DNA of 48,545 bases from a virus. The DNA lies in the IMG/VR virus record IMGVR_UViG_3300045970_000517, positions 1 to 48,545 of that record, one strand, 5' to 3'. The translations under genes were made by a program, and so were the position numbers. Below the pieces are notes generated by a model, which saw only the letters and a program-made list of their open reading frames with translations, searched no databases and was not told where the DNA came from. Shown here piece by piece: positions 1 to 48,545 of the stretch (its first letter is position 1; each line of letters begins with the position of its first letter).

Positions 1-119
1 TACTCAAAGGTGTAGAGTCCTGTTAAGTAAAGCGGTTGATCGATTAAAGGATAGTCTTCGTTGGATACTGCTGTGCTGTAGTCGAAGCTGGCAACGTGAT
101 GATTGCATCTGATATTCAT
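1..119 (-). CDS. Partial hypothetical protein, N-terminal part
   Basis: An ATG at 119-117 opens a frame that runs without a stop off the left edge, giving at least 39 residues beginning MNIRCNHHVASFDYS. It lies 10 bases downstream of the next gene on the same strand and so probably ends that small operon. No family is recognised, and the C-terminus lies outside the window. Confidence 0.6.
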   Translation of the reverse strand, partial: MNIRCNHHVASFDYSTAVSNEDYPLIDQPLYLTGLYTFE

Positions 120-129
120 TTGTATTCCT

Positions 130-501
130 TTATACAGATAACCTGTTACGGCGTAGCTTTTCTGCTGTTACTAACAGTAAGATTTCGCTTGCTAAATCAT
201 CTTCACCTTGTGTTAAGGCTCTGGCGGCAAGTAGACGAAGTTCATTCAGGATGCTATAGACTGGAGATGAGATAATGCAACCGTTGGCTTCGAGCAGTTC
301 AAAGTATCCCATAACTGCATTGTCGTTTAGTGCATTAACTAATCCAACTGTTTGTGGGCTGGGTATTTCGGAAATATCTTTTGCTTCTTTGAGACTACAG
401 CCAGCCAACTGCCGAATAGCCCGGATAACCGCAACCTTGCTATCGAGCATATCGGGTGGATAGACTTCTGGGCAAGTAATGGTAAACTGTTTGATCATCA
501 T
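130..501 (-). CDS. Ribosomal protein L7/L12 C-terminal-like domain protein
   Basis: 123 residues. Residues about 20-75 (KVAVIRAIRQLAGCSLKEAK, then an acidic stretch and a later ELLEANGCII) follow the pattern of the ribosomal stalk protein L7/L12 C-terminal domain: K-hydrophobic-x-VI-x-x-[IV]-R...G-x-x-LKEAK-D, then a second helix ending in EA-G. In bacteria that domain recruits translation GTPases. Here there is no L12 N-terminal dimerisation part; an extra helical tail follows. A strong promoter lies so close (-10 at 507-512) that the mRNA may be leaderless. The family assignment comes from sequence pattern only; the role is unknown. Confidence 0.6.
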   Translation of the reverse strand: MMIKQFTITCPEVYPPDMLDSKVAVIRAIRQLAGCSLKEAKDISEIPSPQTVGLVNALNDNAVMGYFELLEANGCIISSPVYSILNELRLLAARALTQGEDDLASEILLLVTAEKLRRNRLSV

Positions 502-506
502 AATAT

Positions 507-535
507 ATTATATACTCATTTGTTTGGTAAGTCAA
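507..535 (-). promoter_or_regulatory. Sigma70-type promoter
   Basis: On the minus strand TTGACT (535-530), 17 bases, then TATAAT (512-507). It reads into the L7/L12-like gene whose ATG is at 501. Confidence 0.75.
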
Positions 536-830
536 CGGTATCGTATTCTGCTATGGTTCTCCGCAGCATTTTAAGGAACTTGGCTTTAACCATATCCTCT
601 AAATCACACTTTATACCTTTGTTGTAGAAGCTTTCGGCATAGTTGGCTACAGCCAATCTTACATACATTACAGCCTTTTTTCTATTATATGCTGCAACTC
701 GTTTGATGTTATCTTCATCGCTGATGCATGACGATAGCCAACTTATTACTAAGTCGTCAGGAAGAGAGGTTATCTCGGACTCGTTGTAGATATCCGAGAC
801 ATGATACTTGATTGCGTCAAATATGGTCAT
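516..830 (-). CDS. MTIFD(V/A)xxYP-family protein, outlying member
   Basis: 104 residues starting MTIFDAIKYHVSD. The start matches the tandem family at 12.3-13.5 kb (MTIFDVLRYPxSD, then a short acidic stretch, LP-x-x-L-x-x-W and a C-terminal helix ending LRxxIAEYD). This copy is longer and lies alone, 12 kb from the others. It has its own promoter upstream at 861-889. No conserved catalytic residues are visible and the function is unknown. Confidence 0.75.
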   Translation of the reverse strand: MTIFDAIKYHVSDIYNESEITSLPDDLVISWLSSCISDEDNIKRVAAYNRKKAVMYVRLAVANYAESFYNKGIKCDLEDMVKAKFLKMLRRTIAEYDTVDLPNK

Positions 831-860
831 CTGGTAAGTTGATATAGTTTATCATTTGTT

Positions 861-889
861 GTATTATAGCATATAAGTTACTCTCTGTC
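861..889 (-). promoter_or_regulatory. Sigma70-type promoter
   Basis: TAGACA, 17 bases, TATAAT on the minus strand, just upstream of the gene starting at 830. The -35 box has one change from consensus. Confidence 0.6.
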
Positions 890-920
890 TACCGATATAG
901 AAGTACCAACCTACATCGAG

Positions 921-928
921 TATAAATA
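921..928 (+). promoter_or_regulatory. T4-like late promoter motif TATAAATA
   Basis: TATAAATA matches the T4 late promoter core and sits 4 bases before the ATG of the plus-strand HNH endonuclease gene. Transcription from it would give an almost leaderless message. The motif alone is weak evidence in AT-rich DNA. Confidence 0.35.
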
Positions 929-932
929 CACT

Positions 933-1559
933 ATGTTCAAAACCAACAAATACACAACCATATACTTTAATATAATACAACGAGCAAGAACCCGCATCAT
1001 CAACGATTATACAGAAAGACACCATATTATTCCTAAATGCATGGGCGGATCCGATGAAGAGGATAATATTGTTAAACTAACAGCACGAGAACATTTCATC
1101 TGTCATTTATTACTAATAAGGATGACACCACCCGAATATCGCGCCAAACTGGTATATGCTGCATGGCAGTTAAGTAGGCCATCAAAAAATAAAACAGTCA
1201 AGGTTACTAATAGGATATACGCACTATTGAAAGAACAAATGTCTGCTTCTTATACTGGCCGTAAACGCAAACCATTTAGTGATGAGTGGAAAGCTAATAT
1301 GAGGTTGGGTGCTGTTGACCGCAAACGGGCACCAATGACAGAACACAGATTACATATAATAAGAGAAAGTGTTTCTAAACGAAAAAAGTTGTTTGGCGAG
1401 GATAATCCTTTCTATGGAAAAACGCATTCTGCCGATACCATAGAAAAGATTATAGAAGTAAATAAAAGAGAAACTACCTGCCCTTATTGTAATAAGACTG
1501 GCTCAAGTAATGTTATGAAACGGTGGCACTTTGATAACTGTCGGTTAAACAGTAAGTAG
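933..1559 (+). CDS. HNH homing endonuclease with NUMOD3 and C-terminal zinc finger
   Basis: 208 residues, encoded against the direction of all neighbours. Residues about 28-60 carry the HNH signature (ERHHIIPKCMGGSDEEDNIV followed by REHFICHLLL). A NUMOD3-type DNA-binding motif (GEDNPFYGKTHSADTIEKI) follows near residue 155, and a CPYC...H...C finger closes the protein. This order is typical of free-standing phage homing endonucleases, which cut DNA near their insertion site to spread the gene. The 3' end overlaps the opposing gene ending at 1545. A second protein of the same design lies at 25906-26601. Confidence 0.88.
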   Translation: MFKTNKYTTIYFNIIQRARTRIINDYTERHHIIPKCMGGSDEEDNIVKLTAREHFICHLLLIRMTPPEYRAKLVYAAWQLSRPSKNKTVKVTNRIYALLKEQMSASYTGRKRKPFSDEWKANMRLGAVDRKRAPMTEHRLHIIRESVSKRKKLFGEDNPFYGKTHSADTIEKIIEVNKRETTCPYCNKTGSSNVMKRWHFDNCRLNSK

Positions 1560-1964
1560 GTATGGCTTGTTCCATTTCCCGACGTTGACGTCAATATAGT
1601 ATGCTGTGTCGAAATAATCTGTCATGATATCGGATTTATCATACCACCCACCGCCCTTCATTGCAGCAATAACTTCTGTAAGGAAGGCAAGAGCCTTACC
1701 ATCATAGTGTTCCGTAAACCAATGCGGATTTACACCCATGCACTGCTTGAGTGGATCAGCTGGCGAACCTGTGCGGAAGCCACCTGGGCGAGCACCAACC
1801 ACTTTGTTGTAGCTGCTAACGAAGTCAATGCTACCAGCCTTGATGTTAAGGCATAGAGTGGAATGATGATACACCGAAAGCGATGCACTGATTCCGTATT
1901 TCTTGCAGATAGCTTTGACTACTGGTGCAATCTCTGCTTTCTTTTCCTGCGACATCCATGCCAT
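1545..1964 (-). CDS. Conserved phage protein, MAWMSQEKKAxIAP type
   Basis: 139 residues beginning MAWMSQEKKAEIAPVVKAIC, with a central HHSTLCLNIKAGSIDF motif and a C-terminal YDKSDIMTDYFDTAYYIDVNVG motif. I recognise this as a widespread soluble protein of large phages and plasmids, often found as a domain of large polyvalent proteins. Its function is not known to me. Its promoter is not obvious; the strong one at 1998-2026 lies just upstream. Confidence 0.8.
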   Translation of the reverse strand: MAWMSQEKKAEIAPVVKAICKKYGISASLSVYHHSTLCLNIKAGSIDFVSSYNKVVGARPGGFRTGSPADPLKQCMGVNPHWFTEHYDGKALAFLTEVIAAMKGGGWYDKSDIMTDYFDTAYYIDVNVGKWNKPYLLTV

Positions 1965-1997
1965 AATAAACTCCTATGTTTGTTTGTGTATGCGTTT

Positions 1998-2026
1998 ATT
2001 ATAATGCATAACAGGAAAGAAGTCAA
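1998..2026 (-). promoter_or_regulatory. Sigma70-type promoter
   Basis: TTGACT, 17 bases, TATAAT on the minus strand, reading into the gene starting at 1964. Confidence 0.75.
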
Positions 2027-2035
2027 TAGGTATAG

Positions 2036-2275
2036 TTAGTTAAATCCAAACTTCTCTCTCATATACCAACCTACCGACATATCCTTGTCGTAGTCAGCAT
2101 AACCTTGTTCTTTCAACTCAGCTATGCGAGCACACTCTGCAACAGCCAGTTCGACTATCCTGCCAAGGAATACTCCCTCAAATGCAGTCGGGTGGTCTTT
2201 TGTTGCATCGTTTGCGAACTTGCCTGCTTCCAGTACAAGCTGCATTATGAAAAGTTCTTGCTCAGTCTTTGCCAT
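2036..2275 (-). CDS. Hypothetical protein, distant FAELIVKEC-family relative
   Basis: 79 residues. The central segment IVELAVAECARIAELKEQGY matches the conserved helix FAELI(V/I)KECA of the MNERI family found at 5.3, 15.3-16.2 and 47.5-48.5 kb, but the MNERI start is missing. It is the last gene of a run of tightly spaced genes whose upstream end is near 4441. Function unknown. Confidence 0.7.
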   Translation of the reverse strand: MAKTEQELFIMQLVLEAGKFANDATKDHPTAFEGVFLGRIVELAVAECARIAELKEQGYADYDKDMSVGWYMREKFGFN

Positions 2276-2276
2276 G

Positions 2277-2477
2277 TTATTCTCCGCCTAAGTGGTCGAT
2301 CATAAGTGTTAATGCAGCGATTGTCTTGGTATTGTCCCCCACATCATCTTCATGCAGCCAGGCGCCGTTCTCTTCGTGATCTTTAAGTTCTTTCCTAAGA
2401 TACTTGCGATACGATTTGAGTGTAAGCATAGTGATACGATCTGCTGTTTCGTGATCGAGTTTGAGTTTCTTTGACAT
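2277..2477 (-). CDS. Hypothetical small acidic protein
   Basis: 66 residues (MSKKLKLDHETADRITMLTL...). Mostly helical in composition, no cysteine pairs and no membrane segment. It lies 1 base from both neighbours, which supports translation as part of the operon. No family recognised. Confidence 0.7.
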   Translation of the reverse strand: MSKKLKLDHETADRITMLTLKSYRKYLRKELKDHEENGAWLHEDDVGDNTKTIAALTLMIDHLGGE

Positions 2478-2478
2478 A

Positions 2479-2742
2479 TTATTCCTTTGGTTGTTTGGGT
2501 TTACTTGTTGTGCCGAATTTCAAGAACAGCACCAAGAACAGCACTATGGCAGCGATGCATACCACAAACCATCCTAAACCCAGATGCGATAATGCCACTG
2601 AAAGTAGAACAAAAGCTGCCATAAATATTCCAGCTATCGCAAAACAAATAAGAGTCGCCCAAGCACCTGCTAAAATGGTTTCTCGAAACTCGGCATTTAT
2701 TGCCGGTCTCATATTCTTTAGTTTGTTAAGAAAACTATTCAT
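2479..2742 (-). CDS. Small membrane protein with two predicted membrane segments
   Basis: 87 residues. Two long hydrophobic stretches (about 28-50 and 55-76) flank a short glycine-containing turn, with a lysine-rich end (KFGTTSKPKQPKE) likely in the cytoplasm. Same-strand neighbours are 1 base away on each side. No family recognised. Confidence 0.7.
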   Translation of the reverse strand: MNSFLNKLKNMRPAINAEFRETILAGAWATLICFAIAGIFMAAFVLLSVALSHLGLGWFVVCIAAIVLFLVLFLKFGTTSKPKQPKE

Positions 2743-2743
2743 A

Positions 2744-2950
2744 TTATTCCTTTATTAAGTGTTTTTCCGCATAGAATTGCCCACACCATGCGACAAAGAC
2801 GCCGTCTACGTATAGATTCACAAATCCGTGGCTAAAAGGCGCTATTTTTCCGCCTTTTTTGCTGCTTGCTGTGCATTCTTTGTCCGTATGCTCTACTACA
2901 GTGCAGATGCCGTATTTAGTGCTACGCATTTTCTGTTTCCACTTACGCAT
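2744..2950 (-). CDS. Hypothetical small protein
   Basis: 68 residues with a basic N-terminus (MRKWKQKMRS) and a C-terminal half rich in aromatic residues (HGFVNLYVDGVFVAWCGQFY). It overlaps the upstream gene by 8 bases. No family recognised. Confidence 0.65.
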   Translation of the reverse strand: MRKWKQKMRSTKYGICTVVEHTDKECTASSKKGGKIAPFSHGFVNLYVDGVFVAWCGQFYAEKHLIKE

Positions 2951-3146
2951 ATTTTAACTTCGCGTATAGTTCGAGATCATCAGAAACAATCGTGCAAGGA
3001 CCTACCTGTCTACACCCTTGTTCTTCCAACCATTTATTAAATTCTTCTGGCTGGCCGCCCTGCTCTAAATGCAGTTGACGCATATCGAGTACCATCTTTG
3101 GAAACCACCTCGGCCAGTTAGCCCAGCTAAATGTATCGATTATCAT
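2943..3146 (-). CDS. Hypothetical small protein
   Basis: 67 residues containing WANWPRWFPKMVLDMRQLH and two cysteines. It overlaps the genes on both sides by 4-8 bases, a sign of translational coupling. No family recognised. Confidence 0.65.
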   Translation of the reverse strand: MIIDTFSWANWPRWFPKMVLDMRQLHLEQGGQPEEFNKWLEEQGCRQVGPCTIVSDDLELYAKLKYA

Positions 3147-3400
3147 TCATCGGCCTTTGGTAAAGGTAGATTGATCCAACCAAATCCACCACATAGGACA
3201 CAAGTTTCGCCATATTCTTCGCCCGTGCCATCACAACACTGACACTCATGCCGTTCGCCTATACAACCATAGGCATCCTGTTCAGCCGTTGCTTTTGTTG
3301 TCGATGATTGAGTATGCTGTTCCACGGGTTGCTCCTGCTCTGTGTTCTTTGCTCCAAGTGTAGTCTTCGCCGTCAGGAGTCTTTCCATCCTTGACTTCAT
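3143..3400 (-). CDS. Small protein with DnaJ-type CxxCxGxG zinc motif
   Basis: The C-terminal half holds CQCCDGTGEEYGETCVLCGG, two CxxC pairs in the DnaJ cysteine-rich arrangement, likely one zinc site. The N-terminal half overlaps the upstream gene (ending 3282) by 119 bases in another frame, which is unusual; a GTG at about 3325 would shorten the overlap and is a plausible true start. The zinc half is well supported, the start is not. Confidence 0.6.
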   Translation of the reverse strand: MKSRMERLLTAKTTLGAKNTEQEQPVEQHTQSSTTKATAEQDAYGCIGERHECQCCDGTGEEYGETCVLCGGFGWINLPLPKADE

Positions 3401-3575
3401 CTACACCGCTTTTACCGACATGGTCGATGTTTTCGCACACCATAGTTATGAACTTAAATCCTTGTGCCCTCAGCGAAGCGGCACCGCGTAACGCATAATC
3501 AAGTGTGTGAAAATCAATGAACTTCGCTTCGCCGTCTGCGGCAGTCCAGTAAACTTTATATATTGTTTTATCCAT
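3282..3575 (-). CDS. Hypothetical protein
   Basis: 97 residues starting MDKTIYKVYWTAADGEAKFIDFHT, a pattern of alternating hydrophobic residues suggesting a small alpha/beta fold (YALRGAASLRAQGFKFITMV). Its 3' end overlaps the zinc protein gene in another frame. No family recognised. Confidence 0.65.
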   Translation of the reverse strand: MDKTIYKVYWTAADGEAKFIDFHTLDYALRGAASLRAQGFKFITMVCENIDHVGKSGVDEVKDGKTPDGEDYTWSKEHRAGATRGTAYSIIDNKSNG

Positions 3576-3576
3576 T

Positions 3577-3837
3577 TTATTTCATATTCCTGAAAATCAA
3601 ACCTATACCGTTCTTACATCTTATATAAGGGCCGTCATCTGTAGGCACCATATAAGCATTCATTTGTAGATACTCGATGCCGTCATTGGTATCACAAGTA
3701 GTAAGAAACTTCTTCATTTTTTCGGCAGTGATAGGATCCCTTGCTTTGGCATAGTCAGCGGCACCAAATCCCCTTACTTCACCACAGCCTACCAACAAAA
3801 CCAACAAAACCAATGCTGCCAATAATATGTATTTCAT
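3577..3837 (-). CDS. Putative small lipoprotein
   Basis: 86 residues. An N-terminal signal peptide (MKYILLAALVLLVLLVGCGE) has a lipobox ending LVGC, so cleavage and lipidation at Cys18 are likely. The mature part has two more cysteines that could form a disulphide. It would sit on the cell envelope of a Gram-negative host. No specific family recognised; phage lipoproteins often act in lysis or in blocking superinfection. Confidence 0.7.
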   Translation of the reverse strand: MKYILLAALVLLVLLVGCGEVRGFGAADYAKARDPITAEKMKKFLTTCDTNDGIEYLQMNAYMVPTDDGPYIRCKNGIGLIFRNMK

Positions 3838-4247
3838 TCCTTATCCAGTCCTTGAAGTTCGGCCATCAGCTTTGCGCGGCGCTCTTGGTTGAGTTTTGAA
3901 ACACGCGCTTGTTCAGCCTCTTTTTCAGCGGTGTATTCTGTGAAAAACTTGGCATATAGGTCCTCACGTGACTTGGGGGATTCCATGTCCATGAGTGGGT
4001 CCAAGGGGCGCTCCCAGTCGATCCAATCTTCACCGCCCCAATGGCCATACCTCCACGCTTCAACGACACCATCGTCGGTGATTCTCTGGAAGCCATCTGG
4101 GTCCAAATCAAGATCAAGTCTCATGCCATACACAGCCAGGTATGCTTTCTTTTCAATCTCATTTTGTTCCAGCACCAAAGCCATAATCCGAGCCTTGATT
4201 TCGTCAACAGTGTTGACAGCTTCGGCAAGTTGTTCAAGTATTTTCAT
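3834..4247 (-). CDS. Hypothetical protein, coiled-coil ends
   Basis: 137 residues. A helical N-terminus (ILEQLAEAVNTVDEIKARIM) and a long charged C-terminal helix (EKEAEQARVSKLNQERRAKL) flank a tryptophan-rich middle (AWRYGHWGGEDWIDWERPLD). It overlaps both neighbours by 4 bases. No family recognised. Confidence 0.7.
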   Translation of the reverse strand: MKILEQLAEAVNTVDEIKARIMALVLEQNEIEKKAYLAVYGMRLDLDLDPDGFQRITDDGVVEAWRYGHWGGEDWIDWERPLDPLMDMESPKSREDLYAKFFTEYTAEKEAEQARVSKLNQERRAKLMAELQGLDKE

Positions 4248-4441
4248 ATTGATTTACCTTTAGTGGCCTGCTGGTCTTCTACAATCTTTGCAATGGTGCG
4301 CCCAATGCCGATTATTGTTTTAGTCCCATATTCGGTATCATAGCGATCGCCACCAGAATGACCTTTGTATTCGGATAAAGGTTTAAGATTCAGCAAGATA
4401 ACTACTGCTAAACCAATCTCTGTTGCTGTTGCGTCGTTCAT
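4244..4441 (-). CDS. Hypothetical small protein
   Basis: 65 residues, MNDATATEIGLAVVILLNLK..., with a short hydrophobic N-terminal stretch. First gene after the promoter at 4464-4492, so it heads the operon that runs down to 2036. No family recognised. Confidence 0.65.
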   Translation of the reverse strand: MNDATATEIGLAVVILLNLKPLSEYKGHSGGDRYDTEYGTKTIIGIGRTIAKIVEDQQATKGKSI

Positions 4442-4463
4442 GTTGTGTCCTATCTATATGCTT

Positions 4464-4492
4464 ATTATAGCAGTGATAGGAGTAATAGTCAA
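4464..4492 (-). promoter_or_regulatory. Sigma70-type promoter
   Basis: TTGACT, 17 bases, TATAAT on the minus strand; it heads the operon from 4441 to 2036. Confidence 0.75.
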
Positions 4493-4728
4493 GTGGCTGT
4501 TTTAGCTAACTCGTCCTTTACGCACTTCTTCCAGCCTTCGTGTTCTCTCCAGCCCGGGAAGGTTTCTTCGCGTTCGTAATCGTATCTGATTGTATCAAAC
4601 ACTTCAAAACACGAAAAACCATTTGCTCTTGCGTTTCGTTCGAGTATGATGCGTTCGTAATCTTCTTTTAGATTATATACTTGCCAAATCATTCCGTCGG
4701 GTGTATTTCTAATAAGAAGTTGTTTCAT
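4489..4728 (-). CDS. Hypothetical protein
   Basis: 79 residues (MKQLLIRNTPDGMIWQVYNL...) with a charged C-terminal half containing FPGWREHEGWKKC. Its last bases overlap the promoter -35 box of the next operon. No family recognised. Confidence 0.65.
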   Translation of the reverse strand: MKQLLIRNTPDGMIWQVYNLKEDYERIILERNARANGFSCFEVFDTIRYDYEREETFPGWREHEGWKKCVKDELAKTAT

Positions 4729-4732
4729 ATTG

Positions 4733-4897
4733 TTATCCGTTCCTAACGCAACGATATATCTCAGCCTTCACTCCGAGTTGTTTGGCAGCATCTTCACATA
4801 ACTGTTTACCGTTGAATGTTCCAAGGTTTTGCCACCCACTTTGGTACCCGAGGTGATCTCCAGCAACAGCCATCCACACAAATAAAATATAAGTCAT
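4733..4897 (-). CDS. Small secreted or membrane-anchored protein
   Basis: 54 residues, below usual length cut-offs. The first 13 residues (MTYILFVWMAVAG) are hydrophobic and may be a signal anchor; two cysteines follow. The ATG overlaps the stop of the preceding gene as ATGA, which supports real translation. No family recognised. Confidence 0.6.
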   Translation of the reverse strand: MTYILFVWMAVAGDHLGYQSGWQNLGTFNGKQLCEDAAKQLGVKAEIYRCVRNG

Positions 4898-5154
4898 TTG
4901 AATATTCCTTTAAGTTGTTTTTGACGAGCAGGGCTGCTCCAATAAGTCATATGCCGATCATGTTGCCGGCGCATACTAAAGGTTGGGTTATGCCGACGCA
5001 GTGTTCGAACTATTCCATTTCGTAGTCGTACTGCAATACAATTCTGCCAATAGTTTGGTCCTTGATCGTATTTCCAGGACAGCCCGTCCTTCTCTAACAT
5101 CCTCGGAACCTTGATGGCCGGCGGATGACGATAAACTGTGGCTCTCCGATACAT
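4894..5154 (-). CDS. Hypothetical basic protein
   Basis: 86 residues starting MYRRATVYRHPPAIKVPRML, rich in arginine and histidine. I place the start at 5154 because a GGAG ribosome site lies 6 bases upstream and the ATG overlaps the stop of a 34-residue membrane frame; the same frame stays open upstream to 5271 but that part overlaps coding sequence in another frame. No family recognised. Confidence 0.6.
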   Translation of the reverse strand: MYRRATVYRHPPAIKVPRMLEKDGLSWKYDQGPNYWQNCIAVRLRNGIVRTLRRHNPTFSMRRQHDRHMTYWSSPARQKQLKGIFK

Positions 5155-5258
5155 TATCTTCTCCAGAAAAAACTCGTCAGTGTCATCCCGCCGATACCAA
5201 GTACCGCTTTGAGGATGATCAGCAACACGACAATGATAAAACCTAAGAACCAAATCAT
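5154..5258 (-). CDS. 34-residue single-pass membrane protein
   Basis: The frame MIWFLGFIIVVLLIILKAVL followed by a short tail ending FFWRR is almost entirely one membrane segment. The ATG overlaps the upstream stop as ATGA and the stop overlaps the next ATG as TAATG, a coupled arrangement. Too short for homology; it could be a small lysis or immunity peptide, but that is a guess. Confidence 0.55.
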   Translation of the reverse strand: MIWFLGFIIVVLLIILKAVLGIGGMTLTSFFWRR

Positions 5259-5521
5259 ATTTTAACTCCAAAGTGATCTAATATCGAATCGAGAGCCGAT
5301 TTGCTCATTTGCTCAACACTATCATCGTGCCACTGTATTTCGGCAACACAAGCACATTCCTTGATGATTAGTTCGGCGAACTTCTGTAGTTCTCTACTTG
5401 CAGGAACAACGCAGGTATCGTTTGTATTCAGTGATAAAAACGGCTCCCACGATTCAACACTGGATGGGGTAACATATATGAAGCCAGCATCCAGGGCAAG
5501 ATCTTTAATTCGTTCGTTCAT
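5255..5521 (-). CDS. MNERI/FAELIVKEC-family protein
   Basis: 88 residues: start MNERIKDLALDAGF, central helix KFAELIIKECACVAEIQ, end ILDHFGVKI. The three blocks define a family with copies at 15274, 15525, 15985, 47528, 47781, 48029 and 48262. No catalytic motif is visible. Function unknown; such families are common in large phages and the copies are diverged, so the duplications are not recent. Confidence 0.8.
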   Translation of the reverse strand: MNERIKDLALDAGFIYVTPSSVESWEPFLSLNTNDTCVVPASRELQKFAELIIKECACVAEIQWHDDSVEQMSKSALDSILDHFGVKI

Positions 5522-5669
5522 AATACTTTCATCCTTCTCTTTTCTGTTTCAGTCCAGTGTGTGTTCCATCTAACTATATGGTTATTATATCTAATCCAAC
5601 CATTCCAAAAATTCAAGCACCAAGTAATGTTGCCCAGCAGTCTATATCTCGAAAAGATAGGATGTGTTT

Positions 5670-5765
5670 TCATAATCCCTGAGCTGCCTTATTTGGGCAA
5701 GCTTCACATGGTTGGTGAATCTGTGTCATAGCACATTCGGAACAAGTAAGCCAAAATACTTTCAT
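5670..5765 (-). CDS. 31-residue zinc-ribbon-like peptide
   Basis: Frame MKVFWLTCSECAMTQIHQPC followed by EACPNKAAQGL. It has CxxC and CxxC pairs 12 residues apart, a minimal zinc-knuckle layout. A perfect-spacing promoter lies 22 bases upstream (5787-5815) and an AAAGGG site precedes the ATG. It is the only coding candidate in the 410-base stretch 5522-5931. Confidence 0.55.
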   Translation of the reverse strand: MKVFWLTCSECAMTQIHQPCEACPNKAAQGL

Positions 5766-5786
5766 ATCAACCCTTTAATAATGTTT

Positions 5787-5815
5787 ATTATAGCATTATT
5801 AAAGTCATTAGTCAA
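5787..5815 (-). promoter_or_regulatory. Sigma70-type promoter
   Basis: TTGACT, 17 bases, TATAAT on the minus strand, serving the 31-residue zinc peptide. Confidence 0.75.
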
Positions 5816-5825
5816 CGAATTTAAA

Positions 5826-5833
5826 GATAAATA
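5826..5833 (+). promoter_or_regulatory. GATAAATA motif
   Basis: One of eight GATAAATA sites in the window. The region 5816-5931 downstream holds no open frame on the plus strand, so either a small RNA starts here or the site is a chance match. Confidence 0.25.
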
Positions 5834-5931
5834 AGTGTAGTTCGCGATGCTCTAACATCCAAGGCGTACGGGCATAAATACGACGGTATTATTCAATATA
5901 GAGTCAATAAACCGTCATTCACCGAATACTA

Positions 5932-6405
5932 TTATGTCGGCAGCGACCCAGCCGACGGTACATCGCCTTCTTCGATCTCGTAGAATTCCCCGTCTACCAC
6001 TTTCATTGTAAGGTATCGGCCATGCATCCCGCCCTTTACATAATCCCGGCCACCGTCAATAAAAACGGAACCATCGTCTGATGTTCGATAATCGTGTCTA
6101 TATCTGCTGTATATGATAGTTCCGTCATCAGCTTCAACTGCATCGATAATACCTTCCACACCACTTGCACCGCTTGTGATATATGTAGTGCCGCCTTGAA
6201 TAATAAGTCCAAAATAGTTGGAATATCCTTCCACCGGAGGCTTCTCCTGGTAATACACATCAGCACAGTCGTCGCCTTGCCAGGCACCTTCACGAGTTCT
6301 CAAGCAAAACTGTCCAACAAACTTGGCGTTATATTTCTTTTCAACGGCTTCGATGTTAAACTGTGCTTCGTTCCGTCCAGAATTCACAGTGGTGAGTTTC
6401 TTCAT
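5932..6405 (-). CDS. Conserved hypothetical protein
   Basis: 157 residues beginning MKKLTTVNSGRNEAQFNIEA. Several glycine and tyrosine rich beta segments (YSNYFGLIIQGGTTYITSG) and a C-terminal EFYEIEEGDVPSAG. Head of no obvious promoter; it is the last gene of the 7.3-5.9 kb operon. It looks like a soluble beta-rich protein; function unknown. Confidence 0.7.
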   Translation of the reverse strand: MKKLTTVNSGRNEAQFNIEAVEKKYNAKFVGQFCLRTREGAWQGDDCADVYYQEKPPVEGYSNYFGLIIQGGTTYITSGASGVEGIIDAVEADDGTIIYSRYRHDYRTSDDGSVFIDGGRDYVKGGMHGRYLTMKVVDGEFYEIEEGDVPSAGSLPT

Positions 6406-6414
6406 AATCGATCC

Positions 6415-6699
6415 TTATTTAATAAATCTTATCAACTCATTCAGCGCTCTTCGAGCCTGAGAGTGCGATGGCAAATCAGATAACACTTTCGACCTCAGAA
6501 TATTTATTTGATAAACTGTATCCGCAATTTCATCAGTTGAATATATTTGCCTTGCCGAAAGTTTCATCCCGTTGCTATCTGTAAAGACTCTTTGATAGAT
6601 AGCAACAATCTCATTGGAGAGCTGTGTTCTGAGGGCGTCTATCACACTGCTATGAGGATTTATTTTCACAGCATCTGATAGAAAATCCTTAGCCTTCAT
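6415..6699 (-). CDS. Hypothetical helical protein
   Basis: 94 residues (MKAKDFLSDAVKINPHSSVI...), mostly helical, ending LPSHSQARRALNELIRFIK. Overlaps the upstream 50-residue gene by 11 bases. No family recognised. Confidence 0.65.
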   Translation of the reverse strand: MKAKDFLSDAVKINPHSSVIDALRTQLSNEIVAIYQRVFTDSNGMKLSARQIYSTDEIADTVYQINILRSKVLSDLPSHSQARRALNELIRFIK

Positions 6700-6841
6700 T
6701 ATTACGCCTCTCTGCTGCCTTATTTAATATATCATTGATTTTCTTTATTGCTTCTAGTGCATCTTTCAGCCCTACTATCTTCTCTTCTTCAGAAAGAGGA
6801 GCTGAGGGCACCACATCTTTTAATTCATCGAGTTTCTTCAT
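6689..6841 (-). CDS. Hypothetical 50-residue helical protein
   Basis: The frame MKKLDELKDVVPSAPLSEEE continues as a single charged helix (IVGLKDALEAIKKINDILNK). The ATG overlaps the stop of the upstream gene as ATGA and its 3' end overlaps the downstream start, filling an otherwise empty 140-base gap. No family recognised. Confidence 0.6.
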   Translation of the reverse strand: MKKLDELKDVVPSAPLSEEEKIVGLKDALEAIKKINDILNKAAERRNNEG

Positions 6842-6987
6842 AGCTTCATAATCCGATCAAGTTCAGCCTTTGCTTCAGCAAAATGCTCGTGTTCTAACTC
6901 TACTTCAATGATATCGTCCTTCACGAGGTTCCAATCAGGATACAACTGTGACCAAACGATTGTATAAAGTTCCACTTTCTCTCTCAT
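6838..6987 (-). CDS. Hypothetical 49-residue protein
   Basis: Starts MREKVELYTIVWSQLYPDWN after a GGAGG site 7 bases upstream, which makes this the likely start; the frame is open to 7038 but that part overlaps the next gene. The C-terminal half is an acidic helix. No family recognised. Confidence 0.65.
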   Translation of the reverse strand: MREKVELYTIVWSQLYPDWNLVKDDIIEVELEHEHFAEAKAELDRIMKL

Positions 6988-6988
6988 G

Positions 6989-7183
6989 CTAAATCCTCCC
7001 TTGTGCCGCATCCACCGCAGCTTGTGCAATGCGTTCAATGTTTGCTCTTAAAACATCTTTCGACTTTTCAATAAAGTCGATTTTGTCCTTCTCAGTCATT
7101 GCTGCGCTGAGTGCTGCTGTCATATACTTGTGGATGCCTTCGACATCCGAGTATGTTAATACGATTGTTGGTTTAATCTTCAT
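6989..7183 (-). CDS. Hypothetical helical protein
   Basis: 64 residues, MKIKPTIVLTYSDVEGIHKY..., with repeated alanine-rich helix patterns (MTAALSAAMTEKDK, RIAQAAVDAAQG). Overlaps the upstream small gene by 11 bases. No family recognised. Confidence 0.65.
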   Translation of the reverse strand: MKIKPTIVLTYSDVEGIHKYMTAALSAAMTEKDKIDFIEKSKDVLRANIERIAQAAVDAAQGRI

Positions 7184-7340
7184 CTTGTCCTTCCTCTAGT
7201 TCTTTTAGTAGTTTTTCGCCTGCGATCATGGCTTCTTCGTCGTTTGTTGCTTCGAGCACAATTTCATCACCTTGATAAAACAAAGTGTAAACCCCGTTTG
7301 GGAACTGACATACAGTCCTATTTAGTTCGCGTATCGGCAT
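7173..7340 (-). CDS. Hypothetical 55-residue acidic protein
   Basis: The frame MPIRELNRTVCQFPNGVYTL continues FYQGDEIVLEATNDEEAMIA and ends in an acidic helix. It is the first gene after the promoter at 7361-7389 with an AAAGGAG-like site before the ATG. No family recognised. Confidence 0.65.
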   Translation of the reverse strand: MPIRELNRTVCQFPNGVYTLFYQGDEIVLEATNDEEAMIAGEKLLKELEEGQDED

Positions 7341-7360
7341 TATAACTCCTTTTATGATTT

Positions 7361-7389
7361 ATTATAACATAGAGTTCTGGTAAGGTCAA
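7361..7389 (-). promoter_or_regulatory. Sigma70-type promoter
   Basis: TTGACC, 17 bases, TATAAT on the minus strand; it heads the operon from 7340 to 5932. Confidence 0.75.
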
Positions 7390-7811
7390 GGAGTCTGTGC
7401 GTATTCCTTATCGAATCTCATTCTACCTATTGTTGCTCTACGCCCTGTGTCACGCAACTCTACAGCGTCATTATGCTTACGCAACCGTGCCTGTAGCACT
7501 TTTTTAACTGCGTGATCCCGTGTAGTATGTAAAACAGTCTGCATTGCCCGAGCTTCACCGGCTGGCAATATGTATTCTTCCTGCCCGTTGTTCATTCGAT
7601 AGCAGAAACTATTTGCCAAATCTTTATTGTGATATGCTTTCCCATTTACTTCAAACCACGAGAACTTCTTATGTCGATCATAGTAATACCCGTCTCGGTT
7701 AAACATAGGATGGAGTAATGTAATATCATAGTATTCCATTTCCTGTATGTCTTGCTCGTCACACAACGCCATCCAGAACTCGAGCGGTAACACCTTGTAT
7801 GTATGTTTCAC
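7386..7811 (-). CDS. Hypothetical protein
   Basis: 141 residues, rich in tyrosine and aspartate in the first half (EYYDITLLHPMFNRDGYYYD) and with a basic C-terminal half (HAVKKVLQARLRKHNDAVEL). It overlaps the upstream gene by 4 bases and its end overlaps the next promoter. No family recognised. Confidence 0.7.
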   Translation of the reverse strand: MKHTYKVLPLEFWMALCDEQDIQEMEYYDITLLHPMFNRDGYYYDRHKKFSWFEVNGKAYHNKDLANSFCYRMNNGQEEYILPAGEARAMQTVLHTTRDHAVKKVLQARLRKHNDAVELRDTGRRATIGRMRFDKEYAQTP

Positions 7812-8041
7812 ATCAGTCCCTTCAGTCTTGCCAATATTATCAACACCTCGGCCTCTTCTTTGGTGTTAAACTTCCATATATTATTATCGCCAATACGGCG
7901 ATTATCATATGGGTCGAAGTGCTCTCTCAGCTTTGTGTATCCGTATGTATAATAATCGTTTATTGATAAAATATACTTACCCTTACATACACCGTGCCTC
8001 TTCTTTGTTAAGGTGTATGGCGGTGCCTTGCTACTAAACAT
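7808..8041 (-). CDS. Hypothetical protein
   Basis: 77 residues starting MFSSKAPPYTLTKKRHGVCK. An AGGA site 8 bases before the ATG at 8041 decides the start; the frame is open further but overlaps the next gene. Sequence is polar and tyrosine-rich. No family recognised. Confidence 0.65.
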   Translation of the reverse strand: MFSSKAPPYTLTKKRHGVCKGKYILSINDYYTYGYTKLREHFDPYDNRRIGDNNIWKFNTKEEAEVLIILARLKGLM

Positions 8042-8340
8042 TACATTATCCTCAGAATCTTCATTTGGTTGGCTGTATACCAAACACCACCCTGGCTTTC
8101 CGGGCGAATGTGTTTCGTATAGTCCTTAATGCTCACTTCGCACCATCTCCGACCAACTTTAGATAAATGTGGAGCAGACGGATACTTACAACAATGCCAA
8201 CCGGGTCGCAGGGCGTAGCCCTTGGTAGGATGAGATTCGGCAATGTATGTTTCGCCGACTATAAGTTTCTGCCTGCGATTTATAAACAGTGGGCCGAGGG
8301 TGCCGTCTTTACGCAGGCTGAATAACTTATACGCCTTCAT
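8041..8340 (-). CDS. Hypothetical protein
   Basis: 99 residues with a beta-rich pattern: KAYKLFSLRKDGTLGPLFIN, then HPTKGYALRPGWHCCKYPSA and HIRPESQGGVWYTANQMKIL. This layout (a K-x-Y-K-L-F-x-x-R-K-D-G-x-L start and a G-W-H start of a second half) recurs in phage proteins of unknown function. Overlaps both neighbours. Confidence 0.7.
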   Translation of the reverse strand: MKAYKLFSLRKDGTLGPLFINRRQKLIVGETYIAESHPTKGYALRPGWHCCKYPSAPHLSKVGRRWCEVSIKDYTKHIRPESQGGVWYTANQMKILRIM

Positions 8341-8593
8341 TTAATAGTTCTACCCTTGCCTGTTCATCAATTTCTATCATTTGTGCGTATGTCTTGTCAT
8401 CCAGTTTTCTGTCGTGCCTAATTTCTTCGTTGGAGGACATCCATTCGGTAAGACTGTATCCTTCCTTTTGTAAAATCTTAGCAACTTCTATCCGCATAGC
8501 ATTGTATTCTTCAGGCTTTTTGTGGTCATACTTGCCGTCTATCACAAGCCCGCCTACTTTAGTCACCATTTCCATTATTTGATTATGGTTCAT
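8327..8593 (-). CDS. Hypothetical helical protein
   Basis: 88 residues, charged and helical, ending KTYAQMIEIDEQARVELLNE. Overlaps the upstream start by 4 bases. No family recognised. Confidence 0.65.
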   Translation of the reverse strand: MNHNQIMEMVTKVGGLVIDGKYDHKKPEEYNAMRIEVAKILQKEGYSLTEWMSSNEEIRHDRKLDDKTYAQMIEIDEQARVELLNEGV

Positions 8594-8745
8594 TTACAAA
8601 CCTTATTGATTTCATCTACCGTTTTGGTTGATGTTGCGTATGCTTTAAGGCATTCGCTCTTGGTATATTCTTTGTAAGACTGACCGGCTACTATCAGTGC
8701 GAATATTAATACCGGAGTCAATGCGAGGGCAAACAGATCACTCAT
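8590..8745 (-). CDS. 51-residue signal-anchored protein
   Basis: Frame MSDLFALALTPVLIFALIVA followed by GQSYKEYTKSECLKAYATST. One membrane or signal segment, then a polar tail with two cysteines outside the membrane. ATGA overlap with the upstream gene. Possibly a small periplasmic or spanin-like protein; not established. Confidence 0.65.
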   Translation of the reverse strand: MSDLFALALTPVLIFALIVAGQSYKEYTKSECLKAYATSTKTVDEINKVCK

Positions 8746-8873
8746 TTGCGTGTTTCTTCCTTAATGATTGTTTTAGCCTTGTCGATGTGGCTATCAGTCC
8801 ACTGAACAATACCGCTGCATCCAACAGTGGCAAGTATGATTCCGACAACTACACCGAGCAAGAAGTTAAACAT
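8742..8873 (-). CDS. 43-residue single-pass membrane protein
   Basis: Frame MFNFLLGVVVGIILATVGCS followed by a charged helix ending IIKEETRK. First gene after the promoter at 8893-8921, with an AGGA-type site. The pair of small membrane genes 8742 and 8590 overlap by ATGA and may act together. Confidence 0.65.
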   Translation of the reverse strand: MFNFLLGVVVGIILATVGCSGIVQWTDSHIDKAKTIIKEETRK

Positions 8874-8892
8874 TATGATCCTTTGTTGCTAC

Positions 8893-8921
8893 ATTGTAGC
8901 ATAGACGCCGATAGATGTCAA
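8893..8921 (-). promoter_or_regulatory. Sigma70-type promoter
   Basis: TTGACA, 17 bases, TACAAT on the minus strand; heads the operon from 8873 to 7386. Confidence 0.75.
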
Positions 8922-9209
8922 CTATAAACCTGAGTTTATTTTTCTAGCGAGTTCTTCTCTTATTTGTGATAATTTATTGTAACTTTTTTCTAATTTCGGA
9001 TTATTTGTAATTGCGTAGGTTAATAACCAATCGAATCTTTTGCTGGCCACTAATGCTCTTTGAGCCAATTTATATGCGGTATTGTATCCGTGTGCATTAA
9101 CCATATCCTCAAACTGATGCAAGATTTTGGCTAATTCTTTATAGCAAACCACAATGACATTATTAGCATATTGATCTGATACAGATTCTATCAGCTCAGC
9201 TGCTTTCAT
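8922..9209 (-). CDS. Hypothetical helical protein
   Basis: 95 residues, helical throughout (MKAAELIESVSDQYANNVIV...). It overlaps the upstream gene by 14 bases. No family recognised. Confidence 0.7.
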   Translation of the reverse strand: MKAAELIESVSDQYANNVIVVCYKELAKILHQFEDMVNAHGYNTAYKLAQRALVASKRFDWLLTYAITNNPKLEKSYNKLSQIREELARKINSGL

Positions 9210-9396
9210 GTTTTAACAATTCTTGTATATCATTGTTTACTGCCCGCACTTCGTTCAGCATTGTGTCGAGTGCATATTTAATAAACTTATCGGGAATAGG
9301 GGATTTTTCGTCCCACTGAAGTCGAAATTGTTCTAATGATTGCTCGGTAGCCGGCAAGTCTTTCAATTCGTTAATTTGTTTAACTGTATAATTCAT
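9196..9396 (-). CDS. Hypothetical small protein
   Basis: 66 residues, MNYTVKQINELKDLPATEQS.... An AAGGG site precedes the ATG. Upstream lie both a GATAAATA site (9412-9419) and a sigma70-like promoter (9420-9448). No family recognised. Confidence 0.65.
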   Translation of the reverse strand: MNYTVKQINELKDLPATEQSLEQFRLQWDEKSPIPDKFIKYALDTMLNEVRAVNNDIQELLKHESS

Positions 9397-9419
9397 AATG
9401 CCCTTATATACTATTTATC

Positions 9420-9448
9420 AGCATAACATAACTGTTAAATAATGTCAA
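9420..9448 (-). promoter_or_regulatory. Sigma70-like promoter next to GATAAATA
   Basis: TTGACA, 17 bases, TATGCT on the minus strand, followed directly by GATAAATA at 9419-9412. The overlap of the two motifs suggests early and late start points for the same small operon, an inference. Confidence 0.5.
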
Positions 9449-9883
9449 TCACCAGCCGAACAGATCCGGGTGAGTGTCTGTGGGGTCGTGCCCTATCTTA
9501 ACTCTTGGTGCGGTACCTTTATTTCGGGTATCGTGATGTGATTTTAAATGATGGCAGCAGGCGCATAGTGTTTGGAGATTAGCGGGATCGTCGTTGGCGT
9601 GATTTCCATCTATGTGATCAACTGTTAGTTCTTTAGGATGAGAAATTGTAGTTGTGCATATCTTGCCAAGTCTCCCATCGATGTTTTCGCAATAAGTCTT
9701 CTTATATGCTGTATAGCCTCTACCTTTCATATGCGGGTATTTGTTGCTGTGACAATAATGACATGCCGGTGTTCCATTTATATTTCTCCACATAGGGGAA
9801 CCGTCTGCTCTGTGATTTAATAGCATTGCAGGCGCCCCACAAAGTTGTCCATTTTTTAAAATTTGATTGCAATTTGGTCTCAT
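9449..9883 (-). CDS. HNH endonuclease
   Basis: 144 residues. N-terminal CxxI...CGAP and CHYCHSNKYP zinc-type cysteines, then the HNH core ELTVDHIDGNHANDDPANLQ, followed by TLCACCHHLKSHHD. The fold binds a divalent metal and cuts DNA. It may be a free-standing homing enzyme or a nicking enzyme. It is transcribed with its neighbours from the promoter at 9889-9917. Confidence 0.88.
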   Translation of the reverse strand: MRPNCNQILKNGQLCGAPAMLLNHRADGSPMWRNINGTPACHYCHSNKYPHMKGRGYTAYKKTYCENIDGRLGKICTTTISHPKELTVDHIDGNHANDDPANLQTLCACCHHLKSHHDTRNKGTAPRVKIGHDPTDTHPDLFGW

Positions 9884-9888
9884 CTCTT

Positions 9889-9917
9889 ATTATAACATCG
9901 ATGCCCGAGAATGTCAA
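9889..9917 (-). promoter_or_regulatory. Sigma70-type promoter
   Basis: TTGACA, 17 bases, TATAAT on the minus strand, upstream of the HNH gene at 9449-9883. Confidence 0.75.
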
Positions 9918-9932
9918 TCGAATAAAATACTC

Positions 9933-9956
9933 AAAAGAATAGGGGCCGAAGCCCCT
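9933..9956 (-). terminator. Rho-independent terminator
   Basis: On the minus strand a 6-bp stem AGGGGC/GCCCCT closed by a TTCG tetraloop is followed by TATTCTTTT. It lies 22 bases after the AT-hook gene stop. A near copy with the same loop and tail stands at 34729-34750. Confidence 0.85.
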
Positions 9957-9977
9957 TATCTTTACCATCCGCTTGCC

Positions 9978-10406
9978 TTAGGCAGGGACAGCTTCGGCAA
10001 CAGCTTCGGTTGCGGCAGGTGCTTCAACAACAACCGCTTCAACCTTTGCCTTGGCAGGACGGCCGCGCTTGCCGGTGCTTGCAACTTTGACCTTCTTTGG
10101 GTCACGGCCGAGTGTAACGGTGCCGGCAGTTTCTGCGTCTTTCTTGCAGGCGTTGTACATCGTAGCGGCCGATGCAACGGATACACCCAGGTCGGCTTCA
10201 ATGGCGCCCAAAACAGCAGCGCGGAATTCCTTGTTGGTTGCATACAAGCCTTGCTCGCGCTCAACCATCTTGGCTGCGAAGATTGCGACAGCGAAAGACT
10301 TCTTGGAAGGAGCCTTCGGAACAGCAACAACAGCAACGGCCGGAGTGGCAACAGTGGTAACAGTGGTTTCAGTGCCTTCGACGGCAGCAACAGTTTTCTT
10401 AGTCAT
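9978..10406 (-). CDS. AT-hook DNA-binding protein, alanine/valine-rich
   Basis: 142 residues. The ATG at 10406 is preceded by AAAGGAA; the frame is open to 10481 but that part holds the leader. The protein has low-complexity ends rich in A, V and T, a helical core (residues about 33-90) and a clear AT-hook GKRGRPAKAK near residue 115, which binds the minor groove of AT-rich DNA. It stands alone between its own promoter (10489-10516) and a strong terminator, suggesting high expression. Possibly a phage nucleoid-type protein; role inferred. Confidence 0.75.
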   Translation of the reverse strand: MTKKTVAAVEGTETTVTTVATPAVAVVAVPKAPSKKSFAVAIFAAKMVEREQGLYATNKEFRAAVLGAIEADLGVSVASAATMYNACKKDAETAGTVTLGRDPKKVKVASTGKRGRPAKAKVEAVVVEAPAATEAVAEAVPA

Positions 10407-10488
10407 TTTCAATTTCCTTTGTGTGTGTTTAACTAACGATTTACTAACATTTCTGTTGTAAGGGCCTTCCCTTTGCAACATGCCCTAA

Positions 10489-10516
10489 TTATGCAGGATG
10501 ATTGTGTATTAGTCAA
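10489..10516 (-). promoter_or_regulatory. Sigma70-type promoter with long leader
   Basis: TTGACT, 16-17 bases, CATAAT on the minus strand. It leaves a leader of about 75 bases before the ATG of the AT-hook gene. Confidence 0.65.
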
Positions 10517-10758
10517 TCATCCTGCACAACTATCACTTCAAAATCCAGATCATTCTGAACTTTAATCCAACGAGCAGCTTTGTGCATATAACTCTCTCCC
10601 ATCGGAGATACGAATGCCCAAGGCCCAAACCGTCCGGGCGCAAACAGGATGGTGTCAGTTTCGGCCAACACAACCCATTCATTCCCGTTCTCGCGTATTC
10701 GGTTCTTACCTTTTTGGGTAATCCCCTTCAGTTTGATTTTATTTCCTATGATGCTCAT
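10513..10758 (-). CDS. Hypothetical protein
   Basis: 81 residues with a basic N-terminus (KIKLKGITQKGKNRIRENGN) and beta-strand-like segments (EWVVLAETDTILFAPGRFGP), ending in acidic residues. It overlaps the upstream gene by 4 bases. No family recognised. Confidence 0.7.
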   Translation of the reverse strand: MSIIGNKIKLKGITQKGKNRIRENGNEWVVLAETDTILFAPGRFGPWAFVSPMGESYMHKAARWIKVQNDLDFEVIVVQDD

Positions 10759-11117
10759 ACGCTGTCTTTTGATTCTTGTATGTTATGCACTGTTGCAGCA
10801 TTTTCCACGCTGTAAGACGCGGTTCCTACGGCTAAATCCGTCTCGTTTAGCCGCTTATTAAACAGCATCCTACCCAAATACTCGTTACGCAATGCAATGC
10901 CGTGGATAATACCTTCCAACATAACATTCGTATCGTGTGCAGAACCGCGCTCACTCCAGTTACGAGTAGTGCCAGCCTCATCCATTATTTCCACAACGAT
11001 ATAACCATCATCGGTGTGATCAACTGTAAGGTGCCCAACAGCAGCATATAGCGGCCTATCAAGCACCAGATTTATTGTTTTAAGGCGACTAAGCAGCGCC
11101 TCTTTGGTAACTCTCAT
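10755..11117 (-). CDS. Hypothetical protein
   Basis: 120 residues. A helical start (MRVTKEALLSRLKTINLVLD) leads into LYAAVGHLTVDHTDDGYIVV and a central helix with an RNEYLGRM motif. This pattern is seen in phage proteins of unknown function. ATGA overlap with the upstream gene. Confidence 0.7.
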   Translation of the reverse strand: MRVTKEALLSRLKTINLVLDRPLYAAVGHLTVDHTDDGYIVVEIMDEAGTTRNWSERGSAHDTNVMLEGIIHGIALRNEYLGRMLFNKRLNETDLAVGTASYSVENAATVHNIQESKDSV

Positions 11118-11332
11118 TCGTCATCTTCCAGGCCAGCAACCAACGCATCGATGGCATCATTCTTGCCCTTGCGATTAGCAAGCAATGTTTCCATTGTGAT
11201 TGGACGAACCTCCCACAATGCACAGGACTTAACGGTACAGGCTTCCACCTGGAATCTCCACGACCCCGGCTGTGACTGATCGTATGTGCAATTCTTGCAA
11301 TGTTGCTCGACGCACTTTCTTAAAGAAGCCAT
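11114..11332 (-). CDS. Zinc-finger-like conserved phage protein
   Basis: 72 residues. The first half has four cysteines in the order C-x6-C-x2-C...C-x4-C (CVEQHCKNCTYDQSQPGSWR, then VEACTVKSCALWEVRP). The motif C-x-x-C...PGSWR-x-Q-V-E-x-C...C-x-L-x-x-V-R-P is a recurring phage zinc-binding module. First gene after the promoter at 11365-11393. Confidence 0.75.
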   Translation of the reverse strand: MASLRKCVEQHCKNCTYDQSQPGSWRFQVEACTVKSCALWEVRPITMETLLANRKGKNDAIDALVAGLEDDE

Positions 11333-11364
11333 TTTTAAATCCTTTTGTGTTAATCTATGCTTGT

Positions 11365-11393
11365 ATTATATACGAACAGTGGAGATTAGTCAA
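11365..11393 (-). promoter_or_regulatory. Sigma70-type promoter
   Basis: TTGACT, 17 bases, TATAAT on the minus strand; heads the 11332-10513 operon. Confidence 0.75.
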
Positions 11394-11862
11394 CCGATAG
11401 ATAGTATTTAACCATATTGCGAATCATCGGAATATGGGCTCGGTTGAAAGCTCTATTCCATCCTTGTTTACGCCCTGCCAAGTCTTTCAACTCTTTAAGC
11501 GTTAGCCGGCCTTCATACATCCGTTTACCACAGAATGTGCGTTTATTTGGTTTCTTGACACCCGAGGTATCATAATGGCGTGTTATCCCATCGACAGTGT
11601 ATTCAACCGCTACATGGTTAAAACTCACCCCGTTGTTTTCCCATTCATCGATTGTGTTTCTTTTAATAAATGGGCGGACTTCGTCGATGTGGGCATCAGG
11701 GGTGCCCCACCAATCAGTTACTATACCTGTTGCGTGAATACCTTGCCGTTGAAGTTCTTCCACAACGATCGCTGCGTAAATACAGCATCCACCATTATTT
11801 ATATATGGAGATACTGCATTTATAACTGAGCCCAGTTTATTAAGTCTTCGAGTTAAGTTCAT
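11386..11862 (-). CDS. Transglutaminase-like cysteine protease-fold protein
   Basis: 158 residues. A possible Cys-His-Asp triad is visible: GGCCIYAAIVVEELQRQGI near residue 30, FNHVAVEY near residue 90 and HYDTSGV near residue 105. The order and surroundings (C-x-x-x-A-x-x-[VE]-x-x-x-L, then H-[AV]-[WF]-V, then D) fit transglutaminase or NAT-like folds. The next gene upstream has the same layout. The substrate is unknown. The ATG at 11862 is preferred to a TTG six bases upstream. Confidence 0.6.
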   Translation of the reverse strand: MNLTRRLNKLGSVINAVSPYINNGGCCIYAAIVVEELQRQGIHATGIVTDWWGTPDAHIDEVRPFIKRNTIDEWENNGVSFNHVAVEYTVDGITRHYDTSGVKKPNKRTFCGKRMYEGRLTLKELKDLAGRKQGWNRAFNRAHIPMIRNMVKYYLSVD

Positions 11863-11888
11863 AATCAAAAAGTGTGTGTTGAGCCTTT

Positions 11889-11917
11889 ATTATAAGGTCA
11901 GAAATAACACAAGTCAA
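11889..11917 (-). promoter_or_regulatory. Sigma70-type promoter
   Basis: TTGACT, 17 bases, TATAAT on the minus strand, directly upstream of the gene at 11386-11862. Confidence 0.75.
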
Positions 11918-11922
11918 TAGGT

Positions 11923-12333
11923 TTATGTGGGATATGCTATTTGGTTCCGTGGCCATTTATGTTTACGTTGCCACTTACGAAGCTCTGCAACTGTCGCAAA
12001 TTCCTCAGCTGTGTTATAGTAGTCAAACACCTCAGCCTCTTTTTTGTGCATAATAACCACCGGTTTATTAGTGAACTCTCTAAACTGTGTAGCAGTTACA
12101 TCTACAACATGATCCTCAACCACAACGAATGCATGAGAATACATACCATTATGCACATGGATTACCGAATCGATTTCTTGATACTTTAATCTTTTATGCA
12201 GTTCGGCAGCAGTGATGGCACACCAACCCAATAAGTCTTCGGGGTGGTATTTACTTTTCTCTGCTCGTTCTTGTGCCCAATCTCTTACCTGTTGGGCGCA
12301 TATAGCAACTCGGTCACGCAAGTGTTTATTCAT
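11923..12333 (-). CDS. Transglutaminase-like protein, paralogue of neighbour
   Basis: 136 residues. LLGWCAITAAELHKRLKYQE gives a candidate nucleophile Cys near residue 37, YSHAFVVVEDHVVDVTATQF gives His and Asp near residues 70-80. The C...H...D order matches the neighbour at 11386-11862, so the two are probably diverged duplicates. Enzymatic activity is an inference from residue order only. Confidence 0.6.
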   Translation of the reverse strand: MNKHLRDRVAICAQQVRDWAQERAEKSKYHPEDLLGWCAITAAELHKRLKYQEIDSVIHVHNGMYSHAFVVVEDHVVDVTATQFREFTNKPVVIMHKKEAEVFDYYNTAEEFATVAELRKWQRKHKWPRNQIAYPT

Positions 12334-12577
12334 TTATTTCCTCTGTATCATAATCGGCTATTCTTTGCTTCAGTTCTTTCAGCTTGTATGTTTTATCTTG
12401 ATATATACTGCGCCAGTGCCACCATTTGTCATATATTTCAATAACAGTTGGGTTATTATATACGCCTTGTAAGTCCTGAATATACCATTCTCTTATTATT
12501 ACATTAGGCATTCTATCTAAGTTCGATATCGACATCTTATCACTTATAGGATATCGTAATACATCAAATATTGTCAT
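12326..12577 (-). CDS. MTIFDVxRYP-family protein
   Basis: 83 residues starting MTIFDVLRYPISDKMSISNL. Tandem copy 1 of the family. Conserved blocks: the start, a short acidic region, IxxWY and a C-terminal helix (YKLKELKQRIADYDTE). The start at 12577 is chosen by alignment with its neighbours; it overlaps the upstream gene by 14 bases. Function unknown. Confidence 0.8.
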   Translation of the reverse strand: MTIFDVLRYPISDKMSISNLDRMPNVIIREWYIQDLQGVYNNPTVIEIYDKWWHWRSIYQDKTYKLKELKQRIADYDTEEINE

Positions 12578-12839
12578 CTGTATCCCATTCGGCAATGATT
12601 TTCTTTAACAGTTTTATTTCTTTAAGGGCGCTGTTATTATCAGCCTTTTCTCTTCTAGAATAGTAACTTACCATACTGGGAGGTATCCATTCGGGCTGAT
12701 CAACTACCACCCGTATGACATTTGATCCCCAGGCTGTTTGCTCCATCCATTTGATAAGCAGTTCGCGGGGTAGGGCTTTGAATTGTTCAGCAGTGGGGTA
12801 ATCACCTATAGGGTATCTTATTACATCAAATAGGCTCAT
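12564..12839 (-). CDS. MTIFDVxRYP-family protein
   Basis: 91 residues starting MSLFDVIRYPIGDYPTAEQF, then LPRELLIKWMEQTAW and an end helix ALKEIKLLKKIIAEWDTDDN. Tandem copy 2, overlapping both neighbours by 14 bases. Confidence 0.8.
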   Translation of the reverse strand: MSLFDVIRYPIGDYPTAEQFKALPRELLIKWMEQTAWGSNVIRVVVDQPEWIPPSMVSYYSRREKADNNSALKEIKLLKKIIAEWDTDDNI

Positions 12840-13065
12840 ATTCTGCTATCCTTTGTTTCAGTTCTTTCAGCTTGTAGGTTTCGGTGCCGTAGGTGAAACA
12901 ACGGGAGTCGAAGGCTACAAATATATCATGGACAGATGGATTGTGGTAAGGTCCGCGCAAGTCCTTGGCATACCAATGCAGCAATATGTCGTAAGGGATT
13001 CTTTCGAAGTCTTCTAATGACATTCTATCTGATAGTGGATATCGGAGAACATCAAAGATCGTCAT
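12826..13065 (-). CDS. MTIFDVxRYP-family protein
   Basis: 79 residues starting MTIFDVLRYPLSDRMSLEDF, then IPYDILLHWYAKDLRGPYHN. Tandem copy 3 and the closest relative of the copy at 12326 (both carry DLxGxYxNP and YKLKELKQRIAxY). Confidence 0.8.
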   Translation of the reverse strand: MTIFDVLRYPLSDRMSLEDFERIPYDILLHWYAKDLRGPYHNPSVHDIFVAFDSRCFTYGTETYKLKELKQRIAEYEPI

Positions 13066-13249
13066 CGTATTCTTCCAACAACTTTCTTAAGATGCGGCGG
13101 GTGGCATTCGGTGTTTGTTGTGCGTTCCATTCACTGTCGTGCCAGCGTGTTGTCATATACTTTTCGCGAACTGCTTCGGGTAAGGCAATGAATTCTTCAC
13201 CACTAACTGGAATGCTTAGTGGATACTTGATTACATCAAATAGGCTCAT
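13052..13249 (-). CDS. MTIFDVxRYP-family protein
   Basis: 65 residues starting MSLFDVIKYPLSIPVSGEEF, then LPEAVREKYMTTRWHDSEWN. Tandem copy 4, the shortest. The C-terminal helix ends LRKLLEEYDDDL. Confidence 0.8.
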   Translation of the reverse strand: MSLFDVIKYPLSIPVSGEEFIALPEAVREKYMTTRWHDSEWNAQQTPNATRRILRKLLEEYDDDL

Positions 13250-13502
13250 ATTCTCTTATTATCTTTCTTAATTCATCTAATATGGGTTGTTTGATACCGC
13301 CCAGCGCATAGCCGTTAGCGAAATGGCTGGCAGCTTCTTCTTGTCGAAGGCCTAACTTTTTTAAGTCGTCAACTTTTATTTTGGAGACACCGGACAGCCA
13401 TTTATAAAATACAGTGGGTGGTAAACGGCCGAATTCCTCGGCCGTTGGAGGACTGCTGACGTGATATGCCAGTAGATTGAATACTTGGTCTTCTCTACTC
13501 AC
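13236..13502 (-). CDS. MTIFDVxRYP-family protein, GTG start
   Basis: 88 residues. I use a GTG at 13502, which overlaps the stop of the upstream gene as GTGA; the frame is open to 13571 but no ATG fits. The first residues (VSREDQVFNLLAYHVSSPPT) match the family block shifted by a few residues, followed by LPPTVFYKWLSGV and the final ELRKIIREYEPI. Tandem copy 5. Confidence 0.7.
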   Translation of the reverse strand: MSREDQVFNLLAYHVSSPPTAEEFGRLPPTVFYKWLSGVSKIKVDDLKKLGLRQEEAASHFANGYALGGIKQPILDELRKIIREYEPI

Positions 13503-13687
13503 TCTATCACTCGCATTACTTTCAGCCAGGTATGGAAGTTCTTTTTGTTCCACTGCCCGGTCTTTACCCATTCAAATACTAAGCTGGTGTTGATGCTGGC
13601 AATCTGATCATCCGTGAGTCGACCTTCGTGCTTAATGTCTTCAGAGATGATCTTGCGGGCAATGCGAGCTTCGAGTTCGGGTGTCAT
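13499..13687 (-). CDS. Hypothetical helical protein, possibly family-related
   Basis: 62 residues (MTPELEARIARKIISEDIKH...). It contains LTDDQIASINTSLVFEWVKT, which resembles the central L-x-x-x-[VL]-x-x-[WK]-W block of the family next door. ATGA-type overlaps on both sides. Confidence 0.65.
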   Translation of the reverse strand: MTPELEARIARKIISEDIKHEGRLTDDQIASINTSLVFEWVKTGQWNKKNFHTWLKVMRVIE

Positions 13688-13881
13688 ATTTTTCTTTTAT
13701 ATGTTACAAGAAATATAATAAGTTCTTTGAAGGTGGCTATTACCATTGCCACGACTAAGATAGGCGCTATTATAGCACATATCACAAATGCTGGTGGTAT
13801 GTCTTCATCGGCAAAATCCATGAATCGGCAAAAGACTATCGCAATGCCAAAGCAGGATAACACATAAAGGGCTGTTGTCAT
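13684..13881 (-). CDS. Small membrane protein, two predicted segments
   Basis: 65 residues: hydrophobic stretches at about 2-18 and 28-60 (FVICAIIAPILVVAMVIATF), ending in a basic tail YKRKI. No family recognised. Confidence 0.7.
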   Translation of the reverse strand: MTTALYVLSCFGIAIVFCRFMDFADEDIPPAFVICAIIAPILVVAMVIATFKELIIFLVTYKRKI

Positions 13882-13882
13882 G

Positions 13883-14125
13883 TTAGATCTTTTGGATGCT
13901 GTTTACTGTGCTGCGTGGATGAAACCAGTGGATTTCATCAAACGACTGTGTATTGAATTGCTTAATAATTTCAACACCCAGGATTAATTCGTCTTGGTGA
14001 TTGTAACCAAACTGTTTTATAAAGCCGAAGTCTTGGCGGCCTTCGTAATGTGAACGAGTCACCACTACCTTATCGCCGATGTTGAATTCGGCAAAGGTGA
14101 GCTTGTTGTCATCTATCAGAGCCAT
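13883..14125 (-). CDS. Hypothetical small beta-rich protein
   Basis: 80 residues containing FNIGDKVVVTRSHYEGRQDF, an SH3-like pattern (GDxVxV...G). It overlaps the upstream gene by 10 bases, whose product has a similar VGDQVEF motif. Function unknown. Confidence 0.65.
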   Translation of the reverse strand: MALIDDNKLTFAEFNIGDKVVVTRSHYEGRQDFGFIKQFGYNHQDELILGVEIIKQFNTQSFDEIHWFHPRSTVNSIQKI

Positions 14126-14382
14126 TCTAGTCCTTTGTTGATGTATAGGCCTTCAATGTTGAGATAGATAGTCCAGGGTGTTCCCGGACGATAGCTTCTC
14201 TCAGCTTCAGTTGCTTGAAAGGTCTTGCGATTGATCTTGGTAACGATTGCTGTAACATGGTAGTGGCCACCGCGACCACGCCTGTTGCAGGTAAACTCAA
14301 CTTGGTCACCGACTGCGAGCGTGCTGGTTGGTACTTCTTTGTACACCCAACCAACTATTTGATTACAGGTTTTAGTTTTCAT
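14116..14382 (-). CDS. Hypothetical small beta-rich protein
   Basis: 88 residues with LAVGDQVEFTCNRRGRGGHY, again an SH3-like GDxVxF strand start, then HVTAIVTKINRKTFQATEAE. First gene after the promoter at 14411-14439. Function unknown. Confidence 0.65.
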   Translation of the reverse strand: MKTKTCNQIVGWVYKEVPTSTLAVGDQVEFTCNRRGRGGHYHVTAIVTKINRKTFQATEAERSYRPGTPWTIYLNIEGLYINKGLEWL

Positions 14383-14410
14383 CCACTGTTCCTTTGTTTG
14401 CTATGTGTTT

Positions 14411-14439
14411 ATTATAGCGCAAAGACTGCGTTCAGTCAA
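14411..14439 (-). promoter_or_regulatory. Sigma70-type promoter with conserved leader
   Basis: TTGACT, 17 bases, TATAAT on the minus strand. Downstream the leader (AAACACATAGCAAACAAAGG) is nearly the same as at 17.2, 18.2, 18.8, 19.5 and 28.6 kb. Confidence 0.8.
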
Positions 14440-14723
14440 GTCTTTGTTGCGTCACACTTAGGAATCAACTCACACTCAACGACTTCCAACTCCCATGTTT
14501 GGGTTGTGTTGTGGGGGTTAGGGGTGTGTCTGAGGTATTTTCCATGTAGCATCCATGAATTATTCCAAGACATTATATCACTATTCATCTCATTCATCGC
14601 CTTTGCAGCGTTCGCTCTTGTGTTGAAGATTGCTGCTTCAGCAAAGGAGTCGAAGTAGGAATGTTTGGAACTGGAACAATATGAGTCGGACAGTTTATCG
14701 CGAATAACGAATAGACTTCTCAT
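14436..14723 (-). CDS. Hypothetical protein
   Basis: 95 residues (MRSLFVIRDKLSDSYCSSSK...) with a central helix FAEAAIFNTRANAAKAMNEM and a C-terminal ELEVVECELIPKC. The layout, a short strand, an alanine-rich helix and a final strand, resembles small phage proteins of unknown role. ATGA overlap with the upstream gene. Confidence 0.65.
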   Translation of the reverse strand: MRSLFVIRDKLSDSYCSSSKHSYFDSFAEAAIFNTRANAAKAMNEMNSDIMSWNNSWMLHGKYLRHTPNPHNTTQTWELEVVECELIPKCDATKT

Positions 14724-15175
14724 TTGTTTTTCTCCCTAATCTTTGCCATAAAATCGTCCAGCTCATTTTTGGCAGGTGCTATAATAGCAGGATCGTCGCT
14801 ATCCATAACCATACCCAGATTATATTCCAGACGAGCCCGTTCGTCTGTCTCTACCTTATTCTTCTGTGCTGCCTTTTCTTGGGCAACTTCGAGCAGCTGG
14901 CCAGCGTAGATTCCTATTCTCATATTTCCATCGGCCATCAGCCTCCTCCAATATGCTACTTGCTTGTCTGAAAGACGATTAAACTTTACATAAAAGGTTG
15001 CCATCGAAGTTCCCATCCTTGCATGGCATGGCCTAAACCCACGCCCGTTGTGGGCGATGGTCGCTTCGGCCTGTTGTTCGGTGTCTGTTTGACGAGCATT
15101 CAAACATACAAGCGCTCGGGCCACTGCCTTATTATTGGTTGCTAAAAGTTTAACAATTTCGGATTTGGTAATCAT
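14720..15175 (-). CDS. Conserved phage protein
   Basis: 151 residues. The middle block GRGFRPCHARMGTSMATFYV followed by KFNRLSDKQVAYWRRLM is a pattern that I have seen in many phage proteins of unknown function. A long charged C-terminal helix follows. First gene after the promoter at 15202-15230. Confidence 0.75.
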   Translation of the reverse strand: MITKSEIVKLLATNNKAVARALVCLNARQTDTEQQAEATIAHNGRGFRPCHARMGTSMATFYVKFNRLSDKQVAYWRRLMADGNMRIGIYAGQLLEVAQEKAAQKNKVETDERARLEYNLGMVMDSDDPAIIAPAKNELDDFMAKIREKNK

Positions 15176-15201
15176 AGTCGACTCTTTGTTGCGATTTATA
15201 T

Positions 15202-15230
15202 ATTATATAATAATAGACGAAAGAAGTCAA
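15202..15230 (-). promoter_or_regulatory. Sigma70-type promoter
   Basis: TTGACT, 17 bases, TATAAT on the minus strand, reading into 15175-14436. Its -35 box overlaps the stop codon of the truncated MNERI remnant. Confidence 0.75.
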
Positions 15231-15277
15231 GAGACATCATACCGCCGCAATGCGAGATCTCTAATTCGTTCGTTCAT
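15227..15277 (-). pseudogene. Truncated MNERI-family remnant
   Basis: A 16-residue frame MNERIRDLALRRYDVS. The first ten residues match the start of the neighbouring family copies almost perfectly at DNA level, then the frame stops in the -35 box of a promoter. It overlaps the upstream copy by 4 bases, as intact copies do. It reads as a family member lost by deletion. Confidence 0.6.
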
Positions 15278-15528
15278 TTCTTTTCTCTAAAAATATGTAG
15301 CATATCAAACTGCGCCACCATATCATCGACAACCATATGGAATGTTTCGTCGAGATTCCATTCATTGTCTATAGCTGTATCCTGTAATGAAAGTGTTGAT
15401 TTCACACACTCCCGAACAATCAGCTCAGCGAACTTCGTCAGCTGATTACCTCCATCTTTTGTATCGAACTGATCAGGCCATGGTATGCTGGCTTGCAGGG
15501 CAAGTTCTCTAATTCGTTCGTTCATCAT
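15274..15528 (-). CDS. MNERI/FAELIVKEC-family protein
   Basis: 84 residues: MMNERIRELALQASIPWPDQF start, KFAELIVRECVKSTLS helix, and a C-terminal VVDDMVAQFDMLHIF replacing the usual HFGV. It overlaps both neighbours by 4 bases. Function unknown. Confidence 0.8.
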   Translation of the reverse strand: MMNERIRELALQASIPWPDQFDTKDGGNQLTKFAELIVRECVKSTLSLQDTAIDNEWNLDETFHMVVDDMVAQFDMLHIFREKK

Positions 15529-15764
15529 TCATCCTTAAAATGATCATTCAGTACTTTGTAAACACCTTCTACAGTCATAAACTTACCTTCGGCAAATTCG
15601 CTATATACAGCCCTTTTACATTCCATCACAATCAATTCGGCGAACCTTTGATTGAACACTTCTGAGAATATGAGTTTGGTGCCATATGTTTCCACAATAT
15701 GGTTACATTCGGTTGCCGCAAGTTCACCCGCTTGTTCAGCAAGTTCTCTAATTCGTTCGTTCAT
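15525..15764 (-). CDS. MNERI/FAELIVKEC-family protein
   Basis: 79 residues: MNERIRELAEQAGELAATEC start, RFAELIVMECKRAVYSEF helix, VLNDHFKDE end. Shares the start almost exactly with the copy at 15274, so these two probably arose by tandem duplication. Confidence 0.8.
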   Translation of the reverse strand: MNERIRELAEQAGELAATECNHIVETYGTKLIFSEVFNQRFAELIVMECKRAVYSEFAEGKFMTVEGVYKVLNDHFKDE

Positions 15765-15766
15765 TT

Positions 15767-15988
15767 TTATCCGCCTACTCGATTTTCGCCCATCCAGTTA
15801 CGGTATGTAGCGCATATTTCCTGAGCCTCAGCTTCGGTGGTTATAGCCCAGTTACAATCATCCTCAGCAAGCAACAGTCGAAGTTTCAGCATCAGCTTTG
15901 CCAACCATAGGTGGCGTGTTGGAGAGAGTGTGTAGATAAAACAGGAACGGCAGCGTCGAATACGCTCAATGACAACAACATAGTTCAT
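15767..15988 (-). CDS. Hypothetical basic protein
   Basis: 73 residues starting MNYVVVIERIRRCRSCFIYT. The start at 15988 has a GGAG site 9 bases upstream and an ATGA overlap. The C-terminal part AITTEAEAQEICATYRNWMG looks like a short helix pair. No family recognised. Confidence 0.65.
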   Translation of the reverse strand: MNYVVVIERIRRCRSCFIYTLSPTRHLWLAKLMLKLRLLLAEDDCNWAITTEAEAQEICATYRNWMGENRVGG

Positions 15989-16212
15989 TCTTTCACTCCG
16001 AAGTGTAGCATGAATGCTTGAGCAGAAGCAATGCCTTGCCCTGTCCATGTGTCGTCAACTGCGTTCGAAATACTGGCACATTCCCGAATAATGAGTTCCG
16101 CGAATTTTTCCTTATCGAACTCCACGTAGTCCCTATCGAAATAGCTGCCACCTTTACCACCGTGGATGGTAGTGTAGCACTGTTCTTCAAGAGATTTAAT
16201 GTGTTCGTTCAT
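15985..16212 (-). CDS. MNERI/FAELIVKEC-family protein
   Basis: 75 residues: MNEHIKSLEEQCYTTIHGGK start, KFAELIIRECASISNAV helix, AFMLHFGVKE end. The H in place of R at position 4 is the only change in the start block. Confidence 0.8.
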   Translation of the reverse strand: MNEHIKSLEEQCYTTIHGGKGGSYFDRDYVEFDKEKFAELIIRECASISNAVDDTWTGQGIASAQAFMLHFGVKE

Positions 16213-16213
16213 T

Positions 16214-16495
16214 TCATGTGCTCCAGTAGGTTTCGGATGCAGGGCTGCAGAAGTTTGGTGTGTCCTCGGCTTCCACGAATGTCTTACCGGACATTAAGTT
16301 CACGCGCTCAACCATTTTGACTGGGCGCGTCGACCATTCCTCCACAGTCGATATCTTCCACTGTTCTGTGTTGCCGTATTTCTTGTTTAGCTTGGTGCAA
16401 GCACTTTTCGCACCGCGTTCGGTGTCATAGTGTTTACTGAGCCAGGAGTATGGTCCGTGGACTTTCTCCGTTCCTACATTGTATATGAGCCACAT
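16214..16495 (-). CDS. Hypothetical protein
   Basis: 93 residues starting MWLIYNVGTEKVHGPYSWLS after an AAAGGA site; the frame is open to 16558 but that part overlaps the next gene. Contains YDTERGAKSACTKLNKKYG, a helix typical of small phage proteins with a preceding strand (WLIYNxxT). Function unknown. Confidence 0.7.
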   Translation of the reverse strand: MWLIYNVGTEKVHGPYSWLSKHYDTERGAKSACTKLNKKYGNTEQWKISTVEEWSTRPVKMVERVNLMSGKTFVEAEDTPNFCSPASETYWST

Positions 16496-16496
16496 A

Positions 16497-16811
16497 TTAT
16501 TTCCTTTCGAATTCCGCAGCAAGGCTTTCCAACCAACGCTTGCGATATGCCTGGACATTTTCGGTTGTTAATAAGTCTCTATCGATACCGGCCTGTAACC
16601 GCAACCAACCTGTGACGAACGCATGATTTTCGATTCGGTTAGAAATAATATTAACTGCTGCATCACTGATTTTTTCTGTGGGTGCAGCATTAAATATAGC
16701 CACACAAATCCAACGATGCTTTGTTTCGGTGCAACATTCTTCGTTACTCATTGCCAGGTGTGCAATGGCGTCCCGAAATACTTTCGCGATTTGTTTGTTG
16801 GTTACTTTCAT
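16497..16811 (-). CDS. VTNKxxAxxFRDA-family protein
   Basis: 104 residues: MKVTNKQIAKVFRDAIAHLA start, WICVAIFNAAPTEKISDAAV middle and VQAYRKRWLESLAAEFERK end. Four paralogues lie between 16.5 and 19.1 kb. All are helical with a conserved R-[YW]-I-C-x-A-I-x-x-A motif. Function unknown. Confidence 0.8.
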   Translation of the reverse strand: MKVTNKQIAKVFRDAIAHLAMSNEECCTETKHRWICVAIFNAAPTEKISDAAVNIISNRIENHAFVTGWLRLQAGIDRDLLTTENVQAYRKRWLESLAAEFERK

Positions 16812-16826
16812 TTTGCGCCTTTTGCG

Positions 16827-17147
16827 TTATTTGCTTTCGAATTCCGCAGCAAGGCTTTCCAGCCATGCTTTGCGATATGCTTGAGCGCGTTCAACTGTTA
16901 TTTCCTTGTAAGGAATACAAGCCACATGCTCCAACCAGGCAGTAACAACGGAGTAACCGACAAGTCGTTCCTGGATAATGTCGACCGCCGCATCAATCAC
17001 TTTATCTGATTTAGCTGCATCAGCGATAGCCATACAAATCCAACGATTCTTCGTTGTGTCTGTATCGCACTCGTAGTTAGTCATTCCAAGATGACCGATT
17101 GCATCACGGAATGTTTTTGCAAGGCGTTTGTTGGTTACTTTTTTCAT
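16827..17147 (-). CDS. VTNKxxAxxFRDA-family protein
   Basis: 106 residues: MKKVTNKRLAKTFRDAIGHL start, WICMAIADAAKSDKVIDAAV middle, AQAYRKAWLESLAAEFESK end. Closest relative of the copy at 16497. First gene after the promoter at 17174-17202. Confidence 0.8.
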   Translation of the reverse strand: MKKVTNKRLAKTFRDAIGHLGMTNYECDTDTTKNRWICMAIADAAKSDKVIDAAVDIIQERLVGYSVVTAWLEHVACIPYKEITVERAQAYRKAWLESLAAEFESK

Positions 17148-17153
17148 TGTGTG

Positions 17154-17179
17154 TCCTTTGTTGCTAAGTGTTTATTATA
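17154..17179 (-). repeat. Duplicated promoter-leader cassette, copy 1
   Basis: 26 bases covering the -10 box, a leader AAACACTTAGCAACAAAGGA and its ribosome site. Identical copies lie at 18234-18259, 18766-18791 and 19474-19499, each before an unrelated or family gene. This points to spread of a regulatory cassette together with the small genes. Confidence 0.75.
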
Positions 17180-17202
17180 CTGCAAAAGGAGTCTATTGTC
17201 AA
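17174..17202 (-). promoter_or_regulatory. Consensus sigma70 promoter
   Basis: Perfect TTGACA, 17 bases, perfect TATAAT on the minus strand, serving 17147-16214. Confidence 0.88.
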
Positions 17203-17387
17203 TGACGGCGTGCCAACTTCTTCAACATTTGAAACCGTTGCTTTGTGCGCCAACGGGCATAGTTAAGTTGATTGCCACCGCTGAAGAATCCGAGGGTGAG
17301 AATGCTAACGAGTGCGTCAAGCAATATGACCCACCCAAATATCACATTCGACCAAAATCCCCATACGTTACTTGTGCGCCGTATCAT
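17199..17387 (-). CDS. Small membrane protein
   Basis: 62 residues starting MIRRTSNVWGFWSNVIFGWV. The start at 17387 has a GGAG site and an ATGA overlap; the frame is open to 17420. One or two hydrophobic segments (residues about 10-36), then a basic tail RFQMLKKLARRH. No family recognised. Confidence 0.65.
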   Translation of the reverse strand: MIRRTSNVWGFWSNVIFGWVILLDALVSILTLGFFSGGNQLNYARWRTKQRFQMLKKLARRH

Positions 17388-17713
17388 TTTGAAAACTCCA
17401 TAGCAAGTGCTTCCAACCAACGCTTGCGATATGCTTGGACATTCACATCTGTCATCTCATCGCACGGAATCTTTGCTACATCTCCCAGCCATTCTCGCAC
17501 TGTAGATCTTCGTTTGCTGTCCAGCCGCTCCATTACTATCTTTATGGCAGCATCTGCGCCTCGTTTTGTCGCTGGTGCAGCGATATTGAGTGTTGTCCTG
17601 TTGATTGCGTGACAGATGTATTGAGTGGGTCTACCATTGTTGCCGTCCCACAAATAATCCAATGCCTTAGCAAAGGCGTATCTGATTTCTGTGTTGGTTG
17701 CTTTCTTTGCCAT
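17384..17713 (-). CDS. VTNKxxAxxFRDA-family protein
   Basis: 109 residues: MAKKATNTEIRYAFAKALDY start, QYICHAINRTTLNIAA middle, VQAYRKRWLEALAMEFSK end. More diverged at the start than the copies at 16.5-17.1 kb. Confidence 0.8.
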   Translation of the reverse strand: MAKKATNTEIRYAFAKALDYLWDGNNGRPTQYICHAINRTTLNIAAPATKRGADAAIKIVMERLDSKRRSTVREWLGDVAKIPCDEMTDVNVQAYRKRWLEALAMEFSK

Positions 17714-17868
17714 TTTGTTTCCTTACTTTGGTAATAGGTTATAATCAAAGTTCATCGTCCAATGAACCCCGTCCTCTGATGCTATTATACACATCCACGC
17801 ATCATAGCGCATATATGGTTGATAATCAACCAATCTGCCTATACAGTGATTCATTACACGAAACTGCA

Positions 17869-18228
17869 TTACCAAGTCCTATAAAATATTACTCGATCGG
17901 GATAGATACGATTTGGGCCGCGACGTGCTTCGTTGTCCAGCACATCTTCAATCCAGCGGATGCCATAACTCATACGTGGAACCGCAAACTTGCCGACATC
18001 CTCACTATGCACCGCAAAGAACACGTCATTGCGGCCACCGGAATCAATATCATACAGCCCATTCTCCAAAAGATCGGGACCTGTTTTGATTTCTTCCAGA
18101 TACTGAACGCGAGTGCCGTTGAAGTTCTCTGCTATAAACTTCTCAAACACTTCGATCTGGCTGTCGCCGACCAAAGTGCCCGGCCAAATGCACACTTGCG
18201 AAAATTCTGGTTTACGAGTAATATTCAT
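17869..18228 (-). CDS. Hypothetical protein
   Basis: 119 residues. MNITRKPEFSQVCIWPGTLV, then EVFEKFIAENFNGTRVQYLE, and a C-terminal half with DVFFAVHSEDVGKFAVPRMS and YGIRWIEDVLDN. This resembles a small alpha/beta protein seen in phages. It stands alone downstream of a consensus promoter. The 130 bases after its stop (17740-17868) hold only a weak TATAAT box at about 17782. Confidence 0.7.
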   Translation of the reverse strand: MNITRKPEFSQVCIWPGTLVGDSQIEVFEKFIAENFNGTRVQYLEEIKTGPDLLENGLYDIDSGGRNDVFFAVHSEDVGKFAVPRMSYGIRWIEDVLDNEARRGPNRIYPDRVIFYRTW

Positions 18229-18233
18229 ATCAG

Positions 18234-18259
18234 TCCTTTGTTGCTAAGTGTTTATTATA
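18234..18259 (-). repeat. Duplicated promoter-leader cassette, copy 2
   Basis: Identical to the 26 bases at 17154-17179. Confidence 0.75.
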
Positions 18260-18282
18260 ACAGGATGTTGCCACCCTGTCAA
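18254..18282 (-). promoter_or_regulatory. Consensus sigma70 promoter
   Basis: TTGACA, 17 bases, TATAAT on the minus strand, serving the gene at 17869-18228. Confidence 0.88.
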
Positions 18283-18287
18283 TACAC

Positions 18288-18758
18288 TTACCAACTTGAA
18301 TGATATTCGAAGTTCCAGTTATCAGGCCATGCCAGGCACTCGTCGAGCTCTTTAACAGTGCGTTCCAGATCCTTAAAGTACCACTCATCGTAGTCCGTGT
18401 TGCCGAAGAAGAAGCCCTGTTGGCACGGAAGCAGTTCGCCCGCTTTGCTGTGATCAGCAAGCACTTCTTTACACTTATCACGAAGTTGGACAAGCAGGTC
18501 ACGATCGGCATAATAGTTACCGCAATCGTCGGTGCCGCCCTGGATATTTTCTACAAACCACGCATGGATAGCGTTAGCCTTGCGCCAATAAATCGCCTCT
18601 GCCGAAATTTCCTTCACGCGAGGACCAGGTTCACCAAAGTGAATCTGAGGAGTCAGTTCCGGGAACATTGCCGACACATCGGTGGCAATCTTACTGTCCG
18701 GATGATCACCCGAAGACCACAAATAACGCTTACCGCTAAGATACATATCGAGACCCAT
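18288..18758 (-). CDS. Conserved phage protein, MGLDMYL family
   Basis: 156 residues. MGLDMYLSGKRYLWSSG start, YWRKANAIHAWFVENIQGGT middle with DDCGNYYADRDLLVQLRDKC, and FFFGNTDYDEWYFKDLERTV near the end. I recognise this as a common soluble phage protein of unknown function, with tryptophan, cysteine and tyrosine positions strongly conserved. It has its own promoter. Confidence 0.82.
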   Translation of the reverse strand: MGLDMYLSGKRYLWSSGDHPDSKIATDVSAMFPELTPQIHFGEPGPRVKEISAEAIYWRKANAIHAWFVENIQGGTDDCGNYYADRDLLVQLRDKCKEVLADHSKAGELLPCQQGFFFGNTDYDEWYFKDLERTVKELDECLAWPDNWNFEYHSSW

Positions 18759-18765
18759 GACTGAC

Positions 18766-18791
18766 TCCTTTGTTGCTAAGTGTTTATTATA
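18766..18791 (-). repeat. Duplicated promoter-leader cassette, copy 3
   Basis: Identical to the 26 bases at 17154-17179. Confidence 0.75.
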
Positions 18792-18814
18792 ACAGGATAT
18801 TGCTGTCCTGTCAA
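18786..18814 (-). promoter_or_regulatory. Consensus sigma70 promoter
   Basis: TTGACA, 17 bases, TATAAT on the minus strand, serving 18758-18288. The spacer (GGACAGCAATATCCTGT) is also close to that at 18254-18282. Confidence 0.88.
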
Positions 18815-18825
18815 TCAGTTTACTG

Positions 18826-19149
18826 CTATTTGCTGAACTCTTTGATAAGCAGCTTCAACCATGCGTGGCGATGTGCTTGCATGTTTTCCCATGTAAGTTC
18901 TTCTTCAGGAATACCTTGCTGCATTACCCACGATTCAAGGGAGAAAGCTGGCCAGATGCGTTCGGCAATCAGTTTGACAGCCAGTTGGCCTCCCTCTGTG
19001 GTAACAAGCTTCGCATTTTGATTGGAATCTTCGATTGCGTAGCAGATGTATTGGTTCTTGATGCTGTGCCGGAAATCATCGGGTCCTGCCAGATCAGCCA
19101 AAGCATTTACTAATGCTGTATGGATTTGTTTTCGTTTAGCTCTGTTCAT
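18826..19149 (-). CDS. VTNKxxAxxFRDA-family protein, distant member
   Basis: 107 residues. The start (MNRAKRKQIHTALVNALADL) has drifted, but NQYICYAIEDSNQNAK and MQAHRHAWLKLLIKEFSK keep the family blocks. Ends at the next promoter. Confidence 0.72.
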   Translation of the reverse strand: MNRAKRKQIHTALVNALADLAGPDDFRHSIKNQYICYAIEDSNQNAKLVTTEGGQLAVKLIAERIWPAFSLESWVMQQGIPEEELTWENMQAHRHAWLKLLIKEFSK

Positions 19150-19150
19150 A

Positions 19151-19468
19151 TTAATCTCCTGAATCGATTTGGTAACGACTTCCGCACTCAGTGCAAGTGT
19201 ATTCTGTCAAACACCGGCCGGCATTCCTACCTACATAGTTGTGCAAACAGGGCTTGCCTTGCTTGTTTAGCTTTACATACCCAAAGGCATGTAGGGCCAT
19301 TGTTTGTCCGCCGCAGTTATCACAGCGCAATGTATCATCCTCGGAACGATATCCTGACATGACACTTGCATATTTGCGACTTTCTTCCGGGCAAGGTCGA
19401 CGCCCGGTGCCGTTACACTTTGGGCATTCTGCATATCCTGCAGGAATTGATGTGTATGTTTTCGCCAT
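19151..19468 (-). CDS. Zinc-finger protein with DnaJ-type and second CxxC clusters
   Basis: 105 residues. AECPKCNGTGRRPCPEE and LRCDNCGGQT form a DnaJ-like CxxCxGxG site; a second pair, YTCTECGSRYQIDSG, closes the protein, with CLTEYTC before it. Probably two zinc sites. May act in protein or nucleic acid binding; partner unknown. Confidence 0.72.
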   Translation of the reverse strand: MAKTYTSIPAGYAECPKCNGTGRRPCPEESRKYASVMSGYRSEDDTLRCDNCGGQTMALHAFGYVKLNKQGKPCLHNYVGRNAGRCLTEYTCTECGSRYQIDSGD

Positions 19469-19473
19469 ATAGG

Positions 19474-19499
19474 TCCTTTGTTGCTAAGTGTTTATTATA
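19474..19499 (-). repeat. Duplicated promoter-leader cassette, copy 4
   Basis: Identical to the 26 bases at 17154-17179. Confidence 0.75.
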
Positions 19500-19522
19500 G
19501 CACCTAAACAGCATATAGTCAA
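19494..19522 (-). promoter_or_regulatory. Sigma70-type promoter
   Basis: TTGACT, 17 bases, TATAAT on the minus strand, serving 19468-18826. Confidence 0.85.
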
Positions 19523-19536
19523 TAGATTTATTGCAC

Positions 19537-19579
19537 AAAAGAGAAAACCTACCTTGCTGGGCATTCCAGTCTTGGTAGG
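19537..19579 (-). terminator. Rho-independent terminator of the RNA locus
   Basis: On the minus strand CCTACC pairs with GGTAGG around an inner CTGG/CCAG helix, followed by TTTTCTCTTTT. It closes the 1.04-kb transcript that starts near 20579. Confidence 0.75.
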
Positions 19580-19922
19580 TCTATCATTTAACTGATAATG
19601 ATGCACAGTAATAACATCACTCTCCGCCTCTGCACCTTCAACGTTCCATTCTTTCGAACTTCACTCCAGTGTGCTCAAAGACTCATCTATATTTTAAAAT
19701 TTCTATTCTATATACATTCAGCATCTGACCGTTCAGATTACAGAAGTGGTTTCGGGCGAGTTTATATGCCCTGCTAACACCTAACTCTCGTTAGTTTTAA
19801 AGGTTGGTTAAAGTCTATTTGGATATATCTCCTTGTGCGCTTGGATGAACGCGAGTTACCTTCGAACATCATTACATATCACATCTAAGAGAGGTGTTGT
19901 GCCGTCGCAGTGCTCATTGTCT
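19580..19922 (-). ncRNA. Structured non-coding RNA downstream of the hammerhead
   Basis: About 340 bases with no usable frame between the hammerhead cleavage site and the terminator. Local hairpins include CTAAC-GAGA-GTTAG (19781-19794), ATCTGA-ACGG-TCAGAT (19723-19738) and GGGC/GCCC (19754-19771). Hammerhead cleavage would give this RNA a defined 5' end starting TTGTGTTAG. It matches no class I can name; GOLLD and ROOL RNAs of phages lie near tRNAs and are similar in style, but I cannot show homology. Confidence 0.5.
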
Positions 19923-20014
19923 AACACAATACCATAAAACGAGTGTTCCCTGTTCTCCCAAACGACACTACAAGTTTTACAGTTTCGATCCTTCCGGACT
20001 CATCAGTTGTGTAA
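19922..20014 (-). ncRNA. Type I hammerhead ribozyme
   Basis: All conserved parts are present on the minus strand in order: stem I strand ACACAA (20012-20007), CTGATGA (20006-20000), stem II GTCC-GGAA-GGATC (one bulged T), GAAA (19986-19983), stem III of about 10 bp (ACTGTAAAAC with GTTTTATGGT, two G-U pairs), the cleavage triplet GTA, then stem I strand TTGTGT (19929-19924). Cleavage is expected between 19930 and 19929. Stem III carries a long loop with its own AGTGT/ACACT helix. Both RNA ends lie in stem I, hence type I. It begins 5 bases after the stop of the zinc-finger gene at 20020. Confidence 0.9.
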
Positions 20015-20016
20015 TA

Positions 20017-20024
20017 TATTTATC
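20017..20024 (-). promoter_or_regulatory. GATAAATA motif before the hammerhead
   Basis: The motif overlaps the stop codon of the 59-residue zinc gene and would start transcription about at the first hammerhead stem. If it is a late promoter, the ribozyme RNA is made as its own transcript. Confidence 0.35.
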
Positions 20025-20199
20025 CGCCGCCCCAATGATACTTCATTATGCGCCCACACAGCACACATTTATAAGAATCGGTATGATGCCCACACTTACT
20101 GTCGAAAACATATCTATGTTTACATTCGGGCATCGCTTCCGAATCCGTTATCTTCCCAATAACTTCCGAATCCTTTAGCTTCTCTTTTACTTCAATCAT
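20020..20199 (-). CDS. 59-residue zinc-finger protein
   Basis: The frame from ATG 20199 (AGGA site 8 bases upstream) starts MIEVKEKLKDSEVIGKITDS. The second half, PECKHRYVFDSKCGHHTDSY followed by KCVLCGR, has cysteines and histidines for one zinc site. The frame is open further upstream but that part is the tRNA-like element. It is the only convincing CDS in the 1.04-kb RNA locus. Confidence 0.7.
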   Translation of the reverse strand: MIEVKEKLKDSEVIGKITDSEAMPECKHRYVFDSKCGHHTDSYKCVLCGRIMKYHWGGG

Positions 20200-20212
20200 A
20201 TGCGTCCTAAAA

Positions 20213-20309
20213 CTCTCGCTCCGGTCTTGAACCGGACACCGTCTGTCCTTCAACCATGCTTGCAGGGGTCTTCCAGAATATCTCAAACAGCGCATCCCCA
20301 TTTCAAGAG
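20213..20309 (-). tRNA. tRNA-like element, anticodon not assignable
   Basis: A perfect T-arm, TCCGG-TTCAAGA-CCGGA (20236-20220), with an acceptor GCGAGAG that pairs 6 of 7 with CTCTTGA at 20309-20303. The 97 bases between do not fold into normal D and anticodon arms: GGGG/CCCC encloses 27 bases. No CCA is encoded. It may be a decayed or insertion-bearing tRNA. It ends just before the ribosome site of the zinc gene. Confidence 0.4.
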
Positions 20310-20319
20310 TAAATCGAAA

Positions 20320-20396
20320 ATTCCTAAGGGGATTCGAACCCCGAACTGGCGATCTTATAAAAGCATTCCAGTGTCAATCCGTTAAGAGGTAAGGAT
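20320..20396 (-). tRNA. tRNA-like element, anticodon not assignable
   Basis: T-arm with GGGG-TTCGAAT-CCCC (20342-20328), a D-loop-like AACGGATT, and acceptor strands ATCCTTA/TAGGAAT with one mismatch give 77 bases in total. The expected anticodon arm is ACTGG/CCAGT (20372-20345) but with an 18-base loop, so no anticodon can be read. CCA is not encoded. The layout resembles tRNA-Arg at 28145 up to the D loop. Confidence 0.45.
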
Positions 20397-20417
20397 GCAG
20401 GCCGCCCCTCTTATACA

Positions 20418-20570
20418 GGAATTTATAGAAGCAAGCTAAAAGGTAAAATAACACCTCAGCCTCCCAAGTCAGCGAAGTGTGCCAGGGGATACCTCTCGAG
20501 CTGCAACAAGACTTGACAGAATCCACTTGCAGATGGTAATCTCTCTTGTCAGCTTGCTTCTATAAATTCC
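20418..20570 (-). ncRNA. Structured RNA closed by a 20-bp perfect stem
   Basis: A perfect 20-bp inverted repeat (20418-20437 and 20551-20570) encloses 113 bases that contain CTGCAA/TTGCAG and several G-rich segments. On the minus strand it is the first thing transcribed from the promoter at 20586-20614, starting about 9 bases after the predicted start. No frame. It could protect the 5' end of the transcript or be a stable small RNA. Confidence 0.65.
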
Positions 20571-20585
20571 CTATCTCATGTGTTT

Positions 20586-20614
20586 ATTATAGCATAACAA
20601 ACACATGATGTCAA
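20586..20614 (-). promoter_or_regulatory. Consensus sigma70 promoter of the RNA locus
   Basis: TTGACA, 17 bases, TATAAT on the minus strand. Predicted start near 20579, just ahead of the 20-bp stem. Confidence 0.88.
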
Positions 20615-20618
20615 CTAC

Positions 20619-21977
20619 TCATTTAATCGCTGCTGCGAACTGTGCTTCGATTTGGACAAACGTATCAGCAACCGTTTTATCATCGCGCCGTTCAATCAAT
20701 CGGGGTAAAAACATAGAATGTTTCTTGCCGGGTTTGGTGGAATACATAATACCGTTCGACCGAATGGTTACGATAGCATCCAACCAACCAGCCCGATCAT
20801 TGTGTATTGCTACACGCAAGTCATCCGGAATACCCGATGCATTCACCTCAAGCAAGCCACATTCGCTGAAGCAGTTAAGTGAACCAAATAGGTTGGCATT
20901 CTTGTTTTTACCGGGTATAAATCCCTTTACCCTAAGCTCAACGTCAATCACTTCCTTTTGCTTTACTTGGTCCTTGCTCGTCCCGTCTTTCCACTGTGCA
21001 TCAGCGCTCTTACATACTGTGCCTTCCAACTTGCGCTTACGGGCATCACGATAATGTTCGAGTGCTTCTTCGGGCGAATATACAATCCGTGTTTCAATCA
21101 TTTGAATCTGATCGGAACTGCTGCCCGATAGTTGTAGGCACAAGGCATTGTATCGAGTCTTGTATGGAACAGCATATTTGCCTTTCGGAAAAAACTCCAT
21201 TAACGGAATCTGATCCCAACAATCAAAAACGACCTTCAGGTTCGGTTGGAGAGGTTCACCTTGCTGAACAGAATTCAAAATCCCGTTTCCGATTTGGCGT
21301 TCCAACATCACACCACTGCGATACACTGTGAGTTCGCCATGGTTGCTTGTTCCGTGTCTGAAGGTTGTCGAAGCAGCGTCTTCGATGCCCAGGGCGCCCT
21401 GTGGCATAACTGTGCCGCCGCGCGAAGTAATCTGAACGAAACCATCCTTGTCAACATTCACATAAGCGAACTGTCCGTCAGCCTTAATCTGTGAATACAC
21501 GCCCTGCGACCAGTCCCAATCTTCCATATTGGAAGCTGCCGGCAAGCTGCATCTCATGTACGGCGTAACCGGAATCTCATAGGATTTGTTTACACCCTTG
21601 ACAGCCTTGTTAACAGTGGACTCGCTGAAGCCAGCACCCAAGTCTTTGATAAGGATGCGGCGATACCAAAAGTTCCATTCGTCGTTGGTTGCCAACTGCA
21701 TGGCTTTGTCGATAGCTGTCAATGCAGCACCGCCAGTAATATTGCGTTTAATGAGTTGATTTGCCAATGCAGCAAAACCAACAAACGGCAATCCGGGTCC
21801 ATCGACCCCACTGCGGATCGGGACCTTCTTCACACCAAAGGTGTCAATGTTGTCAAGCGCATAACGCAGTCCTGCAAAGAACTCGTTGTTGCCCGCAACA
21901 GCTTCGCGATGGATAACACCCTCTTTGAAGAGTTTGCCGTTGTCCGATGAAATTTCAGTTATAAGTTTGTGTGTCAT
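20619..21977 (-). CDS. ATP-dependent DNA ligase
   Basis: 452 residues. It seals nicks by forming a lysine-AMP intermediate. The nucleotidyl-transferase motifs are in order: motif I YSQIKADGQFAYVNV with the adenylated lysine near residue 165; a following SRGG segment (motif Ia region); motif IV EGTVCKSADAQWKDG near residue 340; and motif V KQKEVIDVELRVKGFIPG. The length and an N-terminal helical domain of about 150 residues fit T4 gp30-type ligases (487 residues in T4). It probably works in phage replication and repair. It is followed closely by the promoter of the RNA locus. Confidence 0.93.
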   Translation of the reverse strand: MTHKLITEISSDNGKLFKEGVIHREAVAGNNEFFAGLRYALDNIDTFGVKKVPIRSGVDGPGLPFVGFAALANQLIKRNITGGAALTAIDKAMQLATNDEWNFWYRRILIKDLGAGFSESTVNKAVKGVNKSYEIPVTPYMRCSLPAASNMEDWDWSQGVYSQIKADGQFAYVNVDKDGFVQITSRGGTVMPQGALGIEDAASTTFRHGTSNHGELTVYRSGVMLERQIGNGILNSVQQGEPLQPNLKVVFDCWDQIPLMEFFPKGKYAVPYKTRYNALCLQLSGSSSDQIQMIETRIVYSPEEALEHYRDARKRKLEGTVCKSADAQWKDGTSKDQVKQKEVIDVELRVKGFIPGKNKNANLFGSLNCFSECGLLEVNASGIPDDLRVAIHNDRAGWLDAIVTIRSNGIMYSTKPGKKHSMFLPRLIERRDDKTVADTFVQIEAQFAAAIK

Positions 21978-21981
21978 AATG

Positions 21982-22320
21982 TTACCAGCTAATTTCTACT
22001 TTGTGAGTGGTGAATGGTTTTGGTTCAGTTTCCATATTCTTGAAGCCACCTAAACCATCATGTTGTTCTGTGACGATCCGTAATGTGAAGCCGAGTTTTT
22101 CCAATTCAGCCTTGACCAGTCGCTGTACTTTGGTATATTCTGCAGGACGATACGCAGCCTTGTCTATCTTGAAAAAAGTGTTATAACCATTAATGGGGTG
22201 ATACTTACGCGCACCCTCTTTGGATAGTTTTTCAATCTCGCGGCAGAGCAGTTCTACCTGGTTAGTGACATTGGCGTCACTCAGATCGGCATTCTCGCGG
22301 GCTTGTTGTGCTGTGATCAT
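21982..22320 (-). CDS. Hypothetical protein
   Basis: 112 residues. N-terminal helix (ITAQQARENADLSDANVTNQ), then a block with KYHPINGYNTFFKIDKAAYR and a C-terminal LEKLGFTLRIVTEQHDGLGG ending KVEISW. This two-part layout is common in phage proteins linked to virion or DNA metabolism operons. It shares an operon with the ligase (4-base gap). Confidence 0.72.
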   Translation of the reverse strand: MITAQQARENADLSDANVTNQVELLCREIEKLSKEGARKYHPINGYNTFFKIDKAAYRPAEYTKVQRLVKAELEKLGFTLRIVTEQHDGLGGFKNMETEPKPFTTHKVEISW

Positions 22321-22325
22321 AGTGT

Positions 22326-22354
22326 ATTATACAACTATTTGTTAAATAGAGCAA
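22326..22354 (-). promoter_or_regulatory. Sigma70-like promoter
   Basis: TTGCTC, 17 bases, TATAAT on the minus strand; it heads the ligase operon. Confidence 0.6.
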
Positions 22355-22359
22355 CAGGA

Positions 22360-22776
22360 TTATTTAATAGCGTAGATGAACTCTCTCAATGCTTCGAACT
22401 CTTCCTTCGTTAGCTTCAGCGTCGCAGCCAATGCTATCTGAAATCGTTGTTCCTGCGCTACCTTGTCCAATCTCAACTCTTCTAACTCGCCTTCCAATAT
22501 GTCGATTTCCCATAGGTCAGAGTTATGAGATATGGCACGATCGATATAAGCATGGCGCTTGTGATCTTCATACTCGAAGCGTGTTTCTGGTTTCCCATCG
22601 GTGCCGAGTGTTGTGTGGGCAGATACACCGACCTCGGCCGCAGCGGCCATAGCATGTAAGATTCTGCCAGGAAGTGTTGTTATGTATGTTTCGTACGCTT
22701 CAGCAGCTTCCCGTTCGAGTTGTTCCTGATCGAGAAGTTCTTGTGCTGCTTTTTGCTCTTTGGTTAGCCTTGCCAT
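22360..22776 (-). CDS. Hypothetical helical protein
   Basis: 138 residues, charged and helical (KEQKAAQELLDQEQLEREAA ... KLTKEEFEALREFIYAIK), with a central beta part around GTDGKPETRFEYEDHKRHAY. No family recognised. Confidence 0.72.
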   Translation of the reverse strand: MARLTKEQKAAQELLDQEQLEREAAEAYETYITTLPGRILHAMAAAAEVGVSAHTTLGTDGKPETRFEYEDHKRHAYIDRAISHNSDLWEIDILEGELEELRLDKVAQEQRFQIALAATLKLTKEEFEALREFIYAIK

Positions 22777-22799
22777 ATGTGTCCTTGTTTGTTATGTGT

Positions 22800-22828
22800 A
22801 TTTTAACACATTACACACATAAAGTAAA
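22800..22828 (-). promoter_or_regulatory. Sigma70-like promoter
   Basis: TTTACT, 17 bases, TAAAAT on the minus strand, upstream of the gene at 22360-22776. Confidence 0.55.
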
Positions 22829-22837
22829 TAGGTTGCC

Positions 22838-22954
22838 GGTCGCGAAAGATAGAGGTGTATTGTCTAACATATTTTCCACCGGCTGTGTTTTGGTTTTTAT
22901 GGGTTATAGGATACCTTGCGGCAGACGCCCTTACACTCTTTCGAGCTACCGACC
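22838..22954 (-). ncRNA. Structured RNA element
   Basis: GGTCG+CGAAAGA pairs with TCTTTCG+CGACC (22838-22849 with 22937-22954, a 6-base bulge), 12 bp closing an 87-base interior without a frame. An alternative pairing GCCGGT/ACCGGC (22835-22840, 22878-22883) is also possible. It lies after the last gene of the 23.7-23.0 kb transcript and before the next promoter. Confidence 0.4.
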
Positions 22955-22972
22955 CTCACACCAGAATTCTTA

Positions 22973-23170
22973 TTATCCTAACATCTTCCATAGTTTATCA
23001 ATGCTTTCTTCTGTAAGCATCAATTCTGTTAGCACTTGTTCGTCATTTGGGTTCTTCGCATCTGCCCATTTTGATAGAAACCGTAGCTGGTACAGTCCTT
23101 TTGGTGTTGAACATTCCCGCAGTTCAGCAAACACCTGGTATCCGCCGTTTTCACTTATCATTGTTTTCAT
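22973..23170 (-). CDS. Hypothetical protein
   Basis: 65 residues starting MKTMISENGGYQVFAELREC, with an AGGA site. The pattern YQVFAELRE...GLYQLRFLSKWADAKNPNDE ending LDKLWKML-like is typical of small phage beta-sheet proteins plus one helix. It is the only CDS of the tRNA-like operon at 23.2-23.7 kb. Confidence 0.7.
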   Translation of the reverse strand: MKTMISENGGYQVFAELRECSTPKGLYQLRFLSKWADAKNPNDEQVLTELMLTEESIDKLWKMLG

Positions 23171-23187
23171 TCTGTTTCCTATAAATG

Positions 23188-23343
23188 TGGTGGAGTAGGC
23201 GGGAATCGAACCCGACCGTTCGCCCTAGGAGCAGGATCCAACCTTGGCCCATCAGAGTGGCACTACAATAAGTCCATCTTATTATCGGCATTCCCAAAGG
23301 CAACCCCAAGATGTTGATGTCGATGCAACGACCTATTATTGTA
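23188..23343 (-). tRNA. tRNA-like 3' half with encoded CCA, 5' part unclear
   Basis: Minus strand: T-arm TCGGG-TTCGATT-CCCGC (one mismatched end pair), acceptor CTACTCC, A73 and CCA (23190-23188). Upstream, AGTAG at about 23350 could pair with part of the acceptor. Between them TACAATAA/TTATTGTA (23336-23343 with 23264-23271) forms an 8-bp helix around 64 bases. No normal anticodon arm can be read; CTCCTAG would read CCU (Arg) but its stem does not pair. Confidence 0.4.
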
Positions 23344-23352
23344 ATACTACTT

Positions 23353-23520
23353 TGGTGGACCATACGGGAATCGAACCCGCTGTAAACACCATTTACCCCA
23401 AAATCATATTTAAGTATTTGATAGCCTGCGCCGGGTCGCCATGCATGAACTTCCCTGATACCAGTGGTACCTCAAACACTTAAATATGACCTATCTACCG
23501 TCCAGATTGTAATGGATCCG
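23353..23520 (-). tRNA. tRNA-like 3' half with encoded CCA and long internal stem
   Basis: Minus strand: T-arm GCGGG-TTCGATT-CCCGT, acceptor ATGGTCC, A73 and CCA (23355-23353). The only upstream match to the acceptor is GGATCCAT near 23519, with one extra base. Between them a 16-bp helix (23405-23420 with 23473-23488, one G-U pair) encloses 52 bases. This could be a tRNA carrying an unrecognised insertion or a decayed gene. The anticodon cannot be assigned. Confidence 0.4.
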
Positions 23521-23708
23521 CAAAACGGACTACCCACTTACCTTGCTGGCCTTAACCATCGATAGAATCATATTAAAACACCCTGGGATGCATCAGTCCC
23601 AATGTTGAGGCTATTTGCCGTTCGTGGCTCACTCAAAAGGTGCTCTAATATAACAGCTAACACCTCCAACGATTGGGAAATCTATTCCTGGAGGACCATC
23701 ATGTTAGC
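23521..23708 (-). ncRNA. Leader of the tRNA-like operon, structured
   Basis: About 190 bases from the predicted start (about 23708) to the first tRNA-like element. It holds helices such as AGGTG/CACCT, TGGGA/TCCCA and GGACT/AGTCC and no usable frame. It shares the 13-base GCC(C)AGCAAGGTA segment with the terminator at 19549-19561. Confidence 0.35.
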
Positions 23709-23714
23709 AGTCTC

Positions 23715-23743
23715 ATTATAGCAGTAATACTATTTATTGTCTA
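23715..23743 (-). promoter_or_regulatory. Sigma70-type promoter of the tRNA-like operon
   Basis: TAGACA, 17 bases, TATAAT on the minus strand. Confidence 0.7.
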
Positions 23744-23779
23744 CCGGTGGCGTATAATCCGTTTTACATGCAAGTTTCA

Positions 23780-23959
23780 TCAAGATTGCCCCTTCATAAT
23801 AGCTTTGCAGATTTTGTTTGCTTCAACCACGCTCAGTTTTTCGTGGTATTTAACACAAGCATCAACACTATTAGAACTTCCTGCCGTCAACCCGATAACA
23901 AATCCGACGATAAGCCCTACCATAAATCCGATTGCGGCAGTGAAAAGAGTATCGGTCAT
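23780..23959 (-). CDS. Small glycine-rich membrane protein
   Basis: 59 residues starting MTDTLFTAAIGFMVGLIVGF; the ATG at 23959 has a GGAAA site. One membrane segment with a GxxxG-like pattern, then a polar tail CVKYHEKLSVVEANKICKAI. Overlaps its neighbour by ATGA. No family recognised. Confidence 0.68.
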   Translation of the reverse strand: MTDTLFTAAIGFMVGLIVGFVIGLTAGSSNSVDACVKYHEKLSVVEANKICKAIMKGQS

Positions 23960-24144
23960 TTCGTTTCCTTTATATACCATCCGGTTTTCAGTTCCGATTT
24001 CAACTTACCTTTGTTCTCATAATGCTGCTTGCAGAAAGCAGACATAGTATGAAATTCTTTAATCTTCTCAAGAACTTCTTCAATGTTTTTGCCTGAGACC
24101 TGAGTGAAGTATTCCGTGCCCATTTTTATTTCGGCAGTAATCAT
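23956..24144 (-). CDS. Hypothetical protein
   Basis: 62 residues with YFTQVSGKNIEEVLEKIKEF, a strand-helix pattern, and a basic C-terminus. No family recognised. Confidence 0.65.
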   Translation of the reverse strand: MITAEIKMGTEYFTQVSGKNIEEVLEKIKEFHTMSAFCKQHYENKGKLKSELKTGWYIKETK

Positions 24145-24158
24145 GTTGTTTCCTTGGG

Positions 24159-24350
24159 TTATGCAGCAATGGGTTCGATTGTTGCCAGTTTAAGTTTTTC
24201 GTCGTTGATGACGACAAACTTCATTGGAAATTTGTGGCTGTCTGGGTTGTTGCGGGCAAACGCCCAACCCATGTTTTGCCGTTGGTTCATCGAATTGGAG
24301 ATAAACTTTTCCATTTGATCTGGCGTGTTTACAGTGTAGACTGGTAGCAT
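24159..24350 (-). CDS. Hypothetical protein
   Basis: 63 residues, MLPVYTVNTPDQMEKFISNS..., with KFPMKFVVINDEKLKLATIE as a likely beta hairpin. First gene after the promoter at 24405-24433. No family recognised. Confidence 0.65.
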   Translation of the reverse strand: MLPVYTVNTPDQMEKFISNSMNQRQNMGWAFARNNPDSHKFPMKFVVINDEKLKLATIEPIAA

Positions 24351-24404
24351 GTTATTTTCCTACTTTCAAAGAGTTGTGAAGATCGGTGATCTGCCTATAG
24401 ACTT

Positions 24405-24433
24405 ATTGTATTACAGTTGACAATATAAGTCAA
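24405..24433 (-). promoter_or_regulatory. Sigma70-type promoter
   Basis: TTGACT, 17 bases, TACAAT on the minus strand, heading 24350-23780. Confidence 0.72.
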
Positions 24434-24445
24434 GCTGCCTATTAA

Positions 24446-24608
24446 AAATTTGGTATGTGACGACCAGATGCTTACCCTGAGAAAGGATTTATGGCGCGCC
24501 AGCATCGTATTAAACTTGTTACCGAAATGCAGTAGGGTAACAAAGAGTTGCCGATACGAAATTCGTAGGAAGTAAAGTCTCCATTGCTTATTCCCACATA
24601 CCAAAACT
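24446..24608 (-). ncRNA. Structured RNA closed by an 11-bp perfect stem
   Basis: Perfect inverted repeat 24449-24459/24595-24605 encloses 135 bases. Inside are TTGTTACC/GGTAACAA (24516-24523 with 24536-24543) and TACGA/TCGTA (24555-24567). On the minus strand the closing helix is followed by ATTTTTAAT. No frame. It fills the gap between the immunity operon and the next promoter; it could be a complex terminator or a stable RNA. Confidence 0.5.
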
Positions 24609-24642
24609 AAAATCACAACCGGCTATCCGATTGTAGAAAACT

Positions 24643-24819
24643 CTAAAATCTATTAAAAAATTCCTGTAATTTCTTTTCTATTTCCGTCAGTTCTTTATCA
24701 TTTTCTGTTGATCTCACTGGCGGCACCCATTCTTTTTTTACTTTCTTATGCTTTATCGGTCTCGGATAATCGCTCTTGGGTTCGATAAAGATAGTTTCAT
24801 ATGATGGAATAGGATTCAT
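24643..24819 (-). CDS. Hypothetical 58-residue protein
   Basis: The frame MNPIPSYETIFIEPKSDYPR continues PIKHKKVKKEWVPPVRSTEN and ends in a charged helix (KELTEIEKKLQEFFNRF). It starts 7 bases after the immunity gene. No family recognised. Confidence 0.6.
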   Translation of the reverse strand: MNPIPSYETIFIEPKSDYPRPIKHKKVKKEWVPPVRSTENDKELTEIEKKLQEFFNRF

Positions 24820-24825
24820 TTTATA

Positions 24826-24987
24826 TCAGTTGGTAAATGCCCAAATAAATGCGAACACCCACCCAACCACTGTCCAACCAACCAGTAGATTGGTTAAAAA
24901 GATAGGCACGGCATTTCGATGATCCCGCACACTGGCTATAATCGCTGGTGTAAAATAAAAGATAAGGGCGAACAACATTGATACCAT
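24826..24987 (-). CDS. imm: Imm-type superinfection immunity protein
   Basis: 53 residues: two membrane segments (MLFALIFYFTPAIIASV and LLVGWTVVGWVFAFIWAF) separated by RDHRNAVPIFLTN. The second segment, N-[LF]-x-x-G-W-T-x-x-G-W-[VI]-x-A-x-I-W-A, is the signature of the Imm_superinfect family. In T4, Imm sits in the inner membrane and blocks DNA entry of a second related phage. Length is shorter than T4 Imm (83) but complete for this family. Confidence 0.82.
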   Translation of the reverse strand: MVSMLFALIFYFTPAIIASVRDHRNAVPIFLTNLLVGWTVVGWVFAFIWAFTN

Positions 24988-25002
24988 ATATTTCCTAAAA
25001 TT

Positions 25003-25301
25003 TGGTGGGCAGTTAGCCTATACAGGAGCCCGTCCCTGTATAGCGGTATCCGGTCAAGTGTGAGTCGACGGTCCATCCAGGATTTTTACATCACAACCTA
25101 TAATAGGTATCCTGCATTTAGTTGAGATGCTGTGCTTCATCCTGATCAGGGCCTATACACAGCGGTGCTCCCGTCTTTCGACATCTCAAACTTGATTGAA
25201 GTTCCCGGGTGCTACCAAGATAAAGGCTCCTTTTGGCCTCAGAGCGCCCGAACCACCAAAGGGAAGGTAGTTTATTCGGACTCGGCAGGTACGAACTGCC
25301 C
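25003..25301 (-). ncRNA. Structured RNA with tRNA-like pairing ends and CCA
   Basis: The 5' GGGCAGT (25301-25295) pairs perfectly with ACTGCCC (25013-25007), followed by A and CCA (25006-25003), the layout of a tRNA or tmRNA acceptor. The 285 bases between contain CTATACAGG/CCTGTATAG (25018-25043), TTGAAGT/ACTTCAA and GTTGAGATG/CATCTCAAAC (25121-25129, 25182-25191) and a T-loop-like GGCAG-TTCGTAC-CTGCC at the 5' end. No T-arm precedes the acceptor and no tmRNA tag frame is clear. It follows tRNA-Leu by 18 bases. Confidence 0.45.
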
Positions 25302-25319
25302 TTGTGCCTACTTCAAACT

Positions 25320-25405
25320 TGGTGCGCCGGGCGGGACTCGAACCCGCAACCTCGTAAAAGGGACGGTTTTTAAGACCGTTGTGTAAACCATTCCACCACC
25401 AGCGC
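25320..25405 (-). tRNA. tRNA-Leu (anticodon UAA)
   Basis: 86 bases including encoded CCA. Acceptor GCGCTGG/CCGGCGC (one G-U), D-loop with GG, anticodon stem ACGGT/ACCGT with loop CTTAAAA (anticodon TAA), a type II variable region of 15 bases, T-arm GCGGG-TTCGAGT-CCCGC, A73. It reads UUA codons, frequent in this AT-leaning genome. Co-transcribed with the gene at 25413-25748. Confidence 0.95.
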
Positions 25406-25412
25406 CTTATTC

Positions 25413-25748
25413 TTATTCCAATCCTGCTTCGTCGATCTCGTCTTCCAATGCTTCTGCGACAGTCTTCTTCAGAAACAATGGATCGGGGATCGACAGTACC
25501 TTAACGTATTTATCCATACCCTCGCGACCTTCCAGATAAGCGCGGATTCGACCTTCTGCAATCGTGCGACCAACTTTTTTGTTGAATACATCATTTGGGT
25601 TGCAACGTGCGACAGATATCAGCACCGTGTTATTTTCAGCGGGATAGACAGCCACAGTAGCACCACCCCGCGAATTCACTTCGGAAAATCCATTACTTTG
25701 TGTCATATTGAATTTTCGATAGTGCATAAATTGTGTTTGGGTCTTCAT
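25413..25748 (-). CDS. Conserved phage protein
   Basis: 111 residues. The middle segment SRGGATVAVYPAENNTVLISVARCNPNDVFNKKVGR is split here as SRGGATVAVYPAENNTVLIS and VARCNPNDVFNKKVGRTIAE, a beta-hairpin then a helix; the pattern A-[KR]-C-x-x-x-D-x-F-[NC]-K-K-x-G-R-x-I-A is shared by phage proteins of unknown function that I have seen. Followed by tRNA-Leu in the same operon. Confidence 0.75.
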   Translation of the reverse strand: MKTQTQFMHYRKFNMTQSNGFSEVNSRGGATVAVYPAENNTVLISVARCNPNDVFNKKVGRTIAEGRIRAYLEGREGMDKYVKVLSIPDPLFLKKTVAEALEDEIDEAGLE

Positions 25749-25771
25749 ATAAATCCTTGTGTTAAAATGTT

Positions 25772-25800
25772 ATTTTATATTATTAGTGTCACACTGTCAA
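25772..25800 (-). promoter_or_regulatory. Sigma70-type promoter
   Basis: TTGACA, 17 bases, TAAAAT on the minus strand, heading the operon 25748-24643 with tRNA-Leu and the immunity gene. Confidence 0.72.
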
Positions 25801-25818
25801 CAAGAAGGCTTATAATAA

Positions 25819-25826
25819 GATAAATA
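25819..25826 (+). promoter_or_regulatory. GATAAATA motif before HNH gene
   Basis: On the plus strand, 80 bases before the ATG of the HNH gene at 25906. Between them a hairpin covers the ribosome site. Confidence 0.4.
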
Positions 25827-25868
25827 TATTAGGGATAGACCGGCCAGTCGAAAACGAGTATGCCTACT

Positions 25869-25905
25869 TGCTGCCCTATTTTATAATAGGCACATAAAGG
25901 GCAAT
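25869..25905 (+). promoter_or_regulatory. Hairpin that can hide the ribosome site of the HNH gene
   Basis: TTGCTGCCC (25869-25877) can pair with GGGCAA (25898-25903), with an inner CCTATT/AATAGG hairpin. The AAAGGG ribosome site lies in the 3' strand. T4 homing endonuclease genes are held silent early in infection by similar hairpins; the same is inferred here. Confidence 0.5.
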
Positions 25906-26601
25906 ATGAACTATCAAAAAATATATGATGCACTCATTCAACGTGCAGAATATGAAAATAGAAAGAAATATAAACGTACAGATAGTAGATACACCTACTA
26001 TGAATCACATCATATCATTCCTGATTGTTTTTATATCAATCGAATTAGGAGAGGACCTATAGGTTGGCTTATTGGTAACCCAAATGATAAAGATAATAGA
26101 GTTTTACTTACCCCAGAAGAACACCTTTTAGCCCATTTATGTTTGGTAAAAATATACCCCGACAATCACGGATTGATAAAAGCAGCTATGCTGATGTCTG
26201 TTGATAGCAACGGTATGCGTATCAATAATAAACAATTTGGATGGTTAAGGAAACGAGATTCGATAGCCAAAACCGGAAAGCCATCACTTAAGAAAGGTCA
26301 GCCGATGTCAGAGGCACAGAAACTTAAATTAAGCATAGCAAAAAAAGGAAAACCAGCACATAATAAAGGCCTAAAAAGCACAACGCCGTCGCCTAAGAAA
26401 GGTAAAAAACATAGTAGACCGAATATAAATAAGGGAACACCTACCGGACGCAGTCCATCAAATAAAGGTAAGACATCCCCTTGTAAAGGTATCAAACTTG
26501 GTCCATCAACGAAATTCGTTTGTCCTCATTGTGAAAATATTATTGGCGGCGCCGGCAACTATAGCAGATGGCACGGCGATAATTGTAAGAATAAAGGCTA
26601 A
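25906..26601 (+). CDS. HNH homing endonuclease with NUMOD3 repeats and zinc finger
   Basis: 231 residues on the plus strand. Residues about 33-85 carry SHHIIPDCFYINRI...NDKDNRVLLTPEEHLLAHLC, an HNH core with a short insertion. The basic middle holds at least six NUMOD3-like repeats (GKPSLKKGQPMSEAQKLKLS, then short KGKP/NKGK units). CPHCENIIGGAGNYSRWHGD ends with a C-x-x-C...H...C finger nearly matching the one at the end of the 933-1559 protein. It flanks the tRNA cluster. Confidence 0.88.
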   Translation: MNYQKIYDALIQRAEYENRKKYKRTDSRYTYYESHHIIPDCFYINRIRRGPIGWLIGNPNDKDNRVLLTPEEHLLAHLCLVKIYPDNHGLIKAAMLMSVDSNGMRINNKQFGWLRKRDSIAKTGKPSLKKGQPMSEAQKLKLSIAKKGKPAHNKGLKSTTPSPKKGKKHSRPNINKGTPTGRSPSNKGKTSPCKGIKLGPSTKFVCPHCENIIGGAGNYSRWHGDNCKNKG

Positions 26602-26615
26602 TCGAGGTTTAATTT

Positions 26616-27179
26616 TTACAACAAAACAAGCGATTTGTCAACTATCTTTTCCGTTGGCTTGTAGAACTTGTGATTGTCTATTACTGCAACCATTTTGTAT
26701 TGCTTCGACCATTTCGGATATCTATACCCCTTCGACTTCATTACTTTATCCGCAAGATAAAAGGTTGAGCCATTTGTCGGATCGGGCACCATTCTATGTG
26801 CTACCTGGTGTGCAACCTTCATTGCCATTTCCCATCCTTGCTTATCAATATCATTCTTTTGTTTTGGTATTAAATGCAAACTTGTGGCGATACTTCGCAG
26901 CGTAGGGTTATTGTTGAACACACTGTATTGATAGGGCTGCAAAACCACCTGGCATAGCGTCTTTTTGACAGCGCGGTTCACAGATGTGAAAGCAACAGCC
27001 ACCTGCCCGAGCATCGACTCGCCACGGGCTTCACCGTAGATCATTACCGCAAGGCACTTTATCTGCTTCATATCTACCTTAACGATAGGTTTTGGTGCAG
27101 TAGGTTTTAAGCACATGGCTTTCTGCCCTATGTCTACAGCGGTAGGTACCAATGCTAAGAGGATTAATAGTTGCTTCAT
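26616..27179 (-). CDS. SleB/CwlJ-type cell wall hydrolase, probable endolysin
   Basis: 187 residues. An N-terminal signal-like stretch (MKQLLILLALVPTAVDIG) is followed from residue 40 by the Hydrolase_2 pattern: LAVMIYGEARGESMLGQVAV with the catalytic Glu, FTSVNRAVKKTLCQVVLQPY then QYSVF, later PTNGSTFYLADKV, KW and a final AVIDNHKFYK. The family cuts the glycan strand of peptidoglycan. The signal suggests export by the host Sec pathway rather than a holin alone. It has its own promoter at 27187-27215. Confidence 0.88.
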   Translation of the reverse strand: MKQLLILLALVPTAVDIGQKAMCLKPTAPKPIVKVDMKQIKCLAVMIYGEARGESMLGQVAVAFTSVNRAVKKTLCQVVLQPYQYSVFNNNPTLRSIATSLHLIPKQKNDIDKQGWEMAMKVAHQVAHRMVPDPTNGSTFYLADKVMKSKGYRYPKWSKQYKMVAVIDNHKFYKPTEKIVDKSLVLL

Positions 27180-27186
27180 ACTTCCT

Positions 27187-27215
27187 ATTATACATTAAAT
27201 AGGAGAATGAGTCAA
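27187..27215 (-). promoter_or_regulatory. Sigma70-type promoter of the hydrolase gene
   Basis: TTGACT, 17 bases, TATAAT on the minus strand. The predicted start lies at about the ATG, so the message may be leaderless or nearly so. Confidence 0.72.
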
Positions 27216-27228
27216 TAGGATTTAGAAT

Positions 27229-27289
27229 AGTTGGTAGTCGCGAATACTTAGACAACCTGTTTCGGTATAAGATATTCCACTACCAGTGG
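27229..27289 (-). repeat. Structured tandem element, copy 1
   Basis: 61 bases with a base helix TGGTAGT/ACTACCA (27279-27285 with 27232-27238), flanked on the minus strand by CCACTGGTAGTGG and CGCGACTACCAACT. See copy 2 at 27307-27360. Confidence 0.55.
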
Positions 27290-27306
27290 TGCCACCCACC
27301 TTAAAA

Positions 27307-27360
27307 GTTGGTAATCGCGATGTAAGGGGTTTCTAGAAAACATTACAACCACTACCAGTA
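27307..27360 (-). repeat. Structured tandem element, copy 2
   Basis: 54 bases with the same ends as copy 1 (ACTGGTAGTGG and CGCGATTACCAACT); the base helix keeps pairing through a G-U change. The interiors differ in sequence but each can form a hairpin (TGTAA/TTACA here). They lie just after the intron-bearing tRNA. Confidence 0.55.
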
Positions 27361-27398
27361 TAGGACCATCCCACACCTTTTTTGATACAAGAAGTTAA

Positions 27399-27680
27399 TG
27401 GTGGGTCAGGTGGGAGTCTAACCCACGATCAACGGTTTCCGGTTTGTGTGACTTTAGCCACTCCCTGGACTATGCCTTCACCATATCTTGCGACTTAGGT
27501 GGGTGCCGTCTAGTCTCTACACGTTCAAAGATATTTCTATCTAAGCTTCGCTCGATATTGCCTTATGCATTTCTGCACTTAGGTTTCGTCGAATTTGACA
27601 CCATTCACTCGGTAGATTTCTCTATCCGGTGCACTCTTCCTGAATGAGACCGCTGCTTTAGGACACTAAGCTACTGACCC
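27399..27680 (-). tRNA. tRNA (anticodon CAU; Ile2 or Met) with group I intron
   Basis: Exons 27680-27644 and 27438-27399 join to a 77-base tRNA: acceptor GGGTCAG/CTGACCC with A73 and encoded CCA, D-arm GCTT/AAGC, anticodon stem GCGGT/ACCGT with loop CTCATAA, T-stem GTGGG/CCCAC. The intron sits just after the anticodon, as in the Azoarcus tRNA-Ile(CAU). The D-loop (AGTGTCCTA) lacks GG and the T-loop (TTAGACT) lacks C56, an unusual elbow. Whether it reads AUA (lysidine) or AUG cannot be told. Confidence 0.92.
27439..27643 (-). ncRNA. Group I self-splicing intron (IC3, Azoarcus-like)
   Basis: 205 bases, the same length as the Azoarcus tRNA-Ile intron. Minus-strand matches to its core: ATGGTGTCAAATTCGACGAA then ACCTAAG (P3/P4), GTGTAGAGACTAGACGGCAC then CCACCTAAG (P7, P3, P8), ATGGTGAAGGCATAGTCCAG (P8, P7) and GGAGTGGCTAAAGTCACACA (P9), ending in G. 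The 5' exon ends CAT and GTG 9 bases in can form P1. Variable P2, P5 and P6 loops differ from Azoarcus and remain paired. No endonuclease frame inside. Confidence 0.95.
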
Positions 27681-27689
27681 GTATTCTTT

Positions 27690-27839
27690 CTATTTAGCTT
27701 TTGGTTCGTATCTACGAACCAGCTCTTTCTCTTTGGTATCCAAATCCTTCAGATGCTTATCCAACTTGGCGAAATCTTTCTTCTCCCAGATGGAATATGC
27801 TTCCGAGTTCTTTGCTAACCAGATACCTTTGTAGTTCAT
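27690..27839 (-). CDS. Hypothetical 49-residue basic helical protein
   Basis: The frame MNYKGIWLAKNSEAYSIWEK continues KDFAKLDKHLKDLDTKEKEL, a charged coiled helix. It overlaps the upstream stop by 4 bases and ends 9 bases before the intron-bearing tRNA. No family recognised. Confidence 0.6.
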   Translation of the reverse strand: MNYKGIWLAKNSEAYSIWEKKDFAKLDKHLKDLDTKEKELVRRYEPKAK

Positions 27840-28126
27840 GCCACCTTAGTCAGGATTGACCGTGGTGTGGAAGTCTTTGCCTCACCCGCAGCACGCCACA
27901 CAGCAGCATTGACAACCTTTGCAGCTGGCTTAACCATTTCGCGAGTAATATACCAGTTAAGCATTTTGGACTTAACTTGGTCGGCAACGCTGCCGAACTC
28001 CGGATCATAACTGAACCTGATAGGAGAGTCTGCCCACGCATTGCGCTTCATAAACAGTGCAACCGCTTTGCGATGCTGTTTATTGGCGGGATCAAATGCA
28101 ACAGTATTCATTTTGTGGAGAATCAT
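27836..28126 (-). CDS. Hypothetical protein
   Basis: 96 residues starting MILHKMNTVAFDPANKQHRK after an AAAGGA site. Pattern: a short strand, D-x-x-N-x-x-H-R-K-A-x-x-x-F helix, W-x-x-S-P-x-R-F, and a long central helix. Such proteins of about 100 residues recur in large phages; function unknown. Lies between tRNA-Arg and the tRNA(CAU). Confidence 0.72.
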   Translation of the reverse strand: MILHKMNTVAFDPANKQHRKAVALFMKRNAWADSPIRFSYDPEFGSVADQVKSKMLNWYITREMVKPAAKVVNAAVWRAAGEAKTSTPRSILTKVA

Positions 28127-28144
28127 TTCATTTCCTTTGTGTGT

Positions 28145-28219
28145 TGGTCCGGCGTAAGGGAATCGAACCCCTATAATGACTTTAGAAGAATCATGTCCTA
28201 TCCGTTGAACGAACGCCAG
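28145..28219 (-). tRNA. tRNA-Arg (anticodon UCU)
   Basis: 75 bases with encoded CCA. Acceptor CTGGCGT/ACGCCGG (one G-U), D-arm GTTC-AACGGATA-GGAC, anticodon stem TGATT/AGTCA with loop CTTCTAA (anticodon TCT), T-arm AGGGG-TTCGATT-CCCTT, A73. It reads AGA, a codon rare in many proteobacteria and favoured by AT-rich phages. It lies 4 bases after a 34-residue CDS in the same operon. Confidence 0.95.
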
Positions 28220-28223
28220 TATG

Positions 28224-28328
28224 TTAAAGTTTCGACAATACCGGAAGCACAACTGATGTTAACAGTTGCCAGTTCATGAATATCACAAACTCTTCTATCG
28301 CTGCTGAAAGCTCTTGAATAAATGTCAT
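28224..28328 (-). CDS. 34-residue hydrophobic peptide
   Basis: Frame MTFIQELSAAIEEFVIFMNW followed by QLLTSVVLPVLSKL after an AAAGGA site. Amphipathic or membrane-facing. It sits between the pilin-like gene and tRNA-Arg. Too short for homology. Confidence 0.5.
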   Translation of the reverse strand: MTFIQELSAAIEEFVIFMNWQLLTSVVLPVLSKL

Positions 28329-28344
28329 ATAGTCCTTTGTTGGT

Positions 28345-28563
28345 TTAGTTGCAAGGAACACCGTGTCCTTGTGCATCCAGTATCTGTGTTATCGCATTGC
28401 GTGCCTGAACGAACTTGTATCCGCCTACGCACACTTCTTCTGTCCACCCGAACACTGACCATTTCGATGATTTGCCGTCCAGCAAGGGTAAGAAGATTGA
28501 AACCACAATCCCGATGATGGCAATAACAATCATGAGTTCAATAAGCGTAAAACCTTTTTGCAT
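28345..28563 (-). CDS. Type IV pilin-like protein with prepilin signal
   Basis: 72 residues. The start MQKGFTLIELMIVIAIIGIV is a textbook class III prepilin signal: K-G cut site, F at +1, E at +5, then the hydrophobic helix. Host PilD/GspO would cut after Gly. The rest is short (true pilins have 130-160 residues), with two cysteines (VCVGGYKF ... VPCN) that may form a disulphide. It may enter the host pilus or pseudopilus, or simply use it for membrane placement; inferred. Confidence 0.82.
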   Translation of the reverse strand: MQKGFTLIELMIVIAIIGIVVSIFLPLLDGKSSKWSVFGWTEEVCVGGYKFVQARNAITQILDAQGHGVPCN

Positions 28564-28584
28564 TTCATTTCCTTTGTTGCTATG

Positions 28585-28613
28585 TGTTTATTATACAATC
28601 AACTAATGTATTT
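28585..28613 (-). promoter_or_regulatory. Consensus sigma70 promoter with conserved leader
   Basis: TTGACA, 17 bases, TATAAT on the minus strand. Leader differs by one base from the cassette at 17154. It heads the operon pilin-like, 34-aa, tRNA-Arg, two CDS, tRNA(CAU). Confidence 0.88.
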
Positions 28614-28614
28614 G

Positions 28615-28965
28615 TCAATGCAACACAGGTGGTGTATCTGTGTCAGCAGCAATCGTTGAATCCAATATTGTTTGTAAATGTTCCATCTGTCTGTGATTAT
28701 TCTGTTCGTTTCGAAGAATCATTCTGACTATGTTTTTAGCATGGTCTGGTGTGAGGTCTTGCACCACTATAAGTTCGCCGTGCTCTGTCATCCACACTTC
28801 GTCGGTAAACTCTTTGCCGTCGTGCGTTGTATATTGCTTCTTAGGCACCCAACCCACTCTATATATCCCATCTGAGGTGCAAGTGGCATTCACATGGTTT
28901 GCATCAGCCAGCGACTCTATTAGTGCAAGCGCCTCTTCAGGTGTCGAAACATCTTCTGTTTTCAT
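28615..28965 (-). CDS. Hypothetical protein
   Basis: 116 residues. N-terminal helix EEALALIESLADANH, then a beta part (IYRVGWVPKKQYTTHDGKEF), then a helix with MILRNEQNNHRQMEHLQTIL. ATGA overlap with upstream gene. No family recognised. Confidence 0.7.
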   Translation of the reverse strand: MKTEDVSTPEEALALIESLADANHVNATCTSDGIYRVGWVPKKQYTTHDGKEFTDEVWMTEHGELIVVQDLTPDHAKNIVRMILRNEQNNHRQMEHLQTILDSTIAADTDTPPVLH

Positions 28966-29156
28966 CTATCTTCCATGCTGTCGTTATAGTATTCGGCAGC
29001 GCAGGCACATCTCTCGCCATCGGGATGGTCTCCTGCATCGTAGCAGCCGTTAATATCTATATTGCCAAACTCGTCGTACCATTCATCAAGGATTTCACCT
29101 ATTTTGCATTTTCTGTTATTTAGGATTTCGTCTTTGGTTGATATGTATTTAGTCAT
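28962..29156 (-). CDS. Hypothetical acidic protein
   Basis: 64 residues, rich in aspartate with four cysteines (CKIGEILDEWYDEFGNIDIN, then GCYDAGDHPDGERCACAAEY). Possible metal site. A TATAAT box lies just upstream (29177-29182) with a poor -35. The 180 bases 29157-29338 hold this box and a doubtful 44-codon frame only. Confidence 0.65.
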   Translation of the reverse strand: MTKYISTKDEILNNRKCKIGEILDEWYDEFGNIDINGCYDAGDHPDGERCACAAEYYNDSMEDR

Positions 29157-29338
29157 TGTGTTTTCCTTATGCGTATATTATAGCAGGATTTTTGGTGGAA
29201 TGCACCCTGGTAGTTGTAACAAAATGTAACTGATGTTTCGCCAGACCAGACCCATACCTGTTGCACAAAAACAACAATGACGGGTCGTTGGATTTAGGCA
29301 TTCAACAAGAAACTCTTTTTTTGAAACTGAATTTCTTA

Positions 29339-29809
29339 TCATTTATCGATACATTTCTTACAGCGAGTTTTAATCCATCCACGGGTATTAGAGTCGCGCT
29401 CGCCCGGACTGCCACACTCTTCGCAGGTGACACCGCTCAATGCTTCTGCAAAATCAATCGAAATATTGTCGGCATCTGTTGCACCATACACATAGAATCG
29501 TAATGTTCCATACTTTTCTTTGACATCACTTATGACAGGTAACTCATCTATGGCAGATGTTATATCAGTTTTGAGTTTGACTATAGCGCCCGAATCTTCA
29601 TCGACATTAGGATTGTATTCTCTTTCATACCTGAGTAGTTGTTGATCCCTATCAACTTTTTCGTATATCTTAGTGCATAGTATCATTAATATATTATGCC
29701 ACCCCGAGCCAACACCAAAACTGCGTATGCTTGCTTTTTCCAGAAGCCGAGGAAACATCTTTGCCATCTCCTCAAAGAATTCTTCTGAATCAAGTGTTGT
29801 ATAATCCAT
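29339..29809 (-). CDS. Conserved phage zinc-binding protein
   Basis: 156 residues. The C-terminal half has VKEKYGTLRFYVYGATDADN then CEECGSPGERDSNTRGWIKT and RCKKC, giving two CxxC pairs. The motif V-K-E-K-[YF]-G-x-L-R-F-Y followed by a CxxCG...GWIxTxCxxC finger is common in phage and bacterial proteins of unknown role. No clear promoter; a GTGCG/CGCAC hairpin lies upstream at 29838-29850. Confidence 0.78.
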   Translation of the reverse strand: MDYTTLDSEEFFEEMAKMFPRLLEKASIRSFGVGSGWHNILMILCTKIYEKVDRDQQLLRYEREYNPNVDEDSGAIVKLKTDITSAIDELPVISDVKEKYGTLRFYVYGATDADNISIDFAEALSGVTCEECGSPGERDSNTRGWIKTRCKKCIDK

Positions 29810-29928
29810 ATGTATGTTTATGCCGGTGTGTGCGTTCTATACGCACAATTCCTAATCTTTATTTTATCGCAAAATTCCAAAATATATTTCCTATTTTAAA
29901 ATCCAAATCTGAGATTAAAATCTGAAAC

Positions 29929-30084
29929 TCACTTTTTATTTTGACATTTTACTGTGTCATTGCAGAGTGTTATCTCATCTTGTCTTCTGCGGCAGGTACA
30001 CACTCTACCTTGGGCACAGTCATTGCCGCAGCTTGTGCTGAACCAAGCCTTTATACCAATCCATGCGCGTGTTAAGAATGTCAT
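29929..30084 (-). CDS. 51-residue cysteine-rich protein
   Basis: The frame MTFLTRAWIGIKAWFSTSCG continues NDCAQGRVCTCRRRQDEITL and ends CNDTVKCQNKK: six cysteines. ATGA overlap with the upstream gene supports it. It may bind zinc or be disulphide-bonded. No family recognised. Confidence 0.6.
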   Translation of the reverse strand: MTFLTRAWIGIKAWFSTSCGNDCAQGRVCTCRRRQDEITLCNDTVKCQNKK

Positions 30085-30431
30085 TCTGGATCACCACATA
30101 TGATTGCAGAACTATCGCCAAGCACCTTCACATTGATTTTAACAATGTGTTGATCTTCTAATGCTTTCTTTTCAGCCAGTTCTTCAGCAGTCCTTAAGCG
30201 TTCAATCTTAAGTGTGCTCATACCAAATCGGAATGTAGAAGCTGCCACAGGTTCCATCTTTATGATCGTCTGCATTTCAGACTGGGCATAGTGTTCGTTC
30301 TTTGGCGGTATCTTGTGAATTTCTTCTATCACTTCATACTCATCCTCATCCAGTCTTGACATAATGGATTTGAACTTTTTTTCGTCGCTATTGTCAAATG
30401 TAAAAGTATATTGTGTTAACTCGTGATTCAT
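30081..30431 (-). CDS. Hypothetical acidic protein
   Basis: 116 residues, beta-rich start (ELTQYTFTFDNSDEKKFKSI), charged middle and a long helix ERLRTAEELAEKKALEDQHI before a last strand. No family recognised. Confidence 0.7.
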   Translation of the reverse strand: MNHELTQYTFTFDNSDEKKFKSIMSRLDEDEYEVIEEIHKIPPKNEHYAQSEMQTIIKMEPVAASTFRFGMSTLKIERLRTAEELAEKKALEDQHIVKINVKVLGDSSAIICGDPE

Positions 30432-30438
30432 GTTGTTC

Positions 30439-30651
30439 CTAATGTTTAATCCACCCTACAACAGGTATTGCCAGTCTAAGAGCCGTCGCATCTTCTTTCG
30501 TTATATCTAACCTTACAAAAATAGTATCCCCGAAGGCTATAGTTGATGCTTCAGGTATATCCATCCATAATATTTTTACTCTCCTGCAATAAGCGTAGAA
30601 TGTTGGCGCATCTGTTTTATTTATGCGTATGTAATACACTGCCTTGTTCAT
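30439..30651 (-). CDS. Hypothetical protein
   Basis: 70 residues from ATG 30651 (MNKAVYYIRINKTDAPTFYA). Short beta-strands with VKILWMDIPEASTIAFGDTI and DITKEDATALRLAIPVVGWI. A TTG upstream would extend it by six residues into a TATAAT box at 30652-30657. No family recognised. Confidence 0.65.
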   Translation of the reverse strand: MNKAVYYIRINKTDAPTFYAYCRRVKILWMDIPEASTIAFGDTIFVRLDITKEDATALRLAIPVVGWIKH

Positions 30652-30680
30652 ATTATACTTACTATGCAATAAATAATCAA
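30652..30680 (-). promoter_or_regulatory. Sigma70-like promoter
   Basis: TTGATT, 17 bases, TATAAT on the minus strand. It lies directly at the gene start, so it would give a leaderless or internal start; it may be fortuitous. Confidence 0.4.
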
Positions 30681-30688
30681 TAGAATAT

Positions 30689-31441
30689 TTACATTGTTTT
30701 GTATAGCGTAAGCATTTCCGGTATGCGGGTGTGACTATTTCGGCTACCTAATAGAACTAAGAACCGTTGACCAACAGGGGAATTCACAGCCATTACCAAA
30801 CACCCGCCGGCAGGATCGGTAAAGCCTGTCTTAGATAGGATTATATCAAGTTTGGATGTAAGTGGATTTGTGTTGTTGATTTTTATAACACGCTTACCGG
30901 CAGTAACTTCTGCAGTTGATAAACTTGATATACTTGTTATATGTTCGTTGGTAGATGCTGCCAACATTAACTTTAAAAGATCGGAAGCCGTGCTGACATT
31001 TTCCTTACTGAGCCCGGTTGGTTCCACATAATGAGTGTGAAGCATACCTATCTCTTCTGCACGAGCATTCATATAATCTACACAGTTTGGTAAGTTATCG
31101 CACAGTATCTGTGCTGCAAAGTTATCGGATTTAACCAAGGCAAGCGTAAGAAGTTCCTTGCGTTGCATAGTAGCTTGCCTCCGCGGGATTCTGCTTTGCA
31201 CAGTTCGTTTCGTTGGTATAACAAGATCTTCATTTAGGTCCTGCTCCGATGCAAGCAATGCTACCATTAACTTTGATATTGACGCAATGGGCCTAACAAG
31301 ATTTATGTCCTGCTCTTTGAGAATAGTCCCGTCACTATCTGCAACAAGATAACTTTGCGTTGTAAACGCTGCGGGAATCTTATGCTTGGCTATTGCGTTG
31401 ATTGAAACAAACAACATGCATAGTATTAGTATTTTATTCAT
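30689..31441 (-). CDS. D-alanyl-D-alanine carboxypeptidase/endopeptidase, peptidase S11
   Basis: 250 residues. Signal peptide MNKILILCMLFVSINAIA. The three penicillin-binding-protein motifs are present: SxxK as PIASISKLMVALL near residue 55, SxN as LVKSDNFAAQILCD near residue 108, and KTG as LSKTGFTDPAGGCLV near residue 208. The enzyme trims or opens peptidoglycan peptide cross-links in the periplasm; it looks most like the short PBP7/PbpG type with no C-terminal anchor. Rare in phages, it may remodel the wall during infection or aid lysis with the hydrolase at 26616. Confidence 0.92.
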   Translation of the reverse strand: MNKILILCMLFVSINAIAKHKIPAAFTTQSYLVADSDGTILKEQDINLVRPIASISKLMVALLASEQDLNEDLVIPTKRTVQSRIPRRQATMQRKELLTLALVKSDNFAAQILCDNLPNCVDYMNARAEEIGMLHTHYVEPTGLSKENVSTASDLLKLMLAASTNEHITSISSLSTAEVTAGKRVIKINNTNPLTSKLDIILSKTGFTDPAGGCLVMAVNSPVGQRFLVLLGSRNSHTRIPEMLTLYKTM

Positions 31442-31446
31442 ATACT

Positions 31447-31475
31447 ATTATACTGTATTTTGTTACACATTACAA
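31447..31475 (-). promoter_or_regulatory. Sigma70-like promoter
   Basis: TTGTAA, 17 bases, TATAAT on the minus strand. The start would fall at the ATG of the carboxypeptidase gene. Confidence 0.5.
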
Positions 31476-31862
31476 CTAACCAGTATTAAGACCTTCCTGA
31501 TTGGGTCTCCACAATGACTGATAAGACACAGGTCCGTATGTTTCGACTGAGAAAGATATAGTGATTCCGTTTGTTAAACGAAAACTTAGATAGCCTGCCC
31601 TGTTGTTATTGTTTAGATAGTTATCCGTTACCGTTACCATGCATACTGCTTCTTGCGGGTTTAGAAGTGTCAGTTGTTTCATAACAAACTTAACACTGGT
31701 GGGATTTTCAGGATACCATTGCGTATCAACTATACCATCTAATCCTGTACCTGTTACCTTCAGGTAACTTGGCACACCACTTGTTATGACAATACCTACA
31801 GTGCCTGTGCCGTTAAACGGACTTGTTGGTAATGACTCGACAGATATAATAAATGTTTCCAT
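31476..31862 (-). CDS. Beta-sandwich-like protein, possible virion protein
   Basis: 128 residues dominated by short beta strands rich in T, V, G and N (GTGTVGIVITSGVPSYLKVT; YLSFRLTNGITISFSVETYG), like phage head decoration or fibre domains. A GATAAATA motif ends 5 bases before the ATG, hinting at late expression. No family recognised. Confidence 0.65.
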   Translation of the reverse strand: METFIISVESLPTSPFNGTGTVGIVITSGVPSYLKVTGTGLDGIVDTQWYPENPTSVKFVMKQLTLLNPQEAVCMVTVTDNYLNNNNRAGYLSFRLTNGITISFSVETYGPVSYQSLWRPNQEGLNTG

Positions 31863-31866
31863 CTAT

Positions 31867-31874
31867 TATTTATC
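31867..31874 (-). promoter_or_regulatory. GATAAATA motif
   Basis: Minus strand, immediately upstream of the ATG at 31862. Confidence 0.3.
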
Positions 31875-32151
31875 GACTCGTTCTATATTTGTCTTTCAGT
31901 TCCGTCGGGACACTATATACCTGTAATCGATCAGCATAAAAAGGATCACCCAACTTTATTACAAGTGCTCGTTCGCCACTTAGACTTCCGCTAATCCGTC
32001 TATACTGGTTTCTTGCACTCGGTATTTCAAAATCCCATTCTATCTCTGTTTTTATATGTTTGAAATCGTCACCGAGAGATGAAATGAACTGCTCACATCT
32101 ATCGGCCTCTTCCTCTTCAAATAGGAACTCAGCAAGAACAGTTTCATTCAT
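31870..32151 (-). CDS. Hypothetical acidic protein
   Basis: 93 residues starting MNETVLAEFLFEEEEADRCE; the ATG at 32151 overlaps the upstream stop as ATGA, so the longer open frame is rejected. C-terminal part contains RISGSLSGERALVIKLGDPF. No family recognised. Confidence 0.68.
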   Translation of the reverse strand: MNETVLAEFLFEEEEADRCEQFISSLGDDFKHIKTEIEWDFEIPSARNQYRRISGSLSGERALVIKLGDPFYADRLQVYSVPTELKDKYRTSR

Positions 32152-32474
32152 ATTATTTGCACTTCGTTGTATGTCACTACAGTTAGCGTAGGATCGATTG
32201 TGTTGCACTTTGGAGAGTAAGTTCTTTGCTTCAATACAAAGTCTTCTATGCCAAGCCCTTTTATTAGTTGGTCGCACGGTATAGGTTTATCAGTAGAGAT
32301 CTTTAGTTGGATAATCTTATCCTTAAACTCAATCTCTACATTACTTACACCCGGATATTCTACGTCAGTGAATGAATATGATTGGTCTTCTTTCACCAAT
32401 GCCCATATAGCTGATGATACCAAGTATAGGCCAACTATAATACCTATGCCTGCCAACTTCTTAGAAAGATGCAT
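32148..32474 (-). CDS. Membrane-anchored protein
   Basis: 108 residues. N-terminal basic residues and one membrane segment (KLAGIGIIVGLYLVSSAIWA), then a beta-rich outer domain (VSNVEIEFKDKIIQLKISTD) with two cysteines. No family recognised. Confidence 0.68.
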   Translation of the reverse strand: MHLSKKLAGIGIIVGLYLVSSAIWALVKEDQSYSFTDVEYPGVSNVEIEFKDKIIQLKISTDKPIPCDQLIKGLGIEDFVLKQRTYSPKCNTIDPTLTVVTYNEVQII

Positions 32475-32517
32475 TTTAATAAACCTTAATATAACAGCTA
32501 TATTTATGACTTATTGC

Positions 32518-32547
32518 ATTATACGACTATATAATACAATAAGTCAA
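32518..32547 (-). promoter_or_regulatory. Sigma70-type promoter, 18-base spacer
   Basis: TTGACT, 18 bases, TATAAT on the minus strand, upstream of 32474-31870. Confidence 0.65.
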
Positions 32548-32568
32548 ACTAATATATAAGGAGGCCGG

Positions 32569-32895
32569 CTAACATAGTCTCCCGAGGTAGCGTTCTACCT
32601 GCATATCTACATCTTTTTCAAGTTTATCCATATCTACGAACACCCTTATATCTCTGAGTTTCTTAAATAAATCACCCATATCTTCCAACGAATCGCCGTC
32701 GGTTATAGGTATGGGTTTGGTAAGCTCTGTGCCGTTTAGATCGACAACTTTTCCGTTATTATACTGAACCATTACTCGCTCAATATACTTAGGTGGTATT
32801 TCATTAACATCTATCTCTTTGACTATTCGTGCAAATGCAGATGGATTAGAACACTTATCTACTGATATATATGTAATGCTTGGCTTATTAATCAT
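32569..32895 (-). CDS. Hypothetical protein
   Basis: 108 residues. Strand-like start (KPSITYISVDKCSNPSAFAR), then helices with LEDMGDLFKKLRDIRVFVDM. No family recognised. Confidence 0.68.
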   Translation of the reverse strand: MINKPSITYISVDKCSNPSAFARIVKEIDVNEIPPKYIERVMVQYNNGKVVDLNGTELTKPIPITDGDSLEDMGDLFKKLRDIRVFVDMDKLEKDVDMQVERYLGRLC

Positions 32896-32923
32896 CTGCG
32901 GTCTCCCATTACATATATTTATA

Positions 32924-32948
32924 TGAAACAGCCATTATAGCTGTTTCA
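32924..32948 (-). terminator. Hairpin after the 32954 gene
   Basis: 9-bp stem TGAAACAGC/GCTGTTTCA with a 7-base loop, 6 bases after the stop of the gene at 32954. The T-run is weak on the minus strand, so it may be a processing or partial terminator. Confidence 0.45.
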
Positions 32949-32953
32949 GTATA

Positions 32954-33685
32954 TTAAGAGATACGCGCAGCATCCCTAACCACTTTAGCCTTTACTTTAG
33001 CATCTATCGCGGCTACCTTTTTTTCTACCTTAGCTGCTGCTGCATTTTTCTGATCACGTATGCGGCGCTTCTCTTTGCGCTCTTCCAACTTCTCAGCCAT
33101 AATCTCTTCTGGTAAGCGTGGGCGGCCTTTGCCCGGGCGAGTCTCTGGAGCGAGCGTGTATGCCTGTTCCCGTTTAGTTGCTGCATCCTGCTCTAACACT
33201 TCGGCTTGAGCAATCAGTCCCTTTGCTACAGCTACATTATCCACCTTAGGTGTGTTTGCTGATGCAACGATTTCTGCTACGGTTTGCGTAGGTGTGGCAT
33301 TTTGTTTTGCAACATACTCATCCACCTTCTTATCGATTGTAGCATTAATAAGCTCAAGTGGAACAACCTGCCCTGGTAACGGAATCATATTAACATTAGT
33401 AATAGGTTCCTTGCGTAGATAACCACGTTGATGTAGCGAAGTTAAACAGTTTGTTCCATCGGGAAATGTTCTGCGATTAAGCACTTCAAATAGATCGTTT
33501 GTTTCTGTTGCTTCTCTGCTATTCAAAATCTGAATAACATAGTCGTGATAGCTGTCCGGTAGTCTTTCTGTTTCTACAATCAAACAAGATGTGTCGTCTG
33601 TAGGTAACTTTCTAAATACAACGGCTACGCGAACCCCTGTATTCTTTAACTGTCCCGCGTGTTTTTTTAAGTTCTCGATTGCCAT
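32954..33685 (-). CDS. Hypothetical protein with basic AT-hook-like tail
   Basis: 243 residues. The N-terminal 110 residues form a soluble domain (GVRVAVVFRKLPTDDTSCLI; DYVIQILNSREATETNDLFE). The C-terminal half is basic: ETRPGKGRPRLPEEIMAEKL has an AT-hook-like GRPR and is followed by an alanine/lysine-rich coiled segment. This suggests DNA binding, possibly with DNA packaging or gene control. I have seen similar N-terminal domains in large phages, unnamed. Confidence 0.72.
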   Translation of the reverse strand: MAIENLKKHAGQLKNTGVRVAVVFRKLPTDDTSCLIVETERLPDSYHDYVIQILNSREATETNDLFEVLNRRTFPDGTNCLTSLHQRGYLRKEPITNVNMIPLPGQVVPLELINATIDKKVDEYVAKQNATPTQTVAEIVASANTPKVDNVAVAKGLIAQAEVLEQDAATKREQAYTLAPETRPGKGRPRLPEEIMAEKLEERKEKRRIRDQKNAAAAKVEKKVAAIDAKVKAKVVRDAARIS

Positions 33686-33694
33686 TTTCTTTCC

Positions 33695-34324
33695 TTAGTT
33701 TGTTCCATAGTTTTTATGGATTGTTACTTTCTTACCATTATACGTTTTCTTTAGCTTGGGAACTACATTAGTTAGAAAGTTATCAGTACATTCTTTCAGG
33801 GTAGCCGATTTCACATATGATGACCTAACTACTGTAATGGGTGATACATTAAGTTTCTGCAAGTAATCAAAAAGCATATTATTCAATCCGTGATGCTTTG
33901 CAGTTAAGTTCAACAATAATATCTCCGATGTTGGATCATCTTGTGGATACTTGATGCAGATTGCCATGTAGAATTTTTCTGTCGATATATATTTTCCATC
34001 GTCTGGATCTACATATGAACCGACTACACATCTATATTCGTCTACTTCGATGTCGGGTATACTATTAGCCTTAAAAAATATAGATATCAACTCTTTATTT
34101 TGTTCTGTTGCTATAATAGTTGTTTCTTCTTGCATCTTTTCTATGACAGCAAAGTCCTTGCTTATACTCCATAGCTCTTTCATATCACTATCTTTAACTA
34201 TTTTTATTGCTTCCTTCATGTCGGCTATTTCTTTTGCTCTTGTTGCTTCGTGGCTTATTCCTATCATGGTATTCTTTATTTCATTGATCTTTGCATCTGT
34301 GATAGCATTATCTGTTGGTTCCAT
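33695..34324 (-). CDS. Hypothetical protein
   Basis: 209 residues, start MEPTDNAITDAKINEIKNTM, helical first third and an alpha/beta remainder (EVDEYRCVVGSYVDPDDGKY; FDYLQKLNVSPITVVRSSYV; KATLKECTDNFLTNVVPKLK-like). No family recognised. Operon with 32954 and 34336. Confidence 0.7.
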   Translation of the reverse strand: MEPTDNAITDAKINEIKNTMIGISHEATRAKEIADMKEAIKIVKDSDMKELWSISKDFAVIEKMQEETTIIATEQNKELISIFFKANSIPDIEVDEYRCVVGSYVDPDDGKYISTEKFYMAICIKYPQDDPTSEILLLNLTAKHHGLNNMLFDYLQKLNVSPITVVRSSYVKSATLKECTDNFLTNVVPKLKKTYNGKKVTIHKNYGTN

Positions 34325-34335
34325 ACTCTCTCCTA

Positions 34336-34599
34336 TTATGCTACTGTAGCTTTTGCGGCCGGTGTAGGTGTTTTTGCTTGCTCTTGTTCCACGTATGCCA
34401 GGAAGCCGGATAGCTTATCGAACACACCGCCTACATGCGTAAGTTCAGGTCCCTGAAATGCTCCACGACGTGATGCTAAATCAACCACTCTGCTGAGTAG
34501 TTGTAAATCAGTAATGGTTAGTTGCACAGGTTCTAACTCTGCCTTTGTTTCTACAGGTGCTTCTACTGCTGGTGCAGCTTTTGTCTTCTTTGTTGCCAT
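34336..34599 (-). CDS. Hypothetical phage protein, alanine-rich ends
   Basis: 87 residues. The core VQLTITDLQLLSRVVDLASR followed by GAFQGPELTHVGGVFDKLSG is a recognisable helix pair found in small proteins of T4-like phages (LTxxDLxxLxxxIDxAxxRGAF...ExxxVGxxYxKLxxFL). The ends are low complexity (A, K, T, P). Role unknown. Confidence 0.75.
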   Translation of the reverse strand: MATKKTKAAPAVEAPVETKAELEPVQLTITDLQLLSRVVDLASRRGAFQGPELTHVGGVFDKLSGFLAYVEQEQAKTPTPAAKATVA

Positions 34600-34728
34600 T
34601 TTGTCTCCAATGTAATGGTTGGTTATATACGCATTTATTTACCATAAAAGGCATTATTTGTACATTTTATTGATATTTTATTGGACGGTTTTGGTATATT
34701 TTTGCCTATAACATAGTATTTAATGGCC

Positions 34729-34750
34729 AAAAGAATAGGGCCGAAGCCCT
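34729..34750 (-). terminator. Rho-independent terminator
   Basis: Minus-strand stem AGGGC-TTCG-GCCCT followed by ATTCTTTT, 22 bases after the HNH gene stop. Same design as 9933-9956. Confidence 0.85.
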
Positions 34751-34771
34751 ATATCTTTAGTTTTCCTGCAG

Positions 34772-35365
34772 TTATACAGGATGGTCGCCGCCGGCGTGTC
34801 GTGTAACTTTAATCAAATGCTCTGGCCAATCCACGTAGTATTTCCATTCTTCATCTCTAATATGCAGCGGCAAAGTTTTACGCTTTGCAAGAATTTCATA
34901 GTATGTAGGCTTGACGGGCTTCTTCTTAGGAACAATCCTATGATCATCACCCTTTTCACTATTGCATGCCTTACAAGAAGTGCATACGTTAACCCATGTA
35001 GTCTTACCACCGTGTGAGCGGGGAACCACATGGTCGAGTGTTAGATCCATCACACTGGTTGCCTTACCGTGCCTATCTTTACACCTACCCGTTATTTGCA
35101 GCTGGCAGGTAAAATCATCACGCAAATACACATTGGCTCTGCTGTATTTCAATGTCTTAGCCCATTTAACTTGTTCAGTCATGATAATGATAGAAGGGAC
35201 AGGCATATCCAAATATTGGGATCTGACAGTCCAATCGTCATAGGACTTCAGAATCTTTACCTTATCGGTAAAAACTAATCTCATAGCGACTTGCCAATCA
35301 ACCGTTGATAGCGGTATCATGGATAGTGGCATAGCGTTAGCATTGAGTAGAAGTGTATCAGACAT
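34772..35365 (-). CDS. HNH endonuclease, LNANxxPL type
   Basis: 197 residues. The start LLNANAMPLSMIPLSTVDWQ...MRLVFTDKVKILKSYD and VPSIIIMTEQVKWAK form the N-terminal domain of a widespread HNH family; the core follows: RANVYLRDDFTCQLQITGRC, MDLTLDHVVPRSHGGKTTWV, NVCTSCKACNSEKGDD. Such proteins are common in phages and bacteria and may act in DNA packaging, defence or homing. Its promoter is at 35389-35417. Confidence 0.9.
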   Translation of the reverse strand: MSDTLLLNANAMPLSMIPLSTVDWQVAMRLVFTDKVKILKSYDDWTVRSQYLDMPVPSIIIMTEQVKWAKTLKYSRANVYLRDDFTCQLQITGRCKDRHGKATSVMDLTLDHVVPRSHGGKTTWVNVCTSCKACNSEKGDDHRIVPKKKPVKPTYYEILAKRKTLPLHIRDEEWKYYVDWPEHLIKVTRHAGGDHPV

Positions 35366-35388
35366 TTTGTTTTATTTCCGTATAGCAT

Positions 35389-35417
35389 ATTATAACAGGT
35401 ATAAGATGCTTGGTCAA
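35389..35417 (-). promoter_or_regulatory. Sigma70-type promoter
   Basis: TTGACC, 17 bases, TATAAT on the minus strand, upstream of the HNH gene. Confidence 0.78.
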
Positions 35418-35421
35418 CCGA

Positions 35422-35685
35422 TTAAGTAACTATTTCTATGTAGTTTTTAAACTCGGGCGGCACACCTTTTAACTTTAGTGCTACTGCATCTTCTGCCTTA
35501 TCGAACTCCACACGAACTATTTCCTCAAAGTGATGAGGACTCGGTGTAGATTCGACGTGCATCTTAAAACTAACCTCATCATTGCAAGTTGAGTCAACCC
35601 ACGCCCTAAAGAAAATCTCAAGCAGTCGCTGTTTTTCTGTTGTGGTAGGATCTTTAATCTTAAATAATAATGAAGTCTGATGCAT
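35422..35685 (-). CDS. Hypothetical protein
   Basis: 87 residues, one alpha/beta domain (MHQTSLLFKIKDPTTTEKQR; EEIVRVEFDKAEDAVALKLK). A GATAAATA motif lies 7 bases before the ATG. No family recognised. Confidence 0.68.
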   Translation of the reverse strand: MHQTSLLFKIKDPTTTEKQRLLEIFFRAWVDSTCNDEVSFKMHVESTPSPHHFEEIVRVEFDKAEDAVALKLKGVPPEFKNYIEIVT

Positions 35686-35691
35686 TAAGAG

Positions 35692-35699
35692 TATTTATC
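35692..35699 (-). promoter_or_regulatory. GATAAATA motif
   Basis: Minus strand, just upstream of the ATG at 35685. Confidence 0.35.
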
Positions 35700-35721
35700 T
35701 ATACCCTTAATGCATTGCTCA

Positions 35722-36915
35722 CTATTTCTTTTTAGGCGAGTGGTCGTCCGGTACATAGTGCGCTGTCATTCCAAACGGCGCAATGATTCTTTGTCCTGGA
35801 TCACCGTGTATGAGGAATAATGTGTCGACATAATCCGGATCACCCCAACTACCACACGGATAGCCGTCGGTCATCATAATGAATCGCTCGGGCACAATAC
35901 CCTTTTCCTTCATAAATGTCCAGTTGCAAGGAAACTCTGTGCCACCTCCGCCCTTGATATCATATTTGTCAATGTCGTCGAGTGTATCTGGAGTAAACTG
36001 TTGATAGTTATAAACCTTTGTATCAAATGTCCAAACGTCAAGCTCAAAGTCCATAAACTGTTGCATAATACCTTTTGTTTCAGACAACAAGTCACGCAAC
36101 ATTTCATTACTCATTGAGCCAGATGCGTCAATCGCAACCGCTGCCTTAACTTTAAAGTCGTTTTTCGTTGCAGGCAAATATATACCACTTGCTTGCATTT
36201 TACGTGAGCAGCGATCCCAGGTAAAGTCCGACTTCACCATAGATTGCAGTTTCATATTTAATATTTCCCGCCAGTTCATTTGTGGCTCAACCATGTCTTT
36301 CAACAGACGCTTAACACCTGCAGGAGTATTGCCACCTGTCTTGGATGCTTGCATAACAGCATTGCGAATTTCGTCAGATAAGATTCTACGATCTTCTTCT
36401 GACATTGGCTCGCCTTTGCCGTCGCCCGGTTCCATATGCACGTCGAACTCTGGCCAGTTACCACCCGGTTCCTTAAGGAGTAGTTCATATACTTCTTCAG
36501 TGAACATTCCTTTGTATTTTTTATCAAAACATGCTTGCACACCAGATGTTTTCGGATTAGGCAACTTGCCTACGTTGTGTTCATCCAACTCTCCGTTAAT
36601 AACAAAGTCTGCCGCAGCATTCCACATCTTCGGAAGTCTGCTACCGCGCCTATCCATGTGATCATAAACACAGTGTTCTACTTCGTGTGCGACAAGAAAA
36701 ATGCATTCTTGCTTGTCAAGTTTGCTAATGAAGCGTCGGTTGTAGTAGAAATAACGTCCGTCTGTGCCAGCAGTCTTGCACCACGGCTCGTCGGTAGCAT
36801 CACGCAGGGTTAGTCGAGTGGCAAGTGTGCCCCAAAAAGGTTGTTGGAGAAGTAGTGAAATCCGTGCGCGTATTAGTTGTTCTAATACTGCTTCGTTGCT
36901 TGAGTCTGCCGCCAT
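35722..36915 (-). CDS. DUF2201-type putative metallopeptidase with VWA-like domain
   Basis: 397 residues. Residues about 75-95 have FLVAHEVEHCVYDHMDRRGS, an HExxH-type zinc motif, followed by MWNAAADFVINGEL. The C-terminal domain begins KAAVAIDASGSMSNEMLRDL, a DxSGS metal-dependent adhesion motif, and has MMTDGYPCG later; this is the von Willebrand A-like half. The family is normally encoded beside a MoxR-type AAA ATPase; that partner is at 42394 here, 5.5 kb away with the tail fibre between. Probably a chaperone-like or assembly module. Confidence 0.88.
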   Translation of the reverse strand: MAADSSNEAVLEQLIRARISLLLQQPFWGTLATRLTLRDATDEPWCKTAGTDGRYFYYNRRFISKLDKQECIFLVAHEVEHCVYDHMDRRGSRLPKMWNAAADFVINGELDEHNVGKLPNPKTSGVQACFDKKYKGMFTEEVYELLLKEPGGNWPEFDVHMEPGDGKGEPMSEEDRRILSDEIRNAVMQASKTGGNTPAGVKRLLKDMVEPQMNWREILNMKLQSMVKSDFTWDRCSRKMQASGIYLPATKNDFKVKAAVAIDASGSMSNEMLRDLLSETKGIMQQFMDFELDVWTFDTKVYNYQQFTPDTLDDIDKYDIKGGGGTEFPCNWTFMKEKGIVPERFIMMTDGYPCGSWGDPDYVDTLFLIHGDPGQRIIAPFGMTAHYVPDDHSPKKK

Positions 36916-36942
36916 TGATACACCTCTTAGTTAATAGTGTTT

Positions 36943-36971
36943 ATTATAGCGTATTTTAAAAAATAAGTCAA
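36943..36971 (-). promoter_or_regulatory. Sigma70-type promoter
   Basis: TTGACT, 17 bases, TATAAT on the minus strand, upstream of the VWA gene. Confidence 0.78.
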
Positions 36972-36999
36972 GCGATAAATGCTAAAAGAATAAAAGATA

Positions 37000-37007
37000 G
37001 ATAAATA
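37000..37007 (+). promoter_or_regulatory. GATAAATA motif before tail fibre gene
   Basis: Plus strand, 25 bases before the ATG; an AAGGA ribosome site follows at 37020-37024. The best-placed example of the putative late promoter. Confidence 0.55.
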
Positions 37008-37032
37008 TAAAACTATATTAAGGAACAATATT

Positions 37033-40000
37033 ATGCCTACATATCCTATCCAATCATCTTTAGCAGGACTATCTGATGTTGCATTTAACGGACTCACAGA
37101 CGGACAACATCTCACATATGATCAAGCAACACTGACTTGGGTAAATGCAAACAATGCAACAAGTGGATACAGTGGCCAAACAGGACCGAAGGGTAACAGC
37201 GGTTTTAGTGGTGTGTCTGGTATCAGCGGCTTTAGCGGTCACGGTACTCCGGGTGTTGTTGGCTCAAGTGGCTACAGTGGTACAAGTGGTGCAGTAGGTG
37301 GAATAGGCGCAAAAGGGCACAGTGGCTTTAGCGGTGTAAGTGGTGTATCAGGCTTCAGCGGTCATAATGGCGCTTCTGGTATCAGCGGCAATAACGGAAC
37401 ATCTGTTGCATTGAAAGGAACTGTAGCAGATTTCGCCAGCTTACCATTAAATGCAACAGCTGGTGATTTATATGTTATTCTTGCTACAAGCGGCGGATAT
37501 ACCGCAGGTGACGGTGCTGTATCAGACGGTGCCAATCATTGGGGAAATGTAGGTCAGTTGCAAGGGCCGACAGGAACAAGTGGCGTTAGTGGCTTTAGTG
37601 GCGGCATAGGCGCAACAGGCATACAGGGTATCAGTGGATACAGTGGTGTTAGTGGCGCCGCAGGTCAAGTAGGTCAAACAGGAACAACGGGTCAAACAGG
37701 AACAAGTGGGTTCAGTGGATTTAGCGGATTAGACGGACAGACCGGATATAGTGGTCTTAACGGTGTCATTGGTATCGACGGTATAAGCGGATACAGCGGT
37801 GTAAGTGGGGTCGGTGGTCTTAGTGGATACAGCGGCATAAGTGGTGCAACTGGCGCGATAGGACTTACAGGCGACCCTGGCGCAGCAGGAACATCGCTTG
37901 CATTGAAGGGAACTGTAGCAGATTCAGCAGCATTGCCCGGTGGTGCAGCAGCAGGAGACCTATATATTGTATTAGGTGCCGGTGGTGGATACGCCGCAGG
38001 CGATGGTGCAGTGTCAGACGGACTTACCGGATGGGCTAATGTTGGTCCTATTCGTGGCCCTGCAGGTGCAAGCGGTGTCAGCGGCTTCTCTGGTGTCGGA
38101 ACAAGCGGCTATAGCGGTATAAGTGGCGCTACAGGTGTAAGTGGCTACAGTGGCTGGTCTGGTGCAGCAGGTGGCGCTGGCGCTGGCGCCGTGTTAGATG
38201 TTAATAACAGTTTAGGTATAGGCACAGGTGCGTTGGTTTCTACAACTACCGGCATAAATAACTTCGCAGTCGGTGCAGGCGCCATGTGTCTAAATACTGT
38301 CGGTAGTAATAATACAGTTTTTGGATTTAATGCATTATTTAATAACACAGGCGGAAACTTTAATGCAGCATTGGGGTGTAATGCACTAGGCAGTAACACA
38401 TCAGGCAGTAATAACTTCGCCCACGGCGACAGCGCTCTTTATGCAAACACCACAGGTAGCCACAACTTCGCCCAAGGATATCACTCGCTTCGATTTAATA
38501 CAACCGGCAATAGTAATACAGCGATTGGAATGAGATCACTTATTAGAAATACCGGTGGCAGTAACAACCTTGCGGTAGGAAATGAGGCACTATACGGCAA
38601 CACCACAGGTAATGACAATGTGGCTATTGGTTGCAGTGCGCTCTACAGTAACACCTACGGTAGAAGCAACATTGCAATAGGTGCCGCTGCTCTTAGCAAG
38701 AATACCCTTGGTACTGATAATACCGCGATAGGACACTTCGGCCTTTACTGCAACACACTCGGCTACGGTAATATCTCTATAGGACTTTGTGCCCTCTACA
38801 ATAACAACATGGGATGCCACAACATTGCCCAGGGCTATAGAGCGCTCGCCTCCGGTATTACAGGAAGCTACTCCATAGCCATTGGCAACAATGCGCTTGA
38901 AAAATCTACCTCAGTAATTAACACATTTACGCTGATTGGTGGCACAGGATACACACCTGGCACATATACAGACATAACGTTAGAATGGTTGGCAGGACCT
39001 GTTCCTACTGTATTACCTGTTGTGAACATAACAGTGGACGGAGCCGGAGCAGTAAGTGCAGTCACTCTTGTATCTGGCGGTGTAGGCGTAGAGGGCGGCA
39101 CGATTAGCGGATTCATACTACCGGTCGCTGGTGGCGCCTGGGGTGCTGGCGTCGATGCTATCTTCTACGTTGATCAGGTTAACACAGGTCATCAAAACGT
39201 AGCTATTGGCGCGTGGGCACTACAATATAACACAACCGGATATGGAAACGTCGCCCAGGGCTACAAAGCACTTAACGCCAATACCACTGGATGTTATAAC
39301 GTAGCTCATGGCCACCACGCGCTCTATGGTAATATAGCGGGTAGCCATAACATTGCCCAGGGGTACCTAGCACTGGAAAACAACTATGGCAGTCACAATA
39401 TCGCTCAAGGCTACAGGACATTGGTTCACAATGATATAGGAAGCTATAACATTGCTCAAGGATACAAAGCGCTCTATAGCAATACTACCGGTAGTGATAA
39501 CATCGCCCTAGGTAGACAGAGCTTGTATAACAATACCTCTGGTTCAAATAACATAGCCATTGGTTATTGTGCTGGTTGTTTGACCACAACCGGCTCTAAT
39601 AACACCATCATTGGACAGCTTGCAGGCGCCGCAGACTGCGTTTGTACCGTGCTTATAGGTGCAGGTACATGCGAGCGTATCCGAGTCGATAATACAGGGT
39701 TATATATCAATAATGCTGCATTAACAGGAATCAGTGGATATAGCGGTGCAACCGGTACAGCAGGAACAAGCGGCTATAGCGGTATAGATGGCACAATAGG
39801 GTCAGTAGGAACAAGCGGCTATAGCGGTATAAGTGGCGCTACAGGTGTAAGTGGCTACAGTGGTGTAGTAGGCACTCTTACAGCTACATATAATAGCCTC
39901 AGTATAGGTACAGGCGCGTTAGCATCTTCATCAACAGGGTTCAATAATATTGCAATAGGTATTGGTGCATTGTGTAAAAATACAACAGGCAGTGATAATC

Positions 40001-41109
40001 TCTCACAAGGGTATCATACACTTAATAAAAACACCACCGGATGCAATAACTTTGCACAAGGATTCCAAGCTCTTTACGGTAATACAACCGGATGCAATAA
40101 CTTTGCACAAGGTTGCAGAACACTGCAAAGTAATACAACAGGATGTAATAATATAGCAATCGGTATGTATGGATTATGTGCCAACACAATAGGCATCAGT
40201 AACGTTGCACTCGGATATAATGCTCTTTGTGGAAATACAACAGGCAATAATAACTTTGCTGTAGGTTGTTCTGCACTTTCAACCAACACAGCGGGATATA
40301 ATAACATTGCTATAGGTTGCTCATCATTATTTTCCAATACAACCGGTTATGGTAATGTTGGATTAGGAATACGAACACTTGCATCAAACACAACTGGATA
40401 TTATAATATCGCTATAGGAACTTATGCACTCTGTTCTAATCAAAACGGGTATCATAATATTGCTGTAGGTCCTACAACACTTAATAAGAACACGTTCGGC
40501 TATGGAAATATAGCTATAGGGTCGCAGGCGCTTGAAGCAAATGTATCTGGTTGTGCTAACATTGCGCTAGGCAAATGGGCAGGCATAGCCAATACAACTG
40601 GCAGCAGTAATAGTTTTATTGGATATGGTGCAGGTCAACAAAACACAATCGGCGCAAACAATACCTTTATTGGTTATAACGCTGCTGGATCCACAGCTAC
40701 TTCATCGAATACCATAACACTCGGTAATTCAGCTATAGCAACCATAAGAGCCCAAGTAACCACTATCACTGCATTATCTGATGCACGTGATAAGAAAGAT
40801 ATTATCGATATTCCATTAGGACTCGACTTTATCAATCAAATCCGTCCTGTGAAGTTTACGTGGAACATGCGTGACGGAAGTAAGGTTGGTCAAGGCTATG
40901 CCGGTTTTATTGCACAAGAGTTGAAGCAAGCAATGGACTTCCACCAAGCTAAAGAATGGTTGGATCTTGTGCTTGAAGATAATCCAGATCGCTATGAAGC
41001 TGCACCCGGCAAGCTATTGCCCGTAATGGTTAAAGCAATACAAGAATTATCAGCTAAAGTAGACGCTATACGATCCGAATTTGACGCTTATAAAGTGGCT
41101 CACCCGTAA
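37033..41109 (+). CDS. Collagen-like tail fibre with YadA-like head repeats and S74 chaperone end
   Basis: 1358 residues. Order: short N-terminal domain (1-45, SSLAGLSDVAFNGLTDGQHL); collagen-like GxSG/GYSG triplets (about 45-120, 178-280, 345-390 and 905-945) that should form triple helices; two copies of a small domain (LKGTVADFASLPLNATAGDL... at about 124-178; 287-342); long runs of a 15-residue repeat A-[IQ]-G-x-x-A-L-x-x-N-T-T-G-x-x-N (about 393-890 and 955-1220) like the beta-roll of YadA-type adhesins, broken by an 80-residue insert near 635-715; and a peptidase S74 intramolecular chaperone (SDARDKKDI at about 1249 to the end), which cuts itself off after trimerisation. It is the only long plus-strand gene and likely sets host range. 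Confidence 0.93.
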   Translation: MPTYPIQSSLAGLSDVAFNGLTDGQHLTYDQATLTWVNANNATSGYSGQTGPKGNSGFSGVSGISGFSGHGTPGVVGSSGYSGTSGAVGGIGAKGHSGFSGVSGVSGFSGHNGASGISGNNGTSVALKGTVADFASLPLNATAGDLYVILATSGGYTAGDGAVSDGANHWGNVGQLQGPTGTSGVSGFSGGIGATGIQGISGYSGVSGAAGQVGQTGTTGQTGTSGFSGFSGLDGQTGYSGLNGVIGIDGISGYSGVSGVGGLSGYSGISGATGAIGLTGDPGAAGTSLALKGTVADSAALPGGAAAGDLYIVLGAGGGYAAGDGAVSDGLTGWANVGPIRGPAGASGVSGFSGVGTSGYSGISGATGVSGYSGWSGAAGGAGAGAVLDVNNSLGIGTGALVSTTTGINNFAVGAGAMCLNTVGSNNTVFGFNALFNNTGGNFNAALGCNALGSNTSGSNNFAHGDSALYANTTGSHNFAQGYHSLRFNTTGNSNTAIGMRSLIRNTGGSNNLAVGNEALYGNTTGNDNVAIGCSALYSNTYGRSNIAIGAAALSKNTLGTDNTAIGHFGLYCNTLGYGNISIGLCALYNNNMGCHNIAQGYRALASGITGSYSIAIGNNALEKSTSVINTFTLIGGTGYTPGTYTDITLEWLAGPVPTVLPVVNITVDGAGAVSAVTLVSGGVGVEGGTISGFILPVAGGAWGAGVDAIFYVDQVNTGHQNVAIGAWALQYNTTGYGNVAQGYKALNANTTGCYNVAHGHHALYGNIAGSHNIAQGYLALENNYGSHNIAQGYRTLVHNDIGSYNIAQGYKALYSNTTGSDNIALGRQSLYNNTSGSNNIAIGYCAGCLTTTGSNNTIIGQLAGAADCVCTVLIGAGTCERIRVDNTGLYINNAALTGISGYSGATGTAGTSGYSGIDGTIGSVGTSGYSGISGATGVSGYSGVVGTLTATYNSLSIGTGALASSSTGFNNIAIGIGALCKNTTGSDNLSQGYHTLNKNTTGCNNFAQGFQALYGNTTGCNNFAQGCRTLQSNTTGCNNIAIGMYGLCANTIGISNVALGYNALCGNTTGNNNFAVGCSALSTNTAGYNNIAIGCSSLFSNTTGYGNVGLGIRTLASNTTGYYNIAIGTYALCSNQNGYHNIAVGPTTLNKNTFGYGNIAIGSQALEANVSGCANIALGKWAGIANTTGSSNSFIGYGAGQQNTIGANNTFIGYNAAGSTATSSNTITLGNSAIATIRAQVTTITALSDARDKKDIIDIPLGLDFINQIRPVKFTWNMRDGSKVGQGYAGFIAQELKQAMDFHQAKEWLDLVLEDNPDRYEAAPGKLLPVMVKAIQELSAKVDAIRSEFDAYKVAHP

Positions 41110-41128
41110 CCCGTAATAGTAAGTCATT

Positions 41129-41154
41129 AAAAAGCCTGCACTTGCAGGCTTTTT
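41129..41154. terminator. Bidirectional terminator
   Basis: A 12-bp perfect stem AAAAAGCCTGCA/TGCAGGCTTTTT with a CT loop lies between the converging tail fibre and endonuclease genes; T-runs are present on both strands. Confidence 0.92.
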
Positions 41155-41163
41155 CTTGTCACG

Positions 41164-42267
41164 TTAAATAGTTGGAAAAGAAATCAGTTCTTTATATTCG
41201 TTTGATTTTTGGTAAATCATAAAATTGAAATTATATCCTGCCAGTAAGGTATATTTCTGTTTTGCTAAATTAGTGTGTAACCACGAAACACGACTCGAAT
41301 ATGTATATAAACTTTTAACTTCAATTATTAAATTATTTTTTGGTATATAGATATCGGGAAAGTAATAATGATTTTTTTCATCTAATCCTACATATTTTAT
41401 TCTCGGTATATACAAATTATTAGTTATGATATCATCCTCGTCGTATGTCTTAAGTAGTTCGGTTAATGCCCAGGGTTCATACCCCTGCACCATATCTACG
41501 CGGCCCGACGGAAATATAAATTCCTTCATCATATAGCCCGACCGCATCTTCTTCTGGTGCACTACTACATTCTGTGATGCATTCTCCACGCCAAACCGGT
41601 CGATCATTGTGTCGACTCTCTTTTGTTTTACCTCAACATTTGAAGATGGATTTTCGCAGCCATATCTCTCTATGTTTGTTATTTTTGCTTTACCTAACCT
41701 TTCTTTAGAATTTTCTGTATTCTTACAAGATACAGATGCTGCAACAGACAGAATTTTTAGTTGATGATCTACACCATATTTTTCCATAAAAGCTATTTTC
41801 TTTGTTTCTTTTACAGACTGCAACGAGTTAGTGCTTTCAACACCATATCTCTCAAGATTATTTTCTTTGGTTTTTCTTGTTCTGGTCACTGATGTGGCTG
41901 TTGTTGTTATTCGTAGGCGTTCTCGTATTTCATCATTTTTAGATGCATTATCTACACCGAATTTTTCAATGTTGGTTGCTCTGCGTTTTGCCAATATAGC
42001 ATCCATATCTTTATTAGCATATGTATTTTCATATTTAATGCCAGAGCCAATTTTCTTACATTCGGCTGAACAATATATTTTATATACGCCATATTTATTT
42101 TTAGGTGGTGTATTATTGCATGTAGGATTGCCGCATGATACACCTTTCATCCGAGGGTTACACTCATTTGAGCAATATGTTTTGTATAGGCCGAATTTAT
42201 CCTTTTCGGCCATATTATTGCATAATATATTCTTACATTTATGATTTTTAAAAATTCTAGTTTTCAT
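41164..42267 (-). CDS. PD-(D/E)XK endonuclease with zinc fingers and xERYGVEN repeats
   Basis: 367 residues. Two N-terminal zinc knuckles (CKNILCNNMAEKDKFGLYKT then YCSNEC; CGNPTCN...YCSAEC). The middle has at least five copies of a repeat N-[IN]-[EL]-[KR]-[FY]-G-[VC]-[DE]-[NS], as in NLERYGVESTNS and NIERYGCENPSS, which probably bind DNA. The C-terminus has the nuclease core FPDIYIPKNNLIIEVKSLYT (D...E-x-K). This design is typical of phage-borne homing or group I-intron-associated nucleases. It lies beside the tail fibre gene, a usual target for such elements. Confidence 0.82.
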   Translation of the reverse strand: MKTRIFKNHKCKNILCNNMAEKDKFGLYKTYCSNECNPRMKGVSCGNPTCNNTPPKNKYGVYKIYCSAECKKIGSGIKYENTYANKDMDAILAKRRATNIEKFGVDNASKNDEIRERLRITTTATSVTRTRKTKENNLERYGVESTNSLQSVKETKKIAFMEKYGVDHQLKILSVAASVSCKNTENSKERLGKAKITNIERYGCENPSSNVEVKQKRVDTMIDRFGVENASQNVVVHQKKMRSGYMMKEFIFPSGRVDMVQGYEPWALTELLKTYDEDDIITNNLYIPRIKYVGLDEKNHYYFPDIYIPKNNLIIEVKSLYTYSSRVSWLHTNLAKQKYTLLAGYNFNFMIYQKSNEYKELISFPTI

Positions 42268-42290
42268 TACTTGTTCCTACATTTATAATG

Positions 42291-42298
42291 TATTTATC
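42291..42298 (-). promoter_or_regulatory. GATAAATA motif
   Basis: Minus strand, 23 bases before the ATG of the endonuclease; a TAGGAAC site follows. Confidence 0.4.
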
Positions 42299-42332
42299 TT
42301 ATTTGTAATGATAATACTTATAATTCTGACAA

Positions 42333-42368
42333 AAATAAGCCCGTATTGTTAACAATACGGGCTTATTT
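42333..42368. terminator. Bidirectional terminator, 36-base perfect palindrome
   Basis: AAATAAGCCCGTATTGTT and its exact complement join without a loop; on the minus strand the stem ends GGGCTTATTTTTG, 26 bases after the AAA ATPase stop. Confidence 0.9.
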
Positions 42369-42393
42369 AAAAGAAAATTATTTGGATGGAAGT

Positions 42394-43488
42394 TCAGTCT
42401 TCCAAAATATATTTTCCATACTTTTGGTAGAACGCATTGAACTCTTTCACCTTTCTATGCACAATAGGCAGGTTGTAGTCACGCAGTGCAGTCTTTGCGC
42501 CAAGCACAATCATTTCCGTTTGGAAGTTATCCATCATAAAGCGGAAGAATGTGCTAACACATTCATGCCATGCATCAATGTCGAGTCCATCTTCTTTCGT
42601 CTTTGTCTTGGCAACCCATTCTTGCAATGTGTAGCACAACGAAATAGTCAAGGAATACATTGCGCTGAGATCTTTCACATTAAGTGTTTTCTCTCTGCCC
42701 ATCAACACATCCTCGGATTTTGGCATTCTTGCAGCTACCTTACGATGCGCTGCAAACTCAGTTGCCAAACCATCGCCAACTGTGCCTGCTACCAACGATG
42801 TGTTCATTGATTCTGGCAGCTCGTCGCTGAGCAGTTGCGATACGAACACCCATGTGCGCGGAGTAGCGAACGCCTTGTCTGGACTCTTGCTGTCAAAGTT
42901 GAACAGCTTTTGTTTGTGGTGCGACAAGAAACCAACCACGTCTGCGTGGATGTGATTATTGATCGCCCATTTTTGCCAGTCGTCAAAGTTCGAAGCCATC
43001 TCAACGTGAACCAATCGATTAGCAAGCGGACTTGGCATACGATATGTAACGCCCTTATCGCTGTCTCTGTTACCAGCGCAGATGATAGACACACCTTTTG
43101 GTAAGTGATATTCGCCAACACGACGGTTCAAAATAAGCTGATAAGCAGCAGCCTGAACGCTTGGTGGGGCGGCGTTGATTTCGTCCAAGAACAGAATTGC
43201 GTTCGACATGTAAGTTTCTGTCGGCAAATCGCTTGGTTGCGCCCACTTCATTGTCTTTGTTTCTGGATCAAAGTATGGGATACCTTTAATGTCGGTTGGT
43301 TCCAACAGCAGCAAACGCATGTCGATAACCGGGCGACCTGTCTCTACGCCAATCTCGGCAATCAACTCCGACTTGCCAATCCCCGGTGGCCCCCAGATCA
43401 TCATTGGGCGTCCAACTTGCATACAGCGAGTTAGGAGTGTGCGGACGTCACGTGGGCGTTCAACGCGGGAGGTATCAAGTGTAGCCAT
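42394..43488 (-). CDS. MoxR-type AAA+ ATPase
   Basis: 364 residues. Walker A MIWGPPGIGKSELIAEIG (residues about 29-46), Walker B AILFLDEINAAPPSVQAAAY near residue 97, sensor 1 SIICAGNRDSDKGVTY near residue 135 with arginine-bearing PLANRLVHVEM after it. The short 5'-linker and the RLLLLEPTDIKGIPY segment are typical of MoxR proteins working with VWA partners. In bacteria such pairs help assemble or insert cofactors into protein complexes. It should act with the product of 35722-36915. Confidence 0.92.
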   Translation of the reverse strand: MATLDTSRVERPRDVRTLLTRCMQVGRPMMIWGPPGIGKSELIAEIGVETGRPVIDMRLLLLEPTDIKGIPYFDPETKTMKWAQPSDLPTETYMSNAILFLDEINAAPPSVQAAAYQLILNRRVGEYHLPKGVSIICAGNRDSDKGVTYRMPSPLANRLVHVEMASNFDDWQKWAINNHIHADVVGFLSHHKQKLFNFDSKSPDKAFATPRTWVFVSQLLSDELPESMNTSLVAGTVGDGLATEFAAHRKVAARMPKSEDVLMGREKTLNVKDLSAMYSLTISLCYTLQEWVAKTKTKEDGLDIDAWHECVSTFFRFMMDNFQTEMIVLGAKTALRDYNLPIVHRKVKEFNAFYQKYGKYILED

Positions 43489-43529
43489 TTAGTGTGTTCT
43501 CCAAAAGTTAAAAAGTTGCTAATCTGTGT

Positions 43530-43558
43530 ATTATATGCGTATTATAGGCGTAAGTCAA
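43530..43558 (-). promoter_or_regulatory. Sigma70-type promoter
   Basis: TTGACT, 17 bases, TATAAT on the minus strand, heading the MoxR gene. Confidence 0.8.
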
Positions 43559-43782
43559 TCGGTTATTTTACGTCTCTTCAATGTAGAATTATAAACATCT
43601 TGGTAATGTCTAATATCATTTAGATCCCTTTGAGACATAAATCCACATCTTGGCCAACTCATACGGTAGGGTGCGTTAGTTGGCCGATTGGCAGAAAGAG
43701 CAGAATTAGCATTGCTTACAGGCGTGGTAATCTGCCTGCCAAGATTTTCCATATAGGGAATTTGATTATATATTCTCTTCAT
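43555..43782 (-). CDS. Hypothetical basic protein
   Basis: 75 residues, polar and arginine-rich (MKRIYNQIPYMENLGRQITT ... YQDVYNSTLKRRKITD). ATGA overlap with the upstream gene. No family recognised. Confidence 0.65.
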   Translation of the reverse strand: MKRIYNQIPYMENLGRQITTPVSNANSALSANRPTNAPYRMSWPRCGFMSQRDLNDIRHYQDVYNSTLKRRKITD

Positions 43783-44108
43783 TTTATTCTACCTGCCAAC
43801 ACTTCTGTTATCAGCTTGCCTTCCATATCCTCTTTGAAGGTTGGCCAAACTTGGAAGAGTTTTTCTTCCGTAATAGACATGTAACCTTTCTTGCGTTTGG
43901 TGCCTACTATTTTGTCAAGTTCGTAGCCGGTGGTATCTGCCTGCATCTGCACAGCCTTACCACGCGCAGCCCAAAACTTGGCACAGTTCCAACCGCTTTT
44001 CTTGGTTGTCCACCTACTTGCGTTTGGTGTTGGGCGATACACATATCCCCAGATTTTGTCATGATTGTCTTCATTGCACCAGCCAATCCAGCCAAATTCA
44101 GTTGCCAT
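43779..44108 (-). CDS. Protein resembling a WGR domain
   Basis: 109 residues. The segments KIWGYVYRPTP, CAKFWAARGKAVQMQADTTG and DKIVGTKRKKGYMSITEEKL resemble the WGR pattern (aromatic strand, W-G-x-x-G, F-x-x-x-x-A-x-x-x-F-x-x-x-x-x-x-K-x-x-K-G-Y) of poly-ADP-ribose polymerases and some phage proteins. It is next to a macro-domain gene, which also links to ADP-ribose. Assignment is tentative. Confidence 0.55.
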   Translation of the reverse strand: MATEFGWIGWCNEDNHDKIWGYVYRPTPNASRWTTKKSGWNCAKFWAARGKAVQMQADTTGYELDKIVGTKRKKGYMSITEEKLFQVWPTFKEDMEGKLITEVLAGRIK

Positions 44109-44136
44109 AATCTGCCCTTATCTAAAATATGCTATA

Positions 44137-44165
44137 AGTATAACATATTTATAGGATATTGTCAA
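44137..44165 (-). promoter_or_regulatory. Sigma70-type promoter
   Basis: TTGACA, 17 bases, TATACT on the minus strand, heading 44108-43555. Confidence 0.75.
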
Positions 44166-44177
44166 GCGATTATTATA

Positions 44178-44669
44178 TTAAGCGAAATATTTGATAGGTT
44201 GTTTTTCCGGCATCTTGCCATCGATCAACCATACAGTGGTGGGCCACGGAACAGTTTCTTCAATGATGTTGGCAATAATATTCCAGTTGCCATTGGCCAA
44301 GCCAGCCCCAATCAAAGGAATATGCAGTTCCGCAGGAACTTCATTTAACAGAAGCACAGAAGAGCTAATGTATTCGAAACAAGTTTGGATAGCATCATAG
44401 CTACAGTTTCGTGTCGGCGCCCCAAATCCTTGTTGAGTAATGGCATTCCATAATATGAGATGCTTATTCACTGCATAAGGATATGCTTCACCTAACTCTA
44501 ATCCGTCGACACTTTCATATTGTGCCCTATATGACGCAAATGCTTCGGGGTATGTTTTCTTAACGGCTAAGGCAACGCCACCGCCCATTACCCCACAAGC
44601 ATTACACCCGTGGACAATGTGTCCCATTTTGACATCAAGTAAGTTGCCGGTTTTATAAACAAGTTTCAT
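44178..44669 (-). CDS. Macro-domain protein, ADP-ribose binding
   Basis: 163 residues. The start KLVYKTGNLLDVKMGHIVHG, the ligand loop CNACGVMGGGVALAVKKTYP and the later IPLIGAGLANGNWNIIANII are the three hallmark segments of macro domains of the Poa1/ADP-ribose-1''-phosphate type. It probably binds or hydrolyses ADP-ribose derivatives in the cytoplasm. Phage versions may counter NAD- or ADP-ribose-based defence or recycle tRNA-splicing by-products; inferred. Confidence 0.9.
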   Translation of the reverse strand: MKLVYKTGNLLDVKMGHIVHGCNACGVMGGGVALAVKKTYPEAFASYRAQYESVDGLELGEAYPYAVNKHLILWNAITQQGFGAPTRNCSYDAIQTCFEYISSSVLLLNEVPAELHIPLIGAGLANGNWNIIANIIEETVPWPTTVWLIDGKMPEKQPIKYFA

Positions 44670-44684
44670 ATATTTCTTTCTTTA

Positions 44685-45383
44685 TTAATATTTCGGGTGA
44701 GTCGCACAGTATGCTAAAAATTCAGCATCCTTTATCATTGTTTCTGTATCTTCCCATTGGAATTTGTGTCTCATGTCGGTAGTTTTTCCAGCAAGTTTAT
44801 CATACACCCGTTGCTGTCTAATACTATCTTCCAGCATAGGCCAATCAGATAGATAGAATCTATAATCCCAGCTATAGATTTGTGGTTCCGGAAACGAATC
44901 TTTCGGACCTGTGCTACCATATCGGTTCCATCTTGCGCCGGCTAATGCTTCCCAGGGCCCGTTATATCCACCACCGCCACCGCCACCGGTTCCAACATGT
45001 GTTAAAGTTCTCCCAAATGGACCACTACCGGCATTCTGCAAATACCCGTCATACCTAATCCATACTCTACCAGTCCACCCAGGATAAGATCTTGGCGTGT
45101 TTTCAACCATTCCACCCCAGTTTGTTTTTCCATTAAGTGGTGCTGAGTGGCTGTTGCTTGTTTCACCGTAAGCGATGTCCCAGGAGAAGCCCAGCACCTT
45201 AAGCTTCTTTGCTCCTTCTATCTTACTTTTTCGTTCATATCTATCGCCACTATCACAGTTGTTGATAACCGTAATAACACATTTGGCAACTTCATCTAAT
45301 GTTTCGGGCTCACGGCCATATACATCCAAGATATGTTGTTTCTGTGGATGAACTGCTACTCTACTCGAAAGTAATTCTAACAC
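44685..45383 (-). CDS. Hypothetical protein with glycine-rich centre
   Basis: 232 residues. N-terminal helical part (CVITVINNCDSGDRYERKSK), a tryptophan/glycine-rich centre (GWTGRVWIRYDGYLQNAGSG ... GTGGGGGGGYNGPW) and a helical C-terminus. The glycine run may be a flexible surface. Overlaps the upstream gene by 23 bases. No family recognised. Confidence 0.7.
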   Translation of the reverse strand: MLELLSSRVAVHPQKQHILDVYGREPETLDEVAKCVITVINNCDSGDRYERKSKIEGAKKLKVLGFSWDIAYGETSNSHSAPLNGKTNWGGMVENTPRSYPGWTGRVWIRYDGYLQNAGSGPFGRTLTHVGTGGGGGGGYNGPWEALAGARWNRYGSTGPKDSFPEPQIYSWDYRFYLSDWPMLEDSIRQQRVYDKLAGKTTDMRHKFQWEDTETMIKDAEFLAYCATHPKY

Positions 45384-45780
45384 AGTATTTTTCCTTCCAG
45401 CTGCGGTATGCGTGTGTTAAGAAACCGTCGTTATCTAATACCCCATCTCTTTCTATTTGTTTTCTCCGGAGATCTCGTAGGTAGAAGATACACCATAGGA
45501 TAGATGCACCTGTTCCACCTATGCCAGATACCATCAAAGCTGCCAAGCCAATCTCACTAAAAAAGAATGTGCCAGTCATAAAAGAAAAGACAACACCTAA
45601 GCCCATATGGATTATCAACATACTAAAAAAAGCAAACAACCCAAGACAGAACGCAATAAGAGCAAGTGCCCCAAGTATTGATTTTGTATATGTGCAGATA
45701 TCCTTACCGTCATAGCTATCATAGCCGCCATATTTAGTAGCAAGCCTATAATGCCAACTGTTTTCACTAAGTGTTATCAT
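45361..45780 (-). CDS. Membrane protein, three predicted segments
   Basis: 139 residues starting MITLSENSWHYRLATKYGGY; hydrophobic stretches at about 32-52, 56-78 and 84-105 (ILGALALIAFCLGLFAFFSM and others), then a charged C-terminal tail LRDLRRKQIERDGVLDNDGF. The start at 45780 is preferred over one 15 bases upstream because of the GGAA site. Overlaps its neighbour by 14 bases. Confidence 0.7.
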   Translation of the reverse strand: MITLSENSWHYRLATKYGGYDSYDGKDICTYTKSILGALALIAFCLGLFAFFSMLIIHMGLGVVFSFMTGTFFFSEIGLAALMVSGIGGTGASILWCIFYLRDLRRKQIERDGVLDNDGFLTHAYRSWKEKYCVRITFE

Positions 45781-46051
45781 ATGTTTTCCATTCATTTGTT
45801 TCGTAGTTCCAATGACGAGTATCGTAGAGACTGAGTTCTATTCCAAAAGTAAATAACGCAATATTCACATTAAGTCCTGCATGGTCCCTATTAAAAGTTA
45901 AACCAAAATGCACCTTAACTATTTCGTAGTTGTGTTGATATAACTCAACTTCCCATGCTTTATGTCTGCTTACCTTACCGCCGTAGCAAAACAGATTCTT
46001 GAAACAATCTCTCTTCCACGGATTCGATAAGCATAAGTGTATATTGATCAT
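45767..46051 (-). CDS. Hypothetical beta-rich protein
   Basis: 94 residues. The segment KAWEVELYQHNYEIVKVHFG followed by LTFNRDHAGLNVNIALFTFG and IELSLYDTRHWNYE is a run of beta strands; similar small proteins occur in phages without a known role. ATGA overlap with upstream gene. Confidence 0.7.
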   Translation of the reverse strand: MINIHLCLSNPWKRDCFKNLFCYGGKVSRHKAWEVELYQHNYEIVKVHFGLTFNRDHAGLNVNIALFTFGIELSLYDTRHWNYETNEWKTYDNT

Positions 46052-46263
46052 TCTGTTTTTCTTTGTTCAACATCTTTCTTCTGGGCCTGTCGTTCAGTCT
46101 TCCAAAAGATTCTTTTCCATTCTCTTAAATGGCGCCACCATTGGGGTGCCGGAGTTAGTTGTCCTTGCTTCTTATTCGCCACACATACAACCCGAACAAC
46201 CGTTACCACAGCCAGGCTTAACGCGCTCAATAGCTTCAACCAAAATCTGTTCGATATACGCAT
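46048..46263 (-). CDS. Basic protein, start uncertain
   Basis: The 3' part ending KTERQAQKKDVEQRKTE overlaps the next start as ATGA, which supports translation. The ATG at 46263 would overlap the upstream gene by 92 bases; a GTG near 46193 (giving VANKKQGQLTPAPQWWRHLR) is more plausible. No family recognised. Confidence 0.5.
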   Translation of the reverse strand: MRISNRFWLKLLSALSLAVVTVVRVVCVANKKQGQLTPAPQWWRHLREWKRIFWKTERQAQKKDVEQRKTE

Positions 46264-46729
46264 TAAATGTTACATCAGCTTCGTGTGCCAGTTTCATCAA
46301 TGTGAATATCATTTCATCTGGCAAGTCCAGCATGATTTTACAACGAGTATCATATGGCAAGTCGTTAGAGATTGCTTCCACTTTTTCCATAATATCGTCT
46401 TCTACATCCAAATCAATAAACTTTACACCGTCGCCTGCATCTTCAAAATCGACACCGCGTGTAGCAGACTCCGCCTTTACAGCATCAATAAAGTCCGGGC
46501 TAATCCAGCGATAATAGCGTTCATTATCATAATCCCATGCTTGAACTTCATACACAAACTGAGTTTTGGTATCAAAAGTAGCATGAATACTATGGCCGCC
46601 GTCGCCGCCGTGTTTGCCGTTCCAGCTATCAATCTCATAAACATCTTCGCCGAAACACTTCCAGCAATATTGACTACCTTCGGTAATCTTGTAATCAATG
46701 CGTTCTAAAAAGTCTTTAAGTGTAATCAT
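46172..46729 (-). CDS. Conserved phage protein with ribbon-helix-helix-like segment
   Basis: 185 residues. The first 100 residues are beta-rich (EDVYEIDSWNGKHGGDGGHS; FVYEVQAWDYDNERYYRWIS). Residues about 128-165 (KIMLDLPDEMIFTLMKLAHE followed by ADVTFNAYIEQILVEAIERV) look like a ribbon-helix-helix DNA-binding or anti-CRISPR-like helix pair. The end, GCGNGCSGCMCGE, is a four-cysteine tail. Function unknown. Confidence 0.72.
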   Translation of the reverse strand: MITLKDFLERIDYKITEGSQYCWKCFGEDVYEIDSWNGKHGGDGGHSIHATFDTKTQFVYEVQAWDYDNERYYRWISPDFIDAVKAESATRGVDFEDAGDGVKFIDLDVEDDIMEKVEAISNDLPYDTRCKIMLDLPDEMIFTLMKLAHEADVTFNAYIEQILVEAIERVKPGCGNGCSGCMCGE

Positions 46730-46753
46730 AGTAAGTCCTTTGTGTATTGTCTA

Positions 46754-46782
46754 ATAATAGCATACTTGTCTGTTCTTGTAAA
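46754..46782 (-). promoter_or_regulatory. Sigma70-like promoter
   Basis: TTTACA, 17 bases, TATTAT on the minus strand, with an AAAGGA site before the ATG at 46729. Confidence 0.6.
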
Positions 46783-46791
46783 GTGGTAATA

Positions 46792-47052
46792 CTATAGTTC
46801 TTTGCTATCGTATAACTTATTTAACAAGGTTTTCAATCGTGTTATTTCCTTAGCGGCTTCTTCCAGCAAGTCAGATATCCGATCTGCTTTACCTTCTTGG
46901 ACGCTCTTCCGTGTAGTGATTTGTCTGCGGATTCGCGCCCGCTCTTCCAATCTGAATACTAGGCTCTGCTGTTCTACCGCCGTTTGCTTCTTATCGAAGT
47001 TCGACACAAGGCGTTCGTCGTTATAGGTATCTTCGGGGTTATTGTTTATCAT
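46792..47052 (-). CDS. Coiled-coil protein
   Basis: 86 residues from ATG 47052 (MINNNPEDTYNDERLVSNFD); an ATG nine bases upstream is also possible. Arginine-rich helix (RLEERARIRRQITTRKSVQE) and a final coiled helix (ISDLLEEAAKEITRLKTLLN). Overlaps the upstream gene by 14 bases. Confidence 0.68.
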   Translation of the reverse strand: MINNNPEDTYNDERLVSNFDKKQTAVEQQSLVFRLEERARIRRQITTRKSVQEGKADRISDLLEEAAKEITRLKTLLNKLYDSKEL

Positions 47053-47350
47053 ATTCCTCATCAAGTTTAATAGACATGGTATCGGTTATTAGGTCCACCC
47101 AACCAGCATATATGCTGTGCATGTAACCACTCATACCATATGCGTGTTTATAGCAAATGTATAGACTACCGCTTTCATTTAAAAACTCGTAGCGGTCTTT
47201 ATATTTATTGACTTCAGTAATGCCTGAACTAAGTTTCCAGGTATCGGATCCACCGTAACCACCGTAGTTACCGGAGAACACTTTTTTGATAGATCCATCC
47301 GGACCGGTCAGTTCAACTACTGTCCAACGGTCCGGCGTATAAGTGCTCAT
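47039..47350 (-). CDS. Hypothetical beta-rich protein
   Basis: 103 residues starting MSTYTPDRWTVVELTGPDGS after a GGGA site. The pattern PDRW-V-V-[EK]-[LI]...Y-K-[VI]-F-[SG]-[GS]-x-x-G-G-Y-x-x-[GS]-D-x-W-[KR]-L-[NS]-S-G-I is a familiar small phage protein; later SGSLYICYKHAYGMSGYMHS. Function unknown. The longer frame overlaps the next gene and is rejected. Confidence 0.75.
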   Translation of the reverse strand: MSTYTPDRWTVVELTGPDGSIKKVFSGNYGGYGGSDTWKLSSGITEVNKYKDRYEFLNESGSLYICYKHAYGMSGYMHSIYAGWVDLITDTMSIKLDEEYDKQ

Positions 47351-47354
47351 AACT

Positions 47355-47531
47355 TTATTCCCACTTAGTTTCTCCACACTTATAGCACTCGTATAAGTCA
47401 TCGTTGTGGCCGTGACCGAAATAGCGCCATTCATGTTCACACACCTCTTGCCTCGCCTTGCGATCATGAAATTCTTTAAGTCTGGCGCGATGATCCAACA
47501 CCAGGCTCTTTTCTTCTTCGGTTAGTTTCAT
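47355..47531 (-). CDS. 58-residue zinc-ribbon protein
   Basis: The frame MKLTEEEKSLVLDHRARLKE ends CEHEWRYFGHGHNDDLYECY then KCGETKWE. A C-x-H-x-W...Y-x-C-x-x-C-G finger, very common in phages. ATGA overlap with the upstream MNERI copy. Function unknown. Confidence 0.72.
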   Translation of the reverse strand: MKLTEEEKSLVLDHRARLKEFHDRKARQEVCEHEWRYFGHGHNDDLYECYKCGETKWE

Positions 47532-47800
47532 TCTTTTATCCCAAAGTGTTCTTTTATCGTCTTAGAGGCTTGCACCAACCCGGCATCGTATCCTGCATCG
47601 TACGTGCTGCGACCGTAATCACCGGTGCTTACTGATTCAATCTCGAAGAGGCATTCCTTTACGACCAATTCAACAAACCTTTCCAGTGCCGGGTTGGAGA
47701 ACTCAACGCCAGATCCACCGGATTCGTATTCAAGCTGACATACACCTGGTATTTCAACGGCGGTCACATCGACAATCTTATCAATCAGTTTGTTCATCAT
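47528..47800 (-). CDS. MNERI/FAELIVKEC-family protein
   Basis: 90 residues: MMNKLIDKIVDVTAVEIPGV start (drifted), RFVELVVKECLFEIESV helix, TIKEHFGIKE end. First of four tandem copies at the right edge; overlaps the next by 20 bases. Confidence 0.8.
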   Translation of the reverse strand: MMNKLIDKIVDVTAVEIPGVCQLEYESGGSGVEFSNPALERFVELVVKECLFEIESVSTGDYGRSTYDAGYDAGLVQASKTIKEHFGIKE

Positions 47801-48032
47801 CTACTCCAAAGTGTGTCTTTATACGCAGACTAAATGCCCGGGCAGTAGCAGCAGGTAGAGCAGGTTCGGTATTGAACTTACCTATCCAATAGGCACACGC
47901 CACACATTCCTTGATGATCAACTCAGCAAGTTTGTCTGGATCAAGCACATCATAGGATTCGGACTCACCCCAGCAACCATGACCATATTCCTTCACCATG
48001 GCTTGCTTTTTCAATTCTTCAATGCGTTTCAT
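47781..48032 (-). CDS. MNERI/FAELIVKEC-family protein
   Basis: 83 residues: MKRIEELKKQAMVKEYGHGC start, KLAELIIKECVACAYWIG helix, IKTHFGVDDEQTD end. Confidence 0.8.
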   Translation of the reverse strand: MKRIEELKKQAMVKEYGHGCWGESESYDVLDPDKLAELIIKECVACAYWIGKFNTEPALPAATARAFSLRIKTHFGVDDEQTD

Positions 48033-48265
48033 TCTGTGATCCCAAACCTATTCTTAATAGTATGCCAAATACGGTCTGCTGCTTGTCTGCCGTGGTCGGT
48101 GCGTTGGTCTTTTGATTCTTGGTCCGCAATATCAGCGCATTCCTTAACGATCAGTTCAGCGAACTTCTCTGTATAAGTTCTGAGTAAGGCAGGGCTGTGG
48201 ATACTGTGTTGTGACGAAGCAAGGTCGTATGCTTCGTCCGAAAGTTTTTCAATGCGTTTGTTCAT
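48029..48265 (-). CDS. MNERI/FAELIVKEC-family protein
   Basis: 78 residues: MNKRIEKLSDEAYDLASSQH start, KFAELIVKECADIADQE helix, IKNRFGITE end. The start at 48265 has GGAG and an ATGA overlap; the longer frame is rejected. Confidence 0.8.
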   Translation of the reverse strand: MNKRIEKLSDEAYDLASSQHSIHSPALLRTYTEKFAELIVKECADIADQESKDQRTDHGRQAADRIWHTIKNRFGITE

Positions 48266-48540
48266 TCTGCTACTCCAAAGTGATTTTTGATTACTACCTT
48301 GACTGACTCCTGTGCCTTCCACCAGCCCTTACCAACAGGATCTTCTGGTTCCGATGCCACATGGTTATCAAAAAACGGAAGCATATTTTTGCCATCTACA
48401 ATGCTGATGCAGTCCTTGACGATCAACTCGGCGAACTTTGCCACAGCAAGGTCGAGTTCTTGCCCAATCGCGGTTTCACTTAGGTCACCTTTACCGATTA
48501 GTTTAGATTGTTCTGCAAGTTCATTGATACGTTCGTTCAT
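48262..48540 (-). CDS. MNERI/FAELIVKEC-family protein
   Basis: 92 residues: MNERINELAEQSKLIGKGDL start, KFAELIVKDCISIVDGK helix, VVIKNHFGVAE end. The ATG lies 5 bases from the right edge, so its leader is outside the window. Confidence 0.8.
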   Translation of the reverse strand: MNERINELAEQSKLIGKGDLSETAIGQELDLAVAKFAELIVKDCISIVDGKNMLPFFDNHVASEPEDPVGKGWWKAQESVKVVIKNHFGVAE

Positions 48541-48545
48541 TCTGT

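Follow-up and report, generated by a model that had tools for sequence, protein, structure and literature searches.

The anticodon loop of a tRNA(CAU) gene in a jumbo-type phage is very probably interrupted by an autocatalytic group I intron of the IC3 type, one that appears to have been inserted alone into a tRNA gene already present in the phage lineage. The window, i.e. the whole stretch of DNA analysed, is a linear IMG/VR record of 48,545 bases. Run on the window with default settings and no intron option, ARAGORN returned only tRNA-Leu(UAA) and tRNA-Arg(UCU) and missed the split tRNA(CAU). When introns were allowed, ARAGORN reported a 282-nt gene encoding a 77-nt tRNA with a 205-nt intron, at exactly the span (27399-27680) noted in a preliminary description of this DNA. 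That description had also given the intron length, placed the intron after CAU and predicted the size of the mature tRNA, all of which proved correct; the gene lies on the minus strand. The tRNA genes, exons and synteny marker of this region are as follows.

27399-27680, minus strand: intron-bearing tRNA(CAU) gene with encoded CCA and a 77-nt mature tRNA (ARAGORN with introns; intronless orthologue L057:7626-7702)
27644-27680, minus strand: 5' exon, 37 nt, with the anticodon CAU (27644-27646) at its end (sequence; the 31 nt before the splice site equal L057)
27439-27643, minus strand: group I intron, 205 nt, Azoarcus/IC3 type, with the terminal omega-G at 27439 (Rfam, covariation, tree)
27399-27438, minus strand: 3' exon, 40 nt, AAACCGTTG...CCA (sequence; the first 30 nt equal L057)
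25320-25405, minus strand: tRNA-Leu(UAA) (tRNA scan, Rfam)
28145-28219, minus strand: tRNA-Arg(UCU) (tRNA scan, Rfam)
26616-27179, minus strand: endolysin-like gene, also adjacent to the tRNA of L056 and L057, which served as synteny marker

ARAGORN set the intron boundary 2 nt early and thereby labelled the tRNA as Pro(CGG), which we rejected as an artefact of the slid boundary. The junctions read ...GGTCTCAT / TCAGG...AAACCGG / AAACCGT... (the upstream side is also written GCGGTCTCAT), with a U before the intron and a G as the last intron base, as is the rule for group I introns, and the spliced anticodon loop is CUCAUAA. Both splice sites could be fixed to the nucleotide because the intronless orthologue L057 shows the empty version of the site. 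The intact core described below and these empty-site exons suggest that the precursor would splice itself to the 77-nt tRNA. The preliminary description had proposed an Rfam scan for the intron and a phylogeny against bacterial tRNA introns; in the former, Intron_gpI (RF00028) matched 27446-27656 on the minus strand with 50.4 bits (E 5.6e-10), barely above the gathering threshold of 50 bits, and the fold was not rejected. The intron (27439-27643) contains no homing endonuclease gene. Three HNH or homing-endonuclease-like genes are found on the minus strand 7 to 15 kb from the tRNA (34772-35365, 35722-36915 and 41164-42267); these could serve in trans, and nothing links them to the tRNA site.

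The elements of the intron were assigned as follows.

27632-27646, minus strand: P1, exon CAU plus intron UC against GA plus the guide GUG, with U.G at the 5' splice site (sequence; CAU and GUG are invariant in 22 sequences)
27606-27631, minus strand: P2 with a GAAA tetraloop, L2 (compensatory changes inside the GUGCACC subgroup)
27597-27602, minus strand: P3 5' strand, partner 27502-27506 (structure scored over the alignment)
27589-27592, minus strand: P4 5' strand, partner 27552-27555; A-U in the window, G-C in the other 21 (alignment)
27561-27583, minus strand: P5 hairpin with CCUAAG / UAAGG, not the CCUAAG / UAUGG receptor (alignment)
27521-27551, minus strand: P6 and P6a; the closing pair changes jointly from C-G to G-C in 4 of 22, including the window (alignment)
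27511-27515, minus strand: P7 5' strand, guanosine-binding helix, partner 27468-27472 (invariant in 22 sequences)
27479-27501, minus strand: P8, with the CCUAAG / UAUGG receptor for L2 intact (alignment)
27448-27461, minus strand: P9, five pairs, three covarying; loop UAAA, cf. GNAA in the 21 relatives (alignment)

This fold was scored over an alignment of 22 introns at one site, made up of the window, 5 other phage copies and 16 bacterial copies. Paired cells amounted to 91.1%, compared to 82.0% in shuffles and 27-40% in slid versions. The scored structure was modelled on the Azoarcus intron and took the window as its template, an origin that gives it an advantage over slid versions in percentage paired. 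A total of 24 of 55 pairs had changed on both sides (12.8 in shuffles), and the covariation score was 0.270 relative to 0.105 in shuffles. Overall, the fold exceeds chance. Most of the covariation fell in P2, P5, P6, P6a and P9, whereas P7, the conserved part of P8 and the pairs of P1 were invariant and by themselves uninformative on covariation. The core P3-P8 with P4-P6 and the conserved guanosine site in P7, which together define a group I intron, were all present. That a phage tRNA(CAU) holds a group I intron of Azoarcus type, as put forward in the preliminary description, was thus supported by Rfam, by covariation and by the tree discussed below, in which the window intron shares one clade with other CAU introns. 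The same description held that the peripheral helices had drifted, and this was correct insofar as P2, P5 and P6 differ and L9 departs from its 21 relatives; however, P2, P5 and P6 covary.

The L9-P5 contact is peripheral and is dispensable for defining the Azoarcus-type (IC3) family. In the Azoarcus intron there are two tetraloop contacts, in which the loops of P2 and P9 meet receptors in P8 and P5 (PMC2813881). Motifs for the L2-P8 contact (a GAAA loop and a CCUAAG/UAUGG receptor) are present in the window intron, in which this contact would be expected to form. L9 is UAAA rather than a GNRA loop and the P5 receptor reads UAAGG; because both deviate, one of the two tetraloop contacts, L9-P5, is probably weakened. 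P1 can be extended to CAUUC/GAGUG, and the UU through which bacterial guides could pair with AA of the 3' exon (P10) is missing from the window guide. These features (the UAAA loop, the altered P5 receptor and the absent P10 pairing), as well as odd D- and T-loops in the tRNA and an Rfam score at threshold, would also suit a decayed, splicing-defective insertion in a tRNA pseudogene. We consider this very improbable, since the window pairs assigned to P3, P4, P6, P7, P8 and P9 are standard throughout, two of these helices carry compensatory states (A-U for G-C in P4 and G-C for C-G in P6), a whole tRNA class shares the unusual D- and T-loops, which co-vary within it, and the acceptor stem has been kept by compensatory change.

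Related contigs L056 and L057 were reached via the endolysin gene adjoining the tRNA. The gene order tRNA-Arg, tRNA(CAU), endolysin, tRNA-Leu is common to the window, L056 and L057, and the tRNA(CAU) of both relatives is intronless. Compared to the spliced window tRNA, that of L057, which scores 63.8 bits as a tRNA, was identical over the 31 nt that precede and the 30 nt that follow the junction. The acceptor stems, GGGUCAG/CUGACCC in the window and AGGCUGG/CCGGCCU in L057, have diverged yet are paired in both, which shows the tRNA to be under selection. In L056 (7618-7701), a 7-nt tandem duplication (ACCGTTG) directly follows the anticodon loop, perhaps reflecting a broken copy or an assembly slip.

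A search with the D-arm AGCTTAGTGTCCTAAAGCA, which sits in the 5' exon and is therefore blind to the presence of an intron, returned 20 viral contigs including L056 and L057; all carried tRNA(CAU) genes (~11 distinct tRNAs) and all of these were intronless. The window exons were identical to members of this class at 62-70 of 77 positions, the best match (70/77) being with intronless phage tRNAs. Identity to the sampled intron-bearing tRNAs, whether bacterial or phage, was 50-55 of 77 (50-52 of 77-79 for the bacterial ones), and exon differences from bacterial intron-bearing tRNAs came as close to the junction as 6 nt on its 5' side and 3 nt on its 3' side. Because the exons match the intronless phage class and not the sampled intron-bearing tRNAs, the intron and the exons have different histories.

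The preliminary description had suggested capture of an intron-bearing tRNA from a bacterial host. That a complete intron-bearing tRNA gene was taken from a betaproteobacterial host would account for the clustering of the window intron with introns of bacterial tRNA(CAU) genes, but is extremely improbable and at odds with the exons, which place the gene in a phage tRNA class that is intronless in all its other known members. The exon differences close to the junction and the synteny with L056 and L057 also argue against it, as does a search of the betaproteobacterial class, in which the D-arm was absent from all 369 genomes even when 1 mismatch was allowed. Alternatively, the intron might be ancestral in the phage tRNA class and have been lost from the other members, and related introns do occur in other phage tRNA(CAU) genes (L007-L010, L036, L037, L042, L046). 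We regard this as highly doubtful, given that all 20 D-arm contigs are intronless, that the two other phage tRNAs with a CAU intron that were compared (L036, L042) are of a different class at 50-55 identical positions of 77, and that loss would have to recur, precise each time. Gain by an existing phage tRNA, rather than capture with a host tRNA, is most likely because the exons are of the phage class and all 20 D-arm contigs are intronless, and it is favoured over loss because one event would be needed instead of many precise ones.

The tRNA class of the window and L101-L120 lacks G18-G19 and C56 and has the D-loop AGU-GU-CCU and the T-loop UUA(G/A)A. Under a putative assignment of positions, a U19-A56 pair would replace the tertiary pair G19-C56 in these phage tRNAs. 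Among the distinct tRNAs at all fetched loci, 110 have C56 together with the D-loop GG, and 16 of 16 without C56 also lack GG; all 16 are on viral contigs, and 5 of them combine G-A in the D-loop with U56. The interpretation of the odd loops as marks of a decayed tRNA was dropped, as they co-vary across the class.

A pattern derived from the window intron core retrieved 20 loci in bacterial genomes, of which 16, nearly all from Betaproteobacteria, were used as tRNA(CAU) introns. Within the Polynucleobacter family, 62 of the 398 genomes matched the window intron at the DNA level, many of these matches being partial, short or weak, and identity to betaproteobacterial relatives reached 86% over the longer part of the intron. 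This identity, to relatives other than Azoarcus itself, is the measured part of the claim that length and core are the same as in Azoarcus. In the phylogeny, CAU introns of bacteria and phages formed one clade in two trees (support 95/99 and 98/99). The window intron fell in a Polynucleobacter-type group (97/99) with the P1-P2 columns included, and beside L021, another betaproteobacterial intron, with these columns left out (95/89). Clade membership thus appears firm, and the proposed link to Betaproteobacteria stands for the intron, but the exact donor shifts between trees; Polynucleobacter introns are not put forward as the donor, as that placement depends on the P1-P2 columns. Polynucleobacter MWH-HuK1 (L145-L148) has four tRNA(CAU) genes, each with a related intron, and the P2 types of these introns differ.

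Phage copies lay at several places in the CAU clade, interleaved with bacterial ones, and the label changed several times in all bootstraps. Such a pattern would be expected if phages were the source of the CAU introns of Betaproteobacteria, a proposal about the direction of transfer that was also raised in the preliminary description and is compatible with gain by a phage tRNA but that we consider unlikely: AU tests rejected neither a single phage clade (p 0.08) nor a single bacterial clade (p 0.06), and the pattern through which the tree was sampled came from the window's own core.

We propose that the intron was gained alone, recently enough that near relatives remain empty, from a pool of CAU introns common to Betaproteobacteria and other phages. 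The intron may have entered precisely between tRNA positions 36 and 37 through reverse splicing into the anticodon loop, or through endonuclease-driven homing or recombination with the copy of another phage as source. Before splicing, P1 would form between the guide GUG and the anticodon CAU, with U.G at the splice site, and a guanosine held by P7 would attack after U36, in the first of the two transesterifications with external guanosine expected from the family. The freed U36 would then attack behind the terminal intron G, joining CUCAU to AA and giving back an ordinary anticodon loop, and lysidine modification by the host would most likely yield a tRNA-Ile2 for AUA codons. More tentatively, we consider it possible, if rather doubtful, that small group I introns free of reading frames are carried by phages and spread alone, entering the tRNA genes of phages and bacteria by reverse splicing at the 3-bp CAU target; if true, phages would be a main vehicle for the spread of tRNA introns in bacteria, with the anticodon loop as the common landing site.

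The three window tRNAs would read AUA (or AUG), UUA and AGA. Across 17 window ORFs, 39% of the Ile codons are AUA, and tRNA-Ile2 is favoured over tRNA-Met because AUA is this frequent. The tRNA(CAU) has a G1-C72 pair in addition to its CAU anticodon, and the TilS identity positions are mixed (U4, C5). The mature tRNA is probably tRNA-Ile2 reading AUA, with elongator tRNA-Met as the alternative. The window itself is probably a fragment of a jumbo phage, because relatives of its ATPase sit on very large contigs or in jumbo phages: the gene shares 81-87% identity with genes on contigs as large as 369 kb and 73% with genes on two further sizes of contig, 363 and 385 kb, and among cultured phages the best matches come from Pseudomonas jumbo phages of the PA5oct kind (54.6%). 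When cultured phages were searched by Megablast with 24 kb of the window, there was no match.

Further group I introns in tRNA genes were found on about 19 IMG/VR contigs and in the following five GenBank phage records.

Atu_ph07 (Agrobacterium phage): tRNA-Leu with a group I intron
Gordonia phage Daredevil (cultured; L098:780-1091): tRNA-Lys(UUU) with a 238-nt group I intron
Microcoleus phage My-WqHQDG: tRNA-Arg with a group I intron
Huge phage LR756501: tRNA-Leu with a group I intron
Huge phage LR756511 (L004:868-1654): tRNA-Leu with a 700-nt intron that holds an HNH-like reading frame, potentially a mobile phage tRNA intron

In the 385-kb relative (L058:14376-14672), a group I intron of 208 nt splits a tRNA-Leu(UAA), and the separate tRNA(CAU) is intronless. 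On a related contig of 59,658 bases (L095:1480-1790), a tRNA-Leu holds a group I intron scoring 54 bits at a different site, apparently before the anticodon loop (near 31/32) and lacking the U at the apparent 5' boundary. ARAGORN labelled the tRNAs of L042 and L046 as Gln(UUG), which we corrected to CAU by the same reasoning on slid boundaries. Several contigs are taken as phage on the basis of IMG/VR; among those tested, L036 has a terminase match, and no PHROG match was obtained for four proteins from L042 and L046. ARAGORN found no tRNA at the matches in phages AD45, VEN and pYD6-A, which were not considered further.

It was reported in 2014 by Hausner and colleagues that phage group I introns to date were all in protein-coding genes, despite the many tRNA genes of phages (PMC3984707). 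The later open-licence literature yielded only one doubtful phage tRNA intron, a region of 2.5 kb within a putative tRNA-Stop and, according to its own authors, a possible artefact (PMC5746245); subscription journals may hold earlier reports. The word 'intron' was absent from the available text of the papers on Atu_ph07 and the huge phages. The view in the preliminary description that group I introns are rare in phage tRNA genes therefore agrees with the literature, but with about 24 further cases found here they are less rare than assumed. Standard annotation hides such genes, in that without an intron option the tRNA is missed, and the split tRNAs of Daredevil and Atu_ph07 are unannotated in their records. 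The intron is of a known kind in a phage tRNA setting that has barely been noticed in the literature searched. As a single orthologous phage tRNA is seen here both occupied and empty, and its boundaries are exact, the passage of a model ribozyme between bacteria and phages can be tested directly.

Among the closest known systems is the Azoarcus pre-tRNA-Ile(CAU) intron, which is 205 nt long, follows CAU and uses the guide GUG. It agrees with the window intron in core, position and length, and differs in having L9 GAAA rather than UAAA and in lying on a chromosome rather than in a phage genome, while the P5 receptor UAAGG, the P1 extension CAUUC/GAGUG and the phage-class exons set the window apart. 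Introns from bacteria such as Polynucleobacter, Pseudoduganella, Uliginosibacterium and Propionivibrio share the window's site and clade and are about 200-255 nt long, but their tRNA(CAU) genes, sometimes in several copies per genome, have exons with a normal G18-G19 / C56 elbow. The phage tRNA(CAU) introns of L036/L037, L042/L046, L007/L009/L010 and L008 also have the window's insertion site and clade (that of L042 with the same GAGUG guide), whereas their host tRNAs have ordinary D- and T-loops unlike those of the window class. Phage tRNA-Leu(UAA) introns (Atu_ph07, LR756501, L058) are likewise small group I introns in the anticodon loop, but are inserted after the first U of UAA and form a separate branch of the tree (95/99).
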